Assembly (NCBI GenBank): GCA_003279445.1
Contig: QCHT01000008.1
Location: 1 to 64,000 of the forward strand
DNA from: Prochlorococcus sp. AG-402-G10
GTDB taxonomy: Bacteria; Cyanobacteriota; Cyanobacteriia; PCC-6307; Cyanobiaceae
Reading direction: 5' to 3'
Length of the DNA: 64,000 nt
In this document: piece by piece, positions 1 to 64,000 of the stretch
Layout: every line of letters starts with the position of its first letter
Position numbering within the stretch: the stretch's first letter is position 1
Translations under genes and position numbers: made by a program
Notes under the pieces: model-generated
Told to the model about the DNA's origin: nothing
Seen by the model: only the letters and a program-made list of their open reading frames with translations
Databases searched by the model: none

Positions 1-73
1 AATTCCTTTTAACCCTCTTCTGGCTGAGAATCGTTTTTTGAATGACCTTAATTCAAAGGCTTTTTCTTTTTTA

Positions 74-145
74 TGCCGGTGAGCGGAATTGAACCGCTGA
101 CCTACTGGTTACGAATCAGTTGCTCTACCTCTGAGCTACACCGGC
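74..145 (-). tRNA. tRNA-Thr, anticodon CGU
   Basis: Read on the reverse strand this 72-nt segment folds as a tRNA. It has a 7-bp acceptor stem (GCCGGTG with CACCGGC), a GCTC/GAGC D-stem, the anticodon loop TTCGTAA with anticodon CGT, and a T-loop of the GTTCAATTC type. It would read the ACG threonine codon. The 3' CCA is not encoded. The innermost anticodon-stem pair is an A-C mismatch. The neighbouring forward-strand gene starts about 17 bp away and is divergent. Confidence 0.95.
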
Positions 146-162
146 ATCCTAACGACTTTAGC

Positions 163-399
163 GTGAACCTTGACCCTAAAATTCGCAAAAAACTTTTACA
201 AGAGTCGAAGACCCCATTTAGAGGTTTGCGTCGTGTAGTTTGGGTTGCTTTATCAGCTTCTGCTGGAATGGGGCTTTTAATCATGGGTATACGCTCTGCT
301 TCCGGGGAAACTGTTCTAATGAGCGATGTCGCTATTCAGCTAATTGCCTTCTTTGCTTTTTCTAGTTTTATTGCTTTAGATCGTTCAAAGAGTTCTTAA
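163..399 (+). CDS. DUF3493 small membrane protein
   Basis: A 78-residue protein resembling the cyanobacterial/plastid DUF3493 family, related to low-PSII-accumulation proteins. The N-terminal half is basic (DPKIRKKLLQE, then TPFRGLRRVVW). Two hydrophobic segments follow, about residues 30-45 and 58-72. The open frame continues upstream through the tRNA gene, so the GTG at 163 is preferred: it begins just before the conserved LDPKIRKK block. No clear Shine-Dalgarno sequence is seen. The family link is from memory of the motif; a role in photosystem II assembly is inference only. Confidence 0.75.
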   Translation: MNLDPKIRKKLLQESKTPFRGLRRVVWVALSASAGMGLLIMGIRSASGETVLMSDVAIQLIAFFAFSSFIALDRSKSS

Positions 400-462
400 G
401 AATTGCTCTACTTAGGCTAAAAATTATCCATTCTAGAGAGTTTAAGACCATTAATTAAAACT

Positions 463-482
463 ACTAATACGAGTTGATTAGT
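463..482 (-). terminator. Weak candidate terminator after infB
   Basis: On the reverse strand, ACTAAT and ATTAGT form a 6-bp stem with an 8-nt loop, followed by AGTTTTAATT. It lies about 57 nt past the infB stop codon. The stem is AT-rich and the T-tract is short, so it is only a candidate. Confidence 0.3.
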
Positions 483-538
483 GATATGGATATGATCTGT
501 TTTTTGACGTGATAAAACTTTAAGGGCAATGCTGTGAC

Positions 539-3500
539 CTAGGTAGTGAGTTTTCGTCTTTGTGTTACTAGCTTATATCCTTCAATCAGATCCCCTTCTT
601 TCCAGTTTGCAAATCTGTCGCAACCGATGCCACATTCAAAGCCACTAGAAACATCTTTGACCACCTCTTTATTGCGTCTTAGAGAATCAAGATCTCCTTC
701 GAAAATAATTTGTCCAGCTCTCTTAACTCTAACCTTACAGTTACGCTGTAGTTTTCCGTTGGAAATATAACAGCCAGCTACTGCACTCTTTCCAATAGTA
801 AAGATGGCGCGTACTTCTGCCTCTCCAATTTTTTCTTCAACCATGTCTGGTTCGAGTAGCCCTTCCATGGCTAATTGGATCTCTTCTAGAAGTTTATAAA
901 TTACCTCATACTCTCTAACATCGACGCCATTTGCATCTGCAGCCCTTTTTGCCCCGGAGGCCATAGAAGTGTTAAATCCAATAATTACAGCACCTGAAGC
1001 AGCAGCAAGGTCTACATCAGTTTCAGTTATTTCTCCAGGAGCAGAGAGAAGTACTCTTACTTGTACTTCATCTTTAGGTAATTGTTCTAGAGAGCCAAGA
1101 ATTGCCTCTACACTACCTTGAACATCAGCTTTGAGTATGAGGTTTAGTTCTTTAAGAGCACCATCATTTGCCTGACCGGACATTGATGAAAGAGAAACCC
1201 TTCTAGAAGCCATTTGTTGTGCAAGACGAGTTGCTCTGGCATCTGATGCCCGATCACCGACAACACTTCTCGCAGATTTTTCATCTGGATAAACTTCGAA
1301 CTCATCTCCTGCAGTAGGAACTTCATTGAAACCAAGTGCTTCAACAGGACAAGATGGCCCTGCTTGTTTAAGCCTTGTGCCATGCTCATCAACCATGGCT
1401 CGAACTTTTCCAAGTACAGGACCGGCTGCAACAACGTCGCCCGACTTTAGTGTGCCATTTTGTACGAGTAACGTTGCGACCGGGCCTTTTGCTTTGTCAA
1501 GATGTGCTTCTACAACTGTTCCTTTGGCCAGTCGGTTGGGATTGGCCTGTAAGTCTTCCACTTCAGTGACTAAAAGGATCATTTCTAATAATTTGTCTAT
1601 GTTTTGACTTTTAATTGCACTTACGGGGACCATTACAACATCACCACCCCACTCTTCTGCTACCAACTCTTGCTCTGATAACTCTTGTTTTACTCGGTCA
1701 GGAGACGAACCTTCTTTGTCAATTTTGTTAATTGCAACAACTATGGGTACCTTTGCTGCACGTGCATGGCTAATAGCTTCTAAGGTTTGTGGCCTTACAC
1801 CATCATCAGCTGCGACTACTAGTACGGCTACGTCTGTGACTTTAGTTCCTCTGGCGCGCATAGCAGTAAATGCTGCGTGACCAGGCGTATCAAGGAAGGT
1901 TAACTTTCGGGGTTTGTTTTCGTGTGTTATGTCTACTTGGTAGGCGCCTATATGCTGGGTAATACCTCCGGCCTCTCCAGAGGCGACTCTTGCTTTCCTG
2001 ATTGCGTCTAACAAACTGGTCTTTCCATGGTCCACATGACCCATCACAGTGACCACAGGTGGCCTTTTGATTAAATGTTGGATATCAGCTTCTTCGATCA
2101 TCTCAACCGTTTTCTTAGCAGCTTCTTCTACATCGTCTTGTAAAACAGGTACTCCGAACTCTTCTGCAACAGTTTCGATTGAAGCTAGGTCTAAAGATTG
2201 GGTGACTGTTGCGGTGATCCCTTTAAAGAAAAGAGATTTGATGATTTCTGAGCTTTCAACACTTAGTTTGTCGGCAAGCTCTTGAACTGTAATGTTGTCC
2301 TCTGGAACAACAATCATTTCTGGTCGAACTTGCTTGGCTTCACGGGCTGCACGTAATTCCATTGCTCTTCTACGCTGTCTTTGACGAGTAGATTCTTTCT
2401 TACGCTTCCGTAATGCACCTGATGGCTTAGATGCACTTTTTTGTGTTGTTTTTCCCTTAGGTGTAGCAGGACGAGCGAGACTTGCAGAAAGGACTACAGC
2501 TTGCTTCTCTCCAGCAAACCCACTGGTCTCTGTAGTAAGTGCATCATCATTTTCTCCAATAATGTGAACCTTTTGGCGTTGCTTTTGAGGTGACTTATTT
2601 CTAAGTGCTTCTAGTTTCGCTGCATCATCCCAATCAGATTTTCTTTTCCTAGGAGAACCACCTGCTCCAGCACGCAGAGGAGGTCTTTTGGGCGCTGCTG
2701 AAGGGGTTGGCCTATTTGTAGGGGGTTTTGCAGTTGGGGTGGTTTCTCTTTTAGGTCCTTTTGAAATATCTGTACGTTTTATTGGAGGCGTTGCATTATT
2801 TGTTGGCTTTTGCAATTGCATAAGCTCTCCAGGTGCAACTGGTTTTCGCATTCCAGGCGGCATACCAGGGCGAGGCCGCATTTGTTGGGAACGTCCACCG
2901 CCTTCGCCTCTTCTAGGAGCACCTTGCCTGGGGGCAGAGGAGCCCGGAGCTTGGCTTGGGGGACCTGAGCGGAAGTTTCCATCTCTTGAGCCTCTCCCTC
3001 CAGTGTTGCCAGGCTTGCTATTGCCACGTCTGATTGGAGCTCCTACTAGTTCAACGCGATTGCCCTTCGTTGGAGTTTGACTAGGTCTGCTAGGAGTATT
3101 CTTAAGATGGCTTTGACCACGTGCTTGAAGTTCAGGACTTCTTTGAGGAGAAACCCTTCTTTGATTTGGATTATTGAAAGGTTTTTTGTTTGAAGTCTTT
3201 TGGTTGACTTGGGGCTGTATCTTTGGACGTGGAGGTGGAGCTATGGGCCTTTGAGGAGCTTGAGGCCTTTTCGTTTCTGGCTGATTAACAAGTGGTTTAG
3301 GAGTCGGTTTTGTAGGCTCGTTAATTTGTTTAGTCGAAATATTTATTTTTGTTGATTGTGGCTTAACAACTATATTTGGCTTGGCTTTGGGAGGATTGGT
3401 TTGTTGATTACTAGTTCTGTTTGGTAAAGAGGACTGTGGTTGTCTTAAAACGGGAGGGTTGATTGATTTCTTAGGAGCAGTTGGCTCGGCTGTAGGCTTT

Positions 3501-4006
3501 GGTTGAGATGAAACAGGTTTTACAGGGTTGTTTTTATTAGATTGAGATTGGTTTTTCCTAGCATTTACATTTATAAGATTTGCTTGAGAGTTGGACTGAG
3601 GTTGCTTTGTCTGTAAATTTCCTGTCTTTATAGGTGAAGGAGGCGTTGGTAATTTTTTAATTTCAGGCTTCGGGCTAGATGGCTTGTTCTTTAGAGTAGA
3701 TGCTTTGTTCTCTGGAGTGCTCTTTTCTTTATTAGGTTTTGGAGGTTTCGAAGGTGACCCAACAGCCTTTTTCAAAGATAGGATTTCTTTGCCTGAAGGT
3801 TGTTTGTTTTGCGGAGTCGAGCCTATCTTTTTTTTACCTGATACTGATAGAGAATTTTTAATTTTATCTGCATCTAAATCACTAATAGAACTGCTGTGAC
3901 TTTTGACTGGAATTGAAAGTTTTTTAGCAGCATCAAGCACATCTTTATTATCCAGATTTAGATCTCTGGAAAGTTCGTAGATTCTGATTTTGCCGCTGCT
4001 GGTCAT
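539..4006 (-). CDS. infB: Translation initiation factor IF-2
   Basis: IF-2 is the GTPase that brings initiator tRNA to the 30S subunit and promotes subunit joining. The 1155-residue product has an N-terminal IF2N module (residues 1-50, [18 protein letters not shown]) and a very long low-complexity linker rich in Pro, Lys, Asn, Gln and Gly (about 60-480). A second IF2N region (about 570-640) follows, then the GTPase domain from about residue 655 with [14 protein letters not shown] and NKID. The C-terminal half carries the beta-barrel and tRNA-binding domains. The long linker is usual for cyanobacterial IF-2. It is the last gene of a rimP-nusA-ylxR-infB operon, 63 bp after ylxR. Confidence 0.97.
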
Positions 4007-4069
4007 TAAATTTTAAGTGGATGCTGGCAATTTTTAAATGAAGTTCCCATTTTGTTTGGGATATACCTT

Positions 4070-4348
4070 TTATATTGCCTTAGTAATTGAATCATTGCCG
4101 TGATTCAATCTATTTTGCAGCACCTCTATAACACTTACATTTACCTGACATCTCAGGGCTTTTTGTAAACGCTTTCGCTGCCATGCTTCTTTTAGGCAGT
4201 TCTCTGAAGGGCATAGGTAAGCAGACCTACCCATTCCTTGGTCGAGAACAACGCCATCCTGATGGTCCCTGATTACTCTCCAGAGCTGCTTTCGGTCGAA
4301 AAGCTGCTTACAAGAAACACAGCGACGCAGGACGGGGGTTTTAATCAC
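4070..4348 (-). CDS. ylxR: YlxR-family (DUF448) RNA-binding protein
   Basis: A 92-residue YlxR/RnpM family protein. The diagnostic motif RRCVSCKQ is near residues 8-15, followed by GRSAYLC around 40-46 and a basic helix (KEAWQRKRLQKAL). Members bind RNA and have been linked to RNase P modulation in Firmicutes; the role in cyanobacteria is not established. The ATG overlaps the end of nusA by 4 bases, implying translational coupling, and infB follows. The nusA-ylxR-infB order is conserved in many bacteria and supports the call. Confidence 0.9.
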   Translation of the reverse strand: MIKTPVLRRCVSCKQLFDRKQLWRVIRDHQDGVVLDQGMGRSAYLCPSENCLKEAWQRKRLQKALRCQVNVSVIEVLQNRLNHGNDSITKAI

Positions 4349-5781
4349 CGGGTTCTATCCTCATCTGAAGTTAATTCTCCTTCTACATAAGATTCCTGGC
4401 TGTCTTCTTCATTGGAATTGTTAACAACATTTTGCTCTTCAGATGCCAAGTTTTCTGCTTCTTCTTGATATTGGTCTTGTTCCTCGTCGTCTTCAGGCAA
4501 TGGATACAACTCTCTTAAACGAGCATCTTCTTCGGCTCTAGCCGCCTGCTCTGCTGTTAGGCGATCTTCAGCTTCTTTTTGAAGTGCTTCCTCTTCTTCT
4601 CTTTGAGAAATAAGTTCAGTTACTATTGCGTCTTCTGCAGTTTGATCATATTCCTGGGAATTTTTTATATCTATCTTCCACCCTGTAAGTCTTGCCGCAA
4701 GCCTGACATTTTGCCCTTCTCTTCCAATCGCAAGACTTAGCTGATCAGGTGGAACAAGAACATGTGCATGCTGTCCTTCAGGGTCTACTAGTCTCACCAT
4801 CTCAACTCTTGCTGGACTGAGAGAATTACAGATGTATTGGACAGGATCAGCAGACCAACGGATCACATCAATTTTTTCTCCTCTTAATTCATTAACTACT
4901 TGTTGGATTCTTGAGCCTCTAGCTCCAATGCAAGCTCCAACTGGGTCGACTTCTCTTTCAATACTATCTACCGCTACTTTTGTTCTTGGACCAACAGATC
5001 TAGTAGGCGGGTTTGCCTCACGAGCTACGGCAACAATCCTTACTGAGCCTTCTTGTATTTCCGGAACTTCGTTTTCAAACAAATAAACAACAAGGCCAGC
5101 ATTTGCCCTACTCACAAATAACTGAGGCCCACGTCTGGGCACTTCGCTAACTTCTTTAAGAAATACTTTGAATGTTGCATTCGCTCGATAATTATCATTT
5201 GGAAGTTGATCTCTTCTAGGGAGTTCTGCTTCAACTTCTGGTCTGCCAAGTCCAGAACTCACTGCCATGATTACGGATTGACGCTCAAAACGTATAACTC
5301 GAGCTGTTAAAACTGGATCCTCTAGATCGGCAAACTCTTCTTGGATCATTCTTCTTTGCTGATCCCGCAATTTCTGAGAAAGAACTTGTTTTGTAGTGGC
5401 TGCAGCCATCCTTCCAAACTCTTCTTTCTCTGGGGTTACATCGAGTACTACCGTATCTCCTGCTTGTGCATCTTCGGCTACTTGCATAACTTCAGCCAGA
5501 GCTATTTGATGATCTTCACTTTCTACTTCTTCTACAATAATTTTGCTAGCTAGTACTCTATATCCTTCTTCCTCAAGATCTAAGCCGATATCAAAATTGC
5601 TAAAATACTCTTCTTCAAAAGGATTGTCATTAATGCCTAGGTAGAGTGTTCGCCTATATCTTTCATATCCTTTTAATAAAGCTTCCCTAAGGGCAGTCTC
5701 GACAACTTGAGCAGGGAGTTTTTTCTCCTCACTAATATCTTCGATTAAATTATTGAGACCGGGGAGAAGAACTAAGGCCAT
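4345..5781 (-). CDS. nusA: Transcription termination/antitermination factor NusA
   Basis: NusA binds RNA polymerase and nascent RNA and modulates pausing, termination and antitermination. The 478-residue product has the N-terminal polymerase-binding domain (about 1-125), an S1 domain (about 135-200) and two KH domains (about 205-350), with VGACIGARGSRIQ and LAIGREGQNVRLA as the GxxG-type loops. The tail beyond about 375 is strongly acidic and probably disordered, replacing the repeats found in E. coli. It is the second gene of the rimP-nusA-ylxR-infB operon. Confidence 0.96.
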   Translation of the reverse strand: MALVLLPGLNNLIEDISEEKKLPAQVVETALREALLKGYERYRRTLYLGINDNPFEEEYFSNFDIGLDLEEEGYRVLASKIIVEEVESEDHQIALAEVMQVAEDAQAGDTVVLDVTPEKEEFGRMAAATTKQVLSQKLRDQQRRMIQEEFADLEDPVLTARVIRFERQSVIMAVSSGLGRPEVEAELPRRDQLPNDNYRANATFKVFLKEVSEVPRRGPQLFVSRANAGLVVYLFENEVPEIQEGSVRIVAVAREANPPTRSVGPRTKVAVDSIEREVDPVGACIGARGSRIQQVVNELRGEKIDVIRWSADPVQYICNSLSPARVEMVRLVDPEGQHAHVLVPPDQLSLAIGREGQNVRLAARLTGWKIDIKNSQEYDQTAEDAIVTELISQREEEEALQKEAEDRLTAEQAARAEEDARLRELYPLPEDDEEQDQYQEEAENLASEEQNVVNNSNEEDSQESYVEGELTSDEDRTR

Positions 5782-5828
5782 CGATGATGGGAAATAAAAA
5801 TGGAAATGTTTGAGTTAAGTCTTTTTGG

Positions 5829-6296
5829 TTATCCAGTTGGACTAGATAGTCTTACTTGAATAACACTTTCTCTTGGTATTTTGCTCATTTTTCCTTTGAC
5901 ATTTATTTGTAAATGCTCTTTGGATCTTGTATGAAGCAAACCACTATAAAGAACAGTAGATTTAGAATCGTTTTTGGTGGATACTTCAATAGGAAAACCT
6001 TTGAAGGTTTCAAACTCCTTATCAGTTTCTAGGATATCATTAAGACCAGGACTGCTAATCTCTAGGATATAAGCTGAATTTAATAACTTAGAATTCTCTA
6101 TAGCCTCTCCAATTGGATTTGTTATCAGAGTACAATCATCCAAGGAAACATCAGTACCATCTTTATGACGAATTTGAACTTGTATTGTCATAGGGACCGT
6201 TTGGGTAATTAGTTGCAAATGAACTATTTTAAAACCTTCTTTTTCAGCTGTATTTGCAGCTAGTCGCTCTAAATCTTTGACGATTTGGTTTGGCAA
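5829..6296 (-). CDS. rimP: Ribosome maturation factor RimP
   Basis: RimP assists maturation of the 30S subunit. The product has the N-terminal alpha/beta domain (DLERLAANTAEKEGF, then the ALTNPIGEAI-like DDCTLITNPIGEAIE) with the ILEISSPGL signature, and a C-terminal SH3-like domain. The frame is open back to a TTG at 6329, but that codon sits inside a hairpin. A TTG at 6296 gives MPNQIVKDLERLA, which looks like a normal RimP start, so I prefer it. First gene of the nusA operon, 47 bp before nusA. Confidence 0.85.
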   Translation of the reverse strand: MPNQIVKDLERLAANTAEKEGFKIVHLQLITQTVPMTIQVQIRHKDGTDVSLDDCTLITNPIGEAIENSKLLNSAYILEISSPGLNDILETDKEFETFKGFPIEVSTKNDSKSTVLYSGLLHTRSKEHLQINVKGKMSKIPRESVIQVRLSSPTG

Positions 6297-6310
6297 GAGA
6301 CAAAGGTTAT

Positions 6311-6331
6311 TGTTGGGCTTTAAACCCAACA
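6311..6331 (-). promoter_or_regulatory. Hairpin in the rimP leader
   Basis: A perfect 7-bp inverted repeat (TGTTGGG and CCCAACA) with a 7-nt loop lies just upstream of the preferred rimP start. On the forward strand it is followed by GTTTTT. It could be a leader hairpin of the nusA operon; function unknown. Confidence 0.35.
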
Positions 6332-6451
6332 GTTTTTGATTTAACCAGCCTCAATCAAGGAGGTAACCGTCAGGCAAGTTAATTCTAATGGATGATCTTT
6401 TACTTTTCTACAGTGAAAAATTTTGACTTTGCTTAAATTTTCTCTATTTAG

Positions 6452-7633
<1,182 letters not shown>

Positions 7634-7667
7634 AAAGCTTGCTACTGTCATGCAAAGGTTTTAAAAG

Positions 7668-8381
7668 ATGGAAGATCTACAAACTCAAATGAAAATCGCG
7701 GTAGCAAAAGCTGCTGTTGATCAAATTGAAGATGGAATGGTGCTTGGACTTGGCTCAGGTTCTACAGCAGCTCTCATGATCAAGTCTTTGGGAGAAAAGT
7801 TAAAAGAAGGTTCTCTTAGAGACATCGTTGGTGTGACAACTTCCTTTCAGGGAGAGGTGCTTGCTACACAACTTGGGATACCTCTTAAGGCTTTTTCAGC
7901 AGTCAGTCAAATTGACCTTGCTATTGATGGAGCAGATGAAGTTGATCCTACCTTCCAACTAATTAAAGGTGGTGGCGCATGCCATGTACAAGAGAAACTC
8001 GTTGCTTCATTAGCTGATCGCTTTGTAGTTGTTGTTGATTCAACTAAGATCGTAAAAAAATTAAATCTAGATTTTAGGTTGCCAGTTGAAGTTTTACCTT
8101 CTGCATGGCAGTTGGTTCAGAAGAGGATTAAATCTTTAGGTGCAGAAGCTTTTCTGCGGATGGCTAAGAAAAAAGCAGGTCCAATAGTTACTGATCAGGG
8201 GAACCTCGTACTAGATGTTGCTTTTAGGAATGGAATTGAGGATCCTCAAGCGTTAGAAAAGCAATTAAATAATTTTCCTGGAGTGTTAGAAAACGGCCTT
8301 TTTATAAATCTTACAGATGAGGTTTTAGTCGGAGAAATTATTAATGGAAGTACAATTGTTAATCATTTGACGAAGTCCTAG
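7668..8381 (+). CDS. rpiA: Ribose-5-phosphate isomerase A
   Basis: Interconverts ribose 5-phosphate and ribulose 5-phosphate in the Calvin cycle and the pentose phosphate pathway. The 237-residue length matches RpiA. Motifs seen are GLGSGSTA near residue 27, DGADEVD near 85-91 and [11 protein letters not shown] near 100-110, which includes the catalytic Glu. It follows htrA on the same strand. Its last 23 bases overlap the end of the convergent hisD. Confidence 0.97.
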
Positions 8382-9702
8382 AAATTCTTAACTTTACAGA
8401 ATTTGCATGGCTATGAAGTCCTTCGCTATTCGCTAATTCAATAATCGCATTACTTGTTTTAATTAAAGCTTCTTCTGTAAAGTTTATGATTGATGTGCTT
8501 TTCATAAAAGTTTCTACGCCTAAGGCACTGCTAAATCTTGCGGTTCCTGAAGTTGGTAAAGTGTGATTTGGACCAGCTAGATAATCTCCTGTTGCTTCAG
8601 GACTCCAGTGACCTAAAAATAGTGCACCTGCATTTTTTATTTTAGAAGCTAGCTCTAATGGATTTGCAATTAATAATTCAAGGTGTTCTGGTGCAAATCT
8701 GTTGCTTAATGCTGCGCATGTCTCAAGGTCTTTGCAAATTACGATTAGTCCCCAATCATTAAGAGATTTTCTGCAAATTTCTGACCGAGGGTGATTGTGC
8801 AATTGTTTTTCAATTTCATAGTTAACCTTGGTTAAAAGACTTTCGTCTGTAGTCAGCAAGATTGATGCAGCTAGTGGGTCATGTTCAGCTTGAGCGAGAA
8901 GATCTGCTGCAATTTGTTCGACTTTCGCAGTATTGTCTGCAATTATTAAAACCTCACTTGGTCCTGCAAGTGAATCAATACCTACTTGCCCGTACACAGA
9001 TTTCTTTGCCAACGTTACGTAAATATTCCCTGGACCACTGATCACATCTACTCGAGGGATGGTTTCTGTTCCATAAGAAAGAGCTCCAATTGCTTGGGCA
9101 CCACCTATGCGAAATATTTTGTTAATTCCTGATACATGAGCGGCTGCAAGAACTGTCTTGTTTAGCTTCCCAGTCTGATTAGCAGGTGAAACCATTATTA
9201 TCTCTTCAACTCCAGCAACTAAAGCTGGTATTGCGTTCATAAGAACAGTACTTGGATATGCTGCCCGGCCCCCAGGTATATAAATCCCTGCTTTGTTAAC
9301 GGGATCCCACCTGCGGCCAAGTTGTTCTCCATGAGCTCCTTTTGTTAGGAAATCTTTTGGAAATTGATTTTTGTGAAACTCTTCGATTCTTGTCTTTGCA
9401 AGAAAGAGTGAATCTTGTAATTCTTTTGGGGTTTCATTCCACGCTTGAGCAATCTCTTCCGGATTTACTTTTAGTGGTTTTGGTGTGAATCCATCGAATT
9501 GTTTGGTCAGTCTTATTAATGCATCATCCCCAGATTGTTTAACTTCTTCCAGAATCTTGTTTACGGCTGTCAGAGCTTGTTCTTGCGAATCTAATGATGT
9601 GCGCGATGCAATCTTGTCCAGGAATCCTTCTGCTTCTTGTGGATCTTTTGTGCAATTCAATATTTTTCTACTTTGAGTCAACCTTTGCAATGGAATTCTC
9701 AT
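8359..9702 (-). CDS. hisD: Histidinol dehydrogenase
   Basis: Catalyses the last two steps of histidine synthesis, histidinol to histidine, using NAD and zinc. The 447-residue protein has the family motifs [40 protein letters not shown] and [10 protein letters not shown], plus FAPEHLEL and [16 protein letters not shown] near the C-terminus, which supply zinc ligands and catalytic residues. It is convergent with rpiA (23-bp overlap) and divergent from rpsT. No other his gene is adjacent, as is common in cyanobacteria. Confidence 0.97.
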
Positions 9703-9778
9703 GTAAAGCTAGACGTTTCTTTCTATAATTGCCTTGAATTTGGGCAAGATCTTTTTTTTATTAAGCTTATTAAGCTAG

Positions 9779-10111
<333 letters not shown>

Positions 10112-10140
10112 TTAAGATTACCTAGAGCTATTATGTCTTC

Positions 10141-10929
10141 GTGACTTTGAATCATCTTATAGATAGTCACTGCCATATAGTTTTTTCAACTTTCCAAGAT
10201 GATCTTGATGAAGTTGCTGCAAGATGGAGGGCAGCAGGTGTTTCAAGTTTGGTTCATGCTTGTGTAGAACCATCTGAAATCCCTGAAATTAGAAAATTAG
10301 CTGATCGTTTTCCAGAACTAAGATATTCAGTTGGGGTCCATCCTTTAGATACCAAGCATTGGAAGGAAGGGGAAACCATAGATATTTTACGAAGTGCTGC
10401 CTTAGATGATTCTCGAGTCGTTGCGATAGGTGAATTGGGATTAGACCTGTACAAAGATTCAAATTTGGATGAGCAAGTTGCAGCACTTAAACCCCAATTG
10501 AAACTTGCCGTTGAGTTGGATTTACCGGTTATTGTTCATTGCAGAGAAGCCGCATCTCCTTTGCTTGAACTTCTAGAAGAACTTAAGAGTTCGAACGTTT
10601 TGGTTCGTGGTGTAATGCATTGTTGGGGAGGAACCTTGGAAGAAATGGAACAGTTTTTAAATTTCGGATTCTTCATTAGCTTTAGTGGAACAGTTACCTT
10701 CCCTAAAGCAAAGCAAATTCAAGAATGTGCTTTAAATGTTCCAGAAGATCGGTTCCTGATAGAGACGGACTGCCCTTTTCTTGCTCCTGTTCCAAAAAGA
10801 GGAAAGCGAAATGAACCTGCCTTTGTTCAATCAGTTGCACATAAAATTGCCGAGATAAGAGGTCAAAGCTTTGCTTCTGTGGCTAATAGCAGTACTGAGA
10901 ATGCAAGATTATTGTTTGGTTTACCATAA
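10141..10929 (+). CDS. tatD: TatD-family metal-dependent deoxyribonuclease
   Basis: A 262-residue TatD-family hydrolase with a TIM-barrel fold; family members act as metal-dependent DNases. Metal ligands visible are His10 and His12 in IDSHCH, the Glu in IGELGLDLY, the His in PVIVHCREA and the Asp in LIETDCPFL. The start is a GTG only 29 bp after rpsT. The rpsT-tatD pairing is followed by a 270-bp gap before rpoB in which I see no gene. Confidence 0.93.
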   Translation: MTLNHLIDSHCHIVFSTFQDDLDEVAARWRAAGVSSLVHACVEPSEIPEIRKLADRFPELRYSVGVHPLDTKHWKEGETIDILRSAALDDSRVVAIGELGLDLYKDSNLDEQVAALKPQLKLAVELDLPVIVHCREAASPLLELLEELKSSNVLVRGVMHCWGGTLEEMEQFLNFGFFISFSGTVTFPKAKQIQECALNVPEDRFLIETDCPFLAPVPKRGKRNEPAFVQSVAHKIAEIRGQSFASVANSSTENARLLFGLP

Positions 10930-11199
10930 ATTAGAAATTTATATAGATAAAAAAAACATATAAGTGTAATATTGAATATTGTCTTGGGCTTGGCGTAGTA
11001 TCTCTGCGTCTTTACCTTGGGAAGCTTGTCTTTCTTCAAGAGTTTGTTAACGACTGCCGTTTTCATTTCATTGAGCTATTGAATTCTTTGCTCCCTCTTT
11101 TTAAAGAGACTAGCCTTTTCAATTGTTTCCTTGATTTAGTTCTAGTAGTTCAGTTCCAAGATTAAAAAGTCCCTCCCTTTAGCAGCAGCAGGTTATCGA

Positions 11200-14100
11200 A
11201 TGAGTAGAAGTGCGATTCAGGTCGCTAAGACCGCTACATACCTGCCCGATTTGGTTGAGGTGCAGCGGGCAAGTTTTAAGTGGTTTTTAGAAAAAGGCTT
11301 AATTGAAGAGCTCGAAAGCTTCTCGCCAATCACTGATTACACAGGTAAGTTAGAACTTCATTTTATTGGGAGTGAATATAGACTTAAGCGTCCAAAACAT
11401 GATGTAGAAGAGGCTAAAAGACGAGATGCAACTTTTGCTTCTCAAATGTATGTAACCTGCAGATTGGTTAATAAAGAAACTGGAGAGATAAAAGAACAAG
11501 AAGTTTTCATTGGTGAACTTCCCTTAATGACCGAAAGAGGTACTTTTATTATTAATGGGGCAGAAAGAGTAATTGTTAATCAGATTGTCAGGAGTCCAGG
11601 AGTTTATTTTAAAGACGAACAAGATAAGAATGGACGGAGAACTTACAATGCAAGTGTTATTCCTAATCGTGGGGCATGGTTGAAATTTGAAACCGATAAG
11701 AATGATCTATTGCATGTCCGTGTAGATAAAACTAGGAAAATAAATGCCCATGTTCTTATGAGGGCAATGGGTCTTTCAGATAATGATGTAATAGATAAGT
11801 TAAGACATCCAGAATTCTATAAAAAGTCAATTCAGGCGGCTGACGATGAAGGTATTAGCTCAGAAGATCAGGCTCTTTTAGAACTTTATAAGAAGTTAAG
11901 ACCTGGTGAACCTCCATCAGTAAGCGGTGGCCAGCAACTTCTTCAAAGTAGGTTTTTTGATGCCAAGCGTTATGACTTAGGTCGAGTTGGAAGGTATAAG
12001 ATCAATAAGAAACTACGCTTAACTATTCCTAATTCGGTTCGCACATTAACGCATGAAGATGTTCTTTCTACAATAGATTATTTAATTAATTTGGAGCTAG
12101 ATGTTGGTGGTGCAACGCTGGATGATATAGATCACTTGGGCAATAGAAGAGTTAGATCAGTTGGCGAATTACTTCAAAATCAGGTTCGTGTAGGTCTGAA
12201 TCGTTTGGAAAGAATTATTAAGGAAAGAATGACTGTTGGAGAGACTGATTCATTAACCCCTGCACAACTTGTCAATCCAAAACCCCTAGTAGCTGCAATA
12301 AAAGAATTCTTTGGATCCAGTCAACTGAGTCAATTTATGGATCAAACAAATCCATTAGCAGAGTTGACTCATAAAAGACGTATATCTGCTTTAGGACCTG
12401 GAGGTTTAACTAGAGAGAGAGCTGGATTTGCAGTTCGAGATATACACCCTTCTCATTACGGACGTTTGTGTCCTATAGAAACTCCGGAGGGACCAAATGC
12501 TGGATTAATTAACTCTCTTGCAACTCATGCAAGAGTCAATTCATATGGCTTTATTGAGACTCCTTTTTGGAAAGTTGAAGAAGGAAGAGTAATTAAAGAG
12601 GGTGATCCAATTTATCTTTCTGCGGATTTAGAAGATGAATGCAGAGTTGCTCCAGGAGATGTTGCTACTGCTAAAGATGGCATGATTCTTGCGGATTTGA
12701 TTCCTGTGAGATATCGACAAGATTTTGAAAAAGTGCCTCCTGAGCAGGTTGATTATGTGCAGCTTTCCCCTGTTCAAGTTATTTCAGTTGCAACATCATT
12801 GATTCCATTTGTTGAACATGACGATGCAAACAGAGCATTAATGGGATCTAACATGCAACGTCAAGCGGTACCTCTTTTGCGACCTGAGAGACCCCTCGTA
12901 GGGACTGGGTTGGAAACACAGGTTGCACGAGATTCGGGCATGGTTCCTATTTCCCAGGTGAATGGAACAGTTACTTTTGTTGATGCAAACTCAATTGTTG
13001 TTACTGACGAAGAAGGAGCAGAACATATTCATGATTTGCAGAAATATCAAAGATCAAATCAGGATACTTGTCTTAACCAAAGGCCAATAGTTAGAAATGG
13101 TGATCCAATAATAGTTGGCCAAGTTTTAGCTGACGGCTCTGCCTGTGAAGGAGGTGAAATTGCTTTAGGTCAAAATGTTCTAATTGCGTATATGCCTTGG
13201 GAAGGTTATAACTACGAGGACGCAATTCTTGTTAGCGAGAGATTAGTTAAAGATGACCTTTACACTTCAGTGCATATTGAGAAATATGAGATTGAAGCAC
13301 GGCAAACAAAATTAGGCCCTGAAGAGATTACTAGAGAAATTCCAAATATTGCTGAAGACAGTTTAGGAAATCTTGATGAAATGGGCATTATTCGTGTAGG
13401 AGCTTTTGTCGAGAGTGGAGATATTCTGGTAGGTAAAGTTACTCCAAAGGGAGAGTCAGATCAGCCACCTGAAGAAAAACTATTAAGGGCTATTTTTGGA
13501 GAAAAAGCGCGAGATGTAAGAGATAATTCCCTTCGAGTACCAAGTACTGAAAAGGGTCGTGTAGTAGATGTTCGTATTTATACGCGTGAGCAGGGTGATG
13601 AGCTCCCTCCTGGTGCAAACATGGTAGTACGGGTTTATGTTGCTCAGCGTCGCAAGATTCAAGTGGGGGACAAGATGGCAGGCCGACATGGGAACAAAGG
13701 GATCATTAGTCGAATTCTGCCTAGAGAAGATATGCCTTATTTGCCTGATGGTACTCCTGTAGACATTGTTCTGAATCCACTCGGTGTTCCTAGCCGAATG
13801 AATGTAGGCCAAGTCTTTGAGCTTTTAATGGGTTGGGCTGCCTCTCATCTCAATTGCAGAGTAAAAGTAGTTCCTTTTGATGAGATGTATGGTGCAGAGA
13901 AGTCTTATGAAACTGTCCAACTTTATTTGAAAGAAGCTGCTAAGCAGCCAGGTAAGGATTGGGTCTTTAATCCCAATGACCCTGGGAAACTTTTACTTAG
14001 AGATGGAAGAACAGGGGAACCTTTTGACCAACCAGTAGCTGTTGGTTATTCTCATTTCCTTAAGCTGGTTCATTTAGTAGATGATAAAATCCATGCACGC

Positions 14101-14490
14101 TCAACAGGACCTTATTCTCTTGTTACACAGCAACCACTTGGAGGAAAAGCGCAGCAAGGAGGACAAAGATTAGGTGAAATGGAGGTTTGGGCTTTAGAGG
14201 CTTATGGTGCTGCGTATACCTTGCAGGAATTGCTCACAGTTAAATCAGATGATATGCAAGGTAGAAATGAGGCCTTAAATGCAATAGTTAAAGGGAAGCC
14301 TATCCCAAGACCAGGGACACCTGAATCATTTAAGGTTTTAATGAGGGAGCTTCAATCATTAGGTTTAGATATTGGCGTTTATACAGAGGAAGGCAAAGAA
14401 GTTGACTTGATGCAAGATGTCAATCCTAGAAGGAGCACCCCTAGTAGGCCGACTTACGAATCATTAGGTTCTGATTATCAAGAGGATTAG
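11200..14490 (+). CDS. rpoB: RNA polymerase beta subunit
   Basis: The 1096-residue beta subunit of RNA polymerase, normal length for cyanobacteria. Landmarks are [15 protein letters not shown], the rifampicin-pocket region around [28 protein letters not shown] at the active site and the C-terminal [21 protein letters not shown] segment. It is the first gene of rpoB-rpoC1-rpoC2, with a 51-bp gap to rpoC1. The 270-bp upstream gap carries its promoter and leader; no single promoter stands out. Confidence 0.98.
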
Positions 14491-16446
<1,956 letters not shown>

Positions 16447-16481
16447 ACTTTTTTTTTTCTCTCTTTCCAAAAACTGACTAG

Positions 16482-20594
<4,113 letters not shown>

Positions 20595-20608
20595 TCGTAA
20601 ACTTCTAA

Positions 20609-20788
<180 letters not shown>

Positions 20789-20798
20789 TTTCCTACGA

Positions 20799-21851
20799 TT
20801 GGAACGTAACGCTAAAAATCTTGAGTTGCTTGGGTTTAATCTTTCTCAACTTGAAGCCCTAGCTATAGAGAATGGCGAACAGGCTTTTCGCGGACGTCAG
20901 CTATATCAATGGCTGTACGAAAAAGGCATATGCAATCTTGAAGATATAACAGTTTTACCTAAGTCGTGGAGAGGCTTGCTAATTGAACAAGGTTTTACTG
21001 TGGGATGCCTTAATGAAATAAACCGATCAAAATCGATTGATCAAACTATTAAACTACTGCTTTCAACTAATGATGGCGAAACTATAGAGACAGTTGGGAT
21101 ACCTTCTAGAAATCGTTTGACCATTTGCATTTCAAGTCAGATTGGTTGCTCAATGGGATGCCAATTTTGTGCAACTGGTAAAGATGGTCTCCGTCGTTCA
21201 TTGAGAGTTAACGAAATTATTTCTCAATTTTTTGCAATAAAGGAAGCTTTTGGGAGACGTCCTTCACACGTAGTTTTCATGGGAATGGGAGAACCTCTTT
21301 TAAATATAGAACCAGTCTTGTCTGCTATATATTGCTTGAATAAAGACTTAGGGATTGGCCAACGACGGATAACATTAAGTACAGTAGGTGTAAGAAATAC
21401 TCTGCCTAAGTTGGCTGAGATGGCTTTGAAACATCTTGGATCTGTTCAATTTACTCTTGCTTTAAGCTTACATGCACCAAATCAGAATTTACGTGAGAGT
21501 TTAATACCATCAGCTAAAAATTATCCTCTAAATATTCTGATGGAAGATTGCCGACATTACATAGATATAACAGGAAGGAGGGTTAGCTTTGAATATATTC
21601 TTTTAGGACATTTAAATGACCATAATGAACATGCCGAAGAATTAGCAGACCTTGTTGGGGGGTTCCAAAGTCATGTGAACCTTATTGCGTATAACCCAAT
21701 TGATGGGGAAGAGTTTCAGCGCCCTAGCTTTAAACGAATTCAGAATTTTATGAATATTTTGGAAAGAAGAGGAATTGCTGTTAGCTTACGCTCTAGTCGA
21801 GGTCTTGATAAGAATGCTGCATGTGGACAACTGAGGCGTATCCACCTTTAA
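20799..21851 (+). CDS. rlmN: Radical SAM 23S rRNA/tRNA adenine-C2 methyltransferase
   Basis: RlmN methylates C2 of A2503 in 23S rRNA and of A37 in some tRNAs. The 350-residue protein has the radical-SAM cluster ligands C117-x3-C121-x2-C124 (CSMGCQFC), [10 protein letters not shown], and the C-terminal CGQLR cysteine that takes part in catalysis. The start is a TTG 10 bp after hli; [12 protein letters not shown] slightly downstream is where family similarity begins, so the exact start is uncertain. Confidence 0.95.
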
Positions 21852-21901
21852 TTCAATTACAAGAGATTTAAAGACAACGACAAGTAAAAAGTTTTAAACA
21901 A

Positions 21902-23665
21902 ATGGCACTAGTAGATTGGTTCATTCTTGCTATTTATTTATTAATCTCACTAGTTTTAGGTGTTTTTCTCGCACGCAGGAATAAGGATGAAGATGACTAT
22001 TTTGTAGCTGGTCGAAAATTGACAGGATGGCTTGCAGGGGCGTCAATGGCGGCAACAACTTTTTCCATAGATACACCTTTATATGTCGCTGGTTTAGTTG
22101 GCACTAGAGGTCTTGCGGGTAATTGGGAATGGTGGAGCTTTGCATTGGCCCATGTTGCAATGACAGTTGTTTTTGCCCCTATGTGGAGACGTAGTGGTGT
22201 TTTGACTGATGCGGCATTTACCGAATTGCGCTATGGGGGATCTACTGCTGCTTGGTTAAGAGGCATAAAAGCTTTTCTACTTGCAGTTCCTATCAATTGT
22301 ATTGGTATTGGATATGCATTTCTAGCTCTTAGAAAAGTTGCAGAAGCTTTTGGGATGGTAGATGGACATCAGATATTTGGAATTTTTACTGACTCATTGA
22401 CCCTGCTTATAGTTGTTGGTCTTTTTATGCTTTTATATACGATCTTAGGTGGTTTGTGGGCGGTTGTAGTTAATGATTTTGTTCAGTTGCTATTAGCACT
22501 TTTTGGTGCATTGACTCTTGCATTTGTTGTTATTCATGAATGTGGTGGGATGTCACAAATGTTAGCTAGCTTAGAAGAGCTTAATAGGCCAGAGTTATTA
22601 TCCATCTTCCCATGGGTTTGGACAAAAGATGGGTTTAAATGGATTGAGAGTGCTGGAATAAGTGCAGCAACTTTTACGGCATTCCTTTCTCTTCAATGGT
22701 GGAGTTTCAGAAGGAGTGATGGTGGCGGCGAATTCATTCAACGTATTCTGGCTACTAAAAATGAACAAGAAGCGGAATTAGCAGGCTGGGTTTTCCTAGT
22801 GATTAATTATCTTTTACGTAGCTGGTTGTGGATTGTCGTTGCTTTGTCTGCTCTAGTTTTAATACCATCTCAACAAGATTGGGAACTTAGTTATCCACTT
22901 TTAGCTGTTAGGTATCTTCCGCCAGTAGCACTTGGGATAGTTGTAGTGTCTTTGGTCGCTGCATTTATGAGCACAGTAAGCACCTCATTAAATTGGGGAT
23001 CTAGTTATTTAACTCATGACCTTTATAAGAGATTTTTTAGACCTCAAGCTGGTCAGAAAGAATTGATTTTAGTTGGCCAAAGTACCTGTTTATTCCTGCT
23101 TGGCATTGGAATAATCACTGCATTTTTGAGTGATAGTATAGGTTCTATCTTTCGACTTGTTATAGCCATTGGGACTGGTCCTGGAGTTGTCCTTGTATTG
23201 AGATGGTTTTGGTGGAGGATTAATGCAACAGCTGAGCTGGCAGCCATGACATGTGGTTTTTTTGTTGGTTTTACTACTTCAGTAATTCCTGTTTTTCGAA
23301 TTGAAGACTATGGAGTAAAGCTTATTTTTACGACGACTTTAACAGCAATAGTTTGGTTGATTTCTTTAGTGTTAACTCCTCCTGAATCTGACGAGGTGTT
23401 GGAGAAATTTGTACGTTTGGTAAAACCTCCCGGTCCTGGATGGAGGCATTTAAGAAAGCGTTTTGGAGTTAAGTCTGTTGAATCTTTTGGAGATTTGATT
23501 GTTCGATTTTTGTTGAGTACTGGAATGCTTTTTGGACTGCTTTGCTCAAGTGGTAGCTTTTTGTTGCATCAGCAACGGGGAGGGTGGTTAGGTTTGATTT
23601 GTGCAGTTTTTTGTGTTTTTGGGATGAAAAGGAATGTCTTAAAGAGAGCTTTTTTGTTGCATTAA
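21902..23665 (+). CDS. Sodium:solute symporter (SSS) family transporter
   Basis: A 587-residue polytopic membrane protein with about 13 or more hydrophobic segments. The N-terminus (YLLISLVLGVFLARR, then DYFVAGRKL and MAATTFSIDTPL) and YTILGGLWAVVVNDFVQ match the sodium:solute symporter family. A soluble stretch (about 495-540, PPESDEVLEKFV) precedes the last helices. The substrate cannot be told from sequence; pantothenate, proline, urea or sugars are all possible in this family. It follows rlmN by 50 bp. Confidence 0.9.
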   Translation: MALVDWFILAIYLLISLVLGVFLARRNKDEDDYFVAGRKLTGWLAGASMAATTFSIDTPLYVAGLVGTRGLAGNWEWWSFALAHVAMTVVFAPMWRRSGVLTDAAFTELRYGGSTAAWLRGIKAFLLAVPINCIGIGYAFLALRKVAEAFGMVDGHQIFGIFTDSLTLLIVVGLFMLLYTILGGLWAVVVNDFVQLLLALFGALTLAFVVIHECGGMSQMLASLEELNRPELLSIFPWVWTKDGFKWIESAGISAATFTAFLSLQWWSFRRSDGGGEFIQRILATKNEQEAELAGWVFLVINYLLRSWLWIVVALSALVLIPSQQDWELSYPLLAVRYLPPVALGIVVVSLVAAFMSTVSTSLNWGSSYLTHDLYKRFFRPQAGQKELILVGQSTCLFLLGIGIITAFLSDSIGSIFRLVIAIGTGPGVVLVLRWFWWRINATAELAAMTCGFFVGFTTSVIPVFRIEDYGVKLIFTTTLTAIVWLISLVLTPPESDEVLEKFVRLVKPPGPGWRHLRKRFGVKSVESFGDLIVRFLLSTGMLFGLLCSSGSFLLHQQRGGWLGLICAVFCVFGMKRNVLKRAFLLH

Positions 23666-23715
23666 GCTTTTATCTCTTAGAATTTGGATCAATATGATTC
23701 AAAAAGATTTTTTCA

Positions 23716-23841
23716 TTGGGCTTTCTTCGAACAACAATTTTACCTTTAGTTATCGTCTCCCTCTTTGGAGTGGCTTTATTAGCAGTGACTGCTCGGATTT
23801 GGCTGCCAGGAGATATGCTTGCTCCTGCTCCTCTTGGGTAG
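23716..23841 (+). CDS. Conserved small membrane protein, 41 residues
   Basis: A short frame starting at TTG (an in-frame stop lies 24 bases upstream, with no ATG between). The product is LGFLRTTILPLVIV, then a continuous hydrophobic helix to about residue 26, then RIWLPGDMLAPAPLG. The single-helix layout and PGDMLAPAP tail look like a small conserved picocyanobacterial protein, but I cannot name a family. It sits between the symporter and the HEAT-repeat gene. The start codon is uncertain. Confidence 0.55.
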   Translation: MGFLRTTILPLVIVSLFGVALLAVTARIWLPGDMLAPAPLG

Positions 23842-23876
23842 CTCAGCTCTTCCTAATTCATGGTTAAAATTTCTAT

Positions 23877-24686
23877 ATGAAAGAAGAAAGTTTTAAATCA
23901 ATTGATGAGGATTTAAGAAATCTGGCGATTGATCCAGATGTTCTTGAAAAGGAACTTGCCGCTGAACTTCAGGGAGACCCTCTTGATGACATTGATTTTG
24001 AAGCATATGCCTCCGATAAAAATAAAGCCTTGACTGAATGCCAATTAGGCCTTCAGTGGTTAGAGAAAGGGCATGAGGAGCGTTTGCAGGGATTGCGAGT
24101 GTTCTGTGAACATAGAGATCCAAGAGCACTTCCTTTATTAATTCCTTTGCTTTCGGAGCCATGCCCTGTTGAGCGAATGAGCGCTGTATATGCATTAGGG
24201 AGGAACCCTTCCCCTAAAGCTGTTGATATTCTTCTTGGATTATTACAATCCGATAGCAATGCTTATGTTAGAAAAGCCGCAGCTTGGAGTTTAGGTAATT
24301 ATTCAACCTCTCCCGTTCTTGATCCATTAGTTAGAGCTTTGCATAATGATGTCGCTGCAGTCCGTTTGTGGGCTGCCAGCTCTTTGGCCGAAGTTGGATC
24401 GACTTCCATTGAAAATGCAGAAAGGGTAGTTTCAGAACTTTTGCTTGGTTTGCGAATTGATCAAGAGCCATTAGTTAGAAGTAATTGTATTTGGTCACTT
24501 GGGCGCCTCTATGAGCAAGTTTTTGAATCAATGAAATCAGAATTAATTGAAGGTCTTTTTTGTATTTTATTGAATGATTTGGAGCCTTCAGTGCGATATG
24601 AGGCAAGAGTTGCCTTGGAACAAATCCAAAGTCCTGAGGTAGTTACCCGATTAAAAAAGCTTGTGGAAGATGGGGTTTTGCTTTGA
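23877..24686 (+). CDS. HEAT-repeat protein (PBS-lyase-like repeats)
   Basis: A 269-residue alpha-helical repeat protein. After an acidic N-terminus (about 1-55), short HEAT/armadillo-like repeats run to the end, for example ERMSAVYALGR, VRKAAAWSLG, VRLWAASSLAEVG, VRSNCIWSLGR and VRYEARVALEQI. Such repeats occur in bilin lyases but also in many scaffold proteins. No catalytic residues can be assigned, so a lyase role should not be assumed. It lies 87 bp upstream of the DUF2997 gene on the same strand. Confidence 0.85.
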   Translation: MKEESFKSIDEDLRNLAIDPDVLEKELAAELQGDPLDDIDFEAYASDKNKALTECQLGLQWLEKGHEERLQGLRVFCEHRDPRALPLLIPLLSEPCPVERMSAVYALGRNPSPKAVDILLGLLQSDSNAYVRKAAAWSLGNYSTSPVLDPLVRALHNDVAAVRLWAASSLAEVGSTSIENAERVVSELLLGLRIDQEPLVRSNCIWSLGRLYEQVFESMKSELIEGLFCILLNDLEPSVRYEARVALEQIQSPEVVTRLKKLVEDGVLL

Positions 24687-24773
24687 GAAAAGAAGGTTAA
24701 TGTTTCCATGTATCAATTGAATGCACATTTTTGCTGGCTTTTATATAGCATTTAGATCATTTAATTTCCTTAA

Positions 24774-24983
24774 ATGCCTCAGCGTGTCCTCCGATTTAGG
24801 ATTAGCCAAGATGGTGCAGTCGAAGAGACTGTTGAGGGATTTACAGGTCAGTCATGCTTAAAACTGACCGAAAAGCTTGAGTCTGCTTTGGGCAGCGTTC
24901 AGCAGAGGGAATTGACTTCTGAGGCTTACATTTGCCCTGAAGAACAATCTCATCAAGTTCAAGAAAACATTAAAATTATCTAA
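24774..24983 (+). CDS. DUF2997 family protein
   Basis: A 69-residue protein beginning MPQRVLRFRISQDGAVEETVEGFTG, cut here to its recognisable elements RFRI and G-x-V-EET-EGF-G-SC, which match DUF2997. Its stop overlaps the start of the next gene (TAATG), showing translational coupling to the DUF1257 protein. Function is unknown; the constant pairing with DUF1257 suggests the two act together. Confidence 0.8.
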   Translation: MPQRVLRFRISQDGAVEETVEGFTGQSCLKLTEKLESALGSVQQRELTSEAYICPEEQSHQVQENIKII

Positions 24984-25375
24984 TGTCTCATTTCAGCACT
25001 GTTAAAACCCAATTAAAGAAGAGAAAGCCCCTTCTGAAGGCTTTGCTCCAATTAGGATATGTTCCTCAAGAGGGACAGCAGCAAGTTCGTGGTTATCGTG
25101 GACAAACAGTTCAGGCAGAAATGGCTGTTCAAATGCCAAAGGGAGGTGATATAGGTTTCAGATGGAATGCAAATACAGGTGCATATGAGTTAGTGACAGA
25201 TTTGGATCTTTGGAAACAAGAGATTCCTGTAGATAGATTTTTATCGAAATTAACTCAACAATACGCTCTTTCTACTGTCCTTTCCGCAACTGAGGAGGAA
25301 GGATTTGAGGTAACCGAAAGGAAAAACCATATTGATGGTTCGATTGAGCTTGTAGTGACTCGCTGGGACTCCTGA
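24983..25375 (+). CDS. DUF1257 / Ycf35-like protein
   Basis: A 130-residue protein of the DUF1257 family, which includes the plastid-encoded Ycf35. Family features are the N-terminal MSHFSTVKTQ block, a central GYRGQ segment, FRWNANTGAYELVTDL and a C-terminal region ending ELVVTRW. Function is not established. It is translationally coupled to DUF2997 upstream, and the ferredoxin gene begins 11 bp downstream. Confidence 0.85.
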   Translation: MSHFSTVKTQLKKRKPLLKALLQLGYVPQEGQQQVRGYRGQTVQAEMAVQMPKGGDIGFRWNANTGAYELVTDLDLWKQEIPVDRFLSKLTQQYALSTVLSATEEEGFEVTERKNHIDGSIELVVTRWDS

Positions 25376-25386
25376 TTTATTAGCTT

Positions 25387-25746
25387 TTGACGAATAATGC
25401 GAAACTAGCTTTTACTGTAAAAGCTCAAGAAGAAATAAAAAGGAATGGGAAAGAACCTATCCTTGGTGGTCAGCTTCGGACTAAAGCTGCATGGGTAGAC
25501 GAGTCATTGTGTATTGGTTGTACTTATTGTAGTTGCGTTGCTACGAATACTTTTGCAATGGAGCCAAACTTTGGGCGAGCAAGGGTCTTTCGCCAAGATG
25601 GAGACAGCTCAAGTCTAATTCAAGAGGCAATTGATACTTGTCCAGTAAATTGTATTGATTGGGTCAAATTTGAGGATCTAGATGATTTACGTGCACAACT
25701 TGCAGCCAAGACAATTAGACCTCTTGGCTTGCCTCCTTTGAGCTGA
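25387..25746 (+). CDS. 4Fe-4S ferredoxin-like protein
   Basis: A 119-residue protein with a cluster-binding region CIGCTYCSC (near residues 39-47) and a distal CPVNCIDWV (near 87-95), matching a single or slightly atypical 4Fe-4S ferredoxin rather than the plant-type 2Fe-2S. The start is a TTG and the first 20 residues are poorly conserved in character. It is third in a tight set with DUF2997 and DUF1257, and an aldo-keto reductase follows 25 bp later, so it may deliver electrons to one of these partners (inference). Confidence 0.87.
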   Translation: MTNNAKLAFTVKAQEEIKRNGKEPILGGQLRTKAAWVDESLCIGCTYCSCVATNTFAMEPNFGRARVFRQDGDSSSLIQEAIDTCPVNCIDWVKFEDLDDLRAQLAAKTIRPLGLPPLS

Positions 25747-25771
25747 AGAAGCTTGTAAAAAGCTAGTTTTC

Positions 25772-26983
25772 ATGCAAGAAAAGATCACTTCTTTCCCTAG
25801 TCGCCGCTTTGGACGGACTGAGTTGAATATTCCTATTTTGTCATTAGGTGGTATGCGGTTTCAGCAGAGTTGGACTGACATGGACATGGATCAGATATCA
25901 GAGGAGGGGCAACACAATTTAGAGGAAATACTTAAATTTTCAGTTAAGAGTGGTCTTCACCATGTAGAAACTGCAAGGCATTATGGCACTTCAGAGTTGC
26001 AACTCGGTTGTGGGATGCAACAAATTCCTGACCTTAAACGTATCCTTCAAACAAAAATTCCACCAAGAGAGGACCCTTCTCAATTTGAGTCTGAGCTTGA
26101 GCTTAGTTTTTCGAACTTGCAATGTAAAAAACTTGACTTACTTTCTATTCATGGTTTGAATCTTCCTGAGCATTTGGATCAAACCATTCGCCCAGGTGGA
26201 TGTTTAGAAGTTGCACGTCGTTGGCAGGATAGAGGGCTTGTTGGTCATATTGGATTTTCAACTCATGGCCCTACTGATTTAATTGTTGAGACTATCGAAT
26301 CAAATGCGTTTGATTATGTAAATCTTCATTGGTATTTTATTTTCCAAGATAACGAGCCTGCTTTGGCTGCTGCCTCTAAATTTGATTTAGGTGTTTTTAT
26401 TATTAGTCCTACTGATAAAGGAGGGCATTTACATACGCCTTCAGAAAAATTTATTAAATTGTGTTCCCCCCTCCATCCAATTGTTTTTAATGATCTCTTT
26501 TGTTTAAGCGATGAAAGAGTTCATACTTTAAGTGTTGGAGTATCTAAAACTGAAGACTTTGCTTTGCATTTTCATGCAGTGAGTTTGCTTGAGAAAGCTC
26601 ATCAATTATTACCAGAAGTTCAACAGCGTCTGTTTAATGCTGCTAAGGAAGAACTTGGGCACGAGTGGATCTCTACCTGGAAGGAAGGTTTGCCTAGTTG
26701 GGACCGAACACCAGGGAAGATCAATATTCCTATTCTGATGTGGTTGTACAACTTGGAGAAGGCTTGGGGAATGGAATCCTATGTGAAAGCTAGATATAGC
26801 TTGCTAGGTAGTGGGAGTCATTGGTTCCCAGGTGCTAATTCAGATTGCTTAGATTGCGAAGTAACTGAAGATAGCCTTAAAGAGACTCTTATCTTGAGCC
26901 CTTGGAGCGATGAAATTATTCAAAGGCTTCGTGAACTAAAAAATAAATTTCAAGGAGAGTCCTCTCACAGACTCGCCAATTAA
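25772..26983 (+). CDS. Aldo/keto reductase family oxidoreductase
   Basis: A 403-residue protein with an aldo/keto-reductase TIM barrel in the first 280 residues: FGRTELNIPILSLGGMRFQ, VETARHYGTSE with the usual active-site Tyr, and LLSIHG. The C-terminal third is helical and contains CLDC, the remnant or minimal form of the cysteine-rich Fe-S tail seen in this subfamily. Substrate is unknown. It follows the ferredoxin gene, and its last 4 bases overlap the end of convergent rsmG. Confidence 0.87.
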   Translation: MQEKITSFPSRRFGRTELNIPILSLGGMRFQQSWTDMDMDQISEEGQHNLEEILKFSVKSGLHHVETARHYGTSELQLGCGMQQIPDLKRILQTKIPPREDPSQFESELELSFSNLQCKKLDLLSIHGLNLPEHLDQTIRPGGCLEVARRWQDRGLVGHIGFSTHGPTDLIVETIESNAFDYVNLHWYFIFQDNEPALAAASKFDLGVFIISPTDKGGHLHTPSEKFIKLCSPLHPIVFNDLFCLSDERVHTLSVGVSKTEDFALHFHAVSLLEKAHQLLPEVQQRLFNAAKEELGHEWISTWKEGLPSWDRTPGKINIPILMWLYNLEKAWGMESYVKARYSLLGSGSHWFPGANSDCLDCEVTEDSLKETLILSPWSDEIIQRLRELKNKFQGESSHRLAN

Positions 26984-27723
26984 CTAGTTAATGGTTTTTT
27001 AACTGGGACTCCTATTGATCTTGGGTATTGGAGTGGACATTGCATAGTGGAACGAAGAAAAATTATGTTTCTTACTCCTTTATTTTCTGGTAATTGAATC
27101 TTCCTAATTTCCTCAATTTGACCTTTCAGTGGAGAAAGGGCTTTGATTAATTCCTCATGCTCTTTTCTCGACCATTTCCCTTTATAAAGTATGGCCTTGC
27201 CATTTGTATTTAAAAAAGGGATTAAGTATTCAGCTAATATAGGAGCTTGTGCAACAGCTCTGGCTAATGCAAAATCATATTTGTTTCTAAAGCTTAGATT
27301 TTGCCCTGTGAGTTCAATTCTCTCTGTTCTAACATCGACTCTCGAGATTAAATTGAGCTTTCCGACTATTTCTTTTACCGCAGTTGTTTTTTTATAAATT
27401 GAATCGACAAGTGTTATTGATGAGTTAGGCATAGCTATTGCTAGGACTAAACCTGGCAAACCACAACCTGTTCCAACATCAATTATTTCTACTGGAGTAT
27501 TTTGCTTGTTGAGGTTGTTCTTAAATGGCAATAAACTGTCAAGAACTTGAGATACCCAAAAATCATGACCTTCAATAAGTCGAGTCAAGTTAACTTGCTT
27601 ATTCCATTCTCTTAGTAGGCATTGAAGATGTTCGAGTTGTTCAAGTTGCTGCTTGGAAGGATTCCAATTTAGATGTTCCCAAATGTGGTTTCCTTCTTTT
27701 TCAAAATTAGATTGTTGAGCCAT
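26980..27723 (-). CDS. rsmG: 16S rRNA m7G527 methyltransferase
   Basis: RsmG (GidB) methylates G527 of 16S rRNA using S-adenosylmethionine. The 247-residue protein has the SAM-binding motif DVGTGCGLPGLVLAI near residue 80 and the RAVA block ALARAVAQAPIL. The N-terminal WNPSKQQLEQLEHLQCLLREWNKQ region is replaced in part by a family-typical NLTRL segment. Convergent with the aldo/keto reductase (4-bp overlap), and divergent from the J-domain gene. Confidence 0.95.
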   Translation of the reverse strand: MAQQSNFEKEGNHIWEHLNWNPSKQQLEQLEHLQCLLREWNKQVNLTRLIEGHDFWVSQVLDSLLPFKNNLNKQNTPVEIIDVGTGCGLPGLVLAIAMPNSSITLVDSIYKKTTAVKEIVGKLNLISRVDVRTERIELTGQNLSFRNKYDFALARAVAQAPILAEYLIPFLNTNGKAILYKGKWSRKEHEELIKALSPLKGQIEEIRKIQLPENKGVRNIIFLRSTMQCPLQYPRSIGVPVKKPLTS

Positions 27724-27800
27724 AGTTTTGAGATTTCTTTATAGAATTCAGATGTATCAATTTTTGCGAATTTCTTATTCCAAAGGATTGTTTTTTAATT

Positions 27801-28301
27801 GTGTCACGAAATTACTATCAACTTCTTCATGTTGCTGAAACTGCTGATTTGCAAACCATTAAGAAAGCATTTCATCAATTAAGCAAAGTTTTACACCCTG
27901 ACATAACTGTGCTCCCTGCTAATGAAGCAGCAAATGAATTTCATCAAGTCTGTGAGGCTTATGAAAAATTATCTGATCCAATTAGTAGAGAAAAATATGA
28001 TAATAAACTTAAAGAGTCAAGGTTAGGAACCGATCATTATAGTAATAAAATAAATGTGCGCAGCAACCTCTCTTCTAATGAAGTTGCTAATGATGGGAAC
28101 AGAAGAGCTTTATCTGGAGGTGAGCTTCTTTCCTTGTTTCTTTTGGGCATTGCAGTTTGTATTAGCTTATTATTAGGAATTATATTTGCTGTATTGGATG
28201 AAAGGGATCTTTATGTAGCGCCAAGTTGGCTTAATCCTAGTCCTTCACTTCTTGATGAAAGTCTTTACGCAAATAGAAATGCCGCTTCTGCCTCCAGCTA
28301 A
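27801..28301 (+). CDS. J-domain protein with a C-terminal membrane helix
   Basis: A 166-residue protein starting at GTG. Residues 1-68 form a J domain with the invariant HPD motif at 32-34, which stimulates Hsp70 (DnaK) ATPase. A polar linker follows, then one hydrophobic helix (about 112-134, LFLLGIAVCISLLLGIIF). It is therefore a membrane-anchored co-chaperone and lacks the zinc-finger and C-terminal domains of DnaJ. Its 3' end overlaps the DUF3143 gene by 23 bp. Confidence 0.9.
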   Translation: MSRNYYQLLHVAETADLQTIKKAFHQLSKVLHPDITVLPANEAANEFHQVCEAYEKLSDPISREKYDNKLKESRLGTDHYSNKINVRSNLSSNEVANDGNRRALSGGELLSLFLLGIAVCISLLLGIIFAVLDERDLYVAPSWLNPSPSLLDESLYANRNAASASS

Positions 28302-28545
28302 AACCCCATTGAATCAACATTCTTTACAGGCCTTTGAGTCTTGGTTGGTTAGTCTGGGAGCAAAAAAAAGTAGCTATAACCCTTGTGTCTGGGAGTGGAT
28401 TATTCCTCAATGGTCTGCGGAAATAATAATGAAACAAGATGAATTAATTGTAATTTGGAATGAGGGTGATACGAAAAGTCAGTTTAGTTTTCCTTATGGC
28501 TTACCTCGCCAGGATATTGAGGCGGCTTTAAAGCATGGCCCTTGA
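28279..28545 (+). CDS. DUF3143 family protein
   Basis: An 88-residue cyanobacterial DUF3143 protein. The ATG at 28279 (MPLLPPAKTPLNQHSL) is preferred over one 27 bases upstream because family similarity begins at the PLPP-TPLN region. Conserved elements include LVSLGA, WEW and the basic DxxRQDIEAAL-like C-terminus. Function unknown. It overlaps the J-domain gene and ends 1 bp before the end of the convergent bioA region. Confidence 0.82.
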   Translation: MPLLPPAKTPLNQHSLQAFESWLVSLGAKKSSYNPCVWEWIIPQWSAEIIMKQDELIVIWNEGDTKSQFSFPYGLPRQDIEAALKHGP

Positions 28546-28546
28546 A

Positions 28547-29835
28547 TTATTTAATGATATCTAACCCATTTTGAAGAGTAGTGTAGCAATGAGTCAGTTG
28601 CTCGTCGGTAATACAGAGTGGTGGCAAAAGATATATCACATTCCCTAGTGGTCGGATGAAGACATTGTGCCTCAATGCATATTTTTTATAGCTTTGCCTG
28701 TGATGTTTAGATAACCTGCTTCTTCATTTGTGTTGAGTTCAAAGGCAGCGATAGTACCGGCTAGTCTTACTTTCTTGACTTTTGGATGCAAGGCAAGTTG
28801 TTTTAGATGAGGAGAATGTCTGGATTCAAAGTTGAGGTATGAATTTGAATTGTCTTCCAATAGATCCAAGCTTGCATTGGCTGCAGCACAACCTAGTGGA
28901 TTCGCTGTAAAGCTATGACCATGCCAAAAAGTTTTCCTGGGGTTTGAATCTAGAAAAACATCAAATATTTTCTTGCTTGCCATAGTGATACCCATTGGGA
29001 GGAATCCACCAGTCAGTCCTTTGGAAAGACACATCAAGTCAGGTGAGAGTTTCCCACGCTGAGATGCAAAGAGAGCACCTGTTCGCCCGAATCCAACCAT
29101 GACTTCATCAGCAATGAGTAATGTCTTTGATTGATGAACAATTTTTTCTATTTTTTCTAAGAATTCTGTTCTCACTATTGCCATGCCACCTGCTCCTTGG
29201 ACGAGTGGCTCAAGTATTACTGCTGCTGTAGGCACCTTAAGCAGTGTTTCAAGTTGTCTGATTGCTTTTTCTTCCCGCGCATCTATTTCTGGGTCATTCC
29301 ACCATGTTGAGGGCCAAAGAACCCTGCTTACCGGGAAAAGTAACTTTTCAAATGGCTCGTTAAAAAGATTTCGTTCCCCTACTGACATCGCTCCAAAAGT
29401 ATCTCCATGATAGGCACCTTCGAATGCAATTATGTGTTGCCTTTCTTCTCCTTGGTTATGCCACCATTGAAGAGCTAGCTTTATTGCTACTTCAACAGCA
29501 GTAGAGCCATTGTCTGAGAAAAATAGTCTTTCTAGACCAGTTGCCTTACTGAGCCTTTTGGCTAGAAGTTCAGCTTGTGGATGTGTGAAATCAGCGAAGA
29601 TTACTTGCTCTAACTCTTGGGCCTGATGATAAATCGCCTCTGCAATGTATTTGTTTCCATGACCATGAAGAGTCACCCACCAGCTGCTTATTGCATCAAT
29701 AATAGATGTCCCATCATCTGTTATAAGTAGAGCTCCATTACCCTTTAGAGCTCTTTCAGGTGGCTTTGAGGATGTTATTTGAGTAAATGGAGGCCAGAGA
29801 TTTGGATGCCATTCCGTTGCTAATGAATTTTTCAT
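28547..29835 (-). pseudogene. bioA: Adenosylmethionine-8-amino-7-oxononanoate aminotransferase with a C-terminal frameshift
   Basis: BioA converts KAPA to DAPA in biotin synthesis using PLP and SAM. The first 387 codons (28672-29835) read normally: SSWWVTLHGH, FFSDNGSTAVEVA, FEGAYHGDTFGAM, IADEVMVGFGRTG and the PLP lysine in LSKGLTGG. The frame then stops at 28672 after GKAIKNMH. The -1 frame continues to 28547 as ALRHNVFIRPLGNVIYLLPPL plus about 25 more residues, which is the conserved BioA C-terminus. One base appears lost in the A-run at 28682-28687. The truncated form lacks the conserved Arg that binds substrate. The run also forms A AAA AAT, so slippage might restore the full protein. 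Last gene of the biotin operon. Confidence 0.85.
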
Positions 29836-29994
29836 TTTCTTGTCTAGGTTGGTTCGTTTGAAGAAGGAAGCAATTAATCTTTGGTATGTCGCAAAACAAA
29901 AATGTTCATAGGTTTGACTTTAAAAAATGGATTTAGTCCAATTCTATGCACCTTTATGGCTAAATTAAGTCTCTATATCAACTTGGATTAAGTA

Positions 29995-30657
29995 CTAACA
30001 AGTATTAGTATGATTAATTAGCTTTTCAAGCTTTTCAGAAACCTTTTGCTCCCTCCATTGCATAGAGAGGACTTCGGAAGAGATTTGCTCCATTAGAGGC
30101 AATTGCGCAACTATATCTATTCCACTTACTTCTTTAAGTGTCTTAGGGTTGTCTGAATGAAATGGACCATTCAATATAATCCCTATTATGGGGATATTTC
30201 TTTTTTTTAAAGCTTCAATAGTTAGGAGTGTGTGGTTAAGAGTACCTAAGCCAGTTCTTGCAACAAGGAGAACAGGTAACATCCATTTTCTTAATTGATC
30301 AATTTGCAAATATTCTCGAGTCAAAGGAACCATTACACCGCCGGCTGTCTCAATTACAAGAGGTTCTTTGATCATAGGAATCTTTAGATTTTGAGATTCG
30401 ACCAATTGATTTTCTTGCTCAGCTGCCCAGTGTGGCGAGACAGCTGCCTTGAATTTGTATCGCTCGGGAAGGATCCTCTCTGGAGGGAGGTTTAGAAGTT
30501 GTTGGACTGTATGTGAATCACCACCATCTTCGTAACCACTTTGAATAGGTTTCCAATAAACGGCTTTTAAACCTTGTACTAGAAAACTACTGACAATAGT
30601 TTTGCCAACGTCTGTATCTGTTCCACATACAATCAGTTTTAAAGACTGCAAATTCAT
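29995..30657 (-). CDS. bioD: Dethiobiotin synthetase
   Basis: Closes the ureido ring of DAPA with CO2 and ATP to make dethiobiotin. The P-loop CGTDTDVGKT lies near the N-terminus, followed by YWKPIQSG and VIETAGGVMVPL. The ATG at 30657 (MNLQSLKL) overlaps the bioC stop as ATGA. An upstream ATG at 30687 would add ten residues but deepen the overlap. It ends 159 bp before bioA; that gap has no gene. Confidence 0.94.
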   Translation of the reverse strand: MNLQSLKLIVCGTDTDVGKTIVSSFLVQGLKAVYWKPIQSGYEDGGDSHTVQQLLNLPPERILPERYKFKAAVSPHWAAEQENQLVESQNLKIPMIKEPLVIETAGGVMVPLTREYLQIDQLRKWMLPVLLVARTGLGTLNHTLLTIEALKKRNIPIIGIILNGPFHSDNPKTLKEVSGIDIVAQLPLMEQISSEVLSMQWREQKVSEKLEKLINHTNTC

Positions 30658-31409
30658 TTTTGAGCTATAAGTACTTGAATGAACCAAGTCAATTTATAGA
30701 CATGAGTTTTTTGAGAGATCTCCCACGCATTTTCTAGTTTTCTCCATTGTGTAATTGAAAGGGATTGTTGAGGACTGCTTTGGCCTCCAATTTTTACGAA
30801 TGTTTTTAAAAGTGAAGTAACTTTGGGGCTCTCTTGGGTAAAACGTTCGAGTCTTTGGAATTTTATCTGTTCATTTGTGATTACTTTAAGTATTGAATCT
30901 TTAGAGGGAAATTGCATAGCAGTGCAAGCAACACCTGCTTTTTTTGCAGCTTTATGCCATTCGGGGAAACTTCCCTCTACTGGGATTGCTATCGCAATAC
31001 ATCCGCCAGGAGCTAATGCATGAAACCATTCTTCTAATTTTTTTTCTGGTTTATTGATCCAATGGAGCACAAAGTTCGATGCAATTAATGTTGGAGGGCC
31101 TATCCATTGCGGTAGACCTGAGTTCAGATCAAAAAGGAGTGTTTCACTTTCAGATGGATGCTGCTCCAGCATCTTTGGAGAACTATCTACCCTAATTACA
31201 GCTTGATTTGGATGAAGTCTTTCAAGTTCATTTGCAAGAAAACCTGTCCCAGAACCTAGGTCAACCCACAGTCCAGTAGGGATAGTTCTTTGTGAGCATT
31301 CCAATGCAAGCAACTTTGCAAAAGGCATTTGCAAAGTTGCTTCCTTGTTATATCTAGAGGAAGCCTCGTCAAAGTTTTTGATTATATGGTTTTGCCAGCT
31401 TGTTTTCAT
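30654..31409 (-). CDS. bioC: Malonyl-ACP O-methyltransferase
   Basis: BioC methylates malonyl-ACP so that fatty acid synthesis can build the pimeloyl chain of biotin. The 251-residue protein has a class I SAM-binding motif (DLGSGTGFLANEL, near residue 50), a PQW-region typical of BioC (SGLPQWI) and ASNFVLHWI. Sits third in bioF-bioK-bioC-bioD-bioA and overlaps both neighbours by 4 bases. Confidence 0.92.
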   Translation of the reverse strand: MKTSWQNHIIKNFDEASSRYNKEATLQMPFAKLLALECSQRTIPTGLWVDLGSGTGFLANELERLHPNQAVIRVDSSPKMLEQHPSESETLLFDLNSGLPQWIGPPTLIASNFVLHWINKPEKKLEEWFHALAPGGCIAIAIPVEGSFPEWHKAAKKAGVACTAMQFPSKDSILKVITNEQIKFQRLERFTQESPKVTSLLKTFVKIGGQSSPQQSLSITQWRKLENAWEISQKTHVYKLTWFIQVLIAQK

Positions 31410-32122
31410 TTAGTTGATTTTAACCAATTGCTAACTTTTTTGATGATGCCTGGTAGTTGGATGATATGTCCTTCACCCGTAAGACGCCACTGAGTAGGTG
31501 GGTGATCCATATGTATCCTTAGATCTGAGATGAGCTGATCACTTGTTATAGGATGGATTATCTTATCTTCTTTGCCTTGTATTGCGAGAATCCGTGTGTT
31601 TTTTGAAAGGGCTTTAGGTAATTCATGACTCTTGATTAGAAGATTAAAGTCTTCTATAAGTTGCTTTCGACCTTCGTCAGAGATCCTTTGTGAAAGTGGT
31701 CCGTCTATAGAATCAGGAATCTTATAAGGTTGATTTGCTTTCTTCAGAAACATGAAAAGCATTTTGCTCTCTGTTGTTTTACCTAAATGCTTTTGCATGC
31801 CGATTAACCCTGTCCGTACGGCTCTACTACCTGGACCATTGGGAACAAAACGACTAAAGCTGTTTATTAAAATAATGTCTGAGGCTTCTTTAAGTATTTT
31901 AGAAGGGAGTAAATGTATCCCAAGTGAATGACAAAAAATAACTTTTTTCTGACCCATACTTGCCTGGGTATTGTTATTCCACGTAGGGTTTGAAGCTTCG
32001 TAATTTCCATAACCTCTCTCGGCATTTTTCCAAAGCCAACCATCATTTTGAAAGTATTGTTCCCAGTTTGTCCAAAAAGTGCTATCACAACACCATCCAT
32101 GCATGGAGATTGCTTGCTTCAT
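31406..32122 (-). CDS. bioK: BioK-type pimeloyl-ACP methyl ester esterase
   Basis: A 238-residue alpha/beta-hydrolase. The nucleophile elbow is CHSLG with Ser66. A likely acid is the Asp in GKEDKI near 195, and the catalytic His is in GEGHIIQ near 220. In marine Synechococcus and Prochlorococcus a hydrolase at this position in the bio operon, BioK, replaces E. coli BioH and frees pimeloyl-ACP by removing the methyl cap. The assignment rests on the location between bioF and bioC, the size and the triad. It overlaps both neighbours by 4 bases. Confidence 0.87.
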   Translation of the reverse strand: MKQAISMHGWCCDSTFWTNWEQYFQNDGWLWKNAERGYGNYEASNPTWNNNTQASMGQKKVIFCHSLGIHLLPSKILKEASDIILINSFSRFVPNGPGSRAVRTGLIGMQKHLGKTTESKMLFMFLKKANQPYKIPDSIDGPLSQRISDEGRKQLIEDFNLLIKSHELPKALSKNTRILAIQGKEDKIIHPITSDQLISDLRIHMDHPPTQWRLTGEGHIIQLPGIIKKVSNWLKSTK

Positions 32123-33264
32123 TGCTTTTTCCCAAGGTGAAACAATAGTTTCTGTAGGGTCCCTTTAGGCAAATTACTTCTAACAATAAGTCTCAGTCGG
32201 GAAGTTCCCTCAGGAACAGTAGGCGGGCGTATTGCAATAGTTAAAAGACCATGCTTTTCCAGTTCATATTGCTTCTTCAAGGACTCTTCATCATTACCAA
32301 TCTCAAGCGAAATGATGGGACCAATTCCCTTAGGGCAACTCCAACCTTGCTTTGCAAGTTCCGACCTCCAAATTATTGCTTCTTCTTGCAGTTTTTGACC
32401 TTCCTTAGGGTTAGCTTTTAAGAATTCTAATGCCTCCAAAGCTGCTGAAGCTAATGGTGGAGCTAGAGCCGTTGTATAACGAAAAGCACCACTGGTTTGA
32501 AGGAGATGCTCGCCAAAAATGTTATTTGTCGCTACGAAAGCACCCCCACTTCCAAATGCTTTACCAAAAGTGCCACTAATCATCGTAATTCCTTTTGATA
32601 TTCCATGGCATAAACCGCGGCCTTGATCTCCTAAAACACCTAAAGCATGTGCTTCGTCAACTAAAAGTCTTGCTTGATAGTTCTCACAGAGAAGAGCGAT
32701 TTTCTTTATGTCTGGACTAGTCCCTTCCATGCTAAAAAGACTTTCAGTTATGACTAGAGGTGCTTGACTAGGTTGTTCAAGCACAGAATTCTGGAGAAGC
32801 CTTTCAAGATCATTAATATTATTGTGTGCAAAACGCTTAATCTTTGCGCCACTTGCTTTGATCCCGACCAAGAGTGAATGATGAATTAACTTGTCAGTGA
32901 TCACAAGAGTTTTTCTATTTGCTAAAGCACAAACTGCAGCTAAATTTGCCTGAAACCCACTCGGGAAAAGGAGAACCCTTTCTAAACCAAGCCATTTACC
33001 AAGCTCTTGCTCAAGTTTTTTATGTATAGGTCTACTTCCTGTAACAAGCCTAGACCCTCCAGCCCCTATTCCTTCAGAGAGCATTGTTTTATGAGCTGCT
33101 TCAATTAGTCTGGGGTCTTGGCTGAGACCAAGATAATCATTGCTAGCAAGATCTATAAGTGGGATTGATTCATTGTTTTTTCCAGAACTAATTAATTGAA
33201 AGGCTTTCTCACCTGGTTCCCAGGTCCTTATTTTACGTAGTCTTGAATTTGGAATTTTTTTCAT
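32119..33264 (-). CDS. bioF: 8-amino-7-oxononanoate synthase
   Basis: BioF condenses pimeloyl-ACP (or -CoA) with L-alanine to KAPA, using PLP. Motifs include NDYLGLSQDP, GSRLVTGS, LLFPSGFQAN, DEAHALGVLG and the PLP-lysine region SGTFGKAFG. The frame is open to 33345, but the ATG at 33264 (MKKIPNSRLRK) gives the normal family N-terminus. First gene of the bioF-bioK-bioC-bioD-bioA operon; divergent from the helicase gene. The intervening gap should hold its promoter. Confidence 0.94.
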   Translation of the reverse strand: MKKIPNSRLRKIRTWEPGEKAFQLISSGKNNESIPLIDLASNDYLGLSQDPRLIEAAHKTMLSEGIGAGGSRLVTGSRPIHKKLEQELGKWLGLERVLLFPSGFQANLAAVCALANRKTLVITDKLIHHSLLVGIKASGAKIKRFAHNNINDLERLLQNSVLEQPSQAPLVITESLFSMEGTSPDIKKIALLCENYQARLLVDEAHALGVLGDQGRGLCHGISKGITMISGTFGKAFGSGGAFVATNNIFGEHLLQTSGAFRYTTALAPPLASAALEALEFLKANPKEGQKLQEEAIIWRSELAKQGWSCPKGIGPIISLEIGNDEESLKKQYELEKHGLLTIAIRPPTVPEGTSRLRLIVRSNLPKGTLQKLLFHLGKKQ

Positions 33265-33389
33265 GTATCTAGTTTGATGAGATTTTTTAGTTTTAAATAA
33301 GATTCTTTGATATTTTGAATATGCATGGTTTTCTTGAGATGGCATTATTGGATGGGGAGATTAAATTCTCTGAGTAGGATTAGTGGGAT

Positions 33390-36182
33390 GTGCTGGAGAT
33401 GAGAAAAACGGCTTCTGATTTTGTGGAAGAAAAATTGGATCTAGGGAATATTTTCCCATTTCAGTTGGATACTTTTCAGCTTGAGGCTATAGATGCTCTT
33501 GACCAAGGGCATTCAGTTGTAGTTAGTGCTCCTACGGGCTCTGGTAAGACGATGATTGGTGAATATGCGATTTACAGGGCAATTTCGCATGGACAAAAGG
33601 TTTTATATACAACTCCTCTTAAGGCCCTCTCAAATCAAAAACTCCGTGATTTCCGCAATCAATTTGGCTATGAAAATGTAGGTCTTCTTACAGGGGATCT
33701 GAGTGTGAATAGAGGCGCTCCAATTACGGTGATGACTACAGAAATTTTCCGGAATATGCTTTATGCAGAAGTAGATGAGCGTGAGGACCCTCTCGCTGAT
33801 GTTGAGGCGGTTGTCTTAGATGAGTGCCACTATATGAATGATTCTCAACGTGGAACGGTTTGGGAAGAGTCAATAATTCATTGTCCTTCATCTGTACAAC
33901 TATTAGCACTTTCAGCAACTGTTGCTAATGCAGGGCAATTAACAGATTGGATTCAGAAAGTTCATGGTCCCACAGAATTGATTTTTAGTGACTTTCGCCC
34001 GGTACCGCTGAACTTTTCTTTTTGTAGTGCGAAGGGATTGCACCCTCTGCTCAACAACTCTAGAACAGGCTTGCATCCAAATTGTAAAGTTTGGAGACCT
34101 CCTAAGGGGCAGAAGAGGAAGAGGCGTTCTCCTAAACCATTACAACCTGAATCGCCTTCAATCAGTTTTGTAATTAAAAATATGGCAGAGAGGGAGATGC
34201 TCCCTGCTATTTATTTCATATTTAGTCGACGTGGTTGTGATAGAGCTGTTAAAGATCTTTTAGGCTCATTGCGTTTAGTGTCAGATGTAGAGCAAGCAAA
34301 GATTGAAGCTCGTTTAAGTTTGTATATCAAGGAGAATTCGGAAGGTGTTCGTAGTGGAATACACTTGGATGCTCTTAGGTGTGGTATTGCATCTCATCAT
34401 GCTGGAGTTCTGCCCGCGTGGAAGGAACTAATAGAGGAATTATTCCAGCAGGGCTTAGTTAAGGTCGTTTTTGCTACAGAAACTTTAGCTGCAGGCATAA
34501 ATATGCCTGCTCGCACCACAGTTATTTCAACTTTGTCAAAGCGAACTGAAAATGGCCATCGGCAACTTATGGGGAGTGAGTTCTTACAAATGGCTGGTAG
34601 AGCAGGTCGGAGAGGATTAGATTCGGAAGGCCATGTCGTAACTGTGCAAAGTCGTTTTGAAGGTGTTCGGGAAGCTGGGCAGTTAGCTACTTGTAATGCA
34701 AATCCCTTAGTAAGTCAATTTACTCCAAGTTATGGAATGGTTCTAAACCTGCTGCAGCGCTATGACTTGGAAAAATCAAGGGAATTAGTGCAGAGGAGTT
34801 TTGGTTGCTATTTGGCGAGTTTAGACTTATCTGACGAAGAAGAACAGTTAGAGCAATTACGCATTAGGCTTTCTGATCTTCAAGTTTTGGCTGGTGATGT
34901 TCCATGGAATGATTTTGAAGATTATGAGAAGCGTCGGGACCGTTTAAAAGAAGAAAGAAGGTTGCTTCGCATTCTCCAAAAGCAAGCAGCTGATACTCTC
35001 GTTAGTGAACTAACTTCAGCATTGCAATTTGCAAGTGTGGGAACATTGATTAGTGTTAAGACCCCTTCCTTTAAAGGTCTTGTTACCCCTGCTGTGATTG
35101 TCGCAAAACAACAGCAGCATGGTCACTCATCTTACCTTTTATGCTTGACTGACTCCAACACTTGGACTTTAATAGCTTGCCAGTCTGTAGTAAGTCTCCA
35201 TGCGGAACTTAGTTGTATAGATGTAGCATCTCTAAAGGCTCCAGATCTGAGTCGTTTAAATGAAGTGATCCATGGTGACAGCCAGAGTTTATTGATCGCT
35301 TCTGCTATTCACGAGGCCGCACAAACTTATGACATGCTTACCCCACAGTACGACCTTGCTGCAGAAGTAATTTCTCAGTCTAAATTTGTAAATTCATTAG
35401 AAGAAGAATTAGCAGATTTACCAGCCCATCAATGGGGTGATCGTAAAAAACTCAAAAAACATCGCAGACGAATGGAAGAGCTTGAGCTTGAGATTAGAGA
35501 GCGTCAAAATTTGATACATCATCGTGCAAACCGCCACTGGGATACTTTCTTAGCGTTGTTGGAGATTTTGCAATATTTTGGATGTCTAAATGAGATTAAG
35601 TCTACAGAGATAGGTAAAACTGTTGGGGCATTACGAGGTGATAATGAGCTTTGGCTGGGTCTTGTCTTAATGAGTGGTCATTTAGATGAATTATCCCCTG
35701 CTCAGCTGGCTGCTGTATTGCAGGCTGTTAGCACCGAAGTTAATCGCCCTGATTTATGGTCTGGGTTTTCTGCATCTCCTCAAGCTTTGGAAACGTTAAG
35801 AGATTTATCAAGTATTCGCCGGGAACTATTGCGAATACAAGAGAGATATGATTTAAATATCCCAGCTTGGTCTGAACCCGAATTAATCGGATTAGTTGAG
35901 AAATGGGCTAATGGCTCGACTTGGGATAGGTTAATGGCGAATACGTCATTAGACGAGGGAGACGTTGTGCGAGTTTTACGTCGTACAATCGATCTTCTGG
36001 CTCAAATCCCTTATTGTGTGGCAACTAGTAAGCAGCTTAAGCGTAATGCTGCAAAAGCATTACATTCTCTAAATCGCTTTCCTGTGCGTGAAACGGAAGA
36101 TGTATTAAAAGAACAAAAAGAGCATGAAAAGGCCTTGAATCCTGCTACAGAACGTTTATCAAATTCAGGTAAATCAAAATAA
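33390..36182 (+). CDS. Ski2/Mtr4-like DExH-box helicase
   Basis: A 930-residue superfamily 2 RNA helicase. Walker A is APTGSGKT near residue 50, motif II is DECH (VVLDECHYMN), motif III is ALSATV, and motif VI is QMAGRAGRRG. The layout, with the long C-terminal half including a DSHCT-like helical region, resembles the Ski2/Mtr4/Dob1 group that acts in RNA turnover; in cyanobacteria the substrate is unknown. The start is GTG at 33390 or ATG 9 bases later. It is convergent with fumC, with 10 bp between. Confidence 0.88.
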   Translation: MLEMRKTASDFVEEKLDLGNIFPFQLDTFQLEAIDALDQGHSVVVSAPTGSGKTMIGEYAIYRAISHGQKVLYTTPLKALSNQKLRDFRNQFGYENVGLLTGDLSVNRGAPITVMTTEIFRNMLYAEVDEREDPLADVEAVVLDECHYMNDSQRGTVWEESIIHCPSSVQLLALSATVANAGQLTDWIQKVHGPTELIFSDFRPVPLNFSFCSAKGLHPLLNNSRTGLHPNCKVWRPPKGQKRKRRSPKPLQPESPSISFVIKNMAEREMLPAIYFIFSRRGCDRAVKDLLGSLRLVSDVEQAKIEARLSLYIKENSEGVRSGIHLDALRCGIASHHAGVLPAWKELIEELFQQGLVKVVFATETLAAGINMPARTTVISTLSKRTENGHRQLMGSEFLQMAGRAGRRGLDSEGHVVTVQSRFEGVREAGQLATCNANPLVSQFTPSYGMVLNLLQRYDLEKSRELVQRSFGCYLASLDLSDEEEQLEQLRIRLSDLQVLAGDVPWNDFEDYEKRRDRLKEERRLLRILQKQAADTLVSELTSALQFASVGTLISVKTPSFKGLVTPAVIVAKQQQHGHSSYLLCLTDSNTWTLIACQSVVSLHAELSCIDVASLKAPDLSRLNEVIHGDSQSLLIASAIHEAAQTYDMLTPQYDLAAEVISQSKFVNSLEEELADLPAHQWGDRKKLKKHRRRMEELELEIRERQNLIHHRANRHWDTFLALLEILQYFGCLNEIKSTEIGKTVGALRGDNELWLGLVLMSGHLDELSPAQLAAVLQAVSTEVNRPDLWSGFSASPQALETLRDLSSIRRELLRIQERYDLNIPAWSEPELIGLVEKWANGSTWDRLMANTSLDEGDVVRVLRRTIDLLAQIPYCVATSKQLKRNAAKALHSLNRFPVRETEDVLKEQKEHEKALNPATERLSNSGKSK

Positions 36183-36192
36183 ATATCGCCTA

Positions 36193-37587
36193 TTAATCTG
36201 AGCCAGTCATCAATTTTACGTTAACAATGCGATTGAAATCATTCTCATTAACATGGCCTAATAGCTTAGCTGCTTCTTTCAGGGTAATGTTTTTCTTATG
36301 AGCATATTGAGCAATTTGACTGGCTTTCTCGTAGCCAATCTCGGGAGCTAAGCTTGTGACAAGCATAAGAGACTGTTGAAGGTTGTGCTCGATTTTTTCG
36401 AGATTAGGTTGCATCCCCTCAACCATTGATACGCGAGAGCATCTACAGGCATCAGTTAGGAGAGTAATACCTTGTAGAAGGTTAAAGCCTATCAATGGTT
36501 TGTATACATTCATCTGTAGATGTCCCCCACTCCCCGCCATTGCGACTGCATTGTCGAGTGCTATCACTTGGGTGCAAACCATTGCCATCGCTTCACATTG
36601 TGTTGGGTTAACTTTGCCGGGCATTATTGAGCTACCTGGTTCATTAGCAGGGAGTGACAATTCTCCAAAGCCAGCTCTTGGGCCACAAGATAATAGACGA
36701 AGATCATTGACTACTTTTAATAGTGATACAGATAATAATTTCAATTCCGACATTGCATGTACTAATCCATCATGACTGGCCATTATGGCCAATTTATTTT
36801 TAGCTGATCTGAAAGGAAGCTTAGTTGAAGTTGCAATTGCTTGAGCAATCTTTTCTCCAAACTCCTTTGGGGAATTGATACCTGTTCCTATTGCAGTTCC
36901 CCCTAAAGGAAGAGGGAAAAGTTCGTTCATGCTTTCTTCTATTCTCTTACTAGCAGTTGCTAATTGCTCTTTCCAGGCAGATGCTTCTTGCCCAAGGGTA
37001 AGAGGAACAGCATCTTGTAGGTGTGTCCTACCTGTCTTGATTATTCCATTCCATTCACGTACTTTCTTCTCAAATGCATTAATGAGTCGATCAAGCTCAG
37101 GTAGAAGGTAATTAGTGATTTCTTGTACAGCAGCTATTTGTATGGCTGCTGGGAAAACGTCATTAGTGGATTGTGATTGATTAACGTCATCATTTGGATG
37201 CAATGGCCTATGACTACCTAAAGGATCGTTATTTGCTAATGCTGCAATATTGCAAATGACTTCGTTTACATTCATATTTGTTTGCGTGCCACTACCCGTT
37301 TGCCAGACACTCAAGGGAAATTGTTTGTCATGAAGTCCCGAAAGAATTTCTAAGCAAGCATTAATGATGAAATTTTTCTTTTGTTCTGTGATTAAGCCTA
37401 ATTGAAAATTAACTATTGCGGCAGATTGCTTAATTGTAGTTAAAGCATAAATAAGCTTGATAGGAATTTTATCGTCTCCAATTGCGAAATGTAGTAGGGA
37501 TCGCTGAGTTTGGGCTCCCCAGAGGGCTTGATTTGATACCTCTATTGACCCCATACTGTCACTTTCTAGGCGAGATGAATCAGTCAT
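36193..37587 (-). CDS. fumC: Fumarate hydratase, class II
   Basis: Reversibly hydrates fumarate to malate. The roughly 464-residue protein has GSGTQTNMN, the class II signature GSSIMPGKVNP with its flexible loop, and a basic C-terminus. The ATG at 37587 (MTDSSRLESD) is preferred over one 21 bases upstream. Marine picocyanobacteria use it in their incomplete TCA cycle and to recycle fumarate from purine and arginine synthesis; the neighbouring purB is another fumarate producer, which makes the pairing reasonable. Confidence 0.96.
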   Translation of the reverse strand: MTDSSRLESDSMGSIEVSNQALWGAQTQRSLLHFAIGDDKIPIKLIYALTTIKQSAAIVNFQLGLITEQKKNFIINACLEILSGLHDKQFPLSVWQTGSGTQTNMNVNEVICNIAALANNDPLGSHRPLHPNDDVNQSQSTNDVFPAAIQIAAVQEITNYLLPELDRLINAFEKKVREWNGIIKTGRTHLQDAVPLTLGQEASAWKEQLATASKRIEESMNELFPLPLGGTAIGTGINSPKEFGEKIAQAIATSTKLPFRSAKNKLAIMASHDGLVHAMSELKLLSVSLLKVVNDLRLLSCGPRAGFGELSLPANEPGSSIMPGKVNPTQCEAMAMVCTQVIALDNAVAMAGSGGHLQMNVYKPLIGFNLLQGITLLTDACRCSRVSMVEGMQPNLEKIEHNLQQSLMLVTSLAPEIGYEKASQIAQYAHKKNITLKEAAKLLGHVNENDFNRIVNVKLMTGSD

Positions 37588-37650
37588 TTTTTGTCGATGA
37601 TTTACCAATTACTGTTGTTTCATATTAAATCGTTTAATTGGCGATGAATT

Positions 37651-38946
37651 TTAGATCTCGAGGCGCTTCCAAATTACCTCTAGATTAGATTGATGTCTTT
37701 CCGTACTAAAGCAATTCTTTAATTGCTCTGAAGATAGTATTGAGGTAATTGATCTATCTGAATTAAGATTCGCTCGAAAATCTCCTGATTCTTTATTCCA
37801 TGCTTCATGAGCATGTTGTTGTACCAATCTATACGCTTCTTCACGTTGCATACCATTCTCCACAAGAGCTAAGAGTACGCGTTGACTGAAAACCACGCCT
37901 CCGTAGATGTTCATGTTTTTTGTCATATTCTTTTTATAAATTCCTAGCTCTTTAATTACCTCACTCATTTCTCTTAACATAAAGTGCAATGTAATGGATA
38001 TGTCTGGAAGCATCATTCTCTCTGTCGAGCTATGACTAATATCTCTCTCATGCCACAGTGATACATTTTCGAGTGCTGCGACCACATAACTTCGTAGAAC
38101 TCTTGCAAGACCACTAATACGCTCACTTCTAATTGGATTTCTTTTGTGAGGCATAGCAGAGCTTCCTTTTTGGCCTTTAGCAAAGCCCTCTTCTACTTCC
38201 AGTACGTCAGTCCTTTGAAGGTTTCTTATTTCAGTTGCAAAACGATCTAGTGAAGAACCCACCAAGGCAAGTGTTTGAACATACGTTGCATGTCGATCTC
38301 TTGAAATAATTTGAGTACTTGCTGTATCAGGGGCTAACCCCAGAGAAGCACATGTAATTCTTTCAATTTCCGGGTCTGTATTTGCATAAGTTCCCATTGC
38401 ACCACTGATTTGTCCAACAGAAATTTCTTCCTCGAGTAGCTCAAGCCTTTTTTTATTTCGATTAGTTTCAGCTAACCATCCAGCAAGTTTGAAGCCAAAG
38501 GTAATTGGTTCGCCATGGATTGCATGTGACCTTCCTATCATTACTGTTGTTTTATGTTCAGATGCTTTTTCTCGAATTATGTGCTGAAGGTTTGTTATTT
38601 CTTTAATTAATAATTTGACAGAAGCTTTTAATTGCAAAGCAAGCCCAGTATCTAGAACATCACTGCTTGTCATCCCGACGTGAACAAAACGACCCGAGTC
38701 TCCAATATTTTCATTTAGATTTGTTAGAAAAGCAATAACGTCATGTCGGACTTCTGCTTCAATTTCAAGAATCCGTTCTGGGCTGAATTCAGCTTTTTCA
38801 CGGATCTCTTTCATTGCATTGCCTGGAATCTTTCCAAGTTTTAGGTTTGCCTCGCAAGCAGCAAGTTCTACATCAAGCCAACTTTGAAACTTGGCATGCT
38901 CTGTCCAAATTGTTCCCATTTCTGGGAGGGTGTAACGATCAATCAA
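37651..38946 (-). CDS. purB: Adenylosuccinate lyase
   Basis: PurB releases fumarate from SAICAR and from adenylosuccinate in purine synthesis. It has 431 residues; the signature SSAMPHKRNP lies near 260 and the catalytic loop and His are in MIGRSHAIHGEP. The N-terminal MIDRYTLPEMGTIW is the family start. It is on the same strand as fumC, 63 bp upstream of it, so the two may be cotranscribed. Confidence 0.96.
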   Translation of the reverse strand: MIDRYTLPEMGTIWTEHAKFQSWLDVELAACEANLKLGKIPGNAMKEIREKAEFSPERILEIEAEVRHDVIAFLTNLNENIGDSGRFVHVGMTSSDVLDTGLALQLKASVKLLIKEITNLQHIIREKASEHKTTVMIGRSHAIHGEPITFGFKLAGWLAETNRNKKRLELLEEEISVGQISGAMGTYANTDPEIERITCASLGLAPDTASTQIISRDRHATYVQTLALVGSSLDRFATEIRNLQRTDVLEVEEGFAKGQKGSSAMPHKRNPIRSERISGLARVLRSYVVAALENVSLWHERDISHSSTERMMLPDISITLHFMLREMSEVIKELGIYKKNMTKNMNIYGGVVFSQRVLLALVENGMQREEAYRLVQQHAHEAWNKESGDFRANLNSDRSITSILSSEQLKNCFSTERHQSNLEVIWKRLEI

Positions 38947-38991
38947 AGCAATTTAGATTTTTCAAGAAAACTAGAAGTTGGTTCTTGTTGT

Positions 38992-39252
38992 TTAAGCTGA
39001 TTTTAGTCGGTGGTGATCAACTTCCCAATGAATATATTGGCCCCATGTCTGTTGCCGAACAAAGCAACTCCCTCCTTTACATGAAATTAATTGGAAAGGT
39101 GGTAAATCATTAGGTTGATTCTTTAACCTAACAAAACTTCCTGGCTGAAATAGCTCTAATAGATTTGAACCTTGCTTCATTGCAATTAAATGAAGTCGCC
39201 CTTTTCTTGGACTGTTTCTTTTTGGGGATGAATTAGAGCGTTTATCCGTCAC
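38992..39252 (-). CDS. Unknown small basic protein, 86 residues
   Basis: I do not recognise a named family. The protein has a basic Ser/Pro/Arg/Lys-rich N-terminus (1-20) and a compact part with LFQPGSFVRLKNQPNDLPPF, then FVRQQTWGQYIHWEVDHH. The PPF-C-C-VRQQTWG-WEV pattern suggests a conserved small fold such as an SH3-like barrel (inference). It is 45 bp upstream of purB on the same strand. Coding character looks like its neighbours, so I consider it real. Confidence 0.6.
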   Translation of the reverse strand: MTDKRSNSSPKRNSPRKGRLHLIAMKQGSNLLELFQPGSFVRLKNQPNDLPPFQLISCKGGSCFVRQQTWGQYIHWEVDHHRLKSA

Positions 39253-39352
39253 GTCCTTTTGGGATGTTTATGACAATGATCTTCTAGTAGATTTTCTAAA
39301 TTCATCAACTTCTACAGTTTTTATTCGGTTTCTTGTTTGCTTTTATGACGAT

Positions 39353-40513
<1,161 letters not shown>

Positions 40514-40535
40514 TTATTTTAATAAGTTTTGGAGA

Positions 40536-40757
40536 CTATATGGAATATGCAATCTTGGGGACTGAATTTATTTTTAATCCAGCTTCCTTCGCATCCTGAG
40601 CAAGCAGGTCTGCATTGCTTTTGTTCAGTGTTACTTGTTCAGATGCAATTGCTTCCCAATGATTGCTTTCAAAATGAGTTTGCAGCCAAAGCATTCCATG
40701 AACACTAGCAGCTCTCACATGTACTCTCTCACTGGAATTAATAAACCATATGTCCAT
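40536..40757 (-). CDS. Unknown small protein upstream of glnB, 73 residues
   Basis: No named family recognised. The start is MDIWFINSSERVHVRAASVHG, shown only to its first conserved block; the rest includes MLWLQTHFES, HWEAIASEQV and DAKEAGLKI. The composition and the RAASVHGMLWLQTHFE stretch look like a conserved picocyanobacterial protein. It is 43 bp upstream of glnB on the same strand with no visible terminator between them. The NtcA-like box at 40812-40825 is 55 bp from its start, so it may be part of the nitrogen regulon. Confidence 0.65.
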   Translation of the reverse strand: MDIWFINSSERVHVRAASVHGMLWLQTHFESNHWEAIASEQVTLNKSNADLLAQDAKEAGLKINSVPKIAYSI

Positions 40758-40811
40758 GAAAAGAGTCTCAATTAACTCCTTCTATTACCGGCCTTAACGT
40801 GAAAATTGTTT

Positions 40812-40825
40812 GTAATTGATGATAC
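40812..40825 (-). promoter_or_regulatory. NtcA-type binding site
   Basis: The 14-bp palindromic sequence GTA-N8-TAC is an exact match to the NtcA consensus (GTAATTGATGATAC on the forward strand). Reading towards glnB, a TAATAG box follows 24 nt later (40782-40787), a spacing usual for NtcA-activated class II promoters. It could serve the 73-residue protein and glnB; queF, 136 bp away on the other side, is less likely. Confidence 0.6.
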
Positions 40826-40961
40826 ATATTTGTATTTCTTCTGAGAATTATATTTTTTTAAGAGCGTTGGGATAGGAAAAACAGATGTTTTTGGACAAAG
40901 CCTTGTAATTAATTAATAAAGAATTAGCTTTTGTACAGCTTTAGTTTGCTTTCAGAGTCAA

Positions 40962-41357
40962 TTGAAAACTAATGGTCCTAAATTCTACGGTGAAAGATTA
41001 ATTTCAGAGGCTGAAATTGAATGTTTCCCTAACCCAAGCCCTGAAAGGGCTTATGAGATCTCTATAGAATTACCTGAATTCACTTGTCAATGCCCCTTCT
41101 CTGGTTACCCAGACTTTGCAGTAATTAGATTGCTTTATCAGCCATTTGAGAAAGTCTTGGAACTTAAATCAGTAAAACTCTATGTAAACAGTTTCCGAAG
41201 TATCAAGATTTCGCATGAAGAAGTTGCAAATAAAATCTTAAATGATCTTGTTGCAGCTTCTAATCCTACTTGGATGACATTAGAAGCTGACTTTAACCCG
41301 CGTGGGAATGTGCATACTGTTGTTAGAGCTTCCCATGGTTCAAAAAAGACTTTTTAA
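40962..41357 (+). CDS. queF: NADPH-dependent 7-cyano-7-deazaguanine reductase
   Basis: QueF reduces preQ0 to preQ1 in queuosine synthesis. The 131-residue protein is the short unimodular (type I) form. The catalytic Cys44 lies in [12 protein letters not shown] with Asp51, and the QueF motif [13 protein letters not shown] with His85 follows. The start is a TTG; the next in-frame options give a shorter N-terminus, so it is the best. Its last 4 bases overlap the end of ccs1. Confidence 0.94.
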
Positions 41358-42643
41358 TCTATTGATACTGATTTAATAATTAAAGGAAATTGCTTAGCAA
41401 AACCTATTGAGTTCCTGTTCGCTAAGCCGCCTATATGTATTAATTGAGAGTTATTTTCAGCAATTATCCAAAGTTGTTTAGTTGATATAATGCTAAAGAT
41501 GCTACCTATTAAACTTATTGCAAAACCTATATAAACAATAGGTACTCCAGGGTCATATTTTACTAGAATCCCACTACTTGGAAGAATATCAATAACACTT
41601 ATTTCAGATTCACCACTTTTAATAGATCCTCCCTGAGGCCTTGCTTTTCCAATAGGAACTCCTTCTTCACTATAGAAGCTTACTGGCCCATTTTCACTCG
41701 ATATAGTTAGTAGCATTGTTTCACTCTTATTAGTTAATTTAGGAATCAAAACTCCCCAAACTTGATCTCCAAGTGCATCAATCTTTTTGAGTGGAAATTG
41801 CAATTTCTTTTGTTTATCAATTTGAATAGTAATTGCCGCAAGAGACCAGTCTGCTTGATAGATAGTTATTCCTTTAAAACGTAATGGATGGTTTACGCTT
41901 ATTTGCTTAGAGATGACTTGATGCAGATTTTTATCACTTAATTCAAGACTTGATCTAAATTGCTCTGGCTGACCATTTGGACCCCTTTCAATTTGGAAGT
42001 CTGTCAATTTTAAATTAATCTGATTGCTTCCATTAGGACTTAATAGATTTAATGATCTATCAGGGGCAAGAAACCTTTCAATTCTTGCCCCTTCTAATGC
42101 TCCATAACTTGCTCCGAAAATTAATATTATCAACCCAAAGTGCACTAAAGGTGGTCCTACTCTACCTATTAAACCTTTCCTGGCTGATATCCTGAAAGAA
42201 TTTCTTTTAACGTTCCAGCCCAAATTAACTAAATAATGTTCTAACTTTTCGATACTATTAATTGGCTTATCTATTTTAAATGTTTGGGAAATCGCTAACT
42301 TTTGAATTTGTCTGGGGTCTTTATAATCTATCCAAGCGGTTGCTTTTTTTAGAGCCGGCCATTGCCTTCTCCAGCTACAAATAATCAGTGAAATAGATAA
42401 CCAGGTTAGAAGACCTAAGAACCAAATGCTTGAATAGACTTGATCTAATTGCATTTGAATTATCATATTTCCATCTAGCAGCCCAAGGAATTTTCCAACT
42501 TGGTATTTAGCAATATAAGTTTCATGTAGTTCTCCTTGGGGTAGTGAAGTTCCTATAGCACATGCAATTGCAATAAGAAGAAGGAGGATAATTGCAACTT
42601 TTAAACTTGATAAAGCAAGGAGAACCCTACGTAAATATTTCAT
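41354..42643 (-). CDS. ccs1: Cytochrome c biogenesis protein Ccs1 (ResB/CcsB)
   Basis: The large membrane subunit of system II cytochrome c maturation, which with CcsA delivers haem to apocytochromes in the thylakoid lumen. The 429-residue protein has four hydrophobic segments: near 10-30 ([17 protein letters not shown]), near 70-90, near 165-185 ([19 protein letters not shown]) and near 370-390. A large lumenal domain lies between the last two, as in ResB. It is 4 bp from ccdA, another thiol-handling cytochrome c gene. Confidence 0.92.
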
Positions 42644-42647
42644 TTAC

Positions 42648-43346
42648 CTAGAAGAATTGTGAAAATAGAGTTAGTGAACCAGTTGTCAAGAAAATTACCC
42701 CACTTAAAGATGGGATCCACTGACTAATCCCACGCATGGATAAAAGTGTTGGAATTGCAGCAGCAGTTGTTCCTGCTAATAAAAGAGGTATGACTTGTCC
42801 AAAACCAAAGCATGCTAAAAGAATTACACCACTAGCTGGATTTCCATTTTCAGCGATCCAAGCTAAAAGAACAGCTAAAACTGGAGTTGTACAAGGCGAA
42901 GATGCTAGCCCAAATGTTAACCCAGCAGCAATTGGTAAAAGTGGAGCAGGTATTTTTTCTTTCCAGGTATCAATCCCTGGACCATTTGGGAGCCTTATTT
43001 TTAGTATCCCTAGGAGGTTTAATCCCATTAGAACCATTATGATTGGGACTAGCAAGCCTATTCCTGAAGGTATTTGACCGTAAATTTTCCCTAGCAGACC
43101 GCTCAGGCTGCCCAATATGATGAGAGATAAGACGATCCCGCTACAGAAAACCAGGCTTTTAAAAAACGGATTTTGTTCCTGATTGAATCCACCTAGGTAA
43201 GCAATTGTTACAGGCAAAAGTGACAATGAACAAGGTCCAAGGCTTGTAAGTAAACCTCCTATAAAAATAATGAATAGTGTTAACGGACTAGGTGACTCCA
43301 ATCCATGCCTGATAATTTGCTCACTGCTTTGAGCTAAATCAGACAT
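42648..43346 (-). CDS. ccdA: Thiol:disulfide transport protein CcdA
   Basis: CcdA passes reducing power across the membrane to keep apocytochrome c cysteines reduced. The 232-residue protein has six hydrophobic helices and one cysteine in each of two symmetric motifs: Cys39 in TSLGPCSLSLLP and Cys152 in ASSPCTTPV. This matches the short six-helix CcdA of cyanobacteria and plastids. It sits directly upstream of ccs1 with 4 bp between, an operon for system II cytochrome c assembly. Confidence 0.94.
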   Translation of the reverse strand: MSDLAQSSEQIIRHGLESPSPLTLFIIFIGGLLTSLGPCSLSLLPVTIAYLGGFNQEQNPFFKSLVFCSGIVLSLIILGSLSGLLGKIYGQIPSGIGLLVPIIMVLMGLNLLGILKIRLPNGPGIDTWKEKIPAPLLPIAAGLTFGLASSPCTTPVLAVLLAWIAENGNPASGVILLACFGFGQVIPLLLAGTTAAAIPTLLSMRGISQWIPSLSGVIFLTTGSLTLFSQFF

Positions 43347-43411
43347 AACAAGATTTAAAGACGAAATAACAAAAATGAGGCTTGCTCCTATAAATCTAAA
43401 CTTTAAAATCT

Positions 43412-44704
43412 CTAATTGAGCTTCTTCTTAATTTTTAATCCTCCGATTAATCCACTAGATTCAAGTGAGCATCTTAATAATAGTCCTCCAATAAGGAAAC
43501 TTGAGAGTAATGAGTTGCCCCCGTAACTGATAAAAGGAAGCGGCAAGCCAGTAGTTGGCATTGATCCAGATGTAACTGCTAAATGCATTATGGACTGCCC
43601 AATTAGCATTGTGCTACAGCCAATTGCGATGAGTTTTGAGTAATTATTTTGGCTTCTTAAAGATATTCTTAATCCAAGAAAGGCAATGAGTATAAAGAAT
43701 ATTATGAGCATGAATGAACCTGCAAAACCAAATTCCTCAGCATATACAGAGAAAATAAAATCTGTGTTTAGAAAGGGTAGATACAAAAGTTTTTGCGTTG
43801 ATAGTCCATAGCCTTCCCCAAACCATCCACCAGATCCTATTGCAAGGAGACTTTGTATTAGTTGGTAGCCATTCCCATGTGGGTCTTCCCATGGATTGAG
43901 GAATGAAGTAACTCGTAAAAGTTGATATTCATGTCTTGTAATGCTAAAGACTCCAAGCCCTAATCCTGATAATGCTGCTAAAGAAAGATTTATAAAACTT
44001 ACACCTGCAGAAAGTGCAATCATCCAAATTAGGATCCCTATAAGAGCAGCTGTGCTTAGGTTCGGTTGTTTTAGAATTAAAAGAATTAATGTACCAAAAA
44101 TGCTTAATTCTAAAAGCTTTTGGCCATTTTTTATACGTTTCCATTGTGCAAAAAGATTTGCTGCTTGAAGAATCAAAAAAGGTTTAACTAATTCAGAAGG
44201 CTGGAGTCTAATAGGACCAAAAATTAACCATCTTGAGGCTCCATTAATATTACTTCCAAAAACAAGAGTGGCTCCTACTAATAGTAGGCAGATTAGTAAA
44301 CAAACTTTAGATATCCTAAGCCATCTTCTTAGGTTTATTGATATGGCTAACCAAGCAATTGTCCAACTCGTAAAAAGCCACATCATTTGACGCTTGATAA
44401 AATAACTACCTTCACCCATTTCTCTGGTTGCGACCCACCAACTTGCAGACCCAAGAATACAAAGGCCAGCAATACTCCAAAAAACCATTAGAGCTAATAA
44501 TAATCTTGCTTCTGCAGGCCAAAGTTGCCAAGGAAGTGGAATAAGCATTCTCCAAAGTGGACTCCTGCCTATATTTCTTAGAACATATTTGTTTGAGATT
44601 TCTGTGGAAAGAGAGTCTCCATCAATTCTTTTTATTGTGGGAGTTCTCAAAGCTTTTCTTAAAATGCTTTTTTCTATTGAGCCGCTTAAAAAGCGATTTG
44701 CCAA
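43412..44704 (-). CDS. ftsW: Cell division protein FtsW (SEDS peptidoglycan polymerase)
   Basis: FtsW is the septal SEDS-family glycosyltransferase that polymerises lipid II with its partner FtsI. The 430-residue protein has about ten membrane helices after a 60-residue basic N-terminal extension. Family motifs are GASRWL, LQPSELVK and, near the C-terminus, GLPLPFISYGGNSL. Whether it is FtsW or the related RodA is not fully certain, but the C-terminal GG(N/S)S and overall form favour FtsW. It lies 65 bp upstream of ccdA and is divergent from the ATP synthase operon. Confidence 0.9.
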   Translation of the reverse strand: MANRFLSGSIEKSILRKALRTPTIKRIDGDSLSTEISNKYVLRNIGRSPLWRMLIPLPWQLWPAEARLLLALMVFWSIAGLCILGSASWWVATREMGEGSYFIKRQMMWLFTSWTIAWLAISINLRRWLRISKVCLLICLLLVGATLVFGSNINGASRWLIFGPIRLQPSELVKPFLILQAANLFAQWKRIKNGQKLLELSIFGTLILLILKQPNLSTAALIGILIWMIALSAGVSFINLSLAALSGLGLGVFSITRHEYQLLRVTSFLNPWEDPHGNGYQLIQSLLAIGSGGWFGEGYGLSTQKLLYLPFLNTDFIFSVYAEEFGFAGSFMLIIFFILIAFLGLRISLRSQNNYSKLIAIGCSTMLIGQSIMHLAVTSGSMPTTGLPLPFISYGGNSLLSSFLIGGLLLRCSLESSGLIGGLKIKKKLN

Positions 44705-45032
44705 GTGCAGTTAAATATTTATTTGAAATAAACTATGGATTATCAATTTAGAAATGCCAGTTAATATTTTTTAAAAGTTTCAAAATAGCAACGGGTGTAT
44801 TTTTCAATTAATTGTCTGAGCTTAAAGACAATTAATTTGCTCTAACTTTGCAGCTTAATTTATAAATTGTACTTCTCTTCTTTTGATAAGGCCTCTTTGG
44901 TTTAGCAATTGAGCTTTTTTGTCCTCTCTTAGGTCCTCGATCTTAAAAGAAATCATGTTTTTTAAAGCACTTTTAAGGATGAACACAGTTTTTTTACCTA
45001 CTGCATGGTAGATTCCGCGGGCCTTTGGAGCA
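44705..45032. other. Divergent regulatory region between ftsW and the ATP synthase operon
   Basis: This 328-bp gap has no gene I can support. It is very AT-rich and contains a perfect 12-bp inverted repeat (44806-44837). A candidate forward promoter, TTGCTC at 44837-44842 and TATAAA at 44861-44866 with an 18-bp spacer, abuts the right arm of the repeat. The promoter would give a leader of about 160 nt before the first ATP synthase gene. Confidence 0.45.
44806..44837. promoter_or_regulatory. Perfect 12-bp inverted repeat
   Basis: AATTAATTGTCT and its exact reverse complement AGACAATTAATT are separated by 8 bp. The repeat lies just upstream of the candidate -35 element for the ATP synthase operon. 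No T-run follows, so it is more likely an operator or structural element than a terminator. Confidence 0.5.
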
Positions 45033-45536
45033 TTGGAGCCTTTGTTGGCATCCTCACCTGTTACATCTGATGCTAACTCCCGAAATGGAGATGGTGACTT
45101 GTGTTCAAGTAGGGAGACCAGTGAAAGACTAAAGCTTTCAGGGGACCTTGACTCTTCAGAAAATAACTCTGGAGATCTATCTGCGGAATATGTGTTGCTT
45201 CAGCTACGCATATTCAGGATTAACTTGGTTGTAACAGCTTTTGCAGCCGTAGTTTCCATCCTTTTTGTTGATCTTAATGCTGCTATTAGTCTTCTTTTAG
45301 GAGCATGCTCAGGAATCATTTATTTGCGGCTACTCGCCAAAAATATTGGATCTCTTGGTAAATCTTCATCTTCGGTTGGCAAGGTCCAATTGATTGTTCC
45401 GGCAGCATTAGTTCTGGTAGTTGCAAAAGTACCTGATCTTCATTTGCTTCCTTCTTTGGTCGGTTTCTTGCTTTACAAGCCATCTTTAATTATTCAGTTT
45501 TTACTTGAGCCTTATGCTCAAAAAAAATCTGGTTAA
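45033..45536 (+). CDS. atpI: ATP synthase accessory protein AtpI (Atp1)
   Basis: A 167-residue protein at the head of the ATP synthase operon, where AtpI, an assembly or ion-supply factor for the membrane rotor, is found. It has an unconserved acidic/Ser-rich N-terminus (about 1-55) and four hydrophobic segments (about 60-80, 83-102, 120-135 and 140-158). It starts from a TTG; the true start could be further in. The call rests on position, size and membrane profile. Confidence 0.8.
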   Translation: MEPLLASSPVTSDANSRNGDGDLCSSRETSERLKLSGDLDSSENNSGDLSAEYVLLQLRIFRINLVVTAFAAVVSILFVDLNAAISLLLGACSGIIYLRLLAKNIGSLGKSSSSVGKVQLIVPAALVLVVAKVPDLHLLPSLVGFLLYKPSLIIQFLLEPYAQKKSG

Positions 45537-45610
45537 TTGATTTTTGAGATGGTTGTTCAAGGTTTTACTAAGACACAATGTCGCTTTTGCGACTTTTCAT
45601 TTCTTTAAAA

Positions 45611-46336
45611 ATGGGTACCTCTCCATTTGTTTTACCGTTTGCGGCTCTTGAAGTTGGTCAACACCTTTATTGGCAGCTTGGAAAATTAAGGATCCATGGT
45701 CAAGTTTTTATGACCTCATGGATTCTTATTGGTGCTTTGCTAACTCTTGTTGTAGTTGGCACTAAAAAGATGGAACGTGACCCTAAAGGCGTTCAAAATT
45801 TACTTGAGTTTCTTTGGGATTACATCCGCGATTTGGCTCGCACTCAGATTGGAGAAAAAGTCTATAGAGACTGGATGCCATTTATAGGCACTCTTTTCTT
45901 GTTCATTTTCGTGAGCAATTGGGGAGGGGCCTTAATTCCATGGAAGTTGATCGAACTCCCTAGTGGAGAGCTAGGAGCACCTACGGCTGATATCAATACA
46001 ACCGTCGCACTAGCTCTTTTGGTGTCACTTTCTTACTTTTATGCGGGCTTGAGCAATAAAGGATTGCGTTACTTCGAGTACTACGTTCATCCAACACCTA
46101 TCATGCTCCCATTCAAGATTGTTGAGGATTTCACCAAGCCGCTCTCTCTTTCCTTCCGTTTATTTGGAAACATATTGGCTGATGAACTTGTTGTTGCGGT
46201 ACTTGTTTTTCTAGTACCACTTGTTCTTCCAGTACCAGTTATGTTCCTTGGTTTGTTTACTAGTGCTATTCAAGCCTTGATTTTTGCAACTCTCGCTGCT
46301 TACTACATTGGAGAAGCAGTGGAAGAACATCATTAA
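45611..46336 (+). CDS. atpB: ATP synthase subunit a
   Basis: The a subunit forms the proton half-channels beside the c ring in F0. About 241 residues from ATG 45611 ([24 protein letters not shown] is cut here to its first residues: [10 protein letters not shown]). An upstream ATG at 45578 would add 11 residues with no family resemblance. The conserved [12 protein letters not shown], with the essential Arg, lies near residue 180. A 170-bp gap follows before the c-subunit gene. Confidence 0.95.
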
Positions 46337-46392
46337 TCAAAACTTTTGTTGCTAGAAATTATTTATTTTTCTGGCAAACCCCTTGCGAATAG

Positions 46393-46432
46393 GTTCAATC
46401 CTTTTTGAACTCATCTTATTAATTATGAGATG
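46393..46432 (+). promoter_or_regulatory. Tandem hairpins between atpB and atpE
   Basis: Two successive hairpins lie in the 170-bp spacer. The first is GTTCAA/TTGAAC with a 6-nt loop (46393-46410). The second is CATCTTA/TGAGATG with one G-U pair and a 7-nt loop (46412-46432). They have no T-run and so do not look like terminators. They may shape mRNA processing or translation of the c-subunit gene. Confidence 0.4.
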
Positions 46433-46479
46433 GACCCCTCGCAGGTATAAACTCCCGGTTTCTCTTAATACGCGCTTAG

Positions 46480-46755
<276 letters not shown>

Positions 46756-46846
46756 AGAACTTCAAATCGGGAGGTTGATCTTTAAACAAGCTATCTAGTT
46801 TGGTTTCAGGTCTTCCTCGAATCTGATTTGAAATTTTTTTCCCAAG

Positions 46847-46876
46847 CTCTTAATACTTGATTAAGAGTCTTTTTTT
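46847..46876 (+). terminator. Intrinsic terminator within the ATP synthase operon
   Basis: A perfect 8-bp stem (CTCTTAAT and ATTAAGAG), 5-nt loop ACTTG, then TC and seven T residues. It lies 92 bp after atpE and about 20 bp before the b' gene. It probably ends a fraction of transcripts after the c subunit. Confidence 0.75.
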
Positions 46877-46896
46877 AACTCACGCTCGCCTGCTAA

Positions 46897-47358
46897 ATGA
46901 TCAGCTTGCTTCTGTTTGGTGCTAGTGAGGGAGGTCTATTCGACTTTGATGCGACTCTGCCTCTTATGGCAGCTCAGGTTGTACTCCTCACCTACATTCT
47001 TAACGCTCTTTTCTTTAAACCTGTCGGTAAGGTTGTTGAAGAAAGAGAAGACTACGTTTTAACTAGTCGTGCCGAGGCTAAGAAGAAGCTCGCTGAGGTT
47101 GAAAAGCTCGAGACTGATTTGAAAAATCAGCTAAAGGGAGCCCGCCAGGCTGCTCAAAAAGTTATTGCTGAAGCTGAAGATGACTCTGACAAGCTTTATA
47201 AGGAAGCTCTCTCTTTAGCTAACTCTGAAGCTAATGCTTCTAGAGAGAAAGTAAGAAGAGAGATTGATTCTCAAAGGGAATCTGCTCTTAACCAGCTAAA
47301 GTCAGATGCTGACAAGCTTGGTGATTTGATTGTTCAAAAGTTATTGGCAGCTAAATGA
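46897..47358 (+). CDS. atpF2: ATP synthase subunit b' (AtpG/AtpF2)
   Basis: Photosynthetic bacteria have two different b-type peripheral stalk subunits; this is b', 153 residues. One N-terminal membrane helix (about 20-42) is followed by a long charged coiled-coil helix ([20 protein letters not shown]) that reaches the F1 head. Its stop overlaps the start of the b gene by 4 bases. Often named atpG in cyanobacteria, where that name should not be confused with gamma. Confidence 0.93.
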
Positions 47359-47870
47359 ACTATTCATTGATTTTTGCAACCGAAGGATTTGGATTGAATC
47401 TCAATTTATTTGAGACAAATTTACTTAACCTTGCTGTTGTCGTATTTGGTCTTTATAAATTTCTTCCTGGTTTCTTAGGCAGCATGCTTGAGAAACGTCG
47501 ATCTTCAATATTGCAGGATCTTAAAGATGCTGAAGATCGTTTGGATGAGGCTTCCAATGCCCTTAAACAAGCAAAATTAGAACTTGCATCTGCTGAGAAG
47601 AAAGCTGAAAAAATTAGAAGTGATTGCCAGGCTCGAGCAGAATCAATTCGCTTAGAGAGCGAAAAACGTACTGTATTAGAAATGGCGAGAATAAAACAAG
47701 GTGCTGCTTCTGATCTCAACTTAGAAGCTTCAAGAGTAAGCAATCAACTTCGAAGAGAGGCGGCTGAATTAGCAATTGAAAAAGCCCTTTCTAGTCTCTC
47801 TGGAGAACTTGATGAAAAAGCACAAGACAAGTTTTTAAGACAGTCAATTAAACATATTGGAGATATTTAG
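47355..47870 (+). CDS. atpF: ATP synthase subunit b
   Basis: The second peripheral-stalk subunit, 171 residues. An N-terminal hydrophobic segment (about 18-40, [20 protein letters not shown]) anchors a long alpha-helical coiled-coil rich in Ala, Glu, Lys and Arg. It pairs with b'. It overlaps b' by 4 bases and abuts the delta gene, whose ATG begins immediately after its stop. Confidence 0.94.
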
Positions 47871-48419
47871 ATGCCATTACTTAATAACATCACCACTCCA
47901 TACGCAGAAGCATTCCTTCAAGTTGCTGAAAGCCGTAATGAAGTTGATCAGATAGTTGATCAGTCAAAGTCATTACTAGAGCTTTGGGATCAATCTCCAG
48001 AGTTTAGTGATGCTATGTCATCACCTGTTCTTGAAATTGAGAGTAAGAAAAAAGTTCTTGAGAAGATATTTGCTAAAGAAGTTTCACCTTCTTTGATGAA
48101 CCTCTTGAAATTACTTGCTGATAGGCAGCGAATAGGTTACTTGAACTCAGTTCTCGATAGGCTTCTTGAGCTTTATCGTGAACAACGTAATATTGCTCTA
48201 GCAACAGTAACTTCAGCAACTGCATTAACTGAAGATCAGCAAGAAAAAATTCTTAAGACCGTACAATCAGTAGCTGGTACTGACAATTTAGAATTAGATC
48301 TAAAAGTTGATCCTAACTTGATTGGTGGTTTTATTATCAATGTTGGGTCTAAGGTCATCGATGCAAGTCTTTCAGGACAGGTGCGTCGCTTGGGCCTTGC
48401 GCTTGCAAAGGTAAGCTAG
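47871..48419 (+). CDS. atpH: ATP synthase subunit delta
   Basis: Delta joins the peripheral stalk to the top of the F1 head (equivalent to mitochondrial OSCP). It has 182 residues, starting MPLLNNITTPYAEAFLQVAE, with the helical N-domain and the C-terminal family signature LIGGFIINVGSKVIDASLSGQ. Its start directly follows the atpF stop. In older cyanobacterial annotation this gene is called atpD. Confidence 0.95.
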   Translation: MPLLNNITTPYAEAFLQVAESRNEVDQIVDQSKSLLELWDQSPEFSDAMSSPVLEIESKKKVLEKIFAKEVSPSLMNLLKLLADRQRIGYLNSVLDRLLELYREQRNIALATVTSATALTEDQQEKILKTVQSVAGTDNLELDLKVDPNLIGGFIINVGSKVIDASLSGQVRRLGLALAKVS

Positions 48420-48485
48420 CTCAATCAACTTTTTTCTTAATCCTTCCCTTTCACCACTCCCTCATTTTAACTACATTCTCCTCCC

Positions 48486-50003
48486 ATGGTTTCTATACGT
48501 CCCGACGAAATTAGTTCAATCCTGAAGAAACAGATTGCTGATTATGACAAGTCTGTTTCAGTCAGCAATGTAGGTACTGTTCTCCAAATTGGCGATGGAA
48601 TCGCAAGAGTTTATGGCTTGCAGAAAGCTATGGCTGGGGAATTAGTTGAATTTGAGGATGGGACTGAAGGAATTGCTCTTAACTTAGAGGATGACAATGT
48701 TGGGGTAGTTCTAATGGGAGAAGCCCTTGGAGTTCAAGAGGGAAGCACTGTTAAGGCAACTGGGAAGATTGCTTCTGTTCCTGTTGGTGATGCAATGTTA
48801 GGGAGGGTTGTTAACTCTCTTGGACAACCAGTAGATGGTAGTGGAGAAATTGCTACCAGTGATTCTCGTTTGATTGAGTCAATTGCTCCTGGGATTATTA
48901 AAAGGAAATCGGTTCATGAGCCGATGCAAACCGGCATAACCTCTATCGATGCAATGATTCCTATCGGAAGAGGACAGAGAGAGTTGATTATTGGTGATCG
49001 CCAAACAGGCAAGACAGCTATTGCTATTGATACGATTATCAATCAAAAAGGACAAGATGTTGTTTGTGTGTATGTAGCGGTTGGTCAGAAGTCAGCTTCA
49101 GTTGCTCAAGTTGTTGAGGTTTTACGGGAAAAGGGTGCTTTGGATTACACAATTGTTGTGAATGCTAGTGCTTCAGAAGCAGCAGCTTTGCAATATTTAG
49201 CACCTTATACAGGAGCAGCCATTGCTGAGCATTTTATGTATCAAGGAAAGGCGACATTGGTTATTTATGATGATTTAACTAAACAGGCTCAGGCTTATCG
49301 CCAAATGTCTCTATTACTTCGTCGTCCGCCAGGACGTGAGGCTTACCCTGGGGATGTTTTTTATTGCCATAGTCGTTTACTTGAAAGGGCGGCGAAGCTT
49401 TCAGATGCAATGGGTAGTGGCTCAATGACCGCACTACCAATAATTGAAACTCAGGCTGGAGATGTATCTGCTTATATCCCTACCAATGTTATTTCCATTA
49501 CTGATGGTCAAATCTTCTTAAGTGCAGACCTCTTTAACTCTGGCTTGAGACCAGCGATTAATGTTGGTATTTCTGTCAGTCGTGTTGGTGGAGCAGCTCA
49601 AACCAAAGCTATTAAGAAAATTGCTGGTACTTTGAAACTTGAATTGGCTCAATTTGATGAGCTTGCTGCATTCTCACAATTTGCCTCAGATTTGGATGAG
49701 GCGACTCAGCAACAGCTTGAAAGAGGGAAACGTTTAAGAGAACTTCTTAAACAAGCACAGTTTGCACCTTTGAATCTTGCTGAACAGGTTGCTGTAGTTT
49801 ATGCTGGGGTCAAAGGTTTAATCGACGAAGTACCAGTAGATGAAGTGACAAAATTTGCTGCCGAACTTCGTGAATATCTCAAGACCAGCAAGCCTGACTA
49901 TATATCTAAAGTTCTTTCTGAGAAAAAGCTCAGCGATGAAATTGAATCAGTCCTTAAAGAGTCAATAAACGAGGTTAAATCCTCGATGTTGGCATCAGCT
50001 TAA
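48486..50003 (+). CDS. atpA: ATP synthase subunit alpha
   Basis: The non-catalytic nucleotide-binding subunit of the F1 hexamer, 505 residues. Walker A is GDRQTGKT near residue 170, and [17 protein letters not shown] is the alpha/beta signature near 365. The start [10 protein letters not shown] is the family-typical N-terminus. The 66-bp leader is strikingly pyrimidine-rich and has no Shine-Dalgarno sequence. Confidence 0.98.
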
Positions 50004-50033
50004 CCCTAAGGCTATCCAGGAGATTTTTATTAA

Positions 50034-50984
50034 ATGGCAAACCTAAAGGACATTCGAGACAGAATTGTTTCTGTTAAGAACACTCGTAAGATTACTGAGG
50101 CCATGCGATTGGTAGCAGCAGCTAAGGTAAGACGTGCCCAGGAACAAGTTCTGCGAAGTCGTCCTTTTGCCGATCGCTTGGCAAGAGTTCTTGAAAACAT
50201 ACAGTCACGTATGCAGTTTGAGGCGGCTGATTCTCCACTTCTTAAGAAACGTGAGGTTAAGAAAGTTACTTTGCTTTCAGTCACTGGAGATAGAGGTCTT
50301 TGCGGTGGTTACAACACTAATGTGATCAAGCGAACTGAGCAGCGTTACCAAGAACTTCAAAGACAAGGATTTGAAACCAACTTGGTACTCATTGGTCGAA
50401 AAGCTATTACTTATTTTCAAAATAGAAGTAGTCAGTACATTATTAGCGCTTCCTTTCAGGGCCTTGAGCAAGTTCCTACGTCTATAGATGCTGAGGATGC
50501 TACTAGTGAAGTCTTGTCAGAGTTTCTTTCTGAAAGCACTGACAGAGTAGAGGTTATTTATACAAAGTTTATTAGTCTTGTAAGCTGTAATCCAGTTGTC
50601 CAGACTCTTCTTCCTCTTGACCCTCAAGGGATTGCTCAAGAAGATGACGAGATTTTTAGAATTACAACTAAAGACAGTCGCCTTGTTATTGAAAAGGATT
50701 TAGCACCTCCAAATGAAGAACCCAAATTGCCTTCTGATGTTGTCTTTGAACAAAGTCCAGATGATTTATTGAACTCTCTTTTGCCCTTATACTTGCAGAA
50801 CCAACTTCTTAGAGCTTTGCAAGAAGCCGCAGCTTCAGAATTAGCTAGTAGAATGACTGCAATGAATAATGCTAGTGACAATGCAAAGGAATTGGCTAAA
50901 AGCTTAAGTCTCTCATATAACAAAGCACGCCAAGCAGCAATTACTCAAGAGATTCTTGAGGTTGTTGGTGGAGCAACTGCATAA
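50034..50984 (+). CDS. atpG: ATP synthase subunit gamma
   Basis: Gamma is the central rotor shaft of F1. The 316-residue protein has the N-terminal helix [18 protein letters not shown], the conserved [10 protein letters not shown], and the terminal helix [18 protein letters not shown]. An extra segment near 195-235 (around [15 protein letters not shown]) is the insertion found in cyanobacterial and chloroplast gamma; it lacks the regulatory cysteine pair of the chloroplast form, so thioredoxin control is not expected. AGGAG precedes the start by several bases. Called atpC in many cyanobacterial genomes. Confidence 0.96.
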
Positions 50985-51010
50985 TAGTAGGGCTTAAATT
51001 AGGAGTAATT

Positions 51011-51202
51011 GTGAGACTTAAGTCTCTTGACTTACAACTTGACTGGCCAGAGGCTCTACTGATTCAAGATCTTCGTATCTATGTATTAGATGAATTGAGG
51101 AACTTTGGTAATCCTATCAGGTGGGCTATTACAAGTATCTCTCCTTCTAAACCAGGATGTAGCCGGAAATTAACTATTGAAGCTGTTGTCATAATTACTT
51201 GA
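51011..51202 (+). CDS. Unknown small protein, 63 residues
   Basis: A short frame with a GTG start, following gamma by 26 bp and preceding DUF3326 by 4 bp. The sequence has LDLQLDWPEALLIQDLRIYVLDEL and WAITSI, then a Cys and a basic patch and the hydrophobic LTIEAVVIIT; the longest of these is given only to its landmarks. I do not recognise a family. Position in the operon and codon use suggest it is real. Its function may be tied to DUF3326 but that is inference. Confidence 0.55.
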   Translation: MRLKSLDLQLDWPEALLIQDLRIYVLDELRNFGNPIRWAITSISPSKPGCSRKLTIEAVVIIT

Positions 51203-51206
51203 ACGA

Positions 51207-52307
51207 GTGAATCCTTCCACACCATTTCCAACTCTTTTGCTAATTCCTACAGGGATTGGTTGTGAAGTTGGAGGTTTTGCAGGTGACGCTATTCCATCTG
51301 CTCGCTTGCTTGCAGCGGCAAGTGATTGCTTGATTACGCATCCTAATGTAATGAATGGAGCTTCTCTTTATTGGAATGATAAGCGAATCCAATATGTTGA
51401 AGGTTTTTCTATTGATCGATTTGCATGCGGTGATCTTTTATTGCGACCTTCTATTAGCCAAAAAGTAGGTGTATTAATCGATGCAGGTTTAGAACCGGAA
51501 ATTCGTCAGAGACATTTACAAGTAATTGATGGTTGTCGTGCAACCTTGGGCCTTGATATTGGCCCAGTAACTCTGACAGAAACTCCTTTAGAGATATCTA
51601 CTACGACATCAATGAGTGGAGCTAGTTGGGGTGAACTCACTAGCTTAGACCCATTGTTAAAGGCAGGAGAGAGATTGAAAGAAGAAGGAGCAACTGCTAT
51701 AGCTGTTGTTACTAGATTCCCTGATGATATAAAGCCAAAAGGTTTAGATGCCTATCGACAAGGTAAAGGAGTGGATCTGATGTCAGGTTGTGAGGCTGTG
51801 ATCAGTCATGTATTGGTTCATCATTTATGCATTCCATGTGCTCATGCTCCTGCATTAGCCGCAGTAGAAATGGAACCTTGCTTAGATCCTCGTGTTGCAG
51901 GAGAAGAATTGGGGCACACATTCTTACCATGTGTTTTAGTTGGACTAAGTCGTGCACCTGATCTGGTCAAGCTTGACGTTTTAAAACAAACTACTCTTTT
52001 AGATCATTCAGGCTTGATCAGCATTGAACAGCTTGGGGCTGCAATTGCTCCGCAGTGTGCGTTAGGTGGAGAAGCTGTTTTAGGGTGTATTGAGAGGGGT
52101 ATCCCCCTTATTGTTGTTTCAAATCCAGGGATTTCGAAAGTTGATTTGGAAGCTTTAGGCCTAAGAGTTGGAGACAAAATTAATAGAAGTATGAGTGTGT
52201 TTATTGCCTCTAACTATTTGGAGGCGGCTGGACTTTTACTTGCATTGAGAGAAGGCATTTCTATTTCTTCTTTAAACCGACCAATTGAAAGAGTATCTTT
52301 GACATAG
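51207..52307 (+). CDS. DUF3326 family protein
   Basis: A 366-residue protein of the DUF3326 family, found in cyanobacteria and plants. It begins at GTG and opens with LLIPTGIGCEVGGFAGDA, followed by LITHPNVMNGASLYW. The C-terminal half (GGEAVLGCIERGIPLIVV, then SNPGISKVDLEALGL) resembles a Rossmann-like region. Function unknown; enzymatic activity is suggested by the conserved Gly-rich and His/Cys positions (inference). Convergent with ald, with 6 bp between. Confidence 0.85.
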   Translation: MNPSTPFPTLLLIPTGIGCEVGGFAGDAIPSARLLAAASDCLITHPNVMNGASLYWNDKRIQYVEGFSIDRFACGDLLLRPSISQKVGVLIDAGLEPEIRQRHLQVIDGCRATLGLDIGPVTLTETPLEISTTTSMSGASWGELTSLDPLLKAGERLKEEGATAIAVVTRFPDDIKPKGLDAYRQGKGVDLMSGCEAVISHVLVHHLCIPCAHAPALAAVEMEPCLDPRVAGEELGHTFLPCVLVGLSRAPDLVKLDVLKQTTLLDHSGLISIEQLGAAIAPQCALGGEAVLGCIERGIPLIVVSNPGISKVDLEALGLRVGDKINRSMSVFIASNYLEAAGLLLALREGISISSLNRPIERVSLT

Positions 52308-52313
52308 GCCTTT

Positions 52314-53453
52314 TCAATTCAGGCATGCCATTGGATGCCTTGGCAGGATACCAAGAGCTTTTGCTACTCCTGGATGGCAAACTGAACCCCCTATTGTATT
52401 AAGTCCAGAAACAATCTCTGGACGTTCTGTAAGTGCACCCTCAAGCCCTCGACCTGCAATTCCTAGAATATATGGCAGGGTAACACTTACTAACGCCTCA
52501 GTTGATGTAAATGGCACAGCACCAGGCATATTGCTGACTGCATAATGCTGAATGCCTTTAATATTTATTGTAGGCTTAGTATGAGTAGTCTCAAGACTTG
52601 TAGCAATACAACCACCTTGATCGATCGATACATCTACAATAACCGAGTTGAGTTTCATTTGAGAAACCATACTTTCATCTACTAGTGTTGGTGCTCTGCC
52701 ACCTGGGGTGAGTACAGCACCAATAACTAGATCAGCTGACGGTATGAGTCTTTCGAGGAGTCCCCTACTGCTGACTATGCTTTCTAATCGACCTCGTCGA
52801 TGAGCCTCAAGTTTACGTAGTCGTTCCGGTGATCTATCTAGCAGCATTACCTCTGCATCCATAGCAGCTGCTAACCTAGCCGCATTCCATCCTACTGTTC
52901 CTGCCCCTAGCACAATAACTCTTGCAGGCCTGACTCCAGTACATCCTCCAATAAGAATTCCCCTCCCTCCGTGAGGCTTCTCAAGTAAATGTGCACCCAC
53001 TTGTGCTGCCAGCCTCCCAGCGATTTCACTCATAGGTGCAAGTAAGGGTAACGTCCCATCTTCCATTTGCACTGTTTCATAACCTATGCTGGTTGTACCT
53101 GCTTTTAACAAGGCTTCCCCAACTTTTGGATATGCCGCCAAATGCAGATATGTTAATAGAACCATATCTTCTCTAAGTAACTTATATTCTTCTTCTTGGG
53201 GCTCTTTTACTTTGACGACAAGATGAGCCGACCAGGCTCCATCACGATCAACAATGGTGGCACCTGCTTCAGCAAAGGAGTTGTCAGTAATCCCTACTCC
53301 CTGGCCAGCCTCTGATTGCACTCTTACCTCAAGCCCTTGGGTTACAAGCTCCTTTACACCGTCAGGAGTAATGGCAACTCTAAGTTCATCTGATTTGATT
53401 TCTTTAGGAATGCCAATACTTGAAATTGGCGCTGATAAGACGGATGAGGACAT
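52314..53453 (-). CDS. ald: Alanine dehydrogenase
   Basis: Interconverts L-alanine and pyruvate plus ammonia with NAD. The 379-residue protein has the N-terminal IGIPKEIKSDELRVAITP, the NAD-binding VLGAGTVGWNAARLAAAM near residue 180, the substrate-loop segment YLHLAAYP near 100 and VIVDVSIDQGGCIATS near 265. All motifs are intact. In picocyanobacteria it can serve alanine use or ammonia handling. It is convergent with DUF3326. Confidence 0.95.
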   Translation of the reverse strand: MSSSVLSAPISSIGIPKEIKSDELRVAITPDGVKELVTQGLEVRVQSEAGQGVGITDNSFAEAGATIVDRDGAWSAHLVVKVKEPQEEEYKLLREDMVLLTYLHLAAYPKVGEALLKAGTTSIGYETVQMEDGTLPLLAPMSEIAGRLAAQVGAHLLEKPHGGRGILIGGCTGVRPARVIVLGAGTVGWNAARLAAAMDAEVMLLDRSPERLRKLEAHRRGRLESIVSSRGLLERLIPSADLVIGAVLTPGGRAPTLVDESMVSQMKLNSVIVDVSIDQGGCIATSLETTHTKPTINIKGIQHYAVSNMPGAVPFTSTEALVSVTLPYILGIAGRGLEGALTERPEIVSGLNTIGGSVCHPGVAKALGILPRHPMACLN

Positions 53454-53505
53454 GTAAGTTTTTTGAGAGAATTCCTTTCGGTTTGATTTGTTAGTTTATT
53501 TCCTA

Positions 53506-55200
53506 TTATGTTGATGCAATAGGTTTTCTCCAACCACTACCAAATGCTTGGTCACTTACTTTTAACACGGGAGGAGCCTGGCGCCTTTTAAATTCAGCTT
53601 GTTTGAACAACTTCTGGACTCTTTGTCTTAAGTCTGTCCCATGTTCTTGGTTGGCAATTGATGTTTGTTGATCTTGTTTTTCGATTAGCTCTTTGAGAAT
53701 TGGATCAAGAATTTCATAGTCAGGTATTGAGTCACTGTCAAATTGATTCGGACTCAGCTCTGCACTTGGAGGTTTAGTTAGAATTGAGTTGCCTACTAGA
53801 GCTCCACTCCTTGGGAGCATTAAGGACCTTCTGCATTGAGAAGACTTGTCGCTGTCAAGCCAGTTACATAGCTTGAAGACGCTGGTTTTGTAGAGGTCTC
53901 CTATGACAGAGAGACCACCATTCATATCACCATAGAGTGTGCAGTATCCAACAGCGTACTCTGACTTGTTACCTGTCGATAAAAGTAGATGCTTTTGATT
54001 ATTTGCTATTGCCATTAGAAGGGTCCCTCTGATACGTGCTTGAAGATTTTCAGCAGTTAACCCTTGAGGGACTTCTCCTAGGGGCGCTTTCAGACTTTGG
54101 TTATAACTATGCATTAATTCAGTGATGGGTATTGTCTCTGTGGAAAGGCCTAGCCTTTTAGCAAGCTCTTTGGCATCTGTAACAGAGCTTTCTGAACTCC
54201 ACGGTGATGGCATTAGTATCGCTAAGACATTCTCTGCACCAAGAGCAGCACAGGCAATAATTGCCACTAATGCAGAGTCAATCCCACCACTTAAGCCAAG
54301 TACTACACTCTTGAATCCACACTTCTCAACGTAATCACGTAAGCCTAGTACTAATGCCTTTAGAAGTAATTCTTCTGTATCAGGGATAGCTTGAGAGGAA
54401 GCTTCTTTTGTATAGCTATAGTCCCAGAAGGCAACCGATTCTTGACATAAAGGAAGCGAAAAAGTTGTTTGACCTTCGTGATTAGTGACAAAACTCGAAC
54501 CATCAAAGATCAATTCATCGTTGCCACCGACTTGATTGAGATATATAACTGGACAGTTAAGACGTTTAGCAGCTTCCCCTGCTATTTGTTGACGTATGAG
54601 TCTTTTAGTATAAGTAAAGGGGGAAGCCGATAGATTTAAAAGTAGATCTATCTTTCTCGTGGCAAGACTAGCTATTGGATCTGGTCCAAGTAAACGTTGG
54701 CCTTGAATCTTTTCCTCCACCCATATGTCCTCACAAATTGTCAACCCAATTTGCCATGTCTGGCCTTCAATCTCAAAATCCATGCATCCAGAACTATCTG
54801 AAGGCCTAAAATATCGTTTTTCATCAAATACGTCATAGGTAGGGAGCAATTGTTTCCTGCATACGATCTTCCATCCGTTCTTAGTGATAAGTGCAATTGA
54901 ATTGAATAGACTTGGAATTTTGGGATCAGCTGTTGGTTCTGCTACTCCAACTAAAACAGCTAAGTGAGTTGCATGACTATTAATATGAGCTGAAATCTTT
55001 TCTAAAAATACCCATTGCCTATTTACAAGATGTTGATTAAATAGTAAGTCTCTTGGAGGATAGCCCAGTAATGAGAGCTCAGGTGTGATTACAAGGTTTG
55101 CATTGTTCTTATTAGCCTTTGTACAGGTGTTGATGATTTTTGCACAGTTACCTTTTAAATCACCAATTAGAGGATTTAGTTGTGCAAGGCAAAGTTTCAT
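53506..55200 (-). CDS. nadE: Glutamine-dependent NAD synthetase
   Basis: Makes NAD from deamido-NAD, using glutamine. The 564-residue protein fuses an N-terminal nitrilase-type amidase (about 1-255; catalytic Glu in TPELSLLGYPPRD, Lys in RKQLLPTYDVFDE and Cys in GLTICEDIW) to a C-terminal NAD synthetase domain with the PP-loop GLSGGIDSALVA near 295. The nadD gene lies 8 bp upstream in the same orientation, so two successive NAD-synthesis steps are clustered. Confidence 0.96.
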   Translation of the reverse strand: MKLCLAQLNPLIGDLKGNCAKIINTCTKANKNNANLVITPELSLLGYPPRDLLFNQHLVNRQWVFLEKISAHINSHATHLAVLVGVAEPTADPKIPSLFNSIALITKNGWKIVCRKQLLPTYDVFDEKRYFRPSDSSGCMDFEIEGQTWQIGLTICEDIWVEEKIQGQRLLGPDPIASLATRKIDLLLNLSASPFTYTKRLIRQQIAGEAAKRLNCPVIYLNQVGGNDELIFDGSSFVTNHEGQTTFSLPLCQESVAFWDYSYTKEASSQAIPDTEELLLKALVLGLRDYVEKCGFKSVVLGLSGGIDSALVAIIACAALGAENVLAILMPSPWSSESSVTDAKELAKRLGLSTETIPITELMHSYNQSLKAPLGEVPQGLTAENLQARIRGTLLMAIANNQKHLLLSTGNKSEYAVGYCTLYGDMNGGLSVIGDLYKTSVFKLCNWLDSDKSSQCRRSLMLPRSGALVGNSILTKPPSAELSPNQFDSDSIPDYEILDPILKELIEKQDQQTSIANQEHGTDLRQRVQKLFKQAEFKRRQAPPVLKVSDQAFGSGWRKPIAST

Positions 55201-55208
55201 TATTGTTT

Positions 55209-55787
55209 TTAGGAAATACCATAGAGATTCTTTTCTTTAAGAATTGGTAGAATTGCTTTTGGTATATAAGAAAGGTGTGGGTTAGAATGGATTGCTGAAC
55301 TCGCTGCAGCTGGGATTTCTAATGGTAATACAGTAACCTTCCCACCCATATTTGTGATTATCTTTAATTCATTGCTATTTATTGGCCAACCTAGACGAGG
55401 GACAACCCCAATCCCTGCTTTCCTAAGTACCTTTTTGGCTTCGAACCAAGTTGGTAGAGACTTCACTAGATCACTACCTATAATTAACATGAGACTTTTA
55501 CCTGGCCAATAATCTTTTGCTTGTTCTAGAGTCATTAGGGCCCATTGATTACTTAATTCTTGCCTTAGCTGTAGGTTTGGGAGATTAATAGCCTCAACTA
55601 AAGTACTCAGAAGTTCATGGCGTTGATCAAGCGACGCTCTGTGCTTCTTCTCAGGGTTATTGCTGGCCCAAGTCGCAACAGTTGGAAAAAGCTTGCTTAG
55701 GCCAATCAAGATAGCTTTATGACCAGTAGTAGGAGGATCGGCACTTGTTCCAAGTAAAGCTATGGAACTATGGATTGTTCTTTTCAT
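55209..55787 (-). CDS. nadD: Nicotinate-nucleotide adenylyltransferase
   Basis: Adenylates nicotinate mononucleotide to deamido-NAD, the step before nadE. The 192-residue protein has the nucleotidyltransferase motif LLGTSADPPTTGHKAIL near 12-28 (the T/H-x-G-H variant) and a SSAIHSN segment near 165 corresponding to the (S/T)SxxxR-type loop, though the usual Arg is missing there. Positioned between a GTPase gene (4-base overlap) and nadE, which supports the call. Confidence 0.87.
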   Translation of the reverse strand: MKRTIHSSIALLGTSADPPTTGHKAILIGLSKLFPTVATWASNNPEKKHRASLDQRHELLSTLVEAINLPNLQLRQELSNQWALMTLEQAKDYWPGKSLMLIIGSDLVKSLPTWFEAKKVLRKAGIGVVPRLGWPINSNELKIITNMGGKVTVLPLEIPAAASSAIHSNPHLSYIPKAILPILKEKNLYGIS

Positions 55788-57124
55788 GGCAAGAGAGCTT
55801 TATCAAAGCTCTTCTTATTATTAGGCATACCCCAACTTAAGAGATATTGACTCATCTGAGAATTTGTTCTAGTAAGCTTTCTGAGAATAGATGTTGGATT
55901 TGGAAGCGATCTATAGCTATTCTGGAGGAGCTCTTCTGCTGCTAACCGCCCAGTGATCTTTGTCGTATGAATAGCAACAGCTGCTTGAGCTAAGGCAACT
56001 GGTGCAGAAGGTATCAGGCTTACGCCGCCTGTGAAGGGAGATGCTAGAAATAAAAGGTGCTGTATTACTGACAAGGTGCATTGAATACCAAGTTGTACTC
56101 CACCGAGCAAACTATTGTGTATAGATAGTTTTTGAAGGAGCTTCCTTGCGGAAGCTCCTTTTAATTCGAACCCATATATTTTACTTAGTTGAATAACGAG
56201 TGCCGTATCTAAAGCTAATCCTGCTGCAAGATCAAACATTAATATAGGGTTTACAGCAACGCCAGATGCTTTCAAAGTTGCAAATTTGCCAATAAGACCT
56301 TGTACTTCGGATTGTCTTCTTTTTAGTCGACCACTCTTAAGAGAACGATGAAAAGAGTCAGCTTGCCTCAAAGTATTTAGTGTGAGAAGATTATACCCTT
56401 GGTTTTCTAAAATATTGAGTAATGTATTTTTAAGAGAATATATATCGGACTCATATTCTTGGCTGTGGATCCGTCCATTTGAACATATCTTCGCTTTTCG
56501 CGGTGCTGCTGATATAGTCTCAATTGCTATACTTTTAGCTATATTCGGGAGGCGATTTTTAATACTTTGGACAAGTTTCTCTATTTCATTTGATTCCCAT
56601 TGATCACATCTATTTAAAATTAACAAAACTGGCTTACCATTATTAATAAGTATTTGCAAAGCATTAATTTCGACACTAGTTATATCGCTGTCAAGAATTA
56701 ACAAAACCAAGTCGGAATGAAGAGCAGCTTCTAAGGCAAGACAATCTCTATCAGGCGAAGCAATTTCGTTTATTCCTGGGGTGTCGATTAATTCAATTGA
56801 CTTTAAATTTGCAATAGAGTGATTCCATTGGATTCCTTTGACTTCCCGAGTAAAGCCATGTGCAATATCAGTAGCAAAAATTTTTTTTCCAAATAACGCA
56901 TTCAGTAGGCTTGATTTCCCAACGCCTACCCGACCAAAAGCAACTACCCTTAGATGCCTACTTTCTAATCGACATATCTGTTTGCTTAGTGCCTGAATTT
57001 CTCCCTCAAAGTTTACTTTTTCTAGTGGACTTAGATCTAGGCACTCTTTCCATTCTTTGAGTAAAGCGCTATAAGCTCTCTCCTTAGGTTGAGAACGCAT
57101 CATCTTTTCGATTTCCTCCACCAA
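55784..57124 (-). CDS. Membrane-associated Era/TrmE-like GTPase with DUF697-type C-terminus
   Basis: A 446-residue P-loop GTPase. G1 is GRVGVGKSSLLN near residue 68, G3 is DTPGINE near 117 and G4 is NRCDQ near 174. The C-terminal half (about 270-400) holds hydrophobic helices (NPILMFDLAAGLALDTALV, GVSLIPSAPVALAQAAVAI) as in DUF697 GTPases, so it is probably membrane-attached. The ATG at 57103 overlaps the upstream stop as ATGA and may be the true start. Function unknown; it overlaps genes on both sides. Confidence 0.85.
   Translation of the reverse strand: MVEEIEKMMRSQPKERAYSALLKEWKECLDLSPLEKVNFEGEIQALSKQICRLESRHLRVVAFGRVGVGKSSLLNALFGKKIFATDIAHGFTREVKGIQWNHSIANLKSIELIDTPGINEIASPDRDCLALEAALHSDLVLLILDSDITSVEINALQILINNGKPVLLILNRCDQWESNEIEKLVQSIKNRLPNIAKSIAIETISAAPRKAKICSNGRIHSQEYESDIYSLKNTLLNILENQGYNLLTLNTLRQADSFHRSLKSGRLKRRQSEVQGLIGKFATLKASGVAVNPILMFDLAAGLALDTALVIQLSKIYGFELKGASARKLLQKLSIHNSLLGGVQLGIQCTLSVIQHLLFLASPFTGGVSLIPSAPVALAQAAVAIHTTKITGRLAAEELLQNSYRSLPNPTSILRKLTRTNSQMSQYLLSWGMPNNKKSFDKALLP
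56135..56160. repeat. Perfect 11-bp inverted repeat inside the GTPase gene
   Basis: AAGGAGCTTCC, loop TTGC, then GGAAGCTCCTT; all 11 pairs match and the forward strand continues TTTTAA. It is a strong hairpin in a coding region and would be stable in RNA from either strand. Confidence 0.8.
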
Positions 57125-58086
57125 CCTGCCAAAACAGCTAGGACTGCCTCAGCTCCAATTACACCTACGAATCCTCCAAACTCATCAACAACAACCCTTA
57201 CTCCTTTTTTGTCTTTGTTGAAAGAGGTTAGTAGTCGATCAGCTCGAATCATTTCTGGCACGAATTCTACTGCTTCACATAGATCTATTGGTGTTAATTG
57301 TGTTTGCCCTTGTACCAATGCTGTTAGTAGACGTTCTCTCTTTGCTACCCCTAGTACTTTGTCCACTTCTTTCCCAAGTACAACCCAGCATTGAGAATTA
57401 TTGGTTAGCAAGAGAGGCTTTAAATTTCCTAATGTAGTAGCACCATCAAGAGATGGGGCGGCTACTCTTGGAGTCATAAGATCTCTGGCAGTTAAATCAT
57501 TGAGTTGAAAAACCTTCCCTATCATGGCTGCCTCATCAGCTTCTATTTGCCCTTTTTGTAAGCCTAGTCTTGTCATCTGTCTAATTTCTTCTTCATCAGT
57601 TGTAATCTCACTCTCGGCTGTTATGACTGGCAACAAGTGCTCTAGTGGAAGGATTAATGGACGCATTAAAATACTTAAAAGATGAAGTATTGGTGCACTA
57701 ATCAATGAAACCTGCAAAGAAAGTTTTGCTCCTATTGATTTTGGAAGTATTTCACCAACTAGAAGAACCAAAATGGTCAAGCATATTGAAAATAAGGCTC
57801 GATCGAATCCTGCACTAAATACAAAAGTCGCATAGATGCCCAGCATTAAACTTCCAAAAATATTAAAACTGTTATTTGCAATCGTTAAAACAGTTAGCGT
57901 TCGGCCAAGTCGATGTCGCAACTTTGCCAATTTTTTTGCTCCCCTTACTGTGGGATGCTCTGCGGCAAGTTCATGAACTCGTAATGGATTTACAGTTAAG
58001 AGAGCAGCTTCTACTCCTGAACACAATGCCGAACCAATTAAGACAATAGCAACAAGAGTTGTTAGGAATAGAATGTCAGTATTCAT
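57100..58086 (-). CDS. CNNM/CorC-type transmembrane protein with CBS domains (HlyC-like)
   Basis: A 328-residue membrane protein. The first 190 residues form a DUF21/CNNM domain with hydrophobic helices at about 5-25, 60-80, 90-110 and 115-140, including the family motif VGEILPKSIGA. CBS-domain sequence follows (LTARDLMTPRVAA, then VVVDEFGGFVGVIG). Such proteins are linked to divalent metal (Mg or Co) export or sensing; older labels call them haemolysins. Its end overlaps the GTPase gene by 25 bp (or by 4 if that gene starts at 57103). Confidence 0.87.
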   Translation of the reverse strand: MNTDILFLTTLVAIVLIGSALCSGVEAALLTVNPLRVHELAAEHPTVRGAKKLAKLRHRLGRTLTVLTIANNSFNIFGSLMLGIYATFVFSAGFDRALFSICLTILVLLVGEILPKSIGAKLSLQVSLISAPILHLLSILMRPLILPLEHLLPVITAESEITTDEEEIRQMTRLGLQKGQIEADEAAMIGKVFQLNDLTARDLMTPRVAAPSLDGATTLGNLKPLLLTNNSQCWVVLGKEVDKVLGVAKRERLLTALVQGQTQLTPIDLCEAVEFVPEMIRADRLLTSFNKDKKGVRVVVDEFGGFVGVIGAEAVLAVLAGWWRKSKR

Positions 58087-58144
58087 ACCTTTGGGATCTT
58101 CAGTAATTTTGAAGAATCATTAGAACTTCATTTTCCATGATGTT

Positions 58145-59509
58145 TTGATTCCTGCCATCCTTAAGGATTTAATTGATTATGAAGTTACTGTGAACAATCA
58201 GCGGATTTATCAGGATCGACGTGAACGATTCTTGCAAGAATTGGGAAATAGTGCGGCAATAATCCCTGCTGCAAACTTGGTGACGCATCATGCAGATTGT
58301 GAATATCCCTTTAGGCAGGATAGCGATTTTTGGTATTTAACTGGTTTTGATGAACCTGAAGCAATTGCATTGTTCTTACCTCATCGGCCAAAAGGTGAAA
58401 AATATCTTTTATTTGTTTCGCCAAAAGAGAGAACTGCTGAAATTTGGAGTGGTTTTCGGTGGGGAGTCCAAGGTGCTATTGATCAGTTTCACGCTGACAT
58501 TGCTTATCCCTTAAGCGATTTTCCTAAGAAGTTGGGTGAATGTCTTCATGGGGCGGAAAATATTGTTTTCCGTATCGGTAAACATCCGAAAGTGGAGCCT
58601 TTGATTCTCAAAGTTTGGTCTGAGCTGTTAGAAAGATCATCAAGAGGTGACTTAGTCCCATTAGCATTAACTGCTCCTTCTGCTTTCCTTCATAAATTTA
58701 GATTGAGAAAGGATCCTTGGGAAATTGAACGCTTGCGAGAAGCTGCTCTAATTTCTTCAAATGCTCATGAAATAGCCCGACATTCAACTCGACCTGGGAT
58801 GAATGAGCGTCAAATTCAGGCAGTTTTAGAAAAATCCTTTTTGGATCAAGGAGGGAGAGGACCTGCTTATGGTTCAATCGTTGCAGGTGGAAAAAATGCT
58901 TGTATTCTTCATTACACCGCTAATAATTCTCTTTTGAAAGATAGAGAATTAGTTCTTATTGATGCTGGATGCTCAACTAATGATTATTACAATGGTGATA
59001 TAACAAGAACTTTTCCTATTAATGGGAAGTTTACTTCTGAGCAAAGGGCTATTTATGAAGTTGTTTTGGCTGCTCAGAATGCAGCTATTCAATATGTATT
59101 ACCTGGACAAAATGCTGAAGAAATTCATTCGCAAGCACTGAGAGTTTTGGTTGAAGGGTTGGTAGACCTTGGCTTGCTAAAAGGTTCTCTTGATTCATTG
59201 ATCGAACAAGGGTTATATAGACATCTCTATATGCATAGAACAGGTCATTGGCTTGGTTTAGATGTTCATGATGTAGGAGCGTATCGCTTGGGTGAGTACC
59301 CAATTCCTCTTGAACCAGGGATGGTCTTAACTGTTGAGCCTGGTATATACATTAGTGATCTTATTCCTGTTCCAGAAGGACAGCCAAGTGTTCCAGAACG
59401 CTGGAAAAATATCGGCATTCGTATTGAAGATGATGTTTTAGTTACTTCCGATGAACCTGATGTCCTCTCGTCTAATGCCCTGAAAGCAATTGATGAAATG
59501 GAAAGATAA
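58145..59509 (+). CDS. pepP: Xaa-Pro aminopeptidase
   Basis: Removes N-terminal residues next to proline. The 454-residue protein has the N-terminal AMP-N domain (THHADCEYPFRQDSDFWYLTGF given only as its landmark YLTGF) and a pita-bread metallopeptidase domain. Metal ligands appear in IDAGCSTND, NGDITRTFP, HRTGHWLGLDVHD, VEPGIYIS and GIRIEDD. All are present. The frame starts at a TTG (58145), but a GTG at 58190 before NNQRIYQDRRERFL fits family length better; the start is unsettled. Confidence 0.93.
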   Translation: MIPAILKDLIDYEVTVNNQRIYQDRRERFLQELGNSAAIIPAANLVTHHADCEYPFRQDSDFWYLTGFDEPEAIALFLPHRPKGEKYLLFVSPKERTAEIWSGFRWGVQGAIDQFHADIAYPLSDFPKKLGECLHGAENIVFRIGKHPKVEPLILKVWSELLERSSRGDLVPLALTAPSAFLHKFRLRKDPWEIERLREAALISSNAHEIARHSTRPGMNERQIQAVLEKSFLDQGGRGPAYGSIVAGGKNACILHYTANNSLLKDRELVLIDAGCSTNDYYNGDITRTFPINGKFTSEQRAIYEVVLAAQNAAIQYVLPGQNAEEIHSQALRVLVEGLVDLGLLKGSLDSLIEQGLYRHLYMHRTGHWLGLDVHDVGAYRLGEYPIPLEPGMVLTVEPGIYISDLIPVPEGQPSVPERWKNIGIRIEDDVLVTSDEPDVLSSNALKAIDEMER

Positions 59510-59529
59510 ATATTTACTTTTTTAGAGAT

Positions 59530-60318
59530 TTACCAATTTGAAATATGCTTGATAATGTCATTAGTTGATAAAAGGATTTCATCTGCTCCTGCTTTCTTGA
59601 GTTGAGATTCATAAACTGTACGCTCCTTAATATTTGCTTTTTTATGTAGGTGCGGGGGCGCTACTGCAAAACTGGTAAATCGTTGATTTGGACATTTTTT
59701 GCGTGCTCGTCCAATTGTCAGAACATCTGCAACTGTGTCTCCAACGTATGCAATAGGAGGAGTGCCTTTACCTAGAGGCTTTGATAATAGTTGTTCCCCT
59801 AATCTGATTAAGCCTTCAGGGTTTGGTTTGTCGGGTGCATCACCCATAGCTATTAGGGGAGGTTCAATTAGGCCAATACGATGTTCGAGAACAAATTTTG
59901 CTGAAGGAAGTTCAGCCCCACTAACAAAACCCCAACCAACTTCTTGCTCAGTTAACTTGTCGAAAAATTCTTTATTTACAAGAAGCTTTTCATTTTTGAT
60001 AAATCCATTCCATTTAGTATGGTCTTGATTGTCAGGATTGCTACCAAAATAAAATTTACTGAATTCGCGTATTAAATTATCCCTAGATGGCAACTCGATT
60101 TTGAGTTTGTTCAACTCTTTTCTTCTTCTTATTAGCTCAAGACTTGCATCCCAATCATTATTCCAATTTCCTTCAGATTTAAGAGAATCAATGACTTGAT
60201 TGCTAGGCCTCCATTTAGAGAAATGATTTACTGTTTCTTGAAGTGCTAACCGGTAGCTATTCTCAACATCACGAACAACGCCATCTATGTCGAATAGTAC
60301 TAATGCTTTGAAATCCAA
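59530..60318 (-). CDS. HAD-superfamily hydrolase (phosphatase-like)
   Basis: A 262-residue HAD enzyme. Motif I is LFDIDGVVRD with the nucleophile Asp near residue 9, motif II a Ser in FVSGAEL, motif III a Lys in PDKPNPEGL and motif IV the Asp pair in YVGDTVADVL. It is longer than simple phosphoglycolate phosphatases and belongs to a subfamily IA-type group of unknown substrate. It is convergent with pepP. Confidence 0.88.
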   Translation of the reverse strand: MDFKALVLFDIDGVVRDVENSYRLALQETVNHFSKWRPSNQVIDSLKSEGNWNNDWDASLELIRRRKELNKLKIELPSRDNLIREFSKFYFGSNPDNQDHTKWNGFIKNEKLLVNKEFFDKLTEQEVGWGFVSGAELPSAKFVLEHRIGLIEPPLIAMGDAPDKPNPEGLIRLGEQLLSKPLGKGTPPIAYVGDTVADVLTIGRARKKCPNQRFTSFAVAPPHLHKKANIKERTVYESQLKKAGADEILLSTNDIIKHISNW

Positions 60319-60380
60319 ACTTACCTGAATGCAGCTAATCCTGTTAAGTTAGTTGATTGTTAGTTGTATAAGGTTTAGAA

Positions 60381-60860
60381 ATGAGCGTTTCTGATAGTTC
60401 CTCTGCGATTCAAGAGGGTCAGGCCAATTTAAATCCTGAGGGTGCTGGAGACCAAAAGACTAAAGCAGGTCGCCCAGGCATGCTTGGTGCGGCAGCAGTG
60501 CTTGCTTCTGCAACTTTTGATGCTGACGGCGTTCCTTCTGGTCATACACCTAAAGCAGATGAAGGAAGGTTTCTTTTAAAGATTCTTTGGCTTCCAGATA
60601 ATGTGGCCTTGGCAGTGGATCAAATAGTTGGAGGAGGTACTAGTCCTCTTACTGCTTATTTCTTTTGGCCGAGGGAAGATGCTTGGGAAACCCTTAAGAC
60701 TGAATTAGAAGAAAAAGCTTGGATTACTGATAATGAGAGGGTTGAAATCTTAAATAAAGCAACAGAAGTTATTAATTATTGGCAGGAGGAAGGGAAAGGT
60801 AAAACTTTAGAAGAAGCTAAATTGAAGTTCCCAGAAGTGTCATTCTGTGGGACAGCTTGA
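60381..60860 (+). CDS. ycf65: Plastid-type 30S ribosomal protein PSRP-3 (Ycf65)
   Basis: A 159-residue cyanobacterial homologue of the plastid-specific 30S protein PSRP-3 (Ycf65). Residues 1-60 are a low-complexity extension rich in Ser, Gly and Ala. The core follows: [38 protein letters not shown] and [13 protein letters not shown], all diagnostic. It joins the small subunit and is absent from non-photosynthetic bacteria. Convergent with atpC, 23 bp apart; divergent from the HAD gene. Confidence 0.92.
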
Positions 60861-60883
60861 TTTTTAATTAGGTTAAAGATTAT

Positions 60884-61294
60884 TTATTTGCTTAATACTG
60901 CTTGAGCTCTGGCTCTTGCTTTGCTTAGGCTTTCTTTAGCTTTGATTTTTTCTGGTGAGTTTCCTTCCCCCTCAAGCTTTGTTAATTCGTTTTTAGCTTC
61001 TTCTAGTTTCTTTTCTGCATCAGCTGAATCAATACTTGCTCCTAATTCTGCAGAATTTACTAACACGGTTACATCATCAGATTCAACTTCAGCAAAGCCT
61101 CCCATCAGAGCAATAGAGTCCCATTGCCCATTGCTGCTACGAACTTTTAGAACACCTATATCAATTGCTGTAACCATAGATATATGCCCTGGAAGTATTC
61201 CAAGTAGGCCTGTAGTGCTTGGAAGAATAACTTCTTCTACTGTGTCGTCAAACACACTCTTGTCTGGAGCAAGTACTCTGAGGGTGAGGGACAT
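60884..61294 (-). CDS. atpC: ATP synthase subunit epsilon
   Basis: Epsilon sits at the foot of the central stalk and can inhibit ATP hydrolysis. It has 136 residues: an N-terminal beta-sandwich (SLTLRVLAPDKSVFDD, LPGHISMVTAI, LMGGFAEVESDDVTVLV) and a C-terminal helical hairpin rich in Ala, Glu and Lys. It follows atpD by 74 bp on the same strand. Cyanobacteria usually keep the beta-epsilon pair apart from the main operon, as here (named atpE in many cyanobacterial genomes). Confidence 0.96.
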   Translation of the reverse strand: MSLTLRVLAPDKSVFDDTVEEVILPSTTGLLGILPGHISMVTAIDIGVLKVRSSNGQWDSIALMGGFAEVESDDVTVLVNSAELGASIDSADAEKKLEEAKNELTKLEGEGNSPEKIKAKESLSKARARAQAVLSK

Positions 61295-61368
61295 TTGGTT
61301 GCTTAGTTGGTGATTAAATGAGATTTGATTAATACTGAACTCAAGAGAGATTAAGAGACTCCCTTGAG

Positions 61369-62859
<1,491 letters not shown>

Positions 62860-62892
62860 TTACTTTTAAGCAAATCGCATTAAACCGCGCAA

Positions 62893-62956
62893 GACTACCA
62901 CTATGCAGGGAGGGTATGTTGTGCGGTTCGGTCAACCGCACAGAATAGTTGTAGTC
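62893..62956. promoter_or_regulatory. Nested dyad between atpD and groES
   Basis: An outer 12-bp dyad (GACTACCACTAT at 62893-62904 and ATAGTTGTAGTC at 62945-62956, one mismatch) encloses an inner perfect 8-bp hairpin (GTGCGGTT at 62921-62928 and AACCGCAC at 62934-62941). CGCG/GCG outside it can extend the stem after a 2-nt bulge. The region between carries a purine-rich GGGAGGG. Confidence 0.55.
62926..62941 (+). promoter_or_regulatory. K-box-like groE operator
   Basis: GTTCGGTCAACCGCAC matches the cyanobacterial K-box consensus, which I recall as GTTCGG-NNAN-CCNNAC, at every fixed position. K-boxes govern light- and heat-responsive groE transcription independently of HrcA/CIRCE. It lies 116 bp before groES. 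No CIRCE repeat was seen in this gap. Confidence 0.65.
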
Positions 62957-63057
62957 GCGAGGCTGCTTTGGTGAATATCTTGTTGTTCATATGGATACGA
63001 GTTTTCCTCGTTTCTTTAGGCGAAAACCTCGCCCAACTATTGATCCTGCATTAATTC

Positions 63058-63369
63058 ATGGCGGCTGTATCTCTCAGCGTCTCCACTGTTAAGCCACTTG
63101 GAGATCGTATTTTTATTAAAGTCTCTGAATCAGAAGAGAAAACGGCGGGTGGGATTTTGCTCCCAGACACTGCCAAAGAAAAACCTCAGGTTGGTGAGGT
63201 TGCCCAAGTTGGTCCAGGGAAACGCAACGAAGATGGTTCCCGACAAGCTCCAGAAGTTGGAGTGGGTGACAAAGTGCTCTATAGCAAGTATGCAGGCACT
63301 GACATTAAGCTAGGTGGCGATGAATACGTCCTTTTATCTGAAAAGGACATCCTCGCAGTAGTCAATTGA
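63058..63369 (+). CDS. groES: Co-chaperonin GroES
   Basis: The 103-residue lid of the GroEL chamber. Features are [11 protein letters not shown] near residue 12, the mobile loop [19 protein letters not shown] that binds GroEL, and the roof region [16 protein letters not shown] at the end. A K-box-like site lies upstream. groEL follows 67 bp downstream on the same strand, forming the groESL operon. Confidence 0.98.
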
Positions 63370-63436
63370 ATACGATTGCTTAGCCCAAAGCAAAACTTTA
63401 CTTTTTAACCCTTCTTTTTAAAGCGCATCGCCTCCT

Positions 63437-64000
63437 ATGGCTAAGAGAATTATTTACAACGAACAAGCCCGCCGAGCACTCGAGCGAGGTATTGACATTT
63501 TGACTGAATCTGTGGCTGTTACCCTTGGCCCTAAAGGACGAAATGTAGTTTTAGAAAAGAAGTTTGGCGCTCCTCAAATAATTAACGATGGTGTAACCAT
63601 TGCTAAAGAAATTGAACTTGAGGACACCATTGAAAATACTGGCGTTGCTCTGATACGTCAGGCAGCTTCAAAGACAAATGATGCTGCAGGTGATGGAACG
63701 ACCACAGCAACTGTATTAGCCCATGCAATGGTTAAGGCCGGATTGAGGAATGTAGCTGCTGGTGCCAATGCAATCACTCTGAAGAAAGGGATTGATAAGG
63801 CAACAGCCTTTCTTGTTACCAAGATTCAAGAACAGGCTAAGCCTATAAGTGATAGCAATGCGATTGCTCAATGCGGAACTATTGCTGCAGGGAATGATGA
63901 AGAAGTTGGACAGATGATTGCAAATGCAATGGATAAAGTTGGTAAAGAAGGGGTGATTTCCTTGGAAGAAGGGAAATCGATGACAACAGAATTAGAAGTC
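63437..64000 (+). CDS. groL: Chaperonin GroEL, 5' part (runs off the window)
   Basis: The first 188 codons of GroEL, cut by the window end. It starts [20 protein letters not shown] and continues with [13 protein letters not shown] and the ATP-binding [17 protein letters not shown], all typical. The rest of the gene lies outside. Because it directly follows groES, it is the operon copy (usually called groEL1). Confidence 0.97.

Follow-up and report, generated by a model that had tools for sequence, protein, structure and literature searches.

Among the closest described systems are the A_AA.A_AA.N heptamers of IS elements, which have the X_XXZ_ZZN form and stand in the right frame for a shift; the version with N=U is not singled out in the sections of PMC4066793 on which this account draws. 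In the endosymbionts Buchnera and Blochmannia, frame breaks at A runs are accompanied by poly(A) transcriptional slippage, the runs being long in the cases described in PMC5009743. A further point of reference is given by the GeneTack singleton frameshifted genes (PMC3711429), in which a break present in a single genome is confirmed by homology. The gene considered here, a bioA whose frame is broken at a run of six A, shares with these systems a correctly framed X_XXZ_ZZN heptamer, a break at an A run, and a single-genome interruption that homology confirms. It differs from the IS elements in that no stimulators were found, the site is not conserved and the gene belongs to a biosynthetic pathway, and from the Buchnera and Blochmannia cases in its mere six A and in the intact frame of the fetched relatives. 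In contrast to the GeneTack singletons, it is accompanied by two more broken genes, one of them presumably essential, so that an error is more directly indicated. No earlier report of a frameshifted Prochlorococcus bioA was found within the single literature library searched.

The window, that is, the whole stretch of 64,000 nt analyzed, belongs to a 1.62-Mb draft genome of 37 contigs with a completeness of 89.7%, denoted here as G000. Its minus strand carries a biotin cluster in the order bioF, an unclassified gene, bioC, bioD and bioA. The initial annotation regarded the four bio genes other than bioA as intact. All those in the window are indeed open frames, but in terms of family support bioD alone (29995..30687; TIGR00347, 135.5 bits, cut-off 83.3) exceeds its cut-off: the bioC-like methyltransferase (30654..31409) reaches 111 bits with TIGR02072, under the cut-off of 184.95, and bioF (32119..33345) reaches 347.6 bits with TIGR00858, under 426.45. 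The open gene between bioF and bioC (31406..32122) gave a weak PF00326 match (E 0.019, under cut-off) and no match in NCBIfam, and we presume that it is perhaps a BioH/BioK-type esterase of the biotin pathway. The true start of bioF is probably downstream of its first ATG, since a frame difference from the relative G003 (Prochlorococcus sp. AG-412-P08, QCLI01000006.1) falls about 21 codons from that ATG. The bioB gene lies outside the window, in the same genome, and has an open frame.

The zero frame of bioA (28672..29835, minus strand) encodes 387 residues, the last of which are GKAIKNMH, and stops early at TGA 28674..28672. This ORF matches NCBIfam TIGR00508 with 445.5 bits (cut-off 405) over profile positions 1-371 of 419, and, judged from this match, its assignment to bioA is right. 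The C-terminal remainder (FIRPLGNVIYLLPPL...; 28547..28681, minus strand) is found in the other frame, which reads ...YALRHNVFIRPLGNVIYLLPPLCITDEQLTHCYTTLQNGLDIIK up to a stop and finishes at 28547. The frame break falls at a run of six A (28682..28687, minus strand), where the zero-frame junction codons ATA AAA AAT include the heptamer A_AAA_AAT; slippage by -1 at this point leads to the correct continuation. The frame end at 28672, the continuation one frame over to 28547, the six-A run and the in-frame heptamer are all confirmed from the sequence as they had been annotated. When the whole assembly was searched with TIGR00508, bioA was recovered in two pieces, covering profile positions 1-372 and 364-416, the second of them at 28568-28726. 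Because the tail aligns with 13 relatives, the existence of the break in the G000 assembly is well beyond chance. The same search of the 89.7%-complete, 37-contig assembly yielded no second bioA; two other class-III aminotransferases were considered as spare copies and rejected, given their 248.9 and 124.9 bits against the cut-off of 405.

The consequence for the protein was evaluated on the intact BioA of G003, whose residues 12-417 align with the BioA chain of 1dty, which we take to be that of E. coli. The Arg of the IRPFG sequence in 1dty, residue 391 as counted in the alignment, stands opposite FIRPLGN, which is encoded 3' of the break. The C-terminal part bearing the Arg391 position, placed in G000 through the alignment of this intact relative, is therefore not in the same frame as the 387-aa product, which falls short of a BioA in this respect. 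Arg391 presumably binds the substrate carboxylate, and because its position sits in the missing tail, the truncated protein is probably inactive.

A search of 60 related genomes with the 387-aa protein gave some match in 59, in many instances only to other aminotransferases. Thirty loci were fetched, including that of the window itself; a piece of G007 (AG-436-K22) was added and L026, which ends before the junction, was dropped, leaving 29 covering loci from relatives. All of these (21 + 8) maintain one open frame between the HGHSF region and the RPLG tail, and nine further strong matches outside the 29 (E 1e-100 or better) are listed without internal stops. At the junction, G003 and G007, the two closest relatives, present seven A and an open frame, which supports the proposal that one A has probably been lost from a run of seven; the comparison with related strains, suggested in the initial annotation as a check, shows an open frame in every covering locus. 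The A runs of G009 (AG-363-B11) and G011 (AG-436-M02) are shorter at this position, with the frame open. Since seven A recur in loci L011 and L020, the A tract itself is unremarkable. G003, G007, G009, G011 and also G013 (AG-409-F19) were taken as single-cell records; plates AG-412, AG-436, AG-363 and AG-409 appear in a table of the single-cell data paper (PMC6122165). G000 belongs to the same genus as these five relatives.

The uniformity of the relatives bears directly on the idea that the break represents real recoding, with full-length BioA produced or controlled through programmed -1 ribosomal frameshifting at A_AAA_AAT. As this idea demands, the heptamer is correctly framed and slipping by -1 there yields the proper continuation; however, the 29 covering loci are open without any shift. 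Moreover, within the 538 kb sampled from G000, A_AAA_AAT occurs in frame in 85 copies, distributed over 74 of the 474 ORFs with 100 aa or more, so the heptamer is common and unremarkable as a motif. Three downstream stretches folded no better than their shuffles (z 0.97, 0.32 and 0.56), and none of the five SD-like patterns taken from PMC4066793 was found in the 30 nt upstream of the heptamer; the stimulators covered by these tests are thus local downstream folds and that upstream segment, as distinct from distant or pseudoknotted elements. It also counts against programmed frameshifting that A_AA.A_AA.U is missing from the 18 heptamers selected in PMC4066793 for being shift-prone and underrepresented, although this absence is weak evidence and does not by itself show that the heptamer is inactive. 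In summary, among the attributes expected of programmed -1 frameshifting, bioA has the heptamer in the zero frame, and neither conservation nor a stimulator was found. Recoding of bioA was consequently rejected, the annotation's suggestion to this effect finds no support, and we consider a programmed shift at this site hardly credible.

A different possibility is accidental, low-level bypass: the mutation would be real, and slippage of RNA polymerase or of the ribosome on the A run would yield enough full-length BioA, which is made easier by the fact that biotin is needed in small amounts only. The downstream folding at the level of shuffles and the lack of an SD-like element in the 30 nt upstream argue against it. 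A precedent is provided by the laboratory drift of M.HaeIII, in which frame-shifting indels in repeats of 3-8 bases were tolerated and a deletion in a 4A repeat was compatible with high activity at basal expression, as reported in PMC3812077. Nevertheless, the same source places most recorded cases at about ten or more A, compared with the six of bioA, and attributes the bypass in M.HaeIII in part to the location of the site between conserved motifs (PMC3812077). Long A runs are likewise the usual setting of transcriptional slippage according to PMC5009743, and poly(A) transcriptional realignment was discarded, as the cases described there involve nine A or more. Overall, accidental bypass of a real bioA mutation appears very improbable.

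A real mutation might also have had its full effect. In bioA, the sequence downstream of the junction differs from that of G003 in three codons, two of them silently and one by replacement, and contains no further break. Slow decay was rejected on this basis, there being no additional disabling change or sign of relaxed constraint, and the annotation's alternative of a decaying gene is left without support. The undecayed tail speaks in favor of a draft error; a very young pseudogene would look equally undecayed. The form of inactivation to be weighed is a real and very recent slippage mutation, with the cell relying on imported biotin or being on its way out. Runs of A are by nature prone to slippage, and seven A are present in the two closest relatives; the assembly yielded no second bioA, and the Arg391 position is missing from the truncated product. 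In addition, G000 possesses a gene for a BioY biotin transporter (L065, G000:C1:181420-181857; PF02632, 95.9 bits, cut-off 25), which makes biotin import possible in this organism. For the same reason, the annotated argument that biotin synthesis is under selection is weaker than it was put: the cluster genes and bioB are open, as it held, but a transporter gene is present. These open genes, in turn, stand against a real loss of bioA, as does the finding, described below, that hisG and gmk are broken too, the real loss of gmk being one that should be lethal. A real inactivation of bioA was thus considered unlikely, although it is the chief competitor of a draft error.

It can be added, as a separate observation, that the BioY gene coexists with biotin-pathway genes in G000.

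The remaining evidence derives from the comparison of G000 with G003 beyond bioA. Across the window, G000 and G003 are collinear and 96.4% identical, with 24 gaps, 21 of them not divisible by three. As judged by eye from their positions, the bioA gap is the sole one well inside a gene; others fall at 33283, within the bioF 5' extension, and at 45520, at the extreme end of an ORF. A wider comparison comprised six aligned blocks, with 87.4-96.2% identity to G003, that together account for 373 kb; the remainder of the 538 kb of G000 sampled is without counterpart among the fetched G003 stretches. A frame change was counted when it was flanked on either side by 60 or more aligned columns, so that neither substitutions at stops nor breaks close to the ends of genes enter the tally. 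Among 343 G003 ORFs of 90 aa or more, four change frame in G000, namely bioA, hisG, gmk and a doubtful 90-aa ORF (C1:9802), which was set aside. In the reverse direction, the frame differs in G003 for 3 out of 344 ORFs of G000: the 5' extension of the bioF frame and a 101-aa ORF with no Pfam match, both set aside, and a 149-aa HTH_25 ORF. One or two of these three could be genuine genes. This reverse count indicates that G000 is not grossly worse than G003, and since frame changes occur in G003 as well, the bare rate is not decisive by itself. A cruder earlier test on fewer stretches had flagged more ORFs, most of them on account of start or stop differences (judged by eye); an rbcS-like ORF was dismissed as a further break, because its difference, as judged from the translation, lies upstream of the start, and it is unflagged in the stricter tally.

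With regard to the 149-aa HTH_25 ORF (L060, G000:C3:114796-115245), it shows a two-base difference in an A run relative to G003 (L072), in which the frame changes near its start; here, the break may be in G003.

Both hisG and gmk are split in G000 at a homopolymer. In hisG (L093/L094, G000:C3:20948-21596), the two halves lie in different frames at a G run, which is G6 in G000 and G5 in G003 and G007, and the gene is whole in all seven relatives searched. In gmk, encoding guanylate kinase (L085/L084, G000:C3:107580-108132), the halves lie in different frames at a C run of 8 bases, against 7 in G007, while G003 has other sequence of shorter length; the gene is whole in six of the seven relatives searched, G011 giving no match. 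Apart from the two halves of each, no second copy of gmk or hisG was found in the G000 assembly, from which, at 89.7% completeness, such copies could be absent. Relative to these genomes, bioA is one base short and hisG and gmk have one base extra, so that a single direction of slippage cannot explain all three breaks.

What tips the balance is the nature of the genes affected. The gmk gene is essential in well-studied bacteria, and losing guanylate kinase should kill the cell; it follows that at least the gmk break is either absent from the organism or bypassed. If, as we assume, gmk and hisG are indispensable genes of G000, then the assembly contains other indispensable genes broken by homopolymer indels, and the simplest common cause of the three breaks is an error of the draft, because no cell should be viable when Gmk is missing. 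We therefore consider it probable that the frame break in bioA stems from a homopolymer error in the draft sequence. The error would have arisen in the homopolymer during amplification, sequencing or assembly, and the bioA of the living organism would be intact like that of its relatives. We infer that the DNA of the organism itself is uninterrupted at the bioA junction, and G000 would be a single-cell or metagenome draft. The annotation's "recent or sequencing error" thus emerges as the best-supported of its readings, in view of the equivalent single-base indels in hisG and gmk.

The expected error rate is in keeping with a draft error. The single-cell workflow behind the relatives gave an average of 3.0 indels per 100 kb in three benchmark cultures, as stated in PMC6122165, which corresponds to about 11 in 373 kb; three coding breaks are then unsurprising, provided that the G000 draft is of the single-cell kind. 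This argument is weakened a little by PMC5519541, in whose benchmarks the single-cell assemblies of P. marinus tended toward the lowest numbers of indels. Taken one by one, each of the three indels could be a real mutation, and the laboratory bypass of short-repeat indels described in PMC3812077 tells against a draft error. That all three are real, the lineage surviving because RNA polymerase or ribosome slippage on short runs produces full-length BioA, HisG and Gmk, is nonetheless a proposal to which we give almost no credence.

Were all three indels real, this would be a remarkable case, in which a free-living cyanobacterium would tolerate frame breaks in the manner known for insect endosymbionts. 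As it stands, bioA is an ordinary gene in the fetched relatives, and the biological import of its break is small. For drafts of uncultured picocyanobacteria, the case counsels that one frameshifted biosynthesis gene should not be equated with auxotrophy or recoding before the indispensable genes of the same assembly have been checked.
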